DNA of 43,644 nucleotides. Origin: a virus. The notes under the pieces were generated by a model. It searched no databases. It saw only the letters and a program-made list of their open reading frames with translations, and was not told where the DNA came from. Position 1 is the first letter of the stretch, and each line of letters begins with the position of its first letter. The position numbers and the translations under genes were made by a program. Positions 1 to 43,644 of the stretch are shown here, piece after piece. The stretch is taken from positions 1 to 43,644 of IMG/VR virus record IMGVR_UViG_3300009420_000023. The stretch is one strand, 5' to 3'.

Positions 1-21
1 CTAGCCATTAAGATTCTCCTT
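1..21 (-). promoter_or_regulatory. Ribosome binding site and first codons of the gp15-like gene
   Basis: Read on the minus strand, AAGGAGAATCTTAATGGCTAG gives a strong Shine-Dalgarno (AAGGAG) followed by ATG at 8-6 and a GCT codon before the window edge. It lies just after the stop of the gp14-like gene (36-38). This is the expected start of the internal virion protein whose body enters the window at 43644. A direct join of the two ends puts the start out of frame with that body; one extra base (or 1+3n) would restore it. Confidence 0.75.
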
Positions 22-35
22 CGTTGAATTTTAGA

Positions 36-638
36 TTATGTAAATAAATCAGTAGTCGCCCACCTTTTAGTAGGTGCATCACCTCTTATAGCAGCAAGTT
101 GATCTTGTCTAGCGGTGTATGACTGACCAGCAGATAGTGATGTACTTGCGAACCCTAAGATAGCACCGGTCTTCTTAGCAGAAGCTTCAGCCATAACGTT
201 CCCAGCTTGATTCTCAGCTTGTGTGGTGACGTTACTGTAGTTCTGTTCGGACGCTGCTTTATTAGACTCAAGTCCCGCTAATGCTCTTGTGGTGTTTTTG
301 TCAATACGCGTTATGTTTAACGACTCGCCATACAACTCCTCAAACATAATTAAACCTAATGAACTGTTAGACAACGACGTCTCTGACGCTTGTAGTGACC
401 CGATGTCTTCATTAGATTGACGAACACGATCTGATTGTTGATCTAAATTATCTTCTTGTTCTTCAGCAATCTTTCGATTGGCTTCAGCATACTCTGCTTC
501 AGCTTGAAGCTTAGACGCGTCGTATTGTGCTTTTGCTTGCTTGGCAGCGTTCTGTTCCATACGTTTAGCTTGATCCATAGAAGCCTTGGCTTGCATGGCA
601 CTCGAAGCTATCATCATAATTGTAATAGGATCACACAT
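36..638 (-). CDS. T7 gp14-like internal virion protein
   Basis: A 200-aa protein that lies between tail tube B and the gp15-like gene, which is the position of T7 gene 14 (196 aa). In T7, gp14 is an ejected core protein that forms the outer-membrane part of the DNA translocation channel. The N-terminus MCDPITIMMIASSAMQA is short and hydrophobic, as in gp14 proteins. It is followed by a long Ala/Glu/Gln-rich predicted coiled coil (about residues 20-90) and a second Ala-rich hydrophobic stretch (about 145-175). The start is supported by an AGGGGT ribosome binding site. Only 5 nt separate it from the upstream tail tube gene, so they are cotranscribed. The call rests on position, length and composition. 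Confidence 0.8.
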   Translation of the reverse strand: MCDPITIMMIASSAMQAKASMDQAKRMEQNAAKQAKAQYDASKLQAEAEYAEANRKIAEEQEDNLDQQSDRVRQSNEDIGSLQASETSLSNSSLGLIMFEELYGESLNITRIDKNTTRALAGLESNKAASEQNYSNVTTQAENQAGNVMAEASAKKTGAILGFASTSLSAGQSYTARQDQLAAIRGDAPTKRWATTDLFT

Positions 639-643
639 AATAA

Positions 644-2968
644 TTACCCCTGTCTTGTGACTTCATTAAAGAACCCAACGTAATCGATGGATGTTATATT
701 CATTGGTTTTTCGGAATTGTTAAATATACGTATTCCGACTGTTTTACCATCCGATTTTATGGGAACTCTAAATCCACCTAATGCAGAGATAGCCGCGACG
801 CCAACTTTTGAATCACCTGAACCAACAACACGACCGTTGAAGGTGTATACATCAGGAGTCCTAAACTCTGGTGTTACTTCACACCTAAAGAACCCCGTCT
901 CTTTGTAGTTACACACAATGTTTCTAATTTGAAAACGTCCACCGGTCATTGTTAACTTTTGATTATTAGCGTCTCTTGGAAACAATTTAGACAATGTTAC
1001 GGAAGATGTATAGGTTTCTCCAAGGATAACTTGACCCCCGGTATAATCACCAGCAGCAGTAACTGTTGTAGTGGATGGGTAAGAAACGTTCAAAACCTCA
1101 CCAACTTGTCCCGCTGGGAAATCGGTAGAAAGAACCACACGTGTTAGATTATTATGAGCGTATGGTGCAGTCCATGTGGTTAAGTTATTGACGGCGGTAT
1201 ACACACCGGTTGCGGTGGTTTGTCGATCCATAGATATTTGATATGGGTGTTTCTCGTCAGACAACTCATATCGTAAGAATGTCTTTTCAAATACTACTGT
1301 ACCGTTTCGTGACAGAACCATATACATTTCGCCATCTATAACTGCCATCCACTTTATTTTAGATGAAGTACCGTACGTCCATTTTGACCAAGCGGATTGC
1401 GCTTTAGTCTCACCGTCTACATACATCTTATAAATATACAACGCTGATCTATCTGTTTTAGATAAAAGCATGATCATATCATTAGTTGAGTCCCCGGTCA
1501 TTCGGACTAACGGGGCTGGGATATAACCTAAAGCGTGTAATGTAACATCTTGTGCGATGTTGGAGACGGAGTTATCATCGTATTGATATTCAAAAACGAT
1601 AGCGTCTCTACCAGACTTCGCGGCAAAGTACAAAGTGTTACCTAATGTGATTGGCTCACATGAATCCTCTGTCAAATATGATGTAGATAAATCCACAGTA
1701 GCGTTTGATGGTGTAAAAGTTGCATCACCAGACACCTCGAACTGTGCTTTATTTGACGTTAAGAATAATGATTTTCTAAATCCAACGGCGTGTTTCAAAT
1801 CGTTCACGCTCGATGAAGATGCCACGAGTCCAAACGCGTCACTATCAAGCGACTGAGTTGAGAAATCAGGCCAGAAGGTAAAATATTGTGACGACTGCGA
1901 CATAAAAACTGTCTCACCTGAAACAAACACCAATCTGTTTCTATGGAACGCGAGGGCAGTAATTTTATTATCTACAAAGTCAGGTGGCTTAACTGTATCG
2001 ACATCACCAGCTTTACGCCCTTCCCATTCGTTCTCTTTAAATGTGAAACTTCCATCCGCTTCTCTGACCAAAACATGGGGCATAGTGGATGGGTTAAAAT
2101 AGTTATCGGCGTGAGGATCAGCTGCTTCAATCCAACCTCCCTCAAAAGAATCAAATTTTGCCCAATATCCAATTAGTTCTCCGTCGATGTTTGAACCTAC
2201 TCGTATAGCATATTCAGCGGGTGCATTAAGTGGTAGATATTTTCTATCAGGCACAGAGTCAGTCATAGTAAACGGGCCATACGTTGCATCTGTTCCCGTG
2301 TGTTCTAATGTAAACAAGGCAGTCCCGGTAAGAACAATTGTTTCACCGTTTTGAACTGCGGTAACACCGGAAGGTAATGATAATCCACCTATTATAGACG
2401 TAGCAAGAGCGGTGTTTGAAAGCGCAGTTGTTACTGCGTTAGTGTAAATAGTTGTTGTAGCACCACCCGTAGTTAATTTAATGGTGTATGTGGTGGATGA
2501 ATTAGTTGTTCGGCAGTTAATAAGACCACGATATTGTGGAACATAGCTTGAAGCAAGCATTGCAACTGTAGTTGTTTTATTTGCAATCACGGTGTAATCA
2601 GCAATAGTCACGAATGAAAACGAATCTTCAGCATCTGTTGCGGTTAAATAAGTTTTTCCATTTGGGAATGCTACTGTTTTTTCTACACCCCCTAAATCAA
2701 AAACTTTAAGATCAGCGTTATTAATAGTTATTATATATTGTTCAATAGCGTCTCTACTATAGGCGTAGATGGCGGGAGTGTCCGCATCTAAGATATGAGA
2801 CATTGAAGAAACGTGTCGAGACGCTGGTCTACTCTCGAAACCACCCGTCACAACAGACACTAAAATGTTCTCCGCTTCTTGTACCTGACCGGGCAAGCGC
2901 ACGGGATCAGGTTGTCTACTCACCCCTTGATAGAGCGTCTTGATGGATTGCTCTATTAGCTTACCCAT
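644..2968 (-). CDS. Tail tubular protein B (T7 gp12-like nozzle)
   Basis: A 774-aa protein, close to T7 gp12 (794 aa), which forms the hexameric tail nozzle through which DNA passes. The N-terminal part (MGKLIEQSIKTLYQGVSRQP, then DPVRLPGQV.EAENI) is the characteristic opening of podoviral gp12 proteins: 'QG-V-SRQP-..-RLPGQ'. A further conserved segment, HRNRLVFVSGETVFMSQS, is near residues 343-360. It sits directly downstream of tail tube A, with 3 nt between them, and upstream of the gp14-like gene, as in T7. No truncation or missing domain is apparent. Confidence 0.93.
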   Translation of the reverse strand: MGKLIEQSIKTLYQGVSRQPDPVRLPGQVQEAENILVSVVTGGFESRPASRHVSSMSHILDADTPAIYAYSRDAIEQYIITINNADLKVFDLGGVEKTVAFPNGKTYLTATDAEDSFSFVTIADYTVIANKTTTVAMLASSYVPQYRGLINCRTTNSSTTYTIKLTTGGATTTIYTNAVTTALSNTALATSIIGGLSLPSGVTAVQNGETIVLTGTALFTLEHTGTDATYGPFTMTDSVPDRKYLPLNAPAEYAIRVGSNIDGELIGYWAKFDSFEGGWIEAADPHADNYFNPSTMPHVLVREADGSFTFKENEWEGRKAGDVDTVKPPDFVDNKITALAFHRNRLVFVSGETVFMSQSSQYFTFWPDFSTQSLDSDAFGLVASSSSVNDLKHAVGFRKSLFLTSNKAQFEVSGDATFTPSNATVDLSTSYLTEDSCEPITLGNTLYFAAKSGRDAIVFEYQYDDNSVSNIAQDVTLHALGYIPAPLVRMTGDSTNDMIMLLSKTDRSALYIYKMYVDGETKAQSAWSKWTYGTSSKIKWMAVIDGEMYMVLSRNGTVVFEKTFLRYELSDEKHPYQISMDRQTTATGVYTAVNNLTTWTAPYAHNNLTRVVLSTDFPAGQVGEVLNVSYPSTTTVTAAGDYTGGQVILGETYTSSVTLSKLFPRDANNQKLTMTGGRFQIRNIVCNYKETGFFRCEVTPEFRTPDVYTFNGRVVGSGDSKVGVAAISALGGFRVPIKSDGKTVGIRIFNNSEKPMNITSIDYVGFFNEVTRQG

Positions 2969-2971
2969 ATT

Positions 2972-3565
2972 TTATCTCCCTGATAGTGTGTGATAACGGT
3001 GGGTTGCATAGTAACAATGAGCGTTGTCAGTAAGAATGTTATTATCTTCTAACTCTGACTCAGCGTCTTGAAGAGCAGCCCATGCTTCCATTTCAGCACG
3101 TTGTGTGAAGCTATCTAGTGCGACCGATCCCATAGAAGATTCTTGGAATTTTCTAGCCGCTCGAAATGCTATATAGTTTTGAAGTTCAATTGTTAAATCT
3201 TCAAATTCAAAATTTATTGTTACACGACATTGTAAGTCTTTTTCAAAAGTAAAAACTTTTGTAGTTAAATTGTAAAGTTTTCTTTTGGTTAAGTTTACAC
3301 GGACACTTACATTTGTATCCCGGTCGCTATCGGTAGTATCTACCCTCATATATGTGACGGGTATTAAAATCTCTTTTTGGTAGTTTCTTTTGAGTGTAAT
3401 ATCTTCGGTGTTATAATGCCACCCTTTAGATAGAACCTCTAGTTTCACCTCATCCAATTTAGCTTCAGCACTTTCCCCGTCAGGCAATCCTGAAGTTAAC
3501 GACGAGATCGGTGTTTCACCAATTGAATCAAGGATAATATTTACGGCTTGTAGTTTAGTTAACAT
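2972..3565 (-). CDS. Tail tubular protein A (T7 gp11-like gatekeeper)
   Basis: 197 aa from the ATG at 3565, almost the length of T7 gp11 (196 aa). gp11 forms the dodecameric ring that joins the portal to the nozzle. The N-terminus MLTKLQAVNIILDSIGETPI is the usual family opening ('A-VN-iL-siGe-Pv'), and the WHYN segment (near residue 50) and 'YIAFRAARKFQ' (near 133) are also typical. A longer frame reaches 3583, but AGAGGAAATATT directly before the ATG at 3565 decides the start. It follows the strong capsid terminator at 3582-3620, so it is probably expressed at a lower level than capsid. Confidence 0.92.
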   Translation of the reverse strand: MLTKLQAVNIILDSIGETPISSLTSGLPDGESAEAKLDEVKLEVLSKGWHYNTEDITLKRNYQKEILIPVTYMRVDTTDSDRDTNVSVRVNLTKRKLYNLTTKVFTFEKDLQCRVTINFEFEDLTIELQNYIAFRAARKFQESSMGSVALDSFTQRAEMEAWAALQDAESELEDNNILTDNAHCYYATHRYHTLSGR

Positions 3566-3581
3566 AATATTTCCTCTCATC

Positions 3582-3620
3582 AAAAAAAAGGGGAGACATA
3601 GGATATCCCATGCCCCCCCT
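3582..3620 (-). terminator. Strong rho-independent terminator downstream of capsid
   Basis: On the minus strand an 11-bp stem (AGGGGGGGCAT with ATGTCTCCCCT, including three G-T pairs) encloses GGGATATCCT, which contains an inner palindrome. Eight T residues follow at once. It starts just after the capsid stop codon, the same place as T-phi after gene 10 in T7. There the terminator raises capsid mRNA relative to the tail genes. Confidence 0.9.
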
Positions 3621-3627
3621 AAATACT

Positions 3628-4623
3628 TTAAGCTTTCTTCAACTCAATCGCCATTTCAGGACGCATTGTGCCATGACCAACAAACATCTTACTGACCATG
3701 AAGTCTTCCAATCGTCTCACATCTCTCTCAGTCTCAAGAGAAATATCAAGAAGCTTGACAGTTGCTACGGCTTGCGGACACCACATAACACCAACGGTGT
3801 TTGCATAGTTCGCACGGTATTTCGAGAATACTGTTGCAGTAGAAGTCTCATCAGTAGCTGGGATATGCCTAGACTTACAGATGGTAACGCCATCTATCAT
3901 CATTGTCTCTGCACGTCCGTCAATACCACCCGCACCCGTATGACCGAAGTCACGGTTAAGTACTAGGTAGTTGTTCGTTGCATCTTTCGCATATTTAATT
4001 GCGTCAAAGATTTCAGTAGTGACCGCAAGATAACGAGGCATAGACTCTGGAACATCTTTGTTAAAGAGTTTAATATTCGCATCACGTATAGCGTCGATCC
4101 AATCTGTACCTGAATAAACACCAGCGGTTGGTGCAAGTGAAGTATCAGTAATAGAATCACCTCCCGGAAAGGGAGAAACGGCTGATGTACGGGCTGCTAA
4201 GATTAGTTGCCTGAACACGTTTTGGTCAAATACTTTAGCTAGTGCGCGTCCCATCTCAGATGAGATAATTGAGCGCATGTCAAAGTGACTTAGGATACGG
4301 TCGAGATCAGCAATACCATAATGAGACACAAGAATGTCATCTACATTGATAGTAAGTTCTGAAGTCGTGAAATCATTTCCAAGCATTTCTGTACCGGGTG
4401 TATGATATTCAGCTTCCGCTTTCCAAGTTTTAGGGAAACGATAAGATTTTGCGCCACCTGAGAGTGACTTAACAGTATGCTTATCGAGTGTAACAGTTGC
4501 GGAGTCAAAAGCCGTTATGACTTCTCCTCCAAATAAATCCAGATATAGGCTTCGGTTATCGACGGGGCCGCTTGATGCCCCTTTACCAAAACGTACTACG
4601 GATGATGCATCGCCTAGGGCCAT
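3628..4623 (-). CDS. Major capsid protein (T7 gp10-like)
   Basis: A 331-aa protein located between the scaffold and tail tube A, close in length to T7 gp10A (345 aa). It builds the icosahedral HK97-fold shell. Family features are the N-terminal 'RFGKGASSGPVDNRSLYLDL-GGEVITAF', the 'SGGAKSYRFPKTW' segment near residues 54-66, and 'YHTPGTEM-G' near residues 73-81. The start has an AGGAGAAAAGTC ribosome binding site. There is no sign of a gp10B-type frameshift product, because the gene is followed directly by its terminator. It is also preceded by a terminator at 4768-4800, so the gene sits alone between two transcription stops. Confidence 0.95.
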   Translation of the reverse strand: MALGDASSVVRFGKGASSGPVDNRSLYLDLFGGEVITAFDSATVTLDKHTVKSLSGGAKSYRFPKTWKAEAEYHTPGTEMLGNDFTTSELTINVDDILVSHYGIADLDRILSHFDMRSIISSEMGRALAKVFDQNVFRQLILAARTSAVSPFPGGDSITDTSLAPTAGVYSGTDWIDAIRDANIKLFNKDVPESMPRYLAVTTEIFDAIKYAKDATNNYLVLNRDFGHTGAGGIDGRAETMMIDGVTICKSRHIPATDETSTATVFSKYRANYANTVGVMWCPQAVATVKLLDISLETERDVRRLEDFMVSKMFVGHGTMRPEMAIELKKA

Positions 4624-4729
4624 GACTTTTCTCCTATGTTAGATTAGATTGATTTAAAACGAAAATAGAAGCCTAATTATTTCCGATTTAGATTATCCGT
4701 CGTAACGGGTCTAACGTACTATTATTGGC

Positions 4730-4755
4730 ATTCTGCACCTTTGTGGGCAGAACCT
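4730..4755 (-). other. Stem-loop in the capsid leader
   Basis: The 184-nt leader between scaffold and capsid carries an inverted repeat: TTCTG-CAC and GTG-(GG)-CAGAA pair around a short loop (about 4732-4753), just downstream of the terminator at 4768. The minus strand here (GAGCGAGGTTCTGCCCA) faintly resembles the GAGG..GC.TATGCC motif found at four other sites. It could be a promoter or an mRNA 5' stabilising hairpin; neither is proven. Confidence 0.4.
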
Positions 4756-4767
4756 CGCTCCAATTGC

Positions 4768-4800
4768 AAAAAAACAGAGATGACTTTCGCCACCTCTGTT
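4768..4800 (-). terminator. Strong rho-independent terminator upstream of capsid
   Basis: On the minus strand ACAGAGGTGGC pairs with GTCATCTCTGT (11 bp with two G-T pairs) around a GAAA tetraloop, followed by seven T residues. It lies 9 nt after the scaffold stop codon. Transcripts arriving from the portal and scaffold genes should partly stop here, so capsid transcription needs its own promoter in 4624-4767 or substantial read-through. Confidence 0.9.
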
Positions 4801-4808
4801 ATATGCTT

Positions 4809-5621
4809 TTATTGACCGTCTAAATCCCACGTTGCTGATTGCATTTTTCGCATCACATCTTGACGGAAAGCAGCGTCAGTTGAGTACTTTGGATTCTTCA
4901 TGTCAGACATCATCTCTGATTTTGTACGATAACCAAACGTGTTACCGGCGCGTTGTTCTCCACTTAATAGGCGAGGCTCATTTCGGTTAGGAGCAGTAGC
5001 CCCCATACGAACTTTCATTGCATCAATACCTATACGCCAATTAGGGGACGCGAGTAGTGTATTGTATTCATGAACTTCTTCTTCAGGAATATTATCGGCT
5101 GCCCATTTAGACAACGAGTTCCATTCGTCTTCACCACCGGCATATTCAAGAGCCTCTTTAGTCTGTGACTCTTGTCTATAGCCCATGTTGTCAACGTATT
5201 GTGTAACAAGGTCGCGAGGTATCCCGACTTTTTCTAAGGCTGAATATTGGGCTTCCGTGAAATCTCCGTCTGTTTGATAAGCGGATTCCAAATCTTCTCG
5301 TTTAAGTCCAGCGGATTCGTAGATGGAACGAACTTGCTCCGTCTCTGCCGTTTCAGGTGTTTCTGGTGTCTTCGGAGTTTCGCTCTCTGGTTTCGTTGTT
5401 GACTCCAAACGATAGGCGAGTTCTTTTGCATGATTTTCCCATGAGTAGTTACCGGTTTTGTCGTCGTAAAATTTATCGAAACCCCCTTCAGGCATCCCAG
5501 CAATAGGGACAAGTTCTTCTCCCGTATCACCGTCTGCTTCTTGAGTACGATACTTGTTTACCATCTGCTCATTATATTCATCAGACCCCACGGCGGGGGT
5601 TGCGTTCTCTTGTTCAGCCAT
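4809..5621 (-). CDS. Capsid assembly scaffolding protein (T7 gp9-like)
   Basis: A 270-aa acidic protein between portal and capsid, where T7 has gp9 (307 aa). Scaffold proteins line the inside of the procapsid and leave before maturation. The sequence is rich in Glu, Asp, Pro and Thr in the N-terminal half, including a run of ETPKTPETPETAETE (about residues 81-95). The C-terminal part is helical and more basic, as expected for the coat-binding end. A short gap from the portal gene and the order portal-scaffold-capsid support the call. Confidence 0.88.
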   Translation of the reverse strand: MAEQENATPAVGSDEYNEQMVNKYRTQEADGDTGEELVPIAGMPEGGFDKFYDDKTGNYSWENHAKELAYRLESTTKPESETPKTPETPETAETEQVRSIYESAGLKREDLESAYQTDGDFTEAQYSALEKVGIPRDLVTQYVDNMGYRQESQTKEALEYAGGEDEWNSLSKWAADNIPEEEVHEYNTLLASPNWRIGIDAMKVRMGATAPNRNEPRLLSGEQRAGNTFGYRTKSEMMSDMKNPKYSTDAAFRQDVMRKMQSATWDLDGQ

Positions 5622-5636
5622 AAATTTTCCTTATCT

Positions 5637-7175
5637 TTATTGAGGTTGTTGAGGTTCTTCAGGGGATGCGACTTGTTGTCCCATCATCTGTCCCGCGGCT
5701 TGTGCCATTGCTTCTTGTCCACCTTGCATCGATTGTTGCTGGGCTTCTTGTTGTTGCTTTTGTTTCACTTCTTCAGAAGACCTTACCGCATCTGGTAAAT
5801 CTAGTCCATGAAAAGCTTTAGATAATAGTACATCCATTTTGACATAAGACACTAGTTCAGGTGGAAGACCTTGTATAAACTGTAGTGCTACTTGAACACG
5901 ATTGACATCTTGCTCACGACCTAGAGCCTCAAGTCCCGTCAGGATAACGGGTTCAATCATATCATCAGGCCAGTCAGGCAATTGCCCATTAGTTTTCATT
6001 TGATTCACCAATCGTTTAAGACGTGCTTGTTGCATGTCTTGGTTTAGTTGTGAATAAACTCCACCTAATGTGGATTCAAGTTCTTCGGTTAGTTTTCTAA
6101 TTTCAAAAGCAGTTGTTCTTTCTGAATCACGTACGCCTGAACCACTCATTAAGAACGCTTGTGAAATCTCACGCGTCTGTCGTTCAAGTTCAGCAGCACA
6201 GAGTTGCATTCCATTATTATTTTGGAATTGTAACATAACAACATCTTCAGGATTACCAACAATGATCTCACCGTTTTCTGCTTTCGCAATACGACGACGT
6301 AGGTTTAAACCACCAGCCGCGTTTGGTCTAATCATTGTGACATTTCTTGAAGCCATTGCTGCACCGTCAATCAAACCTTTTGACAAGGCGTCAATTGTAC
6401 GGAGATCAGGAAGATGCTCTTCGATTTTACCTCTACCATAGTCTTCACCTACAACCGCAGTATAACGTAAAGCGTTGTAAGGTAAGAGTTTATAAGTACC
6501 GATAGAGCCTGATACTTTCTTTGCATTAATTTCTTGATAAATATCCCACTCTTGTTTCTTTAAATTCCATTTGATATGGGTATAAAGAGGTACTCGATTT
6601 TGGGAATAGTCATCAGCAGCTACCATTGCTTGTGCATTCTCTGGTAACGCTTCGGGTGATAAATATTCTTCAGTAATAATTTCTTGAACTTCCCCTGACA
6701 TAGTACGGGAAACACAATACTGATCTAAGCGGAAGATACGAATAGTATTATCTTCTTGCATAAATTCTAAAGAATTACCGGTGACGAGTAGATACTGAAG
6801 ACAAAGGTTGGTATTACGTCGCCATTGTTTCCTTTCAATCTCTGCGCCTATTAGTTTTTCGGACATCACTAACCCTTGTTCTATGTCTGGGTTTAGTGCC
6901 ATCTCGCCTTGTTGCATACGAACCTCCGCCGGAACGTCTAGCTTAAAACTAGATTTACCGGGGGGATACATCGCAACCATTAGCCTTGACGCTAGTGATA
7001 CTGTGGCTCTTGCCCCTAGTCCTTGATACGGTTCAGGTAGGATCGCAAACTCGTTGTGACCTTCTGGTGGCATCAAAGCGGGGATGGTAAGAGCAGCACA
7101 GTCTCGCGCACGTCTTAGGTATGGATCGCGCTTTCGTTTCATTAGTTCGTAGCGGGAACGTGCTGACTCTGCCAT
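5637..7175 (-). CDS. Portal (head-tail connector), T7 gp8-like
   Basis: 512 aa, close to T7 gp8 (536 aa). It forms the 12-mer ring at the packaging vertex that docks the terminase and later the tail. The N-terminal segment ('SRYELMKRKRDPYLRRARDCAALTIPAL-P'), 'LPEPYQGLGARATVSLASRLM-A-YPP' (residues 46-72) and 'FLMSGSGVRDSERTTAFEIR' (about 342-361) are diagnostic of podoviral connectors. The C-terminus is a long Gln/Ala/Met-rich tail (about residues 465-512). The start has AAGAGG six bases upstream. Confidence 0.95.
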   Translation of the reverse strand: MAESARSRYELMKRKRDPYLRRARDCAALTIPALMPPEGHNEFAILPEPYQGLGARATVSLASRLMVAMYPPGKSSFKLDVPAEVRMQQGEMALNPDIEQGLVMSEKLIGAEIERKQWRRNTNLCLQYLLVTGNSLEFMQEDNTIRIFRLDQYCVSRTMSGEVQEIITEEYLSPEALPENAQAMVAADDYSQNRVPLYTHIKWNLKKQEWDIYQEINAKKVSGSIGTYKLLPYNALRYTAVVGEDYGRGKIEEHLPDLRTIDALSKGLIDGAAMASRNVTMIRPNAAGGLNLRRRIAKAENGEIIVGNPEDVVMLQFQNNNGMQLCAAELERQTREISQAFLMSGSGVRDSERTTAFEIRKLTEELESTLGGVYSQLNQDMQQARLKRLVNQMKTNGQLPDWPDDMIEPVILTGLEALGREQDVNRVQVALQFIQGLPPELVSYVKMDVLLSKAFHGLDLPDAVRSSEEVKQKQQQEAQQQSMQGGQEAMAQAAGQMMGQQVASPEEPQQPQ

Positions 7176-7184
7176 ATGAACCTC

Positions 7185-7406
7185 TTATTGACTAGTGTTT
7201 ACGCCCGTGCCGATTGGGCCGGTTGCGCCTGAATTAAGATTGATCTGCAAACTTTTACGCTGATCTTTCTTTCCCTTACGTCTCGACTTCGCATAAGCCT
7301 CACTATCCGGCAAGGCTGCGGCACTAGGTGCTGGGGCAGTCGGCGCTGGTGGTGGTGGCGGTGGCGGTGGAGGAGGCGGTGGTGCTTTTGATGATGGAAA
7401 ACACAT
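7185..7406 (-). CDS. Proline-rich protein, T7 gp7.3-like tail assembly / host-specificity
   Basis: A 73-aa protein immediately upstream of the portal, which is the position of T7 gene 7.3. It begins MCFPSSKA, then twelve prolines (residues 9-20) and an Ala/Pro linker. It ends in a basic segment (SRRKGKKDQRKSLQINLNSG) that resembles the C-terminal 'GRKKARAGGKKSLSVARSSG' of T7 gp7.3 as I remember it. T7 gp7.3 is a minor virion protein needed for tail fibre attachment. A second minus frame (7199-7411) overlaps it but has no family resemblance and is read as a shadow. The polyproline tract is encoded by a nearly pure GGT/GGC repeat on the plus strand and could slip. Confidence 0.65.
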   Translation of the reverse strand: MCFPSSKAPPPPPPPPPPPPAPTAPAPSAAALPDSEAYAKSRRKGKKDQRKSLQINLNSGATGPIGTGVNTSQ

Positions 7407-7407
7407 C

Positions 7408-7860
7408 TCACAATTTCCTTCTATTAAATAGACCCATATCTTTGTACCCCAATTTATGATACAACTTCTGAGTCCGATCTTGGTTGATATTAGTAGAGAT
7501 TCCCAAATTGATTACTTTCGCCCCTGACTCTGTTGCCCATATATCATAGGCTTTAAGTAGACGGACGGCAGCGGATGAACCTCTGTGTGATGGTGTGACG
7601 TATAGTGCCATGTCTGATGCAAAAAGATCGTCACTAAACCAATGAGGTGACACACCCCCAACGAACAGTCCTACAATCTCGTCGCCTTCTTCAGCAACGA
7701 AACCACAGAACATCTGGGGATAGTCTGTTATTGATACCCAAAGTGCGAGAAGCTTCTCTTTATTAAAAGTGAGGAATGAGAAATAAGATTCTTCATGCAT
7801 CGCTTGACCAAGTTCCAAACATTTTTCAACGTCATCCTTTGTCATTGCTCTGATTTTCAT
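7408..7860 (-). CDS. GNAT-family N-acetyltransferase
   Basis: 150 aa from the ATG at 7860, preceded by GGGAGACG. It has the GNAT order: N-terminal 'KIRAMTKDDVEKCLELGQAM', central strand 'GFVAEEGDEIVGLFVGG' (about residues 59-75), 'MALYVTPSHRGSSAAVRLLKAY' (motif A, acetyl-CoA binding, with R/Q-x-x-G-type loop HRGSS), and C-terminal 'LYHKLGYKDMGLFNRRKL'. Similar acetyltransferases occur between the connector and DNA genes in marine T7-like phages. The substrate is unknown; a host or virion protein or a small molecule is possible. Upstream in-frame ATGs exist at 7863 and 7878 but are spaced less well from the ribosome binding site. Confidence 0.85.
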   Translation of the reverse strand: MKIRAMTKDDVEKCLELGQAMHEESYFSFLTFNKEKLLALWVSITDYPQMFCGFVAEEGDEIVGLFVGGVSPHWFSDDLFASDMALYVTPSHRGSSAAVRLLKAYDIWATESGAKVINLGISTNINQDRTQKLYHKLGYKDMGLFNRRKL

Positions 7861-8074
7861 CATCGTCTCCCTCTTCATCGAGTGCTTTCATCATCACAAG
7901 TTCATCAATTAAATCACGACGACCAGCGTAACGGATGTGGTCATCGACATTTTCCTTAGAACCAATACAACGATGCGGATAAGTTTTATCCAACATGTCA
8001 ATCATATCATACGTTCGATGTGGGAAATGAATTGTATCCACATCTTCATATGTTTTTAGTACTTTGGTACTCAT
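7832..8074 (-). CDS. Hypothetical protein, first gene of the late module
   Basis: An 80-aa acidic protein with no family that I recognise. It starts at an ATG after a G-rich ribosome binding site (AAGGGGGG) and ends in a run of Glu/Asp (about residues 67-73). Its last 29 bases overlap the acetyltransferase start. It lies between RNR and GNAT, at the switch from DNA metabolism to morphogenesis genes. There is no membrane segment or signal peptide. Confidence 0.7.
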   Translation of the reverse strand: MSTKVLKTYEDVDTIHFPHRTYDMIDMLDKTYPHRCIGSKENVDDHIRYAGRRDLIDELVMMKALDEEGDDDENQSNDKG

Positions 8075-8096
8075 GGGCAGAACCCCCCTTCATTAG

Positions 8097-9794
8097 TTAA
8101 TCGCATTGCTTCTGCCCGGTAGACGGGTCTATAAAACAAGCTTCAGCTTTCGGTGTTACTTCATCTTTGACTTCATTCAATATACCAAAACGTTTTCCTG
8201 ATGCTCTAAATGTAGTGATCCCTTTACAACCTAACTCCCACGCTTGGCGGTACAGTTCTTTGAAAGTATCATAGTTTACATTGTCACCAACGTTACATGT
8301 CTTGGACACCGCAGAGTCAACATACTTTGATACAAGTGCTAACATATCTAAATGTTCTTGTGCGCTGATTTCATTCGCAGTCTTACCTAGAACTCCTTGA
8401 TGATAAGCGTAGTCTTCCACCCGCTCAACCTGATGCCCATCAAACTGTTGGATGGTTCTATCATAGAAGTGAGCAAACGGTGGTTCAATACCAGACGAAA
8501 CGTTATCAGCGGTTAGGCTGATTGTTCCGGTAGGTGCTATTGATGTTAGATGTGAATTACGAATACCTTGAAGTTTAATTTTCTCTTGTACCCAACCAGA
8601 TAAAGTCTTAATAAATTTACCTTGTAAATATTTTTCTGCATCATATAGCGGGAATGAACCTTTCTCTAATGCAAGATCAGAAGAAGCGGCGTAAGTATAG
8701 TCTCGAATTGTCTCAAGAACTTTGGCAGTAAAGTCCAAGCACTCTTGTGTTCCATAAGGATAACCACACAGTTCACTAGCGTTTGCCAGACCGGTCACAC
8801 CAAGTCCCATACGTCTTTTATTCTTTGCTTCTTCTTTCTGTTTCTCAAGAGGATAGATGGTTCTATCAACGACGTTATCCATAGCGCGAACTACATTGTA
8901 AATGTCCCCGGTTAACTTACCGTAATCAAACTGACCATCAACAACATACTTAACTAAATTGAATGAGCCTAAAAGACATGCGCCGTAAGGTGGTAAAGGT
9001 TGTTCACCACAAGGGTTTGTCGCTGCGATGCTCTCACAATACCATAGGTTATTCATTTTATTAATAGTATCAATAAACAAAACTCCCGGCTCTGCCCAAT
9101 CCCATGTGTTCCTCATGATAGTATCCCACAAAGCTACGGGGTCTATCTCATCATAAGTCTTTCCTTTATACACAAGAGCGAAAGGTCTTTGTTCTTTAAG
9201 ACATCTCATGAATTCATCAGTCACACCAACAGAAACATTGAATCCGGTTAGCTGATCTGCATTTGACTTTGCAGTAATAAACTCCATAATATCAGGGTGA
9301 TCAATACGTAGCACCCCCATCTGCGCCCCGCGTCTGTGTCCGCTGGAAGCAATGGTCTGACATACCGCGTCAAATATTCCCATAAAGCTGACTGGCCCAC
9401 TAGCTTTACTATCAAGCGAAACAATGTGATCACCACGTGGACGAATGTTTGAAAAATCATAACCAATCCCTCCACCTTTTTTCATTGTTAATCCAGCTTC
9501 TTTCGCTTTATCAAGTATGTCGGATAGATCATCTTCAATTGTACCTGAGACAAAACAGTTGTAGGCAGTAGTCATCCTTGTTGCTCCCATCGCGTTCTGT
9601 ACACGACCGGCTGGGAGGAATCTCATAGTCCTCAAGGTGTCCTTGAACTCTTCAAAATGTTGTGGTGTATCCTTCAATGACCCAGCAATTCTAACTATCT
9701 TAGAATAAAAGTCTTCACCGGTTTGTCGATATTTTATTTTATCAATTTCATTAGACAACGGAAGTGTCATTCCGTAATGATGATTTGAAATCAT
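8097..9794 (-). CDS. nrdJ: Class II (adenosylcobalamin-dependent) ribonucleotide reductase
   Basis: A 565-aa monomeric reductase converting ribonucleotides to deoxyribonucleotides for phage DNA synthesis. Signatures: 'MRFLPAGRVQNAMGATRM' (residues 57-74), first redox cysteine in 'AYNCFVSG' (Cys80), the glycine-rich 'KKGGGIGYDFSNIRPRG' (105-121), the catalytic finger-loop 'NPCGEQPLPPYGACLLGSFN' (Cys262, Glu264), and a C-terminal Cys pair (CFIDPSTGQKQC) for re-reduction. No small radical subunit (nrdB) gene and no activase is present, and the sequence type is NrdJ, so the radical must come from B12. It is the last gene of the DNA module, next to MazG-like and DUF3310 genes. Confidence 0.93.
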   Translation of the reverse strand: MISNHHYGMTLPLSNEIDKIKYRQTGEDFYSKIVRIAGSLKDTPQHFEEFKDTLRTMRFLPAGRVQNAMGATRMTTAYNCFVSGTIEDDLSDILDKAKEAGLTMKKGGGIGYDFSNIRPRGDHIVSLDSKASGPVSFMGIFDAVCQTIASSGHRRGAQMGVLRIDHPDIMEFITAKSNADQLTGFNVSVGVTDEFMRCLKEQRPFALVYKGKTYDEIDPVALWDTIMRNTWDWAEPGVLFIDTINKMNNLWYCESIAATNPCGEQPLPPYGACLLGSFNLVKYVVDGQFDYGKLTGDIYNVVRAMDNVVDRTIYPLEKQKEEAKNKRRMGLGVTGLANASELCGYPYGTQECLDFTAKVLETIRDYTYAASSDLALEKGSFPLYDAEKYLQGKFIKTLSGWVQEKIKLQGIRNSHLTSIAPTGTISLTADNVSSGIEPPFAHFYDRTIQQFDGHQVERVEDYAYHQGVLGKTANEISAQEHLDMLALVSKYVDSAVSKTCNVGDNVNYDTFKELYRQAWELGCKGITTFRASGKRFGILNEVKDEVTPKAEACFIDPSTGQKQCD

Positions 9795-10199
9795 TTATAT
9801 TAGTCCCTTCATGGTTGGTGGTTTATAGTTTGGGCCTTTAATTACTTTCCCATCGTCGCGTAGCATGGGCTTACCATCTACTAATTTAGTCATGTTTGAT
9901 TTATGAACTCTAACAAACGCGGGTTGTACCGGGATGCCAAACGTTACGGCAAATCCACTTGTTACATACATCACATCTGTTAATTCTTTAACCATGTTTT
10001 CAAGTTGTTGTGTGCTAGGTTCTTTTGATTTTGCAAGTTGATAACAAATAGCGCCAACCTCAACTTCAAGTTCTCGTACTTCTTCTTTAATTAAATCCAT
10101 ACGTAATTGTAAAAGATCAATGCTTAACTCTGCATCAAGCGATTGACCCATCGCCTTTTGGAAATGGGTCACATAGGTTTCCCTAATGTTATTGCTCAT
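9795..10199 (-). CDS. MazG-like nucleotide pyrophosphohydrolase
   Basis: 134 aa from the ATG at 10199. The all-helical protein has the MazG/PRA-PH metal-binding pattern: 'LIKEEVRELEVEV' (E-E-x-x-E) in the first half and 'MVKELTDVMYVTSGFAVTFG' (E-x-x-D) in the second. These residues bind the Mg ions that hydrolyse NTPs or dNTPs to monophosphates. The C-terminus 'VHKSNMTKLVDGKPMLRDDGKVIKGPNYKPP' is typical of the phage form. A longer frame to 10268 is a shadow of DUF3310 and exonuclease. Its start overlaps the ends of both those frames. Its proposed role is adjusting nucleotide pools or (p)ppGpp together with RNR. Confidence 0.85.
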   Translation of the reverse strand: MSNNIRETYVTHFQKAMGQSLDAELSIDLLQLRMDLIKEEVRELEVEVGAICYQLAKSKEPSTQQLENMVKELTDVMYVTSGFAVTFGIPVQPAFVRVHKSNMTKLVDGKPMLRDDGKVIKGPNYKPPTMKGLI

Positions 10200-11196
10200 C
10201 AATCGACGCTTCCGAAATTGTCCATTTCTTTTCGCTCGACGATGGTGATGAGTCGGTCGAGATACCATCTAGCTTTGTTGAGATCGTGGATGGCTTTTCC
10301 TTTACCTCTGTATCTACTGACGTACTTGATGATGTTTGCGAATTGGACGGCTTCGTCACCTTCGAGGGTTTCCGCGACTGCTTCGATGTAGTCGATAGTT
10401 TGAATTCCGTCTCTGAATTGATAGTGTTTAGGGCTGACGGTTGAATCCATTCTGCCTTCAAATTGTTCGGATGCCATAGTCTAACTTCTCCATTGTTAAA
10501 ATTATAATCTTCATATCGTAAAATACGTGCAAGTCGTATCATGGTAATGGCATACTCTTGTGTCAGTCCATTGTCTAAGAACGCTTGTACTACATTCGCC
10601 CACATCTGTTGTGGAGAGGATGCAGTATTAGTTATCTTATGCGCTCCAACTTTTCCAACCCCCGGTATACCTTTATAGTTATCCGTTGAATCCCCCATAA
10701 TTGATTGCTCAAGCATTGTAATATCTGCTTGTGCTTTATTAATTCTTATCCAACGTTTCATTTTATCAGGATTAAAGAACTTAACGGGTAGAGTATACAT
10801 ATCTTTATCGATAGAAATAACTACCGGATCAGGGATGTCGGGATGTGTACCATAGATACCTAACAGATCATCAGCCTCTAAGCCTGAAAGAACTGACCAT
10901 GAATGTTTCTTCTGAAGATAGTCACGTACTGATGCTAAAAACATCGGACGTTTACTTTCTTTTCTATTCATTTTGTATTCAGGGTAGATGTCGTGACGAA
11001 AGTATTTACGCTTAACGTCGGAGAAACATAGAATAGTTTTAGTTGGTTTCACCGGGCGTATCCATTCTCTTAGCATAACTTCCGCGTATGCAAACGCGTC
11101 TTCTTCTTTAGCTGGAACTAGATCATCGCCTGAACCTTCTACCGCAATAGCGGATTTAAAGGCAATGATGTCAGCATCAACGAGAGCCGTCGTCAT
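10189..11196 (-). CDS. 5'-3' exonuclease (T7 gp6-like, FEN/PIN type) with overprinted C-terminal tail
   Basis: 335 aa. The first about 240 residues form a complete flap-type exonuclease: 'ALVDADIIAF' (Asp7, Asp9 metal site), 'YKMNRK' basic segment (about 76-81), 'LSGLEADDLLG' (E-x-D-D, about 104-114), 'VVISIDKDMYTLP' (D-K-D), 'IMGDSTDNYKGIPGVGKVGA' (helix-hairpin-helix after D-x-x-D). Members usually end near 'LARILRYEDYNFNNGEVRLW', reached here at about residue 236. The remaining about 95 residues are Ser/Thr/Lys-rich, low in complexity, and lie out of frame over the DUF3310 gene. It degrades host DNA and removes RNA primers. RBS is AGGAGAC. Confidence 0.92.
   Translation of the reverse strand: MTTALVDADIIAFKSAIAVEGSGDDLVPAKEEDAFAYAEVMLREWIRPVKPTKTILCFSDVKRKYFRHDIYPEYKMNRKESKRPMFLASVRDYLQKKHSWSVLSGLEADDLLGIYGTHPDIPDPVVISIDKDMYTLPVKFFNPDKMKRWIRINKAQADITMLEQSIMGDSTDNYKGIPGVGKVGAHKITNTASSPQQMWANVVQAFLDNGLTQEYAITMIRLARILRYEDYNFNNGEVRLWHPNNLKAEWIQPSALNTINSETEFKLSTTSKQSRKPSKVTKPSNSQTSSSTSVDTEVKEKPSTISTKLDGISTDSSPSSSEKKWTISEASIDEQ
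10199..10477 (-). CDS. DUF3310 protein (phage nucleotide-metabolism family)
   Basis: A 92-aa protein containing the DUF3310 signature: 'VSPKHYQFRDGIQTIDYIEA' (residues 14-33), 'AVQFANIIKYVSRYRGKGKA' (43-62) and 'DLNKARWYLDRLI' (65-77). The family is common in phages beside nucleotide genes and its function is not established. It starts at an ATG with GGAG ten bases upstream (10477). The whole gene lies inside the 3' part of the exonuclease frame but in a different reading frame (start offset 719 nt), so both strands of evidence, motif and ribosome binding site, support it as the ancestral frame. It ends where the MazG-like gene begins. Confidence 0.88.
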   Translation of the reverse strand: MASEQFEGRMDSTVSPKHYQFRDGIQTIDYIEAVAETLEGDEAVQFANIIKYVSRYRGKGKAIHDLNKARWYLDRLITIVERKEMDNFGSVD

Positions 11197-11390
11197 ATAA
11201 TGTCTCCTATTTTTTTACATCCATACGTAATGTTGATGGGGATTGGGAATACCTTATGAGCATACTCATGCATCTCCATCGCTCTACTAATGCATCGTGA
11301 ATATGAATCATGTGGGCCGTAGTCATCTGTGACTCCGACACATCCGGTTTGTGTATTCAAGGCGCAAACTAACATAATTACTTCAAACAT
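11193..11390 (-). CDS. Small Cys-containing hypothetical protein
   Basis: A 65-aa protein with a hydrophobic N-terminus (MFEVIMLVCALN) and four cysteines (9, 17, 33, 58). It is followed by a helix with 'C-x3-AMEMHEYA'. It has AGGAGAAATAA as ribosome binding site and overlaps the exonuclease start by 4 nt (ATGA). It resembles the 60-aa protein at 28823-29005 in layout: hydrophobic start, 'C-x2-FAERL' type helix and a C-terminal 'YCK/GCK' cysteine. Both may be small secreted or membrane proteins of one phage family. Function unknown. Confidence 0.65.
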   Translation of the reverse strand: MFEVIMLVCALNTQTGCVGVTDDYGPHDSYSRCISRAMEMHEYAHKVFPIPINITYGCKKIGDII

Positions 11391-11399
11391 TTATTTCTC

Positions 11400-13139
11400 C
11401 TAATGTGTCTCGCGCCAACTATCACCAATGTCGTATGAGCCTGACGTCGGACAGTTAAGTCCTAGTTGCTCACCGGCAAGTTGAATAGCCTTTGCAAATA
11501 GTTTTCCAATTGCTTCTGCATGTTGTGGTCTACAAGATAGTTGGACTTCATCATGTACGTTAGCGCAATAATTAAATGTGACCGGTAGTTCTTCAACCAC
11601 ATGTCCATCACGTTCACACAAATCATAATGAAAAATAACAAGAGCCTTCTTCATTAAGATACTTCCCGCACTCTGTAATAGAAAATTCAAGGCAGAGTGT
11701 GGACTCAGTATTTTAATATGTCGCCCATCGATACCAAGAATGTAACCACGTTCGGCACGTTTCTTTATGAGATCAGATAACTTACCAAGTCCGACAATAC
11801 CTTCATTCATCCTTCGACGAATTTCCTTACCGTTCTTACAAGGCGCATCTGCTTCTCGCATTATCTGTGATAGCTTACGATCACTCGCACCATACAGATA
11901 GGCATACGTCGCACGTTTAACCACGTCCCGGTCTTCAAGTTCAATCAACTTGCCGGTACGTGAGTGGACGTCTGTCCCTTCTTCTTTCTTACCTTCAAGC
12001 AGCGCGGTTGTATATGCGCCATCATCAAAGTGTCCAAGGTAGTGTGCCAACATTCTCAACTCAAGAGCATCAGCATCGATCCCAACAAGCTTGTCACCAA
12101 GGTCGGGTTTCCAAACCTCTCGCATTCGTAAGTCTCGCTTACTGATCTGCGCCATGTTTGGGCCAAAGTGACTACATCGATTTGTTGTAGTACCAATTGG
12201 ATTAACTGAACCATGAACATAACCAACGTCCGTCACACACTTCAACCAACCTGATGCCCCCTCACTAATCTGTGAGAGTTGCTTTTGATACAGAAAGTAT
12301 TCTGCAAGTAGTTGTGCTTCAGGGTACTTCAATTGTTTTAAAACTGTCTCGTCAATCTGTGGTGATCCAGCCGGTGTGAACTTAGTAGGTGTCCATTCGT
12401 ACATAGTCACTAGACGTTCAGCAATTTGTTTACGACTACCGGGGTTAAATATTTCAATCTTATCTTTAAGTCTCTTGCCGGTTTTTTCTGACACCCGCTC
12501 AACAGTAAGTGGGGGAAAGACTTCTTGTAATTGAACTTCAATGTCCGCCATCTTCTGTCGCATCTCAGAAGATAACTCTTCACAAGCGGGGACGTCTAAT
12601 TTAAAACCATGTCGTTCTTGTATACCCATGACATAAGCAAAGTCACGTTCAAGGTTATACGCTTTAAGAATGTCCGCACCTTTACGTTCTTGTTCTAAAA
12701 ATTCAAAAACTTTTATAGTAACTGACACGTCGGTAGCACAGTACTCACCCATTTCTTTTGTGAACACAGACCAATCAGAGTAATCTCCTTTCGGAAATCC
12801 AAGACGCTCACCCCACTTTGCAAGTCCATGACCACCACGTTGTGGATGTTGGAGACGCGAGTAGATAAGAGTATCAATGATCTGTTCTTTACGTAAGGTG
12901 GAGTTAGGGTAGAGGTGTTCTATTGCTGGGAAGTCAAACATCATACCATTATGCATGATGATCTGATCTGCATCAGCTAGTCTATCAAGTCCTTCTTGAA
13001 TAGAAGGGTAGGTTGGGGCGTCAGCGTATACTGTTATGTCCGTCGGACACATCAAGTTCGCTATCGCTAAACAATGACATTTGGTCATTGGAGTTGAGAA
13101 CAGTCCGTCTGTCTCTATGTCGGCGATTAGTGTCTTCAT
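11400..13139 (-). CDS. DNA polymerase A family (T7 gp5-like, compact)
   Basis: 579 aa from the ATG at 13139 (GAGGA upstream). The N-terminal 3'-5' exonuclease has Exo I 'IADIETDGL' (Asp7, Glu9), Exo II 'HNGMMFDFPAIE' and Exo III 'YCATDVS'. The polymerase part has motif A 'VGIDADALELRML' (about Asp355), motif B 'RDVVKRATYAYLYGASD' (Lys408, Tyr412, Tyr416) and motif C 'NVHDEVQL' (529-531). Tyr412 is equivalent to E. coli Phe762. T7 gp5 has 704 residues. Here the stretch between exonuclease and 'FNPGSRKQIAERL' is only about 15 residues after 'FPPL', so the T7 thioredoxin-binding insertion appears missing. Its first 118 nt overlap the HNH gene. Confidence 0.95.
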   Translation of the reverse strand: MKTLIADIETDGLFSTPMTKCHCLAIANLMCPTDITVYADAPTYPSIQEGLDRLADADQIIMHNGMMFDFPAIEHLYPNSTLRKEQIIDTLIYSRLQHPQRGGHGLAKWGERLGFPKGDYSDWSVFTKEMGEYCATDVSVTIKVFEFLEQERKGADILKAYNLERDFAYVMGIQERHGFKLDVPACEELSSEMRQKMADIEVQLQEVFPPLTVERVSEKTGKRLKDKIEIFNPGSRKQIAERLVTMYEWTPTKFTPAGSPQIDETVLKQLKYPEAQLLAEYFLYQKQLSQISEGASGWLKCVTDVGYVHGSVNPIGTTTNRCSHFGPNMAQISKRDLRMREVWKPDLGDKLVGIDADALELRMLAHYLGHFDDGAYTTALLEGKKEEGTDVHSRTGKLIELEDRDVVKRATYAYLYGASDRKLSQIMREADAPCKNGKEIRRRMNEGIVGLGKLSDLIKKRAERGYILGIDGRHIKILSPHSALNFLLQSAGSILMKKALVIFHYDLCERDGHVVEELPVTFNYCANVHDEVQLSCRPQHAEAIGKLFAKAIQLAGEQLGLNCPTSGSYDIGDSWRETH

Positions 13140-13428
13140 CAAAATATTCCTCATCTTGGCTTACATGAATGGAACGATGACAGTTAGAGCATAGGAGATC
13201 ACACTTGTCGGCTTCCGCCATTACGGCGTCCCAAGGATAATCTGTCATCGTGGATTGTCGCATTGCGAACATCTTAGTCATAGGGTTTCTGTGATGGAAG
13301 TCAAAACACTCTTGCGAAAATGTTTGCTCACACTTTTTACACTTGTTTCCTTTGGCGTCGATTAGTTCTTGCATTAGTCGCTTTCGTTTTGTCTGCCGTG
13401 TACTGTTCTGCACCGGAGTCCAAGTCAT
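13021..13428 (-). CDS. HNH endonuclease
   Basis: 135 aa. The zinc-finger HNH fold is clear: 'CKKC' (about 30-33), 'DFHHRNPMTK' (H-H-x-N), and 'CDLLCSNCHRSIH' (about 76-88), where the last His and the CxxC pair complete the ßßα-metal site. Such genes are often homing endonucleases inserted between phage replication genes. Other phages use them in packaging, but here the position between primase-helicase and polymerase suggests homing or a free-standing nicking activity. The start overlaps the primase stop by one base (TAATG). The last about 40 codons run out of frame through the beginning of the polymerase gene and are Asp/Arg/Ser-rich, so that tail may be non-essential. Confidence 0.88.
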   Translation of the reverse strand: MTWTPVQNSTRQTKRKRLMQELIDAKGNKCKKCEQTFSQECFDFHHRNPMTKMFAMRQSTMTDYPWDAVMAEADKCDLLCSNCHRSIHVSQDEEYFDEDTNRRHRDRRTVLNSNDQMSLFSDSELDVSDGHNSIR

Positions 13429-15020
13429 TAGATACTGATATCCTCTCTATCAAAGCCATCTCCTTCTGATTCTGTCATCAAGCCGGTGGTCGGATCAAAT
13501 GCTAGATAACACATTGTCCCGGTCAGCCCACTATATCTATTCTTTAAACACTTTACTTTCACAAGGTTCTCTCCTTCACTAGCGTTACGTGACATGGAGA
13601 TGACTGCATCTGAAAGTTGTGCAATAGATTGTGATGATCGTAGAGAAGAAAGGGTGGGGTCTAGTCCATCCTCATATCCTTTATCACCCGACGCTCTACG
13701 TAGGTGGGACACAAGAACTATTCCCGCACCGGTTTCTTCACAGAAAGATCGGAGACGACTCATCGTATAGTCCACTTGCTTTCGCTCATCTCCACCGTTG
13801 ACCATGAAGTCTCCGCCGGAAAGTAAGATTGACAAATGGTCAATGAATATAAAGTCACACTTATTATAGGTGACCATATACTTTAATTTATTCAATAGGT
13901 TATCTGAATCCATTGAACCGAAGTGGTCATATAGTATAAACCTTCCCGTGCCTAGAGTGGCGTCGAAGGCTTGTTGCTTGTCTTCTTGACTGATGTCTTG
14001 CGGCAAGTGCATTTGTTTCCGCAGAGCCATCGACATAAAGCGCAAACCGGTACGGCCAACGCTTTCCTCAAGTGCAACGTAACCCACAGTTTTAGAGTGA
14101 GTAATTGCAAGATCATAAGCGATGGACGCCACGAGCGTAGACTTTCCGCAACCGCTCCCAGCCGTGATCGTAAGTAACTCACGAGGTCTAAGACCGAATA
14201 GTACGCGGTCGAAAGATGGGTAGGGATACGGGATACCCAAGACCGTAGGTCTGTTAACTTCATTCCACAATTCCTTTCCATTAATAATTGAATCAGGTCT
14301 ACAATCTTTCGCATTATAGACTGAGTACAATAGGGGTTTAAGTTCATTATTTTTTAGATACTCATTTGCATCTTTATATAATTCAAGAGATGCAATCTTA
14401 GCTTTACCCGGAGTGATTAATTCCGCACAAGCTTTCGCTGCTTTCTTTCCTTGCTCGTCTGCATCAAACATAAAACAAACTTCGTCGAATGTTTCTAAGA
14501 AATCAATTGATCTAGCAATTGCTTTTGTTGCAGATTGTGCGCCATTAGGTACAGACACAACGGGCCACTTGGAAGCTTGATAGTAACTCATCGCATCGAT
14601 CTCGCCTTCGACAACAACGATACGTTTACCATTCGCTTTGAATTTATTCTCACCAAACAAGCCGATGTTATTAAAGTCTCCTCTTGTTTGGAATTCTTTG
14701 TTAGGGAATCTTAGTTTTTGTGCAACCAATTTTCCTTCTTTGTCATGATACGGCGCAACTTGACAAGGTTTGCCATTGACACTCGCAAGTTTGTAGCCGA
14801 AAAATTTACATGTTTCTTCAGACAGTTTACGTTTAGGTAACGCGTTTGTCTCACCATCTAATACTAAGTCTGCCACTTGCTTACTCCGTGTAGTTACGTT
14901 GGGTTGCTCGATAGTCCAGCGATGCTTTTCGCATGAGAAACAATAAGAGTGATCGTCAAACATACTTAATGCATCGCTGGAGTTACAGTCAGGACAAGGA
15001 AGATGCGCCTCAATTAACAA
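13428..15020 (-). CDS. Primase-helicase (T7 gp4-like)
   Basis: 530 aa, close to T7 gp4 (566 aa). The N-terminal zinc domain has Cys9, Cys12, Cys27 and Cys30 (CPDC...CFSC). The TOPRIM primase core has 'VVVEGEIDAMS' (Glu138) and 'FMFDADEQGKKAA' (Asp186, Asp188). The RecA-type helicase has Walker A 'AGSGCGKST' (residues 287-295), Walker B 'DFIFIDHLSIL' and 'LVSHLRR'. It unwinds DNA at the fork and makes primers for gp5. There is an 11-nt overlap with the upstream HTH gene. All catalytic residues are intact. Confidence 0.95.
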   Translation of the reverse strand: MLIEAHLPCPDCNSSDALSMFDDHSYCFSCEKHRWTIEQPNVTTRSKQVADLVLDGETNALPKRKLSEETCKFFGYKLASVNGKPCQVAPYHDKEGKLVAQKLRFPNKEFQTRGDFNNIGLFGENKFKANGKRIVVVEGEIDAMSYYQASKWPVVSVPNGAQSATKAIARSIDFLETFDEVCFMFDADEQGKKAAKACAELITPGKAKIASLELYKDANEYLKNNELKPLLYSVYNAKDCRPDSIINGKELWNEVNRPTVLGIPYPYPSFDRVLFGLRPRELLTITAGSGCGKSTLVASIAYDLAITHSKTVGYVALEESVGRTGLRFMSMALRKQMHLPQDISQEDKQQAFDATLGTGRFILYDHFGSMDSDNLLNKLKYMVTYNKCDFIFIDHLSILLSGGDFMVNGGDERKQVDYTMSRLRSFCEETGAGIVLVSHLRRASGDKGYEDGLDPTLSSLRSSQSIAQLSDAVISMSRNASEGENLVKVKCLKNRYSGLTGTMCYLAFDPTTGLMTESEGDGFDREDISI

Positions 15021-15216
15021 TGGCGTATCTCACATAACGCTGACCGGTCGGGTCGGTCTTCATGATCCTATCAAACTTCATACCTTTAACTTCGAGGTCA
15101 CAGATTCGGCGGGGGAGAGCGCGAATTCTGTATAAGTTTTGTGCCTCAATGTTTGAGATTGTTTTACGAACACCGAAGTGTTTTTTCAGCATGTCAAGCT
15201 GGGATATTTTAGCCAT
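15010..15216 (-). CDS. Small helix-turn-helix protein (HTH_55-like)
   Basis: 68 aa from the ATG at 15216 (GAGG upstream); an in-frame ATG at 15231 is less well placed. The layout 'SQLDMLKKHFGVRKTISNIE', then 'AQNLYRIRALPRRICDLEVKG', matches the winged-helix HTH_55 pattern seen in small phage DNA-binding proteins: a helix, 'S--EA--LY-I--L--RI-DL---G'. It lies between the resolvase and primase genes with a translational overlap. It may bind DNA in replication or regulate the module. Function is inferred from fold only. Confidence 0.75.
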   Translation of the reverse strand: MAKISQLDMLKKHFGVRKTISNIEAQNLYRIRALPRRICDLEVKGMKFDRIMKTDPTGQRYVRYAIVN

Positions 15217-15220
15217 ACGA

Positions 15221-15673
15221 TTATACCTCAATTGGTTTATAAGTGATTTGAATACCTTCCTTTTCTTCAGGAAGGGCGTAACGTTTAGTTACATATAGTG
15301 CGATAATTTGATCATCATCTTTCCAAAAGTTACCATCAGTAGTCATAGAATCTAATGGGCCTTTAGCATAATTATCAACATCGCCCCGGGGAAACTGTCG
15401 AGATACTGTCTTAGGTGGTTGCTTAACAACCTCAATGATAGCGAAGATAGGGGTATCTGTTTGAGTATTCTTTTCAACAATGTTGTTTAGAATATCTTTA
15501 ACTTCCCGCCTAAATCGTTCATATGTTTTACCGTAGTAAGTACCCCAACGGGTAACCCTTGGTCTTGAAGCCGGTACGGGATCAACCGATAGAAATAAAG
15601 TGATCGCTCCCGTTCCCAACAAAGATTTAATTTTCTTTGTTAAGTTAGATTGCGATATCAAAGTCATCGTCAT
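15221..15673 (-). CDS. RusA-like Holliday junction resolvase
   Basis: About 150 aa. The RusA core begins at 'ITLFLSVDPVPASRPRVTRWGTYYG', then 'RGDVDNYAKGPLDSMTTDG' and 'WKDDDQIIALYVTKRYA'; the Asp residues of D-x-DN, L-D and K-DDD form the metal site. The enzyme resolves branched DNA before packaging. T7 uses the unrelated endonuclease I (gp3) at this position between gp2.5 and gp4, so this is a functional replacement. The start is uncertain: ATG at 15673 or 15667 within the SSB end; a longer frame to 15796 lies in the SSB gene and is not credible. No strong ribosome binding site precedes either ATG, so translational coupling is likely. Confidence 0.88.
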   Translation of the reverse strand: MTMTLISQSNLTKKIKSLLGTGAITLFLSVDPVPASRPRVTRWGTYYGKTYERFRREVKDILNNIVEKNTQTDTPIFAIIEVVKQPPKTVSRQFPRGDVDNYAKGPLDSMTTDGNFWKDDDQIIALYVTKRYALPEEKEGIQITYKPIEV

Positions 15674-16199
15674 CCGTGTTGGTGTCCTTTGCCACCGCTT
15701 CGATCTCGTCGAAGTCAGCAGTTGGACTACCCCCCACATTTCGCTTTTCAAGCAACATGACATTTCGCAATTGACATGCGACGCCCTTGTTACCACCGGC
15801 GTTATACGGAATTAACGCGAATGATGCTCGAATGATATCACCACTAGCTGGATAATTGTCTTCAACTAGAGGCTTCTTAGATGTATCAACAAAGCCGGGT
15901 TGATATTTAGTCTTCGCAACAAGTGTGAACTTGCCGTGGAACTCTTCGTTCTTTGCTTCGTTTCCATCTTTGATTGGCGACTTAAACGAGTCAGGGAATT
16001 CTTCCCCTTTAGCAATTTCTTTAATCATCTTAGATAGTCCACCAAGATACTTCTTAGTATCAGGATCGGTTGGGTCAAACACAAGTGTTACCTTGTACTT
16101 ACCATCACTATACTCTTGTCCTTCATCCGGACGCGCAAGCCATGCATACGCAGCGACTGCTGGAACGGATACTGTTACGGGGTGATTTTTTTTAGCCAT
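15645..16199 (-). CDS. Single-stranded DNA-binding protein (T7 gp2.5-like)
   Basis: 184 aa, positioned upstream of the nuclease and primase genes like gp2.5 in T7 (232 aa). It starts 'MAKKNHPVTVSVPAVAAYAW' and contains the OB-fold pattern 'YSDGKYKVTLVFDPTDPDTKKYL' and 'IIRASFALIPYNAGGNKGVACQLRNVMLL'. It ends in the acidic tail 'DTNTDDDDFDIAI', with a hydrophobic last residue. In gp2.5 such a tail contacts polymerase and helicase. It coats single-stranded DNA at the fork and aids annealing. Its 3' end overlaps the resolvase start. Confidence 0.9.
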   Translation of the reverse strand: MAKKNHPVTVSVPAVAAYAWLARPDEGQEYSDGKYKVTLVFDPTDPDTKKYLGGLSKMIKEIAKGEEFPDSFKSPIKDGNEAKNEEFHGKFTLVAKTKYQPGFVDTSKKPLVEDNYPASGDIIRASFALIPYNAGGNKGVACQLRNVMLLEKRNVGGSPTADFDEIEAVAKDTNTDDDDFDIAI

Positions 16200-16211
16200 A
16201 CTTTCCTCATC

Positions 16212-16475
16212 TTAATGTAGTGTTATGTGATGATCTTGTGTTGCGAGACAATGCTTAATAAAGTCTCCTATGTGAATACCAAGATCAGTTAAGTGGGTCG
16301 CCGTATCCACCGGCAACATTCCAAGTGATTGAAACTCTCTAGATGCGGATAAAATTACCTTATCTATATAGTCTTGACGATAACTATCTGGCTGACGACT
16401 TTGGCGTTCCATCTCTTCGATGCATTCCTCGTCCTCCAGTGACAGAATGTTATCATAGTGTTTCTGCTTGGGCAT
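16212..16475 (-). CDS. Hypothetical protein downstream of RNA polymerase
   Basis: 87 aa from the ATG at 16475 (an upstream ATG at 16481 is in frame). The sequence begins MPKQKHYDNIL and is acidic and helical (LEDEECIEEMERQ); I recognise no family. The start lies inside a copy of the repeated motif TTTTAGAGGATGCTTATGCC, in which AGAGG is six bases before this ATG. It is the first gene after RNA polymerase, so if the motif is a phage promoter it would lead the middle-gene transcript. Confidence 0.65.
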   Translation of the reverse strand: MPKQKHYDNILSLEDEECIEEMERQSRQPDSYRQDYIDKVILSASREFQSLGMLPVDTATHLTDLGIHIGDFIKHCLATQDHHITLH

Positions 16476-16491
16476 AAGCATCCTCTAAAAG
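16471..16491 (-). promoter_or_regulatory. Repeated motif copy A (candidate phage promoter or initiation element)
   Basis: Minus strand CTTTTAGAGGATGCTTATGC plus C. It is identical over 21 bases to 19404-19424, and closely related at 27625-27642 and 19863-19882. It lies in the gap between the end of RNA polymerase (16497) and the first middle gene. That placement fits a middle promoter for the phage polymerase. It also works as a ribosome binding site plus ATG (AGAGG, six bases, ATG). Confidence 0.55.
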
Positions 16492-16496
16492 TTTTA

Positions 16497-19025
16497 TCAC
16501 AAGTTACCCTTACTGTTATATGCGAAAAAGTATTTGGCGTCAAGAACTTCAGAGACGTCAAATGTTCCTTGTGTTGGTGGGGTTGGTAAGTCTACGCTAG
16601 GTGCATAAGACTCGATGAACGGATGAAACTCGTCGTTGATCCAATCACCACTAAACATATAATACGCTTCTTTACGTATAGTGTCTCTCATAATATCAAC
16701 ACAGTCAGGATGGACTGCAAAGCTATCATGAATAGCAGCGATGGAGTTTACTCCGTGGTCGTAGTGTAGTCTTGTAACTACACGTTGCATCAAAGCACTA
16801 TCAAGTGAGTGAATGATGTTAGGACTCGAACTCAACTGTTGTTTCCGTGATGACAAACCACCGGTAGGATTCTCATCCCACATAAAGTAACTTCCCATTA
16901 CAGTTTTAACATCTGACTTCGCAACGTTCCAATAGGATTGTTGTATTTTTGAACCCGCCGGGGTCATCCATGTTAACGGGATATCAAACTCAGCGAGTGC
17001 AGAAGCGACCGCTTGGAAATAGGTCATGATAGGACGAGAAGCTACGACAGTTTGTTCCAATGCTAAGATTAATTTGTCCCGCATGTAACCCGCATTCTCA
17101 AGACGATGCCCATCTAGTTTATCTACAAACCCATCATGGATCAATTGATCTTGGATGCCACGTGGTGTGACTCCGTAACTAGTTGTCATACATGCACGTT
17201 TGCAGACGGATCGATTGATGTTTCCAATCCATCGTTGTGCTTGCTCAAGGTTCACACCATTAGCAATATCATCAGCTACAAATCGTTTAACTAAATCAGC
17301 GGTAGCTGAGTAGATATCAAAACGTGTTGGATCAGAGGAACAGTTAGTAAGCTTTGCGCCCATAGGATCACGTCCAATCAAGGACAATAGTTGTAGCCCA
17401 TTGTTAGAGCCATCTTGGTGAACGGGTAAATCACTTTCAAATAAAGAGGGATTGTCGAGGCTTGTAGCTTTAGTCCAATCAACACATGTCTGATAGAACT
17501 CTAACTCTTTGTCTCCATGTGTCCAAAACCTTTCACCATCAAGTGGATTAATTGCACTATCTACAATCATATCGTGATTATCTTTAGCCCACACTTGCAT
17601 CTCTTCAAATGTCAGTTTGTCTTCACCATATGTATTACAGAGGCGCACCGCTAACCAATACAAACCACGTTCTCCGATAGGTCTTTTCTCGTAGAACCTC
17701 ATTGTCCCACGTCCTAAACTATCAGCTTGTGGATTCCAATCAGGCGTCACGTAATAGAAACGTGTACGACTATCACATTTAATGACATTAAAAACGGGAC
17801 GATGTTTGATAGCTTCCATTGTGGAAAATTTTCTCAGAACTGATTCACGTCTTGATACTTCACTAGCATTACGTCCATGAATTTTAGATAGAGTATATTT
17901 CCATTCAGCTTTACCAACTTTGTCCATGTTTTCCCAAGCTTCATCAGTAATACGATCAGGTATTTTCTCAGGGTTTGGTGATGGAATACAATCAATCAAT
18001 TCTAGATTATCTACAAAGGCACTTCTTGCAATTGAAAGTGCGGGTTGGTCAACAACATAACCCACTTGTCCTAGGATGTTTGCTGCATTAATAGTCGTCT
18101 GACTTAAAGGATTCTCTAGGCCAGCGGTGTGTTTGTGTAGTCCACCCCTGATAAAATCAATAGGGATTCCAAGGTAACCACCATCGTATCTTTTGTTCAG
18201 ATCATCCCATTCCCATTTACGAGGTGGGATTAGCATAGGTTTTAATACGGGTGTCGCAATCTCTAAGTTAGAGTTGATGTCTTCCATCATGGCACGACAT
18301 GCATCTGATAAGAACACCTGACGTTCTGTCTTATGCCTGATCTGCACATATCGAAGTTCAAAGAAACCCCCGGTCTCTTCAATTAATAATTGTAATAGCT
18401 TTGCACCAATATGAATCTTAGTGTCACGTCTCCAATCTAAAGTCTCAATAGATTTAATACGTCTTGACCAATTGCCCCATTGCCTCTGATTAAAGTTCTT
18501 AGCTTTACGAACTAACTTCGCTGCCAGATTAGGGCCACCCGTTTCATTCGCTTCCAACTTGGAATCTCTAAGCCACTTTTCAAACTCAACTTGTTGCTTA
18601 ACGGCGAGTCCAATGCTTAAACAAATTGTTCTACCGGGGCGACCAATACCATTGTCAACCATACGTGCATTCAGAACTGATCTAAGAGCAATGTAAGCAA
18701 GACGATCAGCTTTAACAAAAGGTAGATACCACCACCACACGGGGCGGACACCTCTTCCTGAATTCGCAATGCCTTCTACTGCAACTGCTTGTTCACGCTC
18801 GATGGCGGGTATTAACTCCCGCATCGTCTCTTGGAATATCTTACGTCCAACCTTAGTGTCACCCACTTTAGTTGCGGGGTCTGTTAGTAGCTTGTTGAAT
18901 CGTTGAACCCCTTCGTTCACACCCGCAAGTTCAAACATTCGTTGCTCTTGTTCTTCTTTAAAAGCGTCTGTAAGAATTGTCTCAGGTGAAAAATAGTCAG
19001 CCATCGTATCTGTTGGTAAGTTCAT
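16497..19025 (-). CDS. T7-type single-subunit DNA-directed RNA polymerase
   Basis: 842 aa (T7 gp1: 883). It transcribes the middle and late phage genes from phage promoters. Catalytic parts are all visible: 'HQDGSNNGLQLLSLIGRD' (Asp538, equal to T7 Asp537), 'CKRACMTTSYGVTPRGIQ' (Lys609, Tyr617, equal to Lys631 and Tyr639) and 'AIHDSFAVHPD' (His766, Asp767, equal to His811 and Asp812). 'FYYVTPDWNPQADSLGRG' corresponds to the T7 palm segment. The C-terminus ends '..FFAYNSKGNL', not the T7 'FAFA' foot exactly. The start has GGAGACGAT directly before it. It lies unusually late, behind about 5.5 kb of early genes. Confidence 0.96.
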   Translation of the reverse strand: MNLPTDTMADYFSPETILTDAFKEEQEQRMFELAGVNEGVQRFNKLLTDPATKVGDTKVGRKIFQETMRELIPAIEREQAVAVEGIANSGRGVRPVWWWYLPFVKADRLAYIALRSVLNARMVDNGIGRPGRTICLSIGLAVKQQVEFEKWLRDSKLEANETGGPNLAAKLVRKAKNFNQRQWGNWSRRIKSIETLDWRRDTKIHIGAKLLQLLIEETGGFFELRYVQIRHKTERQVFLSDACRAMMEDINSNLEIATPVLKPMLIPPRKWEWDDLNKRYDGGYLGIPIDFIRGGLHKHTAGLENPLSQTTINAANILGQVGYVVDQPALSIARSAFVDNLELIDCIPSPNPEKIPDRITDEAWENMDKVGKAEWKYTLSKIHGRNASEVSRRESVLRKFSTMEAIKHRPVFNVIKCDSRTRFYYVTPDWNPQADSLGRGTMRFYEKRPIGERGLYWLAVRLCNTYGEDKLTFEEMQVWAKDNHDMIVDSAINPLDGERFWTHGDKELEFYQTCVDWTKATSLDNPSLFESDLPVHQDGSNNGLQLLSLIGRDPMGAKLTNCSSDPTRFDIYSATADLVKRFVADDIANGVNLEQAQRWIGNINRSVCKRACMTTSYGVTPRGIQDQLIHDGFVDKLDGHRLENAGYMRDKLILALEQTVVASRPIMTYFQAVASALAEFDIPLTWMTPAGSKIQQSYWNVAKSDVKTVMGSYFMWDENPTGGLSSRKQQLSSSPNIIHSLDSALMQRVVTRLHYDHGVNSIAAIHDSFAVHPDCVDIMRDTIRKEAYYMFSGDWINDEFHPFIESYAPSVDLPTPPTQGTFDVSEVLDAKYFFAYNSKGNL

Positions 19026-19035
19026 ATCGTCTCCA

Positions 19036-19275
19036 CTATTTGTAGTTTCTATTGTTCAATGCTTGTTGCTCTGCTTTTAGTTCTGCAAAAAACTTTTTTC
19101 TAAACCTATGTGCTTTTAGTAATAGTAAAGCCAACACAATAATAATAGTTGGCTCAATGATTATGAATAACCACACATTGATTTCTTCGTAAGACCATCC
19201 ACTATAAGCGGACAAGTCTCTCAACAATTTGATACACCAATTGCATATCTCAATCATAACAGTTTCGTATGACAT
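19036..19275 (-). CDS. Small membrane protein upstream of RNA polymerase
   Basis: 79 aa from the ATG at 19275 (GGAGA upstream); an in-frame ATG at 19287 is an alternative. It has an N-terminal amphipathic part with two Cys (EICNWCIKLLRDL), one strong transmembrane helix (about 36-53: 'LFIIIEPTIIIVLALLLL') and a basic C-terminal helix (KAHRFRKKFFAELKAEQ). The topology suggests an inner-membrane protein. It is 10 nt from the RNA polymerase start, so it is cotranscribed. I recognise no family; T7-like phages often have small membrane inhibitors in this area. Confidence 0.7.
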   Translation of the reverse strand: MSYETVMIEICNWCIKLLRDLSAYSGWSYEEINVWLFIIIEPTIIIVLALLLLKAHRFRKKFFAELKAEQQALNNRNYK

Positions 19276-19303
19276 ATATCTCTCCATTTGTTTCTATTGC
19301 TCT

Positions 19304-19408
19304 CTAGTCTTTCGTAAGTCTTACGTTAGTACTTCTATTAGTTCTAGTAGTAGTAACTTTAGTCAAACTATACGTGTACTTATAGTACATATAGTTAACC
19401 TTTGGCAT
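19304..19408 (-). CDS. Possible 34-aa basic peptide starting in the repeated motif
   Basis: The ATG at 19408 lies inside motif copy B, with AGAGG six bases upstream, the same arrangement as the gene starting at 16475; both peptides begin MPK. It reads MPKVNYMYYKYTYS and then a Thr/Arg/Asn-rich part, ending at TAG 19304. An imperfect inverted repeat (AACTATA ... TATAGTT) lies within it. It may instead be leader RNA. Low confidence. Confidence 0.3.
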   Translation of the reverse strand: MPKVNYMYYKYTYSLTKVTTTRTNRSTNVRLTKD

Positions 19409-19424
19409 AAGCATCCTCTAAAAG
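19404..19424 (-). promoter_or_regulatory. Repeated motif copy B (candidate phage promoter or initiation element)
   Basis: Second exact copy of the 21-base motif whose core is TTTTAGAGGATGCTTATGCC on the minus strand. It lies in the leader upstream of the small membrane gene and RNA polymerase. Twenty-eight bases downstream is ACGTATAG, which also follows motif copy C at 27 bases. Autogenous transcription of the polymerase gene is one possible role. Confidence 0.5.
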
Positions 19425-19498
19425 ATTGCTAACAACATAAGTACGACTAAAATTACTACAAATATGTTATCAATCAGTAGTAAATTATGGTGCTTCAA
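19418..19498 (-). CDS. Possible 26-aa membrane peptide (TTG start)
   Basis: The minus strand has TTAGGAGAAACAC directly before a TTG codon at 19498. The frame gives (M)KHHNLLLIDN followed by a hydrophobic helix (IFVVILVVLMLLAIF) and TAG at 19418. The ribosome binding site and spacing are as good as those of neighbouring genes, and the product is a clear single-pass membrane peptide. The short length and TTG start keep this tentative. Confidence 0.4.
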   Translation of the reverse strand: MKHHNLLLIDNIFVVILVVLMLLAIF

Positions 19499-19525
19499 GT
19501 GTTTCTCCTAAATGTGTGATCTTTT

Positions 19526-19572
19526 TATAAGCTTTTTCGCTGCTTATAGCAAGTTTAACAGAAAATCGTCAA
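19526..19572 (-). promoter_or_regulatory. Sigma70-like promoter upstream of RNA polymerase
   Basis: On the minus strand TTGACG (19567-19572) is followed after 18 bases by TATAAG (19543-19548). These match five of six bases of each consensus hexamer. It lies after the last small early gene (19614) and upstream of the RNA polymerase transcript, so the host polymerase could start RNA polymerase expression here. The -10 lies in one arm of a 7-bp inverted repeat (TATAAGC / GCTTATA, 19526-19548). Confidence 0.6.
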
Positions 19573-19606
19573 GAAAAAGCCTGAATTTGCTTAATCTTGA
19601 CGCTCC
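19566..19606 (-). other. Large stem-loop after the 74-aa early gene
   Basis: CGTCAAGA at the 5' side pairs perfectly with TCTTGACG at the 3' side (8 bp), with an inner AAGC/GCTT stem and an A/T-rich loop. The 3' arm supplies the -35 TTGACG of the promoter at 19526-19572. It could be an mRNA processing site or weak terminator between the early genes and RNA polymerase. Confidence 0.5.
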
Positions 19607-19613
19607 GGGGCAA

Positions 19614-19838
19614 TCAGCTTACCTCAAGTGTTTCATATAAATACATCAAGCCGTCACAACCCAACTCACTACAACTCCCAGCGGGTATGATATCACCTAT
19701 AACTAAGTTTTGTGGATCATTGAGTGGAAGAACATCGACAATATGTTGAGTTGCCCCACAATCATCGCATTCACATTCAGGCTCAAATTCATCCTCAAGA
19801 TTAATATCGAGAGGGGTCTTAAATTTAATCAGTATCAT
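19614..19838 (-). CDS. Small acidic Cys-rich early protein
   Basis: A 74-aa acidic protein with 'CECDDCG' (residues 23-29) and 'CSELGCDG' (about 55-62), a possible four- or five-cysteine zinc-binding site. It starts at an ATG after AGAGGATAAACATT. It is the first gene after the terminator and motif copy D (19863-19907). I recognise no family. Acidic zinc proteins of this kind could bind a host enzyme, but nothing here shows it. Confidence 0.65.
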   Translation of the reverse strand: MILIKFKTPLDINLEDEFEPECECDDCGATQHIVDVLPLNDPQNLVIGDIIPAGSCSELGCDGLMYLYETLEVS

Positions 19839-19862
19839 AATGTTTATCCTCTAGGGTTATGG

Positions 19863-19882
19863 TTGGCATAAGCCCACGCCAA
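19863..19882 (-). promoter_or_regulatory. Repeated motif copy D (degenerate candidate promoter)
   Basis: Minus strand GGCGTGGGCTTATGCCAA shares GCTTATGCCAA exactly with motif copy B and G residues in the GAGG block. It follows directly after the poly-T of the terminator at 19881-19907. No gene starts at its ATG beyond 13 codons, so at this copy the promoter reading fits better than the initiation-element reading. Confidence 0.4.
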
Positions 19883-19907
19883 AAACCTAGGCAACCGCTG
19901 CCCTAGG
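19881..19907 (-). terminator. Rho-independent terminator within the early module
   Basis: On the minus strand CCTAGG pairs with CCTAGG, extended by CA/TG past a one-base bulge, around a short loop, then five T residues. It lies between the genes ending at 19934 and starting at 19838. It should stop most host-polymerase transcripts coming from the early promoter. Confidence 0.75.
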
Positions 19908-19933
19908 CTCTTGGTGGGAACTGTTAGTACGTG

Positions 19934-20200
19934 CTACGTATTTTTATCAGGTTTTGTGATCCACCAATCGTATTCATCAGGTAGAGGGGACATTTGAAAA
20001 CTATTGGCAAATTCCATAAATTTTGAGAAATTTTTAAATGTCTTAGTGTTCCCATCTTTACAGACTGTGATTTGATCTATCTCAGCAATACGTTGCATCA
20101 ATATTTCAGTTGGGTTGTCACAATTCTCAACGTTAAATTTACCATAGATAATATCTAATATTTCACCATCTGATAAATCAGCATATACATCGATTGTCAT
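19934..20200 (-). CDS. Hypothetical early protein
   Basis: 88 aa from the ATG at 20200, which has AAGGAAGGAAA upstream; the longer frame to 20338 lies within the preceding gene and is not supported. The sequence begins MTIDVYADLSDGEILDIIYG and is acidic with aromatic residues at the end (DEYDWWITKPDKNT). I recognise no family. There is no membrane segment. It is the last gene before the early terminator. Confidence 0.65.
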   Translation of the reverse strand: MTIDVYADLSDGEILDIIYGKFNVENCDNPTEILMQRIAEIDQITVCKDGNTKTFKNFSKFMEFANSFQMSPLPDEYDWWITKPDKNT

Positions 20201-20204
20201 AATT

Positions 20205-20615
20205 TTAGTTTCCTTCCTTTTGTAAATATACAGTTTGTTCCTTGTCTGAATTGCCACAGTATGGACATTCAGAAATTGGTTGAGTTTGGTGTTCAGGATA
20301 GACACAATCGCATTCAAGACAATGTACATCATCAACATATAAGGAGAGCCAAGGGCATTTGAAATACCCTAGGTCGATGGATATTTCAGAGAGCGGATCT
20401 TTGCCATCTTGCATAACATAAGCAGTTGCACAAACGTGATCAATTTTATCAATGAACCCCTCACCTATGATATTAATTCTCCAATATTTATGAGACTGAA
20501 ACCAAAAATCACTTAGATTTTCAAGATCATTTTGGACACCATGATTTTCTTTAATAATATCTTCAACACTTTTAACCATTTCATCCAAACATCTATGAAG
20601 TTGCATATCTTCCAT
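20205..20615 (-). CDS. Hypothetical early protein with C-terminal zinc ribbon
   Basis: 136 aa. The N-terminal two-thirds is a helical then ß-rich domain with no recognised family. The C-terminal end carries 'CLECDCVYPEH...CPYCGN' (about 99-122), a CxxC...CxxC zinc ribbon of the rubredoxin-knuckle type. Its start overlaps the previous stop by one base (TAATG), so translation is coupled. Function unknown. Confidence 0.7.
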   Translation of the reverse strand: MEDMQLHRCLDEMVKSVEDIIKENHGVQNDLENLSDFWFQSHKYWRINIIGEGFIDKIDHVCATAYVMQDGKDPLSEISIDLGYFKCPWLSLYVDDVHCLECDCVYPEHQTQPISECPYCGNSDKEQTVYLQKEGN

Positions 20616-20848
20616 TACACACCCCTTTTCTTATCAATATAAACACGTAGGTGTGTGGACTTATCGATAGGTTGCCCCGTCTCATAGTATCTCCAATTGG
20701 CTCTAGCTTCATCATTCATATATTGACCTTTAAGCCTCAAATCATAGCTAGGCTTATGTAAGTATTTACGACATAATTTTATGAATGCTCGACCTTCATC
20801 ATCGTTTGGTATTTCAGAGAATACGTAGTTGAACTTTTGCTTTTCCAT
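20615..20848 (-). CDS. Hypothetical early protein
   Basis: A 77-aa basic protein (MEKQKFNYVFSEIPNDDEGR...), with a charged C-terminus (LRVYIDKKRGV). It has AAAGGAAAGCAAA before its ATG. The 98-nt region upstream of it contains two hairpins. No family recognised. Confidence 0.65.
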   Translation of the reverse strand: MEKQKFNYVFSEIPNDDEGRAFIKLCRKYLHKPSYDLRLKGQYMNDEARANWRYYETGQPIDKSTHLRVYIDKKRGV

Positions 20849-20897
20849 TTTGCTTTCCTTTAGTTTAATTCTGTTTCACCCTTTTGGGATCGTCAGC

Positions 20898-20941
20898 CAA
20901 GATACACATCTTGATACAGAGGTGGGGCATTACACCCCACC
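20898..20941 (-). other. Tandem hairpins between early genes
   Basis: Two perfect hairpins follow one another: GGTGGGG with CCCCACC (7 bp, 20921-20941), then CAAGAT with ATCTTG (6 bp, tetraloop, 20898-20913). No poly-T follows, so these are more likely RNA processing or stabilising elements than terminators. Confidence 0.6.
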
Positions 20942-20946
20942 ATCGA

Positions 20947-21129
20947 TTAGTATTGCTCCCAACAGTTTGAGCCATCTAAACGCTCTTGTTCATCGAGGGA
21001 GGGCATAGAAGGTATTAGACCCCCTATGAAAGATGCAACGTCCCGTTTAAATATAAACCTTGGGGCATCATCGATGTCGATTAGGTTTTCCATTGGTAGT
21101 CCAAAATTTGGTGATGATTGTGTACTCAT
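20947..21129 (-). CDS. Small hypothetical early protein
   Basis: A 60-aa protein (MSTQSSPNFGLPMENLIDID...). It starts 3 nt after the methyltransferase stop with AAGGAG in the end of that gene. It is acidic, with a middle hydrophobic stretch too short for a membrane helix. No family recognised. Confidence 0.6.
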   Translation of the reverse strand: MSTQSSPNFGLPMENLIDIDDAPRFIFKRDVASFIGGLIPSMPSLDEQERLDGSNCWEQY

Positions 21130-21131
21130 AG

Positions 21132-22319
21132 CTATACTCCTTGTTGTGTTTCTGCTTGCGATTGAAATTGATCGATTGTGTCAAAATGTTCTTTAACCCA
21201 ATCCCGTAGTAAATGCTCAATAACTGAAATAGTCCAACCATTACCAATCATACGATAACGTTGGGTATTACTGACGTGCTTTGTGTAATTTTCAGGAATT
21301 GTCTGTAGTCTCTCACACTCTAGAGGTGTAAGTTTTCTCCATGCATATTCATCTACATCTACATGGTCGTGGCGTTGAACAACAACGTTATCTTTTTGAA
21401 CTGAGGTTAAAGAATTAGTCTTATCATCAAACCTTAACTCTAATTGTTGAAAAACTTTATTGTCTTTAGATGTTGGCGAAGATTTTACAGAGCCGTCAGA
21501 CTGCTTATAACGTCCTCTGAATGCCCCTATGACTTCAGGGTAACAAAGTACTTTAGGCTCTCTATGACCACCTTGCATGGTCGTTAAAGTGGGTGCTTTA
21601 CCATCTTCATGATAAACACGCTTGATAACATCAAAACCTTTTAGATCAGCCTCGCCAACATGGGCAAGACCTTCAGCAGAAAATATTAATTGTCTTCTAT
21701 GCTTTTCAAAATAGCTTTTGAGATTACCACCCTTAAAATAATTAGCATCAATACAATGTGCTTTATCTCTATCTGTTAATCCATGTTCTAGGATATCAGA
21801 TAAAACTATTTTTAGGTCTTCAGGTTGCTCATTTTCTAGAGGCAAGTTAGTCCAATATAATCTATGCCTATTTTGAGCAGAGGTTAAATTTGAATTTATT
21901 GTGATAGGTTGAACCCCAAGATATTCAGATATCACGTCTTGAGATTGTTTAGACATTCTGACATTTTCAAAAAGAAAATATTCAGGCTTTAATTCTTTTA
22001 AAAGATCAACCCAAGTAAAAAACAGTTTTGATCTAGGATCGTCAAAATTGAGCCTTTTTCCTGCAAATGAAAATCCCTGACAAGGTGAACCACCTAACAT
22101 TAGGTTTATTTTACATGGGAACATATCAGCAGTTATTTTAGTAATATCTCCAAGGTTTATTGAATTAGGATAATTTTTCATAGCGACTATATCAGCATAT
22201 TTATCCACTTCACTTCTAAAATATACATAATCATTTTGAGTGAACCCCAAATTATTTAATGCGATTTGTCCACCTGACAATCCATCAAATGCTGAGAATA
22301 TAACTTTTTTCTTAATCAT
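21132..22319 (-). CDS. C5-cytosine DNA methyltransferase
   Basis: 395 aa from the ATG at 22319, preceded by GAGGAG. All key motifs of the family appear: motif I 'FSAFDGLSGGQIAL' (SAM binding, about 8-21), motif IV 'GGSPCQGFSF' with catalytic Cys80, motif VI 'FENV' (117-120), motif VIII 'SAQNRHRLYW' (about 147-156), motif IX 'RKLTPLECERLQTIPENYT' and motif X 'RYRMIGNGWTISVIEHLL'. It adds a methyl group to C5 of cytosine, most likely to protect phage DNA from host restriction. There is no partner restriction enzyme. The motif I form FDGLSGG resembles Dnmt3-like phage enzymes. The recognition sequence cannot be read from the gene. Confidence 0.93.
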   Translation of the reverse strand: MIKKKVIFSAFDGLSGGQIALNNLGFTQNDYVYFRSEVDKYADIVAMKNYPNSINLGDITKITADMFPCKINLMLGGSPCQGFSFAGKRLNFDDPRSKLFFTWVDLLKELKPEYFLFENVRMSKQSQDVISEYLGVQPITINSNLTSAQNRHRLYWTNLPLENEQPEDLKIVLSDILEHGLTDRDKAHCIDANYFKGGNLKSYFEKHRRQLIFSAEGLAHVGEADLKGFDVIKRVYHEDGKAPTLTTMQGGHREPKVLCYPEVIGAFRGRYKQSDGSVKSSPTSKDNKVFQQLELRFDDKTNSLTSVQKDNVVVQRHDHVDVDEYAWRKLTPLECERLQTIPENYTKHVSNTQRYRMIGNGWTISVIEHLLRDWVKEHFDTIDQFQSQAETQQGV

Positions 22320-22320
22320 A

Positions 22321-22491
22321 CTATTGCTCCTCATTCATGTGTTTACGAAAGTTTTTTTCACTTGTTTTGTTGTCGTATTCCATACGCTCCTCACAATCAC
22401 TACAGACGTAATATGGTAATTGTGCAGATGCCATTATTTCATTAGGTTTGAATGTACCATTACACCCATCGCATAATTCATAATCTTGCAT
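22321..22491 (-). CDS. Small zinc-ribbon early protein
   Basis: 56 aa. 'CDGC' (residues 7-10) and 'CSDC' (30-33) form a CxxC...CxxC zinc ribbon (MQDYELCDGCNGTF...), followed by an acidic helical tail. The leader is the repeated GTAAACAAAAGGA type. Its stop codon is 1 nt from the methyltransferase ATG and its 3' end supplies that gene's ribosome binding site. It may be a DNA- or protein-binding accessory of the early operon; function unknown. Confidence 0.7.
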   Translation of the reverse strand: MQDYELCDGCNGTFKPNEIMASAQLPYYVCSDCEERMEYDNKTSEKNFRKHMNEEQ

Positions 22492-22514
22492 TTTAGTCTC
22501 CTTTTGTTTACTTC

Positions 22515-22570
22515 AGTTATGAGTTTACTAAAACTCGCATTGCACCCCAAATGAATGAGGTGCAAAACGT
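22515..22570 (-). other. Tandem hairpins between early genes
   Basis: TTGCACCTC pairs with GGGGTGCAA (9 bp with one G-T pair) directly after the 146-aa gene, followed by GAGTTT/AAACTC (6 bp, TAGT loop). There is a short T stretch between them but not a classical terminator tail. Equivalent pairs occur at 20898-20941 and 23876-23921. Confidence 0.6.
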
Positions 22571-22573
22571 GGT

Positions 22574-23014
22574 TTAGTATTCAGCTTCAAAAACACAAAA
22601 TTCATTCTCAATTAAACATTGTTGAATTTGTAAGCCTAAACCTAGACGGGCAAACCATTCTAAATATTTTTGTATATCAGCAAGTGATATTTTAGAAAAA
22701 CCTAGTTCATGGAAGTGGTCTAATAAACCTTCATTATTATACGACCTCATATCCATATTGAAATAATTGTTTAAATGTTCCAATTTATCTCCAAGGGTTT
22801 TTTCACAGATTTTAACTTTATCGATGACAATTTTTAGATGCTCCTCACGATTAAAATCATAAGTACAATAACAAGCTTCTTCTAGTTCACCCGTTTCTTC
22901 ATCGATTTCTTGGGGTTCTTCATATGGTTCTACACCAAAAAATGAGGCATCATCACTAGATTGTACTGCAAACCAAAATTTGCCCTCTATGTCTCCATTA
23001 TAATAACGTCCCAT
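22574..23014 (-). CDS. Hypothetical early protein (conserved phage type)
   Basis: A 146-aa acidic protein that starts MGRYYNGDIEGKFWFAVQSS. Proteins opening 'MGRYY-GDIEGKFWFgvQ' are found in several phages, without a known function. Two Cys flank 'EACYCTYDF'. It is 2 nt from the upstream gene's stop, so cotranslated. No catalytic motif is visible. Confidence 0.75.
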   Translation of the reverse strand: MGRYYNGDIEGKFWFAVQSSDDASFFGVEPYEEPQEIDEETGELEEACYCTYDFNREEHLKIVIDKVKICEKTLGDKLEHLNNYFNMDMRSYNNEGLLDHFHELGFSKISLADIQKYLEWFARLGLGLQIQQCLIENEFCVFEAEY

Positions 23015-23016
23015 AA

Positions 23017-23394
23017 TTATGCCCCCTCTTTAGAATTGATAAAACCTAGTCTAGTAATATCTTCTAATGATAGTATATATCTAGCATCCGTCTTAGATTG
23101 ACCACGCTTGGAGGCTAAGAAGGGTTTAGACCTAGCTTTTGACCTATACCCCTCAAGAACCCATGTAGGATGCTTAAACTCTAGATTTATATTATGGATT
23201 TGTGCTACATCTTTTAAATGTAATTGCTCACGTGTTTCACCACCTGAAATAGTCACTTTTAATTTAAAATCAGCTTGCGAACTGTCAAAACTACAGTTGC
23301 CCAATTCTAAATTAATTCCCTCTATTGGGTTATCTACTAGAACCTTTTCAAGATAGGTTCTTAATGATTTTAAAGTTGTTTTATTGATTTGCAT
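23017..23394 (-). CDS. Hypothetical early protein
   Basis: A 125-aa basic protein (MQINKTTLKSLRTYLEKVLV...) with a Lys/Arg/Ser-rich segment near residues 83-100 that could contact nucleic acid. The leader is the repeated ACGTAAACAAAAGGA type, with AAAGGAAAAAC before the ATG. No family recognised. Confidence 0.7.
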   Translation of the reverse strand: MQINKTTLKSLRTYLEKVLVDNPIEGINLELGNCSFDSSQADFKLKVTISGGETREQLHLKDVAQIHNINLEFKHPTWVLEGYRSKARSKPFLASKRGQSKTDARYILSLEDITRLGFINSKEGA

Positions 23395-23453
23395 TTTAGT
23401 TTTTCCTTTTGTTTACGTTTAGTTTACTTTTGTTAAAAATTGGACTGATAGTA

Positions 23454-23648
23454 TTAATATCTTTTATTTGTCCAATTCATTATTATGAACCCTACTAAAG
23501 AACTGATAATAAGTAAAGTGCCAAAAGCACAAATTAAAATATCAGTAGAATTCATGGATTTAATTAGCGTGGTTTCAGCTTGTTCAATAACCCAAAACCC
23601 CAAAAATAAATAGCCTAGGCAAATAGCCGTTTGATAAAATGTTTTCAT
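23454..23648 (-). CDS. Small two-helix membrane protein
   Basis: 64 aa from the ATG at 23648 (GGGAG upstream); the longer frame to 23702 overlaps the previous gene without a better ribosome binding site. There are two transmembrane helices: about residues 5-22 (YQTAICLGYLFLGFWVI) and 36-57 (ILICAFGTLLIISSLVGFII), with a short polar loop. It may affect the host membrane early in infection. No family recognised. Confidence 0.65.
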   Translation of the reverse strand: MKTFYQTAICLGYLFLGFWVIEQAETTLIKSMNSTDILICAFGTLLIISSLVGFIIMNWTNKRY

Positions 23649-23652
23649 AGTA

Positions 23653-23847
23653 CTATCTCCCATAATTAATATATTTATTTTGTAATTCTTTTGGTAATTC
23701 AATCATTCTAATGAAAGTATCTCCACATTCTTTAGCATTTTCTAATTCTTCTTTATCTATTGGATAGGCATATATAATACCTAAACTTTCAACTAATTTA
23801 CCATTATTTATTCTAACATAATCATTTTTATATAATTTGATTGTCAT
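23653..23847 (-). CDS. Hypothetical early protein
   Basis: A 64-aa protein (MTIKLYKNDYVRINNGKL...). The start resembles small ß-barrel 'KNDYV-I-NGK' proteins. The leader is the repeated GTAAACAAAAGGA type with ATG at 23847. No family recognised. Confidence 0.65.
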   Translation of the reverse strand: MTIKLYKNDYVRINNGKLVESLGIIYAYPIDKEELENAKECGDTFIRMIELPKELQNKYINYGR

Positions 23848-23875
23848 GATGTTTTTTCCTTTTGTTTACGTATGG

Positions 23876-23921
23876 TTTAATGGTATTTAAAATACCCCAT
23901 TAAACACGCTTTAAAACGTGT
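23876..23921 (-). other. Tandem hairpins between early genes
   Basis: TTTAATGG with CCATTAAA, continued by TATTT with AAATA past two unpaired G residues (23876-23904), and ACACG with CGTGT (23904-23921). Together they occupy the gap between the cysteine-rich 225-aa gene and the next gene. There is no terminator T-tract. Confidence 0.6.
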
Positions 23922-23939
23922 CTAATAGGGTTCTTTAAA

Positions 23940-24617
23940 TTAATGGGTAATGAATATGATTTGTTTATCAGTACTTGCCCAACACAACCCACAAGCCCCA
24001 CAATTTGGGGTTTTATCCACTTGAACGGGACATAAAATGGATTTACCTTTTTGAGGTTTTACGACATCGTAAGAGTTCGCACTAAATGGGTTTTCTAAAT
24101 CATTACTAAATCTAATAGCAAATCTAGTTTTATAAATGCTATGTAATAAAGATATTGAAGACGCTATATTTCTAGAGGTTTCAAGCTTAGAATTAATATT
24201 ATTTGCCGTATATCCATAAATCGCAATATTAGGGAATTCTTTTAAGATAGCGTCCCAAAACATTACATAGGACACGCTAAAGAAATCACCTAGTATATGC
24301 AATCTAATCATCGCTTTTTTACCTTTTAAATCAATAATATCTTGCTTTATTCTAGAAGTTAAAAGGTTTTCGTCTTTAGCTGACATCCTATGAGCAAAAG
24401 GCATATTATTGCCATAGCACGTTTTCCAATGAAAACAGTCACTAGGACACGTTGCACGTTCAGTTAATGTAAGAGTGAAAAACTTGTAGTCCTTAAATTC
24501 ACCTTTTAAAATCTTTTTACCTAACTTTTTATTAGTGGAAGGTTTCAAAACTTTAAACGTGTAATCTTCTAGATTATGGATATTCTTTTTATAAATAGTT
24601 GTTTCTAAATGGTTCAT
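23940..24617 (-). CDS. Cysteine-rich early protein, gp88/DUF7227-like
   Basis: 225 aa. Conserved blocks include 'TLTERATCPSDCFHWKTCYG' (about 49-68), 'MPFAHRMSAK', 'IRLHILGDFFSVSYVMFWDA' (about 104-123), 'IYGYTANN' and the C-terminal 'CPVQVDKTPNCGACGLCW' (about 196-213). This pattern matches a family met in phages of alphaproteobacteria and in mycobacteriophage gp88-like proteins, whose function is not known to me. Seven or more Cys and a conserved His suggest a metal or iron-sulfur site. The H-x-x-GDFF and GYTA segments are barrel-like, but there is no radical-SAM CxxxCxxC. It is one of the first early genes, with the repeated leader. Confidence 0.75.
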   Translation of the reverse strand: MNHLETTIYKKNIHNLEDYTFKVLKPSTNKKLGKKILKGEFKDYKFFTLTLTERATCPSDCFHWKTCYGNNMPFAHRMSAKDENLLTSRIKQDIIDLKGKKAMIRLHILGDFFSVSYVMFWDAILKEFPNIAIYGYTANNINSKLETSRNIASSISLLHSIYKTRFAIRFSNDLENPFSANSYDVVKPQKGKSILCPVQVDKTPNCGACGLCWASTDKQIIFITH

Positions 24618-24646
24618 GATGTTTTTTCCTTTTGTTTACGTTTAGA

Positions 24647-24820
24647 TTACTTAATGATTGTGAATAATGGGTAATATAAAGTGATAATTAAGAACATACC
24701 ACTAAACATGAATAAGCTAAATGATAAACCTATCAAGCCTATTGATGCGATATAAATAGATAAAGGTAATGAGATAATAAAGATAATCATTGCGATTATA
24801 AGAGTAGTTGTATGGTTCAT
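24647..24820 (-). CDS. Small membrane protein, first early gene
   Basis: 57 aa (MNHTTTLIIAMIIFIISLPL...), almost entirely hydrophobic, with two predicted transmembrane helices (about 7-27 and 30-52). The leader carries GTAAACAAAAGGTGACATC before the ATG at 24820. It is the first gene downstream of the early promoter region, where T7-like phages place host-takeover genes. The next gene also begins MNH, after a near-identical leader. Confidence 0.65.
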   Translation of the reverse strand: MNHTTTLIIAMIIFIISLPLSIYIASIGLIGLSFSLFMFSGMFLIITLYYPLFTIIK

Positions 24821-24869
24821 GATGTCACCTTTTGTTTACGTTTAGATTACTATTGTTTTCTTATTAAGA

Positions 24870-24899
24870 ACCCTACCACGATATATATTTTTATGTCAA
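24870..24899 (-). promoter_or_regulatory. Sigma70-like early promoter
   Basis: On the minus strand TTGACA (24894-24899) is a perfect -35 hexamer. Eighteen bases downstream is TAGGGT (24870-24875), keeping the conserved T1, A2 and T6 of the -10. The spacer is A/T-rich (TAAAAATATATATC). It is the only good -35 upstream of the early operon. The -10 is weak, so the exact position may differ. Confidence 0.5.
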
Positions 24900-24977
24900 G
24901 CAATTTGAAAAAAACAGTATTACAAGGGTTCACGTCCGTGTTCCAATTATTTCAAATCGCATAGCATCGCATGGTTC

Positions 24978-25031
24978 AACGTATTGATCTAGAACCCTAA
25001 TCATATCGCATCAATTTGTAATCAATACGTT
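24978..25031. repeat. 11-bp inverted repeat in the control region
   Basis: AACGTATTGAT (24978-24988) and its exact reverse complement ATCAATACGTT (25021-25031) are separated by 32 bases, which also contain AGAACCCTA and an ATCGCAT copy. A regulator binding site, replication-related structure or terminus element are all possible. Confidence 0.6.
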
Positions 25032-25043
25032 TTCTCACAGAGG

Positions 25044-25069
25044 AAAAAAGCTGGCCTATGCCCGGCAGC
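25044..25069 (-). terminator. Late rho-independent terminator
   Basis: On the minus strand GCTGCC pairs with GGCCAGC (one bulged C) around GGGCATA, followed by six T residues. It lies downstream of the endolysin and upstream of the early promoter, so it likely ends the late transcript. Confidence 0.7.
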
Positions 25070-25251
25070 AATCGGGGGTGGCACGGGGGGATTCTAAATG
25101 TAGCTGGGGGCAGACATCACCTTACGAATCTTAGGCAATTTTTGAAGACGCGTATAGACACGTACAGAGGCGATAAGCATAACGGAGAGTAACACTCCGC
25201 ATCATTGCTTAAAGTCTCTGTACGAGCCTTACAGACGCTCTTAACGTCTAG

Positions 25252-25656
25252 TTATGACTTACTATCAAAGCTAACTTTAGGATACTCATTCCACGGTAGT
25301 TGAAAGTGTGGCCCATCAGGAAAAGACTTCCATCCACCACCCCACTCAACGGGAATTCCTAACTCTTCAGACGCTGATTTGAAAGCGTCGTGTATCTTCT
25401 CGTACAATGGCATCTCCCATCGGGCGATACCGCCGACATACGCGAAGACATCTACTGCATGACCTGAGAGGTGTCTACTATTTAACGTAGTAGTGACCCC
25501 TTTAGCGAGATACTCTTTCTGAGTCTCTAGAGATCGTAGTCCTTCAGACACTCCAAAGTCTATTTCTGTAGTTTGGATCGCCCTATAGACAATCTTTACG
25601 AGATCGGTGTGTACTCCTATGAGTTTGTCACATGATCGGTCACTTAGTTGGTACAT
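25252..25656 (-). CDS. M15-family endopeptidase endolysin
   Basis: 134 aa. The zinc metallopeptidase pattern of the VanY / phage T5 L-alanyl-D-glutamate endopeptidase type is complete: 'GLRSLETQKEYLAKG' (about 40-54), 'SRHLSGHAVDVFAY' (S-x-H-x-x-G-x-A-x-D; His62 and Asp69 region), 'VEWGGGWKSFPDGPHFQLPW' (catalytic Glu, then the third zinc ligand His). It cleaves peptidoglycan cross-peptides at lysis. There is no signal peptide or membrane segment, so it needs a holin. It replaces the T7 amidase gp3.5, which is absent. The start has AGGGAGA upstream. Confidence 0.93.
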   Translation of the reverse strand: MYQLSDRSCDKLIGVHTDLVKIVYRAIQTTEIDFGVSEGLRSLETQKEYLAKGVTTTLNSRHLSGHAVDVFAYVGGIARWEMPLYEKIHDAFKSASEELGIPVEWGGGWKSFPDGPHFQLPWNEYPKVSFDSKS

Positions 25657-25705
25657 TACTTCTCCCTATTATTTCTAACGCTCTTACGTAGATCATTCCT
25701 ATCAT
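25640..25705 (-). CDS. Possible 21-aa leader peptide before the endolysin
   Basis: AGAAGGAGACATAT precedes an ATG at 25705, a ribosome binding site as strong as any in the genome. The frame reads MIGMIYVRALEIIGRSNVPT-K and stops at 25640, overlapping the endolysin start out of frame. It may couple or delay endolysin translation. Without it, the strong ribosome binding site 49 nt upstream of the endolysin start has no purpose. Confidence 0.35.
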   Translation of the reverse strand: MIGMIYVRALEIIGRSNVPTK

Positions 25706-25721
25706 ATATGTCTCCTTCTGG

Positions 25722-27581
25722 TTATAAACTAGTGCGATCAGACATCCATACTTCCGTATGAACCCCATCTCTACTGCGACCACGTAGTCCAAGCTTACCG
25801 CCTGACTCGTGCCAATTCACAAAGTCTTCCATTTCTTCGTCAAGACGTTGTTGAACCACTCCACGTGCAGCCTCATGTACATCCTGACCCATAGATCGCT
25901 GATAATGAGCAACTGCTCCAGCTAATGCATCTAATCGGTCATCGTGTTTTAACGATCCCCGGTCTCTGGTGACGTGGGATAGTTGATATAGTAGAGAGAA
26001 TCGATGATCTTCAGCGCGTGACTCACGTCTCGCTAAGTCCTCATCGATAACTAAACGATGTTGAGCCATTACGGGTTCTAATGTGTCAATGATACGTAGT
26101 TCCTTTTGACCTTTCGCCCATTCCGATTCCTTAACAGTACAACCACCCGCCCATACTTTAGATAAGATAGGTTGAAACGCGGTAACCCACATGCCTTGTC
26201 CAAAGTTCGGCTCGACTTCAATGGTCTGTACGTCATACTTCTTAGCATCTAAAGCAATCTGTGTCATAGCTTGCGCCGGGTCGGCAGCAAAGCCACCAAC
26301 GTGCAGTAGATACATGATACCGTTCAGTACACCAAGGATTGCCCATGCCGTTTCATCAGCACCGCGACCCGCTGGATCAACAAAGAGGACTTTTGACTCA
26401 TACTTTTCCCATTCGCTATCTAAAAAGAGCGGACGTAAGAAGTGATCCCCGGAGAACCCTAAGTTTGGTATGTCTTTGACGTAGTTGTTCTTGTCGTTGT
26501 GTCTTCCCCATTGCACAGTTAGTGGTGCTTTTAATGGATTGCATGACATAACGATCAGGTCGTGTTGTTTCAATGGGTAACGCTCTGCATCACTCAACGA
26601 TGTATCCAACATGTACTGCAACGCGAACGATGCTCGACCTTTAGATTCAATTTTCAGTAACTCTTGCTCACCAAAACGACTGTCAGTAGTTTGACCATAG
26701 GACGTTTCCTCTTTGTCAAACATTTGACGTAAGTATGGTGCAAGAATGTTCACCTCTTCACCCGTTTGAGTGTCGGTGATTATGTAATTCTTTAACTTAT
26801 CAACGGTGGGATATCTAACCGGTATTGTAAAACACCTAAAGCCCATCTCTGATACTAGTTTGTTGTACACAGACTCTTCCGTCTGTGGTGTTCCTAAGAG
26901 AATAATGTCTCCCTTACCATGTTCTGTTTTAGTAATAGGTACAAAGTCAGACTGAATGATACGTACAATCCTACTACGTGCCTCTTCAGTTAAACTATTA
27001 CGTTCAACTTCGATATCATCCGCAACTAATAGAGTCGCACGTGATCCCGTGATCTGCCCGGTGATACCTCTGGCTGCTACACTATATGATTGTGACAATG
27101 AACCACCGGCTACATCGAATTGATCAGCCATGTCACGTCGTGTTGCTCCGGACTCACGTTTACCATCCAACAACCATTGGACAATCTCCATAGATTCTAA
27201 GATACCTTTGGTCTGAGCAACGAACTCTTTAGCTTTAGAACCCGTAGCAGACACAACGAGTATCTTCTCGTCCCTAGGATTACGCATTAGACGCCATATA
27301 GCGTACGCTGACGTGATGTAAGACTTACCTAGTGAACGGAAACACCTAATGATGTCTTCACGTGGCTGGTAAGGGTCTATGGTCTTCTTATCTTCTGATG
27401 TATCTACACCGAATTGTAGTCGATGTGCTATTTGATATTGTGCCGGAGTCGGGTCAGGTAGACCTAGATGTTTCCATGCGATAAACAAGAAGTTTCTAAA
27501 GTCTTCAAATGCCCCATGAACTTCTACCGGGAACGTTTGTACCCAATGAGGTTCTCCCTCTAACATTAAAGGTTTTAACAT
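25722..27581 (-). CDS. Terminase large subunit (T7 gp19-like)
   Basis: 619 aa from the ATG at 27581, with AGGAGACGAT upstream (T7 gp19: 586). It packages concatemeric DNA and cuts the ends. The ATPase domain has a Walker A-like 'RCFRSLGKSYITSAY' (about 79-93) and Walker B 'ATLLVADDIEVERN'; coupling 'ILLGTPQTEESVY' follows. The nuclease domain begins 'VLFVDPAGRGADETAWAI' with its first metal Asp and ends with 'KHDDRLDALAGAVAHY'. The frame is open upstream to a GTG at 27635 and an ATG in motif copy C, adding PRPPPFVYTIRIGDD; that extension is probably leader. Confidence 0.95.
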   Translation of the reverse strand: MLKPLMLEGEPHWVQTFPVEVHGAFEDFRNFLFIAWKHLGLPDPTPAQYQIAHRLQFGVDTSEDKKTIDPYQPREDIIRCFRSLGKSYITSAYAIWRLMRNPRDEKILVVSATGSKAKEFVAQTKGILESMEIVQWLLDGKRESGATRRDMADQFDVAGGSLSQSYSVAARGITGQITGSRATLLVADDIEVERNSLTEEARSRIVRIIQSDFVPITKTEHGKGDIILLGTPQTEESVYNKLVSEMGFRCFTIPVRYPTVDKLKNYIITDTQTGEEVNILAPYLRQMFDKEETSYGQTTDSRFGEQELLKIESKGRASFALQYMLDTSLSDAERYPLKQHDLIVMSCNPLKAPLTVQWGRHNDKNNYVKDIPNLGFSGDHFLRPLFLDSEWEKYESKVLFVDPAGRGADETAWAILGVLNGIMYLLHVGGFAADPAQAMTQIALDAKKYDVQTIEVEPNFGQGMWVTAFQPILSKVWAGGCTVKESEWAKGQKELRIIDTLEPVMAQHRLVIDEDLARRESRAEDHRFSLLYQLSHVTRDRGSLKHDDRLDALAGAVAHYQRSMGQDVHEAARGVVQQRLDEEMEDFVNWHESGGKLGLRGRSRDGVHTEVWMSDRTSL

Positions 27582-27589
27582 ATCGTCTC

Positions 27590-27601
27590 CTATACGTATA
27601 G
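27590..27601. repeat. Perfect 12-bp palindrome in the terminase leader
   Basis: CTATACGTATAG, directly upstream of the terminase ribosome binding site. The minus strand continues TATAGGAGA, which recalls the TATAGGGAGA initiation end of T7 promoters. The half ACGTATAG also occurs 28 bases after motif copy B. Confidence 0.5.
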
Positions 27602-27624
27602 TATATACAAAGGGGGGGGGTCTG

Positions 27625-27642
27625 GGCATAAGCACCCTCTAA
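27625..27642 (-). promoter_or_regulatory. Repeated motif copy C (candidate phage promoter)
   Basis: Minus strand TTAGAGGGTGCTTATGCC differs from copies A and B at one base of eighteen. It lies between tRNA-Pro and the terminase gene. Twenty-seven bases downstream is ACGTATAG, as after copy B. A late promoter for terminase and endolysin fits this position. Confidence 0.5.
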
Positions 27643-27643
27643 T

Positions 27644-27720
27644 TGGTCGGAGATGCTGGATTCGAACCAACGACCCTTCGCTCCCAAAGCGAATGCGCTA
27701 CCAGACTGCGCCAATCTCCG
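27644..27720 (-). tRNA. tRNA-Pro (anticodon TGG)
   Basis: The cloverleaf is complete: acceptor CGGAGAT/ATCTCCG, D-arm GCGC...GCGC, anticodon stem TTCGC/GCGAA with loop TTTGGGA (anticodon TGG, reading CCA and other Pro codons), T-loop TTCGAAT, discriminator A and an encoded CCA (27644-27646). It is 3 nt from the upstream tRNA-Arg. The 5' C (C1-G72 pair) is the usual mark of bacterial tRNA-Pro. Confidence 0.95.
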
Positions 27721-27723
27721 TTT

Positions 27724-27800
27724 TGGTGCGCCCGAAGAGATTCGAACTCCTGACATCTAGTTTCGTAGACTAGCACTCTATCCGGCTGAGTTACGGGCGC
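27724..27800 (-). tRNA. tRNA-Arg (anticodon ACG)
   Basis: The cloverleaf is complete: acceptor GCGCCCG/CGGGCGC, D-arm ACTC...GAGT, anticodon stem CTAGT/ACTAG with loop CTACGAA (anticodon ACG, which as inosine reads CGT, CGC and CGA), T-loop TTCGAAT, discriminator A and an encoded CCA (27724-27726). The A34 would need the host TadA deaminase. Confidence 0.95.
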
Positions 27801-27805
27801 ATTGT

Positions 27806-28069
27806 TTAAGTGTATTGGCGTTTGCCTATCCGTAAATAACCTTCGATGCTTGTCTTAGGGTCAGGAGCGTCTGATTGCAACATACTTGCTGCGCTATCAA
27901 TTTTCATTTTTGTTTTCATCTTTTTCTTTTTCTGCTGAGAAATTTGTTTTGCAGTTAAAAGTAAATCACTTTTTGCTTTAGCTGCAGCCTCAACTTTAAG
28001 TGGATCAGTTGGTCGCCTCATTGTGTTAGGCGTTGATTGAGAATTTGCTAATCCAGATGTTATTGCCAT
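27806..28069 (-). CDS. Hypothetical basic protein next to terminase genes
   Basis: An 87-aa protein with a Lys-rich middle (QQKKKKMKTKMK, about 45-56). It starts inside the end of the terminase small-subunit gene, whose GGAGAATGATAA end serves as ribosome binding site. It is not recognised as a family. Its place next to the terminase genes and its basic nature suggest DNA or capsid contact. Confidence 0.6.
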   Translation of the reverse strand: MAITSGLANSQSTPNTMRRPTDPLKVEAAAKAKSDLLLTAKQISQQKKKKMKTKMKIDSAASMLQSDAPDPKTSIEGYLRIGKRQYT

Positions 28070-28299
28070 TTATCATTCTCCTTTGTCGGTACTTCAAAAG
28101 GCATCACCTTTCCATATTTTTCCAAGCTTGCTGAAATTTTCTTAGCGGTTGGGAGGTCTTCAACTTCTTCAAACGGTGGAAATGTTTTTAAGAAATTAGT
28201 TACTGCGGACACCATTGATGGCGATAGTTCATCATCATTGATAATAATTTTTTTTAGACGTTTGTATAACTCGTCTCTTAATTCAGCGGTATCTTTCAT
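28060..28299 (-). CDS. Probable terminase small subunit (T7 gp18-like)
   Basis: 79 aa from the ATG at 28299 (AAGGGT upstream); a longer frame to 28356 lies in the previous gene. It is all-helical: 'MKDTAELRDELYKRLKKIII', 'DELSPSMVSAVTNFLKTFPP' and 'LPTAKKISASLEKYGKVMPF'. The layout (helix, 'SP-..-A-.-FL', then a second helical hairpin) and size resemble gp18 (89 aa), which recognises concatemer DNA for gp19. It lies two genes and two tRNAs upstream of the large subunit. Similarity is by pattern only. Confidence 0.6.
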   Translation of the reverse strand: MKDTAELRDELYKRLKKIIINDDELSPSMVSAVTNFLKTFPPFEEVEDLPTAKKISASLEKYGKVMPFEVPTKENDKWQ

Positions 28300-28300
28300 T

Positions 28301-28417
28301 TTAATACCCTTTTTTCTTTGTAGTTGGTTTTGATTTACTTGCTTTTGCTTTTGCAATTTTAGCTTGGGCTTTCCCTTTTGGCGTATAAGGATACGCTTTA
28401 CTTCCCACTTTTGGCAT
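28301..28417 (-). CDS. 38-aa Lys-rich phage protein
   Basis: MPKVGSKAYPYTPKGKAQAK and a Lys/Ala/Ser tail ending KKKGY. The 'MPKVG-K-YPYTP-G' opening is common in small proteins of marine phages. It starts after TAGGAGAAATCAAG and ends 1 nt from the terminase small-subunit ATG. The function is unknown; nucleic-acid or virion binding is suggested by the charge. Confidence 0.65.
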   Translation of the reverse strand: MPKVGSKAYPYTPKGKAQAKIAKAKASKSKPTTKKKGY

Positions 28418-28523
28418 CTTGATTTCTCCTATAAACAATATTAATTGCGGTATTCATAAACACGGCAATCATGGTTAATGTCTGCATAAACAGACCAATG
28501 ATTCCAATTACTTCTAAATCCAT
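28398..28523 (-). CDS. 41-aa small membrane protein
   Basis: MDLEVIGIIGLFMQTLTMIA continues as one transmembrane helix (about 4-31) and a basic end (YRRNQDAKSGK). The ribosome binding site GGAG lies in the previous gene's end. It overlaps the next gene by 20 nt. It may assist lysis; family unknown. Confidence 0.55.
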   Translation of the reverse strand: MDLEVIGIIGLFMQTLTMIAVFMNTAINIVYRRNQDAKSGK

Positions 28524-28529
28524 TCGACT

Positions 28530-28688
28530 TCAACTTACTCCTTTAGTTTTAATTTCGCCATACAATTTTTGCCATTCTTTAGTGGTGTCTTTGTTGTACG
28601 CGTCTTTGATCTGCTGGATAGTCCGAAAACACCCTAGGCATATCCCTTGGTCGTTGAGACGACAAATGCCTACACAAGGTGTGTTCAT
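28530..28688 (-). CDS. DUF1289 protein
   Basis: 52 aa. 'TPCVGICRLNDQGICLGCFR' (residues 3-22) is the DUF1289 signature with four Cys at C5, C9, C17 and C20, followed by 'TIQQIKDAYNKDTTKEWQ'. The family is common in proteobacteria and their phages and probably binds a metal or Fe-S cluster; function unknown. The gene lies in a run of five tiny genes with overlapping starts and stops. Confidence 0.8.
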   Translation of the reverse strand: MNTPCVGICRLNDQGICLGCFRTIQQIKDAYNKDTTKEWQKLYGEIKTKGVS

Positions 28689-28820
28689 CTATGCCCCCTT
28701 TTTTTTCTTCGGGAAACCCGCTTTCATATTTGAATAAGCCTTCTTAGTAACTGTTGACTTTGCTTTAGTACGAGATGTCCCCGCCTTCTTTCGTGCATTA
28801 ATATTTTTATAAAGACTCAT
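28689..28820 (-). CDS. 43-aa basic phage protein
   Basis: MSLYKNINARKKAGTSRTKA, then an Ala/Lys-rich part ending FPKKKKGA. Proteins opening 'MSLYKNIHAK-K' are frequent in marine podoviruses. Pairing with other basic mini-proteins next to the packaging genes suggests a DNA or virion role, unproven. The stop is next to the DUF1289 start. Confidence 0.65.
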   Translation of the reverse strand: MSLYKNINARKKAGTSRTKAKSTVTKKAYSNMKAGFPKKKKGA

Positions 28821-28822
28821 AC

Positions 28823-29005
28823 TTATCCCTTTTTTCTTGGTTTACAATACGCGGTTATTTGTAAATTTGCACCTTCTTTTTGTGGTATAGAAGGTTGTTT
28901 ATTTAATCGTTCAGCAAAGTACAAACATCTATCGATGTCTTCAAAAGTTTGTGTTTGATCTATGACACGTAATCCCATCATAAACACAAGCACAAATTCA
29001 ATCAT
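28823..29005 (-). CDS. 60-aa small hypothetical protein with hydrophobic N-terminus
   Basis: MIEFVLVFMMGLRVIDQTQT, then 'FEDIDRCLYFAERLNKQ' and 'AYCKPRKKG'. It has a short hydrophobic start, two Cys and a basic end. It has the same plan as the 65-aa protein at 11193-11390. It overlaps the holin stop by one base. Function unknown. Confidence 0.65.
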   Translation of the reverse strand: MIEFVLVFMMGLRVIDQTQTFEDIDRCLYFAERLNKQPSIPQKEGANLQITAYCKPRKKG

Positions 29006-29391
29006 TACCCTTTCCTTCCAAACATTTTAGTTGCACCTTTGATTCCAAACGATGCAGAAACAATTACTCCTAAAGTATATTTATACCAATCAGGAGTTAA
29101 TGCCAAAGCTTGGAAGCCTCTCTCAACGTACTCAACAGTAAAAGGAATAAAGCATAGTAAAAGTGGAATGCTGAACAAAATTGTTAAATATTCGTCCTTC
29201 CAACTTTCGCGAGAACCTTTAACGGCTTCCACGTCCCAAGCAATCTCCCCGGTAATTTGTTTTTCCATGACAGAAGTTTCAGCTTCAATCTTCACCAAAG
29301 CTTGTTTAGCTTTAGCTTTCTTAGTGTCTACGTAGCCCTCAATGGCACTACTTGCGACACCGAATAAACCTTTCAGTACTAAGCCAATCAT
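29005..29391 (-). CDS. Holin-like protein (GTA 3TM type)
   Basis: 128 aa. The plan is an N-terminal amphipathic hydrophobic part (IGLVLKGLFGVASSAIEGYV), a charged helix with 'GEIAWDVEAVKGSRESWKDEY' (about 48-69), then two hydrophobic segments (about 70-84, LTILFSIPLLLCFIPF, and 103-120). This matches the 3TM holin family found in gene transfer agents and alphaproteobacterial phages. Holins permeabilise the inner membrane to release the endolysin. The start has AGGAGACGAT. Confidence 0.7.
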   Translation of the reverse strand: MIGLVLKGLFGVASSAIEGYVDTKKAKAKQALVKIEAETSVMEKQITGEIAWDVEAVKGSRESWKDEYLTILFSIPLLLCFIPFTVEYVERGFQALALTPDWYKYTLGVIVSASFGIKGATKMFGRKG

Positions 29392-29400
29392 ATCGTCTCC

Positions 29401-29868
29401 TTAAATATATTGAGTTTTATACCAGACGATGCCCATAAACCCAGCACCACACACAACCGTAAGGACTAAAACCCATAGAATAATTTGACAAATTGTGTCA
29501 ACCATCTTGTCGTGTTCTCGTTGTGCTTTTTTTAAAGCAGTCACTCGCGCAACTCTAGCTTCAGCTTGGAATCGAACCCAATCTTGCCAAAGACCGGGGC
29601 GTCCGGTGTAAATCATTGCTTCTTTTAACTCTGTTTCATGTTGATTTATTTTCTCTAGGGCCATAAACTCCTCCAGATCATTTCCATCCTTACCGCCAAC
29701 CCTTGACCAAAATGAATTCTTTTTCCGATTACCTTTTTGTGCTAGTGCATCTTTGGCATTGACGAACTCACCGACTGCTTTTCCACAATCGATGAGTTCT
29801 TTACCATTTGAGAGGGCGCGTTTAATGATAGAAAAAGCCGCGTTAGCCGCCGCTAGTTCTACTAACAT
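29401..29868 (-). CDS. Conserved phage protein with C-terminal membrane anchor
   Basis: 155 aa opening 'MLVELAAANAAFSIIKRALS-NGKEL-CGKAVGEFV'. A basic middle (KGNRKKNSFWSRVGG), 'DLEEFMALEKINQHE' and 'YTGRPGLWQDWVRFQAEARV' (about 92-111) follow, then one transmembrane helix (about 129-149). I recall this family as widespread in marine phages near lysis genes, without a known function. A spanin-like or holin-accessory role is an inference from position and topology. Confidence 0.7.
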   Translation of the reverse strand: MLVELAAANAAFSIIKRALSNGKELIDCGKAVGEFVNAKDALAQKGNRKKNSFWSRVGGKDGNDLEEFMALEKINQHETELKEAMIYTGRPGLWQDWVRFQAEARVARVTALKKAQREHDKMVDTICQIILWVLVLTVVCGAGFMGIVWYKTQYI

Positions 29869-29883
29869 TTTTGCTCCCTATGT

Positions 29884-30090
29884 TTAGACGATTTTACTTA
29901 CGATAACAAATGTCAGCGCGATAAACGCAAGAGTACTCCCCATGATCATAGCTTCGAGACGCCACAAACGTTTATCAAGTGCGGTCAATTTGTCTTCGAC
30001 GGATTGATATCGGATGGCACATTCTTTTTCATGTGCCTCCAATTCTAATTGCACTTTAAGTTGTGCAGTCTGTTCTTGAGATAGCTTCAT
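29884..30090 (-). CDS. XhlA-like holin-accessory membrane protein
   Basis: 68 aa from the ATG at 30090 (AAGGGGTG upstream); the upstream GTG is unlikely. An N-terminal coiled coil (AQLKVQLELEAHEKECAIRY...LTALDKRLWRLE) is followed by one transmembrane helix (about 48-67). This is the layout of XhlA-type proteins that work with holins. It is the first gene of the lysis cassette. Confidence 0.65.
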   Translation of the reverse strand: MKLSQEQTAQLKVQLELEAHEKECAIRYQSVEDKLTALDKRLWRLEAMIMGSTLAFIALTFVIVSKIV

Positions 30091-30099
30091 ATACACCCC

Positions 30100-32193
30100 T
30101 TAAAATGCGATTGGCATAAGTGTAGTTGAATACTCATCATCATCATCAGGTAACTGAGATTCACCAGCGTATCCACAACCATACATCGTGCCGTCGGTCA
30201 TTTTGACAAACAGACCGCCTTCAGAACCAGAGCCAACTACATAGAAACTTTCCGCTTTCTTACGATGCATTAATACGGGTGTAAACCAATACGTCGTGCT
30301 AGAGGTATTTCCTTGTGCTAGTTGTCCGTTACCACCATACCCGACAGAGTGCATTGAGCCATCCGCAAGTAACACAATGGTGAATCCATACGATCCCGCA
30401 CCACCATTTTGAAAATCTACAATTGGAGAACGTCCCGCCAAACCAAATGATTCTAATTCAGCAGTCACATCGTTTCCATTAGGATCAGCAAAACATTCAG
30501 TAAATCCGGTACGTTGTGTTGTATCAGCGCCTACACCTAATTGACCATAGCCATTGTAGCCGGTTGCCCACAATGTGCCATCAAGTTTAAGAGCAAACGT
30601 GTTGTTATAGTCAGGATTTCTCATCCAACCTTTTGACACATTAGAAAGAACAAGAGTCGGTGTATATTGGTTAGTTGTGCCACCATAGCCAAGATTACCA
30701 TAACCATTGTAACCCCATGTGTATAAGTTATTAGCATCATCAATAGCGTATGAAAGACCTGATGTACTACATCCCGTTCCTATGTCTCTTATTGTGATAC
30801 CATTATCGTAGAAATAACTAATCAACGTGGCGGTACTCAAGTTAGTAGTATTTCCTTGTCCTAGTTGACCCGTGTTGTTATAACCCCAAGAATAAACATT
30901 ACCATCACTTTTAAGAGCCAAGAGATGACTATGTTGGCAATCACTTTTAGCAATTTTAGTAATACTTGTTAGTCCACTTACTTGAACAAAGCGATATGAA
31001 TTTGTAGTATTCCCATTTCCAATTTGACCATAAGCATTATAACCCGCGGCGTGGACTGTACCGTCACTACACAACACATGATTTGACATGTAATTTCGAT
31101 TACCACCAGCTGCTGCGTATTGTGTGACTATCTTACCGTTAATGGAGTTAGCTGACTCTCCTGAACAATAGTATGGAACATGTGTGTCCGTGACATTACC
31201 ACGACCAACCTCTCCGTAGTCGTTCTGACCCCAAGCCCAGAAGCCACCATCTTCATCAATAGAGACTGATCCGTGATCATACATACCACAAATGTAAGTC
31301 ATCTTTTTTGAGCCAAATGGGAAAGCAACTGCCGTAGGATAACTTCTATCATAGATGTCTACACCACGTCCCGGACACCAGTTTTCACCACGTCCCCAAA
31401 ACCTGATACTTCCGTCGTCCATAAGGGCATTACCTTTACGGTACATTACATTAGACAATGGGTCTTGATGCCCAATCACCCGCATTCCGGCTCGACTATC
31501 ACTAGTTCCCCAATATGGAAACCCATTTGTATCAATCTTTAAAACATCTCCGGGCGCACCTGAACTTAATGAAGTCAATGATGTGCCATTATAATATATA
31601 AGATCACCGGGATTATTAGTTATATTGTCAACACCTTGAGCCATCAACGCCCAACCCGTGCCATAAGCTACGGTCGAGGATGTGTACTTTACGTTTGCGC
31701 GTCCACCCATTGCAGCGTGAGAAGCACAATAATAAAACAAAGTGTTAGGAGTAGTGGCGCTTGTTACAATTGTAACTGTTGCCCCGATATTACCAGCCGT
31801 TCCCGACGATGTAACACCGGTCACATACGCCACACCACTTCCATGTGTTCCATCAGCCGTAATAGAGAAAGCTAAAGGGTGTCCGGTCATAGTCGAATCA
31901 GCAACATTAAACACATAAGTTCCACCTTTTAACAGATGTAATGTGTCTTGTTGTGTTCCGTCTACAAATAATTTATTATCACCACCAACTACACCGACAG
32001 TTAGAACGTGGTTTGTTGTCGTCGCAACCAATGTCCCCGTTACAGTTGAAGGGTTGACGCCGGTAGTCGCATCAGTATCACACACATATGTGCTTGAGTT
32101 ATACGAGACTACATCTTGTTTATTATACGTTGTAGCGGGGGCGTAAACACCCTTCCAGCTAAACGCTACTTTACCTAGTGAAATTGTTGCCAT
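30100..32193 (-). CDS. RCC1-repeat tail protein with cupredoxin-like insert
   Basis: 697 aa. Residues 1-50 form a small Trp/Tyr domain (FSWKGVYAPATTYNKQDVVS) shared with the next protein. About residues 55-172 form a ß-rich domain with 'GHPLAFS' (His105) and 'LFYYCASHAAMGG' (Cys156, His159, Met162), the spacing of a type 1 copper site. From about residue 250 to the end there are seven or so RCC1 repeats ('WGYNNTGQLGQGNTTN'), predicted to form a ß-propeller. Located behind the tail fibre, it is a likely receptor-binding or tail-decorating protein. Confidence 0.75.
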   Translation of the reverse strand: MATISLGKVAFSWKGVYAPATTYNKQDVVSYNSSTYVCDTDATTGVNPSTVTGTLVATTTNHVLTVGVVGGDNKLFVDGTQQDTLHLLKGGTYVFNVADSTMTGHPLAFSITADGTHGSGVAYVTGVTSSGTAGNIGATVTIVTSATTPNTLFYYCASHAAMGGRANVKYTSSTVAYGTGWALMAQGVDNITNNPGDLIYYNGTSLTSLSSGAPGDVLKIDTNGFPYWGTSDSRAGMRVIGHQDPLSNVMYRKGNALMDDGSIRFWGRGENWCPGRGVDIYDRSYPTAVAFPFGSKKMTYICGMYDHGSVSIDEDGGFWAWGQNDYGEVGRGNVTDTHVPYYCSGESANSINGKIVTQYAAAGGNRNYMSNHVLCSDGTVHAAGYNAYGQIGNGNTTNSYRFVQVSGLTSITKIAKSDCQHSHLLALKSDGNVYSWGYNNTGQLGQGNTTNLSTATLISYFYDNGITIRDIGTGCSTSGLSYAIDDANNLYTWGYNGYGNLGYGGTTNQYTPTLVLSNVSKGWMRNPDYNNTFALKLDGTLWATGYNGYGQLGVGADTTQRTGFTECFADPNGNDVTAELESFGLAGRSPIVDFQNGGAGSYGFTIVLLADGSMHSVGYGGNGQLAQGNTSSTTYWFTPVLMHRKKAESFYVVGSGSEGGLFVKMTDGTMYGCGYAGESQLPDDDDEYSTTLMPIAF

Positions 32194-32204
32194 TATTTAT
32201 TTCC

Positions 32205-33914
32205 TTAAAATTTAACGGGTGAGGGGGTTGTGCCATACTCTTGCTCATCTTCACGACCAAGTTGACCATAATTATCGTAGCCGGTTGAATAGACGTTTCC
32301 ATCGTATCCTAAACCATACCAAGTGTTGTAGCTTGAGGCTTGTTGACAGTAGCCACCAACGACCCATTCTTTAATGGGTTTATTAAGTCTCATCAAGGTG
32401 TCATACTCACTACCTCTATAACCACTTAAAATAGTACCGTTGCCACCCACTCCCGTCAGGTTATAACCTCCAACCATGAATGATCCGTTAGTCTTTTCGA
32501 CCATCCAAAAACGACCATAATTAATACCTTGTGTTACAAAATATTTATTATTGTAACCAAATTCGGTTAAGCGTGTCCAGACGTTGGCTATTGAACCGAC
32601 CGCTGCGGCAGTCCCGCCCGTTCCCGTTCCCGTCATGTATCCCATGTACCACATTGAGCCATCATTTTTAATGCCCATCATGGTTGAATAGTTACCGTTC
32701 CAACAACGTATTTGCTTCCAATTGTTTCCATTTGCACGTCCATCGGCAATCATACCACCGGGATGATAAACCTTTGGGGTGACGCCGTATCCACCTTCAT
32801 TACCGCCCCAATGCATTATTTCGCCGTTTTCAAATAATATAACGGCGGTGCGATATTCACCCGTTCCAGACCCGTGAAAGTAAGAACCATGAAACACAAA
32901 ATCTTTTGCGGGGTATACGGCAGTTTGTGAAATTAAAGTATGTTTAGCGGATCGCCAATCAGCCACGGGGTATACGTAATTACCCGCGCTATTGTATTCA
33001 CCACAAATATACATTTTACCGGTCGCGTCTTTCAACACAGTTACCATGTAATCACCACCAGCTAAATAAGCTCTAACCATCGGCACTTCCGCTGATTTAA
33101 CCATCAATGTGGGAGTAGTGATGTTGTAGTCCCCACTATTATTTGTTTGAGTCCCAGCACAAGATTGTCTATTTTTACCCGTATAATACATTCGACCATC
33201 GTCGGTTCTAAAAACTGTAGAATAGGCGGCGGCTTCACCATTGTTCGTATAAACATCAGTTACTTTTGCATCAGCGGGAAGGTCACCTTGTCCATTAATT
33301 AGAACCGGAGTCCATTGATTTGTTGTTCCATTGCGACCAATTTGTCCAAAGTTGTTATAACCCCAACCCCAGACTTTACCTAAATGATCAATCGCATGGC
33401 AATGGTGTCCTCTTGGATATACATCCACAATACGCCCAGCACCAGCGGGGAAATGAATTTGAGTCGGTCTGTTAGTGTTCTGATCTGCCCGTGTTTTACC
33501 ACCAAGTGCGCCATAAATTGTACGCCCAACTCCCATAACTGTACCATCAGACATAATAAAATACATATTTTGATAACACCCCGTACCAGAGTTGTCTGCA
33601 TAGTCCATTTTAGGAAGCTTTGCGACACCTACACGACGAGGGTTGTCGGTTGGGAAAGCAAACTCAGGCGTCCCAAGACCGTTAATTTCAAGAGTTTGGT
33701 CTACAATACCAGACACTACTGTCGTGTCATCGGGCGTAAGTATCTCACCTTTTGCCGTACCGTTTTGTTGATCTTCTACATGTTTAACCCACGTAGTTCC
33801 GTTGTAAGCGTACATCCCCCCGTCCTTACGAGTAACGTCTCCGTCAACGTAGGTCGTGGTGGAAGAATACTCACCCTTCCAACGGTAGCCGATCTTTGTA
33901 TAGTCAATTTGCAT
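32205..33914 (-). CDS. RCC1-repeat tail protein
   Basis: 569 aa. The N-terminus 'TKIGYRWKGEYSSTTTYVDGD' matches the neighbour's N-terminal domain and probably attaches to the same tail part. The rest contains RCC1 repeats: 'GVGRTIYGALGG', 'WGWGYNNFGQIGRNGTTNQW' and, at the end, 'STGYDNYGQLGRE'. No cupredoxin-like insert is present. Together with the 697-aa protein it forms a tandem pair downstream of the T7-type fibre. It has a probable receptor-binding role, by analogy with marine phages. Confidence 0.75.
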   Translation of the reverse strand: MQIDYTKIGYRWKGEYSSTTTYVDGDVTRKDGGMYAYNGTTWVKHVEDQQNGTAKGEILTPDDTTVVSGIVDQTLEINGLGTPEFAFPTDNPRRVGVAKLPKMDYADNSGTGCYQNMYFIMSDGTVMGVGRTIYGALGGKTRADQNTNRPTQIHFPAGAGRIVDVYPRGHHCHAIDHLGKVWGWGYNNFGQIGRNGTTNQWTPVLINGQGDLPADAKVTDVYTNNGEAAAYSTVFRTDDGRMYYTGKNRQSCAGTQTNNSGDYNITTPTLMVKSAEVPMVRAYLAGGDYMVTVLKDATGKMYICGEYNSAGNYVYPVADWRSAKHTLISQTAVYPAKDFVFHGSYFHGSGTGEYRTAVILFENGEIMHWGGNEGGYGVTPKVYHPGGMIADGRANGNNWKQIRCWNGNYSTMMGIKNDGSMWYMGYMTGTGTGGTAAAVGSIANVWTRLTEFGYNNKYFVTQGINYGRFWMVEKTNGSFMVGGYNLTGVGGNGTILSGYRGSEYDTLMRLNKPIKEWVVGGYCQQASSYNTWYGLGYDGNVYSTGYDNYGQLGREDEQEYGTTPSPVKF

Positions 33915-33925
33915 AATCGTCTCCT

Positions 33926-34831
33926 TTAGATGGTGTATGCTAAGTTATTAGAAGTATCCACACCAAATGCGATATTCTCACCAAGTGTCCAAGTTTTATA
34001 ATCATTTACGTCAGCGTCAATCACACCATAATCTACTATGATTTCTTGACCACTTGTTGACATTTTAAGTCCAAAGAATTGAGGAACTGCTACAGAGTTA
34101 ACAAGATCATAGCCCGTCCCCGCACTATTAATTTTTAAGAAATAATTAGCAGTTAATGTTCCCGGAAGTCCAGCAACAGACAGAGCCGCTTCTGCCGCGA
34201 CTTGTGCCGCTTCCGCAGCAACTTTTGCAGCTTCAGCCGCAACTTTGTCCGCAGTAGCACCTGACGAATCACTCGCGTATCCTTCAGCTAGTGTAGCTTG
34301 AGCAGTTGCAATAACTGCTTGAGCGGTTGCAGTTGATACTTGTGTGGCAGTAGCAGAGAGAACGTATGATTTATTAGCAGCGTCGGTGTCGTCCACCGGG
34401 GTTGCCAAGTTAATAATACGAGATGTACCAGCGTCCCAATTGTTAGCAGAGTTACGAGCCATCGCAACTTCTTTAATGTCGTTCGCTTCTTGTGCTAGGT
34501 AAAATCCTTGCAAACTATCTTGGTCGAGAATCTCTTCAGAAAGAACTGATCCCGTCTGATAATCCACAAGTCGTGTTCCCGGAGAAGTCTCACGTTGGAA
34601 CACCATTGAATCACCAATAGCGGCGGGTGTGGTTAGAATGATTCGACTAGATAAAGAAGCGTCAAATTGATAGTCACCTACTACCGAAGCAGTAGATTGT
34701 GATAATAGTGTACCGTTTTTATAAACGAGAACGTGACCTTGAGCAATGTACGGGAAGGGGATATCGAAGTGCGTCGCATCAGTTCCCGCCAAGCTAGTCA
34801 CCGCAACCACTTCACGTGCAAAAGCTGTCAT
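33926..34831 (-). CDS. Tail fibre (T7 gp17 N-terminal type)
   Basis: 301 aa. The N-terminal 150 residues have the T7 gp17 attachment domain: 'DATHFDIPFPYIAQGHVLVYKNGTLL', 'IILTTPAAIGDSMVFQRETS', 'DQDSLQGFYLAQEANDI'. A coiled-coil Ala-rich shaft follows (about 165-220, AAEAAKVAAEAAQVAAEAA), then a short ß-rich end. It lacks the large receptor-binding C-terminus of gp17 (553 aa), so it is probably an adaptor that holds the RCC1 proteins encoded next. Confidence 0.88.
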   Translation of the reverse strand: MTAFAREVVAVTSLAGTDATHFDIPFPYIAQGHVLVYKNGTLLSQSTASVVGDYQFDASLSSRIILTTPAAIGDSMVFQRETSPGTRLVDYQTGSVLSEEILDQDSLQGFYLAQEANDIKEVAMARNSANNWDAGTSRIINLATPVDDTDAANKSYVLSATATQVSTATAQAVIATAQATLAEGYASDSSGATADKVAAEAAKVAAEAAQVAAEAALSVAGLPGTLTANYFLKINSAGTGYDLVNSVAVPQFFGLKMSTSGQEIIVDYGVIDADVNDYKTWTLGENIAFGVDTSNNLAYTI

Positions 34832-34879
34832 TATAATTTCCTTATAAGTAGAAGAGGGGGCGCGATGACCCCCTCATTG

Positions 34880-37800
34880 TTAGTTTTCATTACCCATCGC
34901 AACATTTGCAAGTTGGTAATACAATTTAAATGGCATCAACTTAATCAAGTTATCTTGCATAGCATCAGTATCTCCTCGAACAGAAGCATCTTTCATGTCC
35001 ATAAGGTCTTGAAGTAGACCCCCGGTTGGGCCACCTACTAACGAGAATCTGTTACGCTCACTTGAGTAACGCGATCCAACTCCACCACCCATTATGTTTA
35101 ATTCTTTGGTGATTTGAGCCATAGGTGTCGAGAGCCACATTAAGAATCCTGAACGATCCATAATGTCATAACCCCATTCTGCGGGAGTTCTGTCTTTAAT
35201 TTCACCTTTACGTTTAAGATCAGTTGCTGCCACAACGGTGTAGCCTAGTAACGCTTGTATATTGAGTGTCATGAAAGCGTGTAAATCTCCGTATGTTGCC
35301 ATACGTTGAAATGCCGGTAACATGTATTTTGTCATTGAGACAAACCCATATGTCTGAAACTGTAGTAGAGCCTTACCGAATCCACGAGACATAAAGAAAG
35401 GAGTATCTCCCTTACTTGGTGTCATAATAGCACGTGTAGCGGTGTGATCTAATGCAGTAAACACGGCATCATAAGCCCGTTGACCCTCAAGCCCCTCATT
35501 TAACCACCTCCCCATTCCAAGTTCATAAACACCTTGATCCAATTCTGGTGGGTGTTTGCTCATCATTTTCTGGATTGATCTTGCTTCATCTCTACCTATA
35601 CCCAAAGATGCAAGTTCTGCAATCTGTTGTTCCGCAGAGCCGCCTTTTTGGGCAGAAGCCGTGTCAAAAAGTTTACTATAGTTTTTCATCTTAGCGACAA
35701 GATTATGTTGCATCTCCATCATAGCTAAAGCTTTCATACGAGTGTTCCACCAGCGCATCCCAGATACCACGTTTGTAGTCTCTGTTAGACCTCCCAAGCT
35801 ACGATCTATAATACTTGTACTGTAGTGTTTCAATGTGCCTTGATCGCCAATGCCTACCTTTGATCCTAAATCTTCAACACCCATCATTTTCATGTTGGAA
35901 CTTGAAGACATTAATCTTTCACTATAGATAGCAATTCTAGAAATCTCTGGGCTTCTTAGACCAGCTAGTGCTTTGTTTGATTGCTTAAAGTTTTTCGCAG
36001 CAAACGTTCCCCAACCTGACACAAAAAGAACGTTGGATGCATCAGTTAGTGATGGTATGATAAACCCTGATCCGTAACGAACGTAGTTAAAAGAACGTGC
36101 AGTTTTACCCATCCAAGAAAGCCAACCTTCAGGGTCTATCGGTTTACCGTATTGTCCTAGAAGATTTAGAATACCATTTTCAATATCTGATTTAGCTTCA
36201 TCCGCTTTCTTCTGTATCTTATCTCGTTGTATTTTAGATTTACCAGATTTAAGAAGATCAAAATCGCCTTGGACTTCTGCCTTCAAATCTTCAACAATAT
36301 CTTTTTCAGACTTATGTCCAAACGTGTCTCTTAGAGCCATACGTGGTGATAAATCTTCAGCACTTCTTCGCATAGCTGACATCAGGTCATCATCTAGGAT
36401 ACCTAAACGATAAGCCTCAAGACGTTGTTCATTAGTAAGAACGATTTGACGTTTCTTAGTTCTACCAGAGGCAGCAATAAGTTCTCCGTCCCAGCCACCA
36501 AATGGATCACGCTTTCCGTCTGATAGTTTTCCTACTAATTCTTCAATGTAGGTGTAAAGTGGAGATCGATTTGCTTGTCTTTTGTAATCTTTCTTTGCTT
36601 TCTTAGCACCTCGTTTGCTTTGTCCAGCTTCTTTATTTTTAAGTTTAAGTTCATCCGATAAAATTTTTCTATTTTTTGTAACACTAGCTTTAGCCATTTT
36701 AGCTGCGGCTAGAGCCACACCAACTTTTTCCAATTGTGGATCAAGTCTAGCTAGTGTGCTATCAATTTTAGAAAGACGTTTATTATGGTTGTTCAAACGT
36801 TCACGAAGAGTCGCAAGACGTCGCGAAGATACCGGAAGTTTTGCCGCTTTCTCAACCGCTTCTCCCAATGCATCTTCACCTGATCTGGCAAGTTCGTTGT
36901 CAGCTTTAGTGACCATTGTTCGGGAATCAGCAATGTCAGCTTTAGACGCCAACACACCTTCACCCTCGACCATCTTCATCAAAGCTTCAGCTTCTTTAAC
37001 CTCTGTGATTCGTTTCTTTTTGATACCACTAGTTCTAGAAGATATCTCATGGTATTGATTCATCCGGGTAATAAGTTCTGCTTCAGCTTCTTTCAATTCA
37101 GTCTGAGTACGTTGTTTTTCTAACTGTACTTTTTCTTTTTCTAAAGTGATTGCATCACGTTGTCCTTGTCGATACTTAATAATCTTCTCGACTTCAGCAA
37201 CAGTTGCATTTTTAATGTCGGTGTTGTTTTTACGTAAGTCTCTTGCCGCTAAAACCGCGGCTCTACGTGCTTCATATAATTTTTCTTCAGCTAGAGAAAG
37301 TTTTAATTCCGCTTGTGCTTCTAAACTTCGATCAACATTACCAGACCAATCTTCCAGAACTTCTTGTTTTTTCTCAAAGCCCTTATCAATATCATATTTA
37401 ACTTCTTTGACATTTTTACCAGCTATTATTTGGTCACCTTTAATAGTAACTTCTTCTTTACCTAATTTATTAAACTGATCTTCAGTCATTAAATGATTTT
37501 CAAGAAGAAATTCATCACTTGGCTTCTTAGCAAAAACGCTATGAAAGAATGCAAGTGATTCTGTACGATTCCCTTTAATAGCTTTACTACTCCAAAGTTG
37601 CGCCATGACGTAATCTTGGTCGCCTCTAGTAGCCATACCAAGACCTTCAAGTAAATCTATTTGAGCGTCGTGATAAGCCCTAGTATCATCTGCAAGCTTT
37701 CGAGCGTTTCGCTCAATAACTAGCCAACCATCATCACCGAATCGTGTTTTAAATCCCGCAATCATTTCGTCAGTTAAATTATTAAAATTCATTTCACGGG

Positions 37801-39241
37801 CAATTGCGATAAATTCAGCATCGTCAAAATTAGTCCCACTACCGCGCTCGACCGGTTGCTTTTTACCAGATTGGTTTTTACCTTTTAATATGTCTTTTCC
37901 TAATTGACTAGCGCGAGTAGCAGTCTCAGATGCTCTCTGTCCAACGCTTGAGAATGTCTTACCTTTTAACTCAGCCAAATCTATACGAGTCTGAATAATA
38001 GTGTCTTTTGCTCTAAGGGCTACTTGCTCATGACTATCTAATAGACGTTTAGTTTTATCTTCAATAGATGCTTCAGCTTTACCAAATTGCATATGATTCA
38101 ATAAGATACCACCGGTATCATAAAGTTTAGCGGTAATCAAAGCCATCTTACCAGAAGCACTTGTAAGTCCTCTAATCAACGGACTTGTTCCACCAATATA
38201 TCTATTCTGTAAAACTTTAACACCACCTCGACCTAAAGCTTTAACGCCAGAACGTAATGCGCCTTGTGCCATAAGTGCAGACGGTTTGACGATTCTACCA
38301 GCTTCAGCAGCGCTTTTAGTTGCCATCGCACCTACAGAACGAGCAACCGGATTTTCAGCTACTACTTCAAATGTGGCTTTACCGCCTTTAAAGATTGGTT
38401 TTAATACTGCACTATTTGCAAGTCCGCTACCAAAATTAGCAACACCCATGTATACGGGGTTTTCAGGATTCATCCAATGATTAGGATTTGACACATGTAG
38501 TGAACTGAGTGGGTCACGGGCAGCTTTCCAGATACCTACACCACCTCCTAGCACACCACCAGCCGCAAGGTTTATCCCGGCTTCCATTGCAGTACGTAAG
38601 TCTTGTCGCATCTGTAGTGCGCCTTCTTGCACTCCTTGGGCAATCATCCCGTTCAACATGTACGTCCCGATTTTCTTTGCAGTTCCCGCCTTTTTAATTA
38701 CGTTTACGCCCGGTACAAGTGTTGAAACATCTATAAAAGAAGCTAGACCTCCAACCAACATCCCCATAAAACTACCACCATGTAGTTCATTACGGGCTTT
38801 TTGCATTTGACGAAGACGGTTTACGCGGTCATCAAATTGATTTGGGCCTTGAACATCGTCAAACATTCCATTACGAATCCAGACTTCTGCATCTCTTAGT
38901 TCATCTTTCGCCTTATCAAAATATTTGTAAGGGTTGAATCTATTTTCAGAATCATAGAATAGTTTTAACTCTGGTGTAACCACGTCGTCGGTATTATAGG
39001 GACGGGCATACTTATCTTTAATAAACATACCATATCGAAGAGAATCACCAATTATAGTTTCTTGCATGTACGTTTCGTATCCGGTAGCGAAGAATCCAAG
39101 TGGTTCGATAACTTGCTCTGTGGAGTAATACGGTATAGATAAATGCTTAACTGTGTCTGTGTAGTTAGACATGCGATTTTGGTCTTCTACATCAACATCA
39201 GCGTTTAATGGTGTTGCACCATAGGTATATTCTTCAGCCAT
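34880..39241 (-). CDS. Internal virion protein, T7 gp16-like (1453 aa)
   Basis: 1453 aa, larger than T7 gp16 (1318). gp16 is ejected from the core and forms the periplasmic/inner-membrane channel for DNA. Two hydrophobic, glycine-rich segments occur near residues 155-175 and 222-240. A very long Lys/Glu coiled coil extends over about 650-900. The helical C-terminal third ends '...LIKLMPFKLYYQLANVA', as podoviral gp16 proteins do. The lysozyme domain that T7 has at the N-terminus of gp16 is missing and is encoded by the next upstream gene. Confidence 0.88.
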   Translation of the reverse strand: MAEEYTYGATPLNADVDVEDQNRMSNYTDTVKHLSIPYYSTEQVIEPLGFFATGYETYMQETIIGDSLRYGMFIKDKYARPYNTDDVVTPELKLFYDSENRFNPYKYFDKAKDELRDAEVWIRNGMFDDVQGPNQFDDRVNRLRQMQKARNELHGGSFMGMLVGGLASFIDVSTLVPGVNVIKKAGTAKKIGTYMLNGMIAQGVQEGALQMRQDLRTAMEAGINLAAGGVLGGGVGIWKAARDPLSSLHVSNPNHWMNPENPVYMGVANFGSGLANSAVLKPIFKGGKATFEVVAENPVARSVGAMATKSAAEAGRIVKPSALMAQGALRSGVKALGRGGVKVLQNRYIGGTSPLIRGLTSASGKMALITAKLYDTGGILLNHMQFGKAEASIEDKTKRLLDSHEQVALRAKDTIIQTRIDLAELKGKTFSSVGQRASETATRASQLGKDILKGKNQSGKKQPVERGSGTNFDDAEFIAIAREMNFNNLTDEMIAGFKTRFGDDGWLVIERNARKLADDTRAYHDAQIDLLEGLGMATRGDQDYVMAQLWSSKAIKGNRTESLAFFHSVFAKKPSDEFLLENHLMTEDQFNKLGKEEVTIKGDQIIAGKNVKEVKYDIDKGFEKKQEVLEDWSGNVDRSLEAQAELKLSLAEEKLYEARRAAVLAARDLRKNNTDIKNATVAEVEKIIKYRQGQRDAITLEKEKVQLEKQRTQTELKEAEAELITRMNQYHEISSRTSGIKKKRITEVKEAEALMKMVEGEGVLASKADIADSRTMVTKADNELARSGEDALGEAVEKAAKLPVSSRRLATLRERLNNHNKRLSKIDSTLARLDPQLEKVGVALAAAKMAKASVTKNRKILSDELKLKNKEAGQSKRGAKKAKKDYKRQANRSPLYTYIEELVGKLSDGKRDPFGGWDGELIAASGRTKKRQIVLTNEQRLEAYRLGILDDDLMSAMRRSAEDLSPRMALRDTFGHKSEKDIVEDLKAEVQGDFDLLKSGKSKIQRDKIQKKADEAKSDIENGILNLLGQYGKPIDPEGWLSWMGKTARSFNYVRYGSGFIIPSLTDASNVLFVSGWGTFAAKNFKQSNKALAGLRSPEISRIAIYSERLMSSSSNMKMMGVEDLGSKVGIGDQGTLKHYSTSIIDRSLGGLTETTNVVSGMRWWNTRMKALAMMEMQHNLVAKMKNYSKLFDTASAQKGGSAEQQIAELASLGIGRDEARSIQKMMSKHPPELDQGVYELGMGRWLNEGLEGQRAYDAVFTALDHTATRAIMTPSKGDTPFFMSRGFGKALLQFQTYGFVSMTKYMLPAFQRMATYGDLHAFMTLNIQALLGYTVVAATDLKRKGEIKDRTPAEWGYDIMDRSGFLMWLSTPMAQITKELNIMGGGVGSRYSSERNRFSLVGGPTGGLLQDLMDMKDASVRGDTDAMQDNLIKLMPFKLYYQLANVAMGNEN

Positions 39242-39243
39242 TC

Positions 39244-41004
39244 TTATTTACTCCCTAGGTTAACTCTGAATCCAAACTTCGCCGTTTCCCCTTCATCTCC
39301 AAATAATGATCTAAACCATCGATAGTAATATTTTTCATCTTGTTCCCCATCAGGTAGATCACGAGTTAAGTTCTTTTTAAAATTATAATCATCCATTTCT
39401 TTATTATCATTCCCAACAATAAGACTTCCATATTCGTCTCTAGTAAAAGTAAATTGACCAATAGTCATTAAAGCTTCCAGACGTGGGTCACGAAAATCAC
39501 TTGCCATTCCCGCAAGAGCCGAAACAAAACCAAACATTCCCCCATACGCAGCGTCATGAAGTTTTGAAGCGTTAGGGCGTTCTACAGTCATTCCTTTCTT
39601 TCTTAAAAGTGCTGGAAGTTTATAAAGTCCTCGCTTGAAGTTAACCATTTCAGATGCATACATTCCGTTGACATCCATCTCTCCAAACAATTCATCCCAA
39701 TCTTCGTACTGACAAGATTTTTTACCTTTAGATTCGCAGAACTCTGCCATCTGTGTAAGAACGTCTTGGGCTTCAGGACTAAAGAAACTAGCACCATAAG
39801 TTTGTTTTCCAGCGGGACTCCAATTTTTTGTAGAACCTTCCCCAAGAAAAGGATCTAAAATTAGACTACTAGCTTTTTTAATCAAGCCTTCAGTCCCCCA
39901 GATCATGACCGCACGAACGGGGGCGGGGATGTAATGGTCAGGGGATATACCCCATAAAAATTTATCGACTTTAGATAATGGCACATCAATACCCGGTCTT
40001 CCAAACATCTTTTCAATGGACGCGTTAGTCTCTCGTTTTTCCTTAACCTCTTCCGGCATTGTGGGAGGTACGGGAAATTCTGAAGCTGGTTCAATTTCTT
40101 CTAAAGGTGTTTCTTCTATCTCGAAAGAAAACTTTTCCGCTAGTAATGATAGTTTATCTATAATTGTATCAGTAACTCCTATAGGTGGTGTTACAGACAT
40201 TTTAACTTTTGCAAAAGGTTTCAGATCACCCGCTTGCGCTGATGAAATTCCAAGTAGTGATGCAAAATTAAATGAGTCACTTTTTCGGTAGTCTTGTCCT
40301 TTTACAATATTAGCTACTTCTTCATTATTACCAAAGAATTGATCATGTTCTCTTTTACGTCTTGCATCTAAGGCTGATAGTTTATTACCATTACTTAGGT
40401 TAAGTATCTCATAACTGACGGACGCTGCGTCTCCTTTTTTAAGGTGATCAACAAGATTTGGGCCAATAAGGGCGGGTGAATTGTAAGCCATAGATACAAG
40501 AGCGATACGTTGACTAGCATTTAAGGGTACTCCTTCTAATCTATCTTGTACAATTTTCTCAGACTCTTGAACTTTATAATCAAACAATCGACGTGACTGC
40601 GCCTCATCTAAATTGATTTCACCAGCTAGAAGTTTTTTATATTTTTCAGGACTGAACCCTAAGACGTCTTGTACAATTTTAGGGTTAGCTTCAAGATTAG
40701 TCCCATACCCCACATGTTTAATACCCTCGACCATGTGGACTCTACCGTTGTAACCTTCTTCTGTGGTGATGAATTGAAAACGATTTTCACTATACTCACC
40801 GGGCTTCCCAAGACTCGCTGGGCCACTATAAGAAAGCGAGGAGTTAAAAATATTATCATACACATCGGTAGGATTACTTTGGTCAAACTTTTTATAGTGT
40901 GCGGGAACTGTGACGTTCTCCGTTGGGGGTAATTTACCGTCAACAACAAGATCATTGTGTAGAGTTTCATATCCCACTTTTAACTCTTCTTCTAATTCTG
41001 GCAT
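39244..41004 (-). CDS. Virion-associated lysozyme (GH24-like) internal protein
   Basis: 586 aa. Residues about 75-226 are a phage-lysozyme domain: 'FITTEEGYNG' (catalytic Glu83), 'GIKHVGYGTN' (97-103), 'AQSRRLFDYKVQESEKIVQ' and 'LNASQRIALVSMAYNSPALI' and 'ALDARRKREHDQFFG' at the end. At the usual 'TIGYGH' position it reads 'HVGYGT'; the Thr and His are exchanged. The rest has no recognised domain. It sits between the gp15- and gp16-like genes, so it should be a virion enzyme that opens the cell wall at DNA entry rather than a lysis enzyme. Confidence 0.85.
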   Translation of the reverse strand: MPELEEELKVGYETLHNDLVVDGKLPPTENVTVPAHYKKFDQSNPTDVYDNIFNSSLSYSGPASLGKPGEYSENRFQFITTEEGYNGRVHMVEGIKHVGYGTNLEANPKIVQDVLGFSPEKYKKLLAGEINLDEAQSRRLFDYKVQESEKIVQDRLEGVPLNASQRIALVSMAYNSPALIGPNLVDHLKKGDAASVSYEILNLSNGNKLSALDARRKREHDQFFGNNEEVANIVKGQDYRKSDSFNFASLLGISSAQAGDLKPFAKVKMSVTPPIGVTDTIIDKLSLLAEKFSFEIEETPLEEIEPASEFPVPPTMPEEVKEKRETNASIEKMFGRPGIDVPLSKVDKFLWGISPDHYIPAPVRAVMIWGTEGLIKKASSLILDPFLGEGSTKNWSPAGKQTYGASFFSPEAQDVLTQMAEFCESKGKKSCQYEDWDELFGEMDVNGMYASEMVNFKRGLYKLPALLRKKGMTVERPNASKLHDAAYGGMFGFVSALAGMASDFRDPRLEALMTIGQFTFTRDEYGSLIVGNDNKEMDDYNFKKNLTRDLPDGEQDEKYYYRWFRSLFGDEGETAKFGFRVNLGSK

Positions 41005-41013
41005 AATCTACTC

Positions 41014-43644
41014 CTAATTTTGTGGTTTACCGTTTTGAATAAACTTTAACAACATCTCGTTGCTTATAGTTTTCTTATCTTCGTTTTGAAAATGTGGTTG
41101 AACTCCTAACTCGTAAGATTGAATTTTCCCGCCAACGGCTGAGTATACCGGCATTAAAATAATATAGGGGTTAATATACTTTTGTGCTAGGATTAAGTCT
41201 TGTGAATACACCCCGGTAAATTTTACAGTACCTTCCGATTGCCATTCAGTCCAACCAAAATTACCACCATACGTTCCATCTTCTTTTATTTTTGAAACTT
41301 CTTTTACCGGAATATCTACATTTGTAGACAAACTAATAGGAACACTAGAATTAACTGAATCATAAATTGCAAAACCATGAATGTAATCTGGTGTCATCTC
41401 CTTTTCAAAACCATTTAACACGTTACCCGTTGGGAACATAGCTTTAATTCTAAAGTTCTTATGTGGACGGATCATAATGTCCCCACCAATCGAAAGACCG
41501 GGAAACCCTTCTGTAATATTTGTAGCTACTTCTTGCATATTCATGATGACGTCTTCAGTTCCACCAGAACCATTCCTGACATTATTACCAATAGGAACTC
41601 TTGTGTTTGTTGTATTACTATGCATCACTAGACCCGGCTCTTGTATTGAGGCTTGTCCATTCATAAACACTATTTGGTCTTTTAGTTTAAGTTTAATTTG
41701 CTCTGTGATTATTGCTCGATTTTTATTAGAGTCAGTTTGATTCCATGTACCATTCACTTTCATATCTAATATGATAGGCTCTATGTATCCTTCAATTCTG
41801 GCGGATAGCCTTGATGAAATTGGCATATCGCTAAAACTAAAGAACCCGCCTTCACCAACCATACCTTCCACTTCATCGGATAAAGTTTCAGCCATCCACT
41901 TCTGAAACATAATCTGACGCTCATTTTTAGAATTGTAATCGTCTTTATCATTAGACACTTCACTAGCGTAAAATGCCGGTAGCCATCCGCCTTTATCATC
42001 CATTTCTTTTTTCATTTGGGCAATTTTGGCGGCATCGATAGTTGGGTCAATATTTGAATTAGCGTTTTTTATTACACCAGCAAGCGATGCTTGAAATTCT
42101 ACGTCACCTTTAAATAGTCCATCTTTCATCTCTGAAAGGTCTTCTGATGGATCAATTTGTTTTAGAAAGTCAAGTGACGCCCTTCTTATATTTTTATCAT
42201 TTGACAGAAGACCACTTTTAATTTTCCCTTTTAGGTCATCCCCAATTACATCTACACCATAACGCTTAATAGCCCCTCGAACAACTTGTGCAAAAGCTAC
42301 GGAGGATTCATCTCCTTGATAAAAATCCGTAGTCGGACTTAGAGACATTGTAGCAAGGGTTGTTTTAGCATCATCATAAGTTAAACTACCAGACTTACCG
42401 CTAATACCGTTTTGGATAAGGTTGGATCGATTGACTTTAAATGTAGCAGCTTTTATTAGATGTTTATTTATACTCGATCTAAGCGCCTTTATTTGTGGGG
42501 TAGTAACACCATTTGTTGATGCTAACTTTAAATAACCGCCCTCCTCATCTTTCATAAACTTTTGTAGTGCGCTAGTCATAGCGTCTGGATCGTTTTCGGT
42601 TGCTGCAACTATTTGATTAATCTTAGAAGTAGCTAGAGTAACCGCATCTGATCCTTGTTGGGTCATGTAAGATTGGTTTTCTTTATTTATTGTTTTTAAC
42701 AATTCCGACACTTGTGATGGAAAACGTTCTTTGAGAGATTGCATTCTTGCCCCCTCATCCATCGCACCACTATCGTCCGTAGTTGGGAATATACCCTTAT
42801 TTAGAAACACTCGAAATCGTTTTAGAGCGTTTGGGTTTAATCTCGCACCTTTAACCATTGCCGAAAGAACACGTGCTGATACTGCACCATTAGTTTGTCC
42901 CGGCATGATTGATTTCATCTTCGCCATACTTTGAGTATAAGCATTATGTAGATCACTCTCCGTTTCAAAAGATGTAACTACGCCATCAGTAATTTGAGTT
43001 TCTATTACCGCTCTATTTCTTTTTATAACTTCAATTTGTTTTTCAGCACTTAGTTTAACAATATTTTTTTGGAAAGCCGCTTGAGCGTGTAGATTTACTG
43101 TTGGGTCTTTAGCGCCATCTGCATAATTATTTTTCCACCATTCACTAGCTTTACTGTCAAAATCTGCTGGATTCCAATCGGCTGATTTAATTAACATATC
43201 TGCATACATATCAGCCCCTAATTGTGAGCCTACTGATTCTTTATATGCTTGGTTATAGTGAAGGTTAGTACTCCCAGATTCTGTTACATCAAAGTTTTTT
43301 AGGCGCTGGGCGTTGGTCGGCTTTGTATCCATAACATTACCGGCAGCGTCGTATTCAGTATTTATAGTTTGACCCATAGCTTTCTTATTTCCAGCTATAG
43401 TCCCTAATTTTTTCTGCTCGTCCGCGAATCTGGTAGCTTCAAGTTTATCAATTTCATGCGCAGATTTTGCCATATTCTGCATGGTGTTCTGCATTGTTCC
43501 AAAGAAGTTATTAAACGCGTTGGATAATGTAGCTTCACCCGCCATGATGTCTGTGCCAACCATAGATGATACGTGCTTTTTAATAGCGTGGTTAACTTTA
43601 GCACTACCAACTTCTAGTTTGGTATTACCAGAAAGCTGAGACAG
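41014..43644 (-). CDS. Internal virion protein, T7 gp15-like (5' end beyond the window)
   Basis: At least 876 aa: the frame is open from 43644 to the stop at 41014, including 27 codons before the internal ATG at 43563 (LSQLSGNTKLEVGSAKVNHA...). T7 gp15 has 747 aa. The protein is helical, Ala/Lys/Glu-rich, with several 'SALQKF-KDEEGGYLKLAS' type segments, and lies between gp14- and lysozyme/gp16-like genes. Its true start is most likely the ATG at position 8 of the window, so that the two ends meet in this gene. It forms the core and the DNA-ejection channel. Confidence 0.85.
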   Translation of the reverse strand: MSQLSGNTKLEVGSAKVNHAIKKHVSSMVGTDIMAGEATLSNAFNNFFGTMQNTMQNMAKSAHEIDKLEATRFADEQKKLGTIAGNKKAMGQTINTEYDAAGNVMDTKPTNAQRLKNFDVTESGSTNLHYNQAYKESVGSQLGADMYADMLIKSADWNPADFDSKASEWWKNNYADGAKDPTVNLHAQAAFQKNIVKLSAEKQIEVIKRNRAVIETQITDGVVTSFETESDLHNAYTQSMAKMKSIMPGQTNGAVSARVLSAMVKGARLNPNALKRFRVFLNKGIFPTTDDSGAMDEGARMQSLKERFPSQVSELLKTINKENQSYMTQQGSDAVTLATSKINQIVAATENDPDAMTSALQKFMKDEEGGYLKLASTNGVTTPQIKALRSSINKHLIKAATFKVNRSNLIQNGISGKSGSLTYDDAKTTLATMSLSPTTDFYQGDESSVAFAQVVRGAIKRYGVDVIGDDLKGKIKSGLLSNDKNIRRASLDFLKQIDPSEDLSEMKDGLFKGDVEFQASLAGVIKNANSNIDPTIDAAKIAQMKKEMDDKGGWLPAFYASEVSNDKDDYNSKNERQIMFQKWMAETLSDEVEGMVGEGGFFSFSDMPISSRLSARIEGYIEPIILDMKVNGTWNQTDSNKNRAIITEQIKLKLKDQIVFMNGQASIQEPGLVMHSNTTNTRVPIGNNVRNGSGGTEDVIMNMQEVATNITEGFPGLSIGGDIMIRPHKNFRIKAMFPTGNVLNGFEKEMTPDYIHGFAIYDSVNSSVPISLSTNVDIPVKEVSKIKEDGTYGGNFGWTEWQSEGTVKFTGVYSQDLILAQKYINPYIILMPVYSAVGGKIQSYELGVQPHFQNEDKKTISNEMLLKFIQNGKPQN

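Follow-up and report, generated by a model that had tools for sequence, protein, structure and literature searches.

Residues 62-170 of a 697-amino acid tail protein, encoded on a 43.6-kb virus contig, most likely belong to a true cupredoxin subfamily that tail proteins have acquired as an extracellular module. Homology to the plastocyanin/azurin group, together with a conserved His and a Cys-x2-His-x2-Met motif at the spacing of the amicyanin loop, is supported by sequence comparison, and the reading of the domain as a whole as a metal-binding cupredoxin, with binding predicted from sequence and structural models, appears reasonably likely.

The tail protein and its gene neighbourhood

The window analysed here is the whole of the IMG/VR virus record IMGVR_UViG_3300009420_000023 (43,644 nucleotides). 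It encodes a head-tail adaptor, a major head protein, a large terminase subunit and an RNA polymerase, as well as a DNA polymerase, a primase/helicase and a ribonucleotide reductase. Because of this gene content, which also includes a T7-type tail fibre protein, the source, a marine virus of bacteria, is read here as a T7-like podovirus. Two tRNA genes lie side by side at positions 27647-27800, and part of one of them resembles (92-98%) the tRNA-Pro of cyanophage S-H38 and of Rhizobium phages.

The 697-amino acid protein is assigned to the phage tail proteins by its homology to tail proteins and its place among tail genes. It matches PHROG tail fibre families over residues 11-232 as well as the Pfam families RCC1 and WD40_RLD, its relatives are annotated as virion structural proteins, and the gene for the T7-type tail fibre N-terminal protein lies two genes away. 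A second gene encoding an RCC1 propeller is directly adjacent, and a similar SWKG/RWKG...TTY...V segment is found at the start of both proteins; the start segment of the 697-amino acid protein resembles carbohydrate-binding module family 5/12. Features of the window, with coordinates and strand, are:

30100-32193, minus strand: 697-amino acid tail protein with a short N-terminal segment, a cupredoxin-like domain and an RCC1 propeller (from ORF, Pfam and PHROG)
32053-32145, minus strand: weak CBM_5_12-like stretch, residues 17-47 (Pfam E 5.7e-4 with the N-terminal 190 residues as query, below the cut-off)
31684-32010, minus strand: cupredoxin-like domain, residues 62-170 (family profile E 6.7e-41; AlphaFold pLDDT 88.9 and 93.0; PDB matches)
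31879-31881, minus strand: codon of His105, putative equatorial copper ligand (kept in 208 of 221 copies not selected for ligands)
31843-31845, minus strand: codon of His117 in the TADGTHG loop, conserved but probably no ligand
31726-31728, minus strand: codon of Cys156, putative equatorial copper ligand (203 of 221)
31717-31719, minus strand: codon of His159, putative equatorial copper ligand (201 of 221)
31708-31710, minus strand: codon of Met162, putative axial copper ligand (197 of 221; Gln or Lys in 4 copies with the other three ligands)
30100-31461, minus strand: RCC1 propeller, about residues 245-697, limits approximate (Pfam WD40_RLD E 4.4e-68, RCC1 E 1.4e-31)
32205-33914, minus strand: neighbouring RCC1 protein of 569 amino acids, without a cupredoxin-like domain (Pfam RCC1)
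33926-34831, minus strand: T7-type tail fibre N-terminal protein of 301 amino acids (Pfam PF03906, E 8.5e-24)

An initial annotation of this DNA had described His105 and Cys156-x2-His159-x2-Met162 in the 697-amino acid RCC1 protein, and these residues are present exactly as described, with His105 within GHPLAFS and the other three within FYYCASHAAMGG. The domain that it placed at 31706-32031 is likewise present, although this span is off by about 20 bases relative to the limits defined by the family profile. Run against all six reading frames of the window, the profile gave a single match (E 6.7e-41), and it had no significant match in the neighbouring RCC1 protein, in agreement with the earlier observation that this neighbour lacks the domain.

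Fold and relationship to copper-protein families

Structure prediction and comparison with cupredoxins, proposed in the initial annotation as a check, gave a confident beta-sandwich whose best PDB matches are cupredoxins. The AlphaFold models comprise nine strands, with a mean pLDDT of 88.9 from 16 sequences and 93.0 from 96 sequences. In a fold search against 350,542 PDB chains, the first model returned nine matches at E ≤ 0.001, namely eight rusticyanin entries (best E 3.9e-5) and the Hyphomicrobium nitrite reductase, while the second ranked the same proteins on top with lower significance (E 9.9e-4 and 1.4e-3). SO1698, an aspartic peptidase according to its PDB description, is also among the fold matches and represents the best rival fold. 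The modelled domain displays the Greek-key beta-sandwich of about 100 residues expected of a cupredoxin, at TM-scores against PDB chains of just 0.4-0.58, the deeper model scoring lower than the shallower one. By strand assignment, the putative ligands occupy the same places as in cupredoxins: the first His immediately precedes a strand, Cys ends the penultimate strand, and His and Met lie in the next loop, an arrangement compatible with all four meeting at one point. From sequence and models, residues 62-170 very probably have the cupredoxin fold. Matches in BFVD include a 'beta-sandwich protein' of Marseillevirus- and Pithovirus-type giant viruses (E about 1e-6, 18-22% identity).

Among 96 relatives of the domain, 17 match Pfam PF00127 (Copper-bind) at E ≤ 0.1 (best 2.4e-5), and three match the NCBIfam plastocyanin model TIGR02656 (best 1.5e-4). 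One domain of the proximal tail fibre of cyanophage P-SSM2 exceeds the curated Copper-bind cut-off, with 23.3 bits against 21.2. Pfam PF25489 (At5g54830-like) also matches 17 of the 96 relatives (best 3e-5), the next family having 11 weak matches. When a SAR86 genome is scanned with the Copper-bind model, its copy of the phage domain scores E 0.0097, short of the cut-off. Matching the family profile to four Copper-bind proteins encoded in cellular genomes aligned all four ligands (His, Cys, His and Met) at E 1.6e-5, a value that weakened to 0.0076 once one intermediate sequence (L311) was left out. The whole window protein has no match to Copper-bind at E ≤ 10, and the window domain matches PF25489 at E 0.005 (residues 20-119 of a 129-amino acid query), with 17.3 bits against a cut-off of 27. 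When the PDB was searched by sequence, neither the window domain by itself nor a 16-row profile found anything but noise (for example antibodies and DGCR8), and a 96-row profile placed plastocyanins on top at a non-significant E of 0.11. Because the window sequence alone falls below every copper-family cut-off, the domain is not filed as a member of PF00127; the family is filed as a cupredoxin subfamily because of the combined evidence.

Ligand conservation and the predicted metal site

Conservation was assessed in 322 non-redundant domains, no pair of which exceeds 85% identity. All four ligands are present in 295 of them and none in 15, while 4 have His-Cys-His with Met replaced by Gln (3) or Lys (1) and 8 have one or two ligands. 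As the search pattern of the first family scans itself included Cys-x2-His, the ligand counts of those scans are biased. A subset of 221 domains was therefore drawn from three search patterns without any ligand or from cultured phages; here 197 carry all four ligands, 12 carry none, 4 have His-Cys-His with Gln or Lys in place of Met, and 8 have one or two, several of these last rows stopping near the Cys column of the alignment, where His and Met are unreadable. An early count of 173 full copies, 5 without ligands and no partial copies was dropped, since partial copies exist. All four ligands are also present in each of seven gp9/gp10-type cyanophage sequences chosen as a spread sample.

In an alignment of several hundred family members, the four ligand columns rank among the best conserved, and because of this conservation a chance motif was rejected, as was the outcome, named beforehand as a refutation, that the ligands would not be conserved among homologues. 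In both the window and the family, a first His is followed, around the final loop, by Cys, His and Met, with Gln in place of Met in a few copies of the family. Fold search, profile comparison and ligand conservation thus concur with the original suggestion of a cupredoxin-like fold bearing the ligand set of a type 1 copper site. The conserved His117 of the TADGTHG loop was considered as a fifth ligand and rejected because it is absent in a close relative (L004) that has all four ligands and present in copies without any.

Partial copies in the 221-domain subset number 12, compared to 66 expected if the sites were independent, and 10,000 column shuffles, in which sequences are treated as independent though related, never gave fewer than 56. 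On a tree, each ligand changes at least 10-13 times and the His of TADGTHG 27 times, with no more than three supported independent pairs bearing on joint loss. Most core positions vary more than the ligands do, the ligands tend to be retained or lost as a set, and the change from Met to Gln retains a possible axial ligand; these points make it distinctly unlikely that the domain is a cupredoxin-derived structural module that binds no metal and retains His, Cys, His and Met for packing. Such a reading would draw on the copies that have none of the four ligands in otherwise similar proteins, and on the assembly of phage proteins in the cytosol, which is copper-poor. The ligand-less copies show that some uses of the domain do without metal, and that the fold can do part of its job in the absence of it.

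Natural type 1 sites with an axial Gln are known, stellacyanin being an example. The copies that combine His-Cys-His with Gln (L479:8347-10281, L470:1-1977 and L510:9582-11057) have a longer insert ahead of the Cys strand, and the first of these also has a T4 gp9/gp10 N-terminal domain. Another RCC1 protein (L464:5720-9814), unlike that of the window, contains a cupredoxin-like domain in which most ligands are lost.

A ligand set alone does not fix which metal is bound, and cupredoxin sites take zinc and other ions in vitro, both of which would suit a virion site occupied by zinc, nickel, iron or whatever ion is at hand. This is nonetheless quite improbable, given that a His-Cys-His-Met set with changes from Met to Gln is typical of type 1 copper sites. 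The domain is predicted to bind metal, mostly copper, and this is quite likely.

Distribution among phages and cells

The initial annotation had considered such a domain unusual at a tail tip, but it recurs widely among marine phages, in proteins of both tail and baseplate. By protein search it was detected in 260 phage records, nearly all from phages of marine bacteria, with hosts including Synechococcus, Prochlorococcus, Pelagibacter and Methylophilales; among the annotated genes are tail fibres, virion structural proteins and baseplate wedge tail fibre connectors. A search with the form in S-ShM2 gp9 returned 326 records, almost all of them cyanophages. Other IMG/VR contigs contain copies of the domain that are either nearly identical or 80% identical, and cultured phages that carry it include S-TIM5, S-ShM2 and HTVC028P. 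In 195 complete ORFs from viral contigs and phages, the place of the domain ranges from the N-terminus to the C-terminus, including the middle. In two baseplate-type proteins, the S-ShM2 baseplate wedge subunit (L518:2816-5302) and L450:7537-11079, the domain directly precedes a YHYH domain (Pfam PF14240; E about 2e-23 and 4.5e-23, respectively), and in the latter the axial Met is replaced by Lys.

Scanning of bacterial and archaeal genomes also revealed the domain. Many of these proteins, from SAR86, SAR92 and Marine Group II, have a lipoprotein-like start, placing the cellular copies in exported lipoproteins, the normal workplace of cupredoxins; other matches look like phage genes on contigs filed under the host. 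Two Cellvibrionales proteins (L187 and L176) have two or three domains in tandem, with an apparent signal peptide and what looks like a C-terminal membrane anchor. The subfamily would thus be one used by marine phages and by some marine bacteria and archaea in extracellular proteins.

A possible role in the tail

If the domain is a metal-binding cupredoxin, a copper ion taken up in the lysate or in sea water would be bound in type 1 geometry. Copper might then mainly clamp the His strand to the Cys/His/Met loop, making the domain a stiff, stable link from the N-terminal end, which is probably anchored in the virion, to the RCC1 propeller as the likely cell-contacting part. Among the possible roles, this stabilising one as a metal clamp is tentatively favoured.

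Alternatively, copper could serve in host contact, with the loaded domain being recognised by, or delivering copper to, a component of the host surface. The location of the domains in tail fibres and tail fibre connectors would allow this, and the idea is modelled on the iron Trojan horse proposed for phage tails, in which iron-binding tail fibres have a proposed receptor role (PMC11705849). However, the place of the domain within the protein is variable, connectors such as gp9 are not expected to make the first cell contact, and ligand-less domains persist, so that a role in host contact is rather unlikely. A redox function, in which the domain accepts or donates an electron, or carries out an oxidation, at the cell surface, is highly improbable: the nearest solved relatives are electron carriers or copper enzymes, yet the tail proteins scanned revealed neither a redox partner nor a catalytic domain.

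Copper has apparently never been looked for in tail or baseplate proteins with this domain, and the literature searched, drawn mostly from journals open without subscription, yielded no description of a cupredoxin domain in phage virions, tails or baseplates. A bolder and unlikely proposal makes cupredoxin domains loaded with copper a regular working part of abundant ocean phages' tails, in the gp9-type connectors of cyanomyoviruses, the tail fibres of pelagiphages and those of podoviruses like the source virus, and holds that copper matters for attachment or infection, tying infectivity to copper in seawater. Should the domain bind copper, some very abundant marine viruses would have copper proteins as tails, copper would be a second metal besides iron proposed for phage tails, and virions would be a possible pool of bound copper in the ocean. 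Copper dependence of infection would then be testable in cyanophages and pelagiphages, for which cultured carriers exist, and the lipoproteins of SAR86, SAR92 and Marine Group II that contain the domain would join them as candidate copper proteins so far lacking annotation.

Comparison with known systems

Cupredoxins are well known from photosynthesis and respiration as blue copper proteins, and cyanophages are known to carry plastocyanin as an auxiliary gene. The best PDB fold matches of the phage domain, rusticyanin (1rcy) and the cupredoxin part of the Hyphomicrobium nitrite reductase (2dv6), share about 20% identity with it over the fold alignment, and the ligand loop is longer in rusticyanin than in the phage domain. 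The loop of amicyanin, given as CTPHPFM by the title of PDB entry 2vmj, has the same Cys-x2-His-x2-Met spacing but differs in sequence from both the window (CASHAAM) and the family consensus (C-T-N-H-S-G-M).

With the plastocyanin/azurin family (PF00127, TIGR02656), the phage domain has in common the beta-sandwich and the arrangement of its four ligands along the strands. It differs in that the window sequence lies below the cut-offs of these models, in an extra conserved loop (ADGTHGSG), and in being fused into virion proteins, whereas plastocyanin and azurin are free electron carriers. The At5g54830-like domain (PF25489) matches relatives of the phage domain, but the window sequence falls below its cut-off as well. 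Among phage proteins, the closest parallel is provided by the iron-binding HxH tail fibres, such as T4 gp37 and that of Alteromonas phage R22Y, in which a metal site in a phage tail fibre has likewise been proposed or shown (PMC11705849). In contrast to the cupredoxin-like domain described here, these are trimeric fibres with octahedral iron sites formed by paired histidines, and they have no cupredoxin fold.
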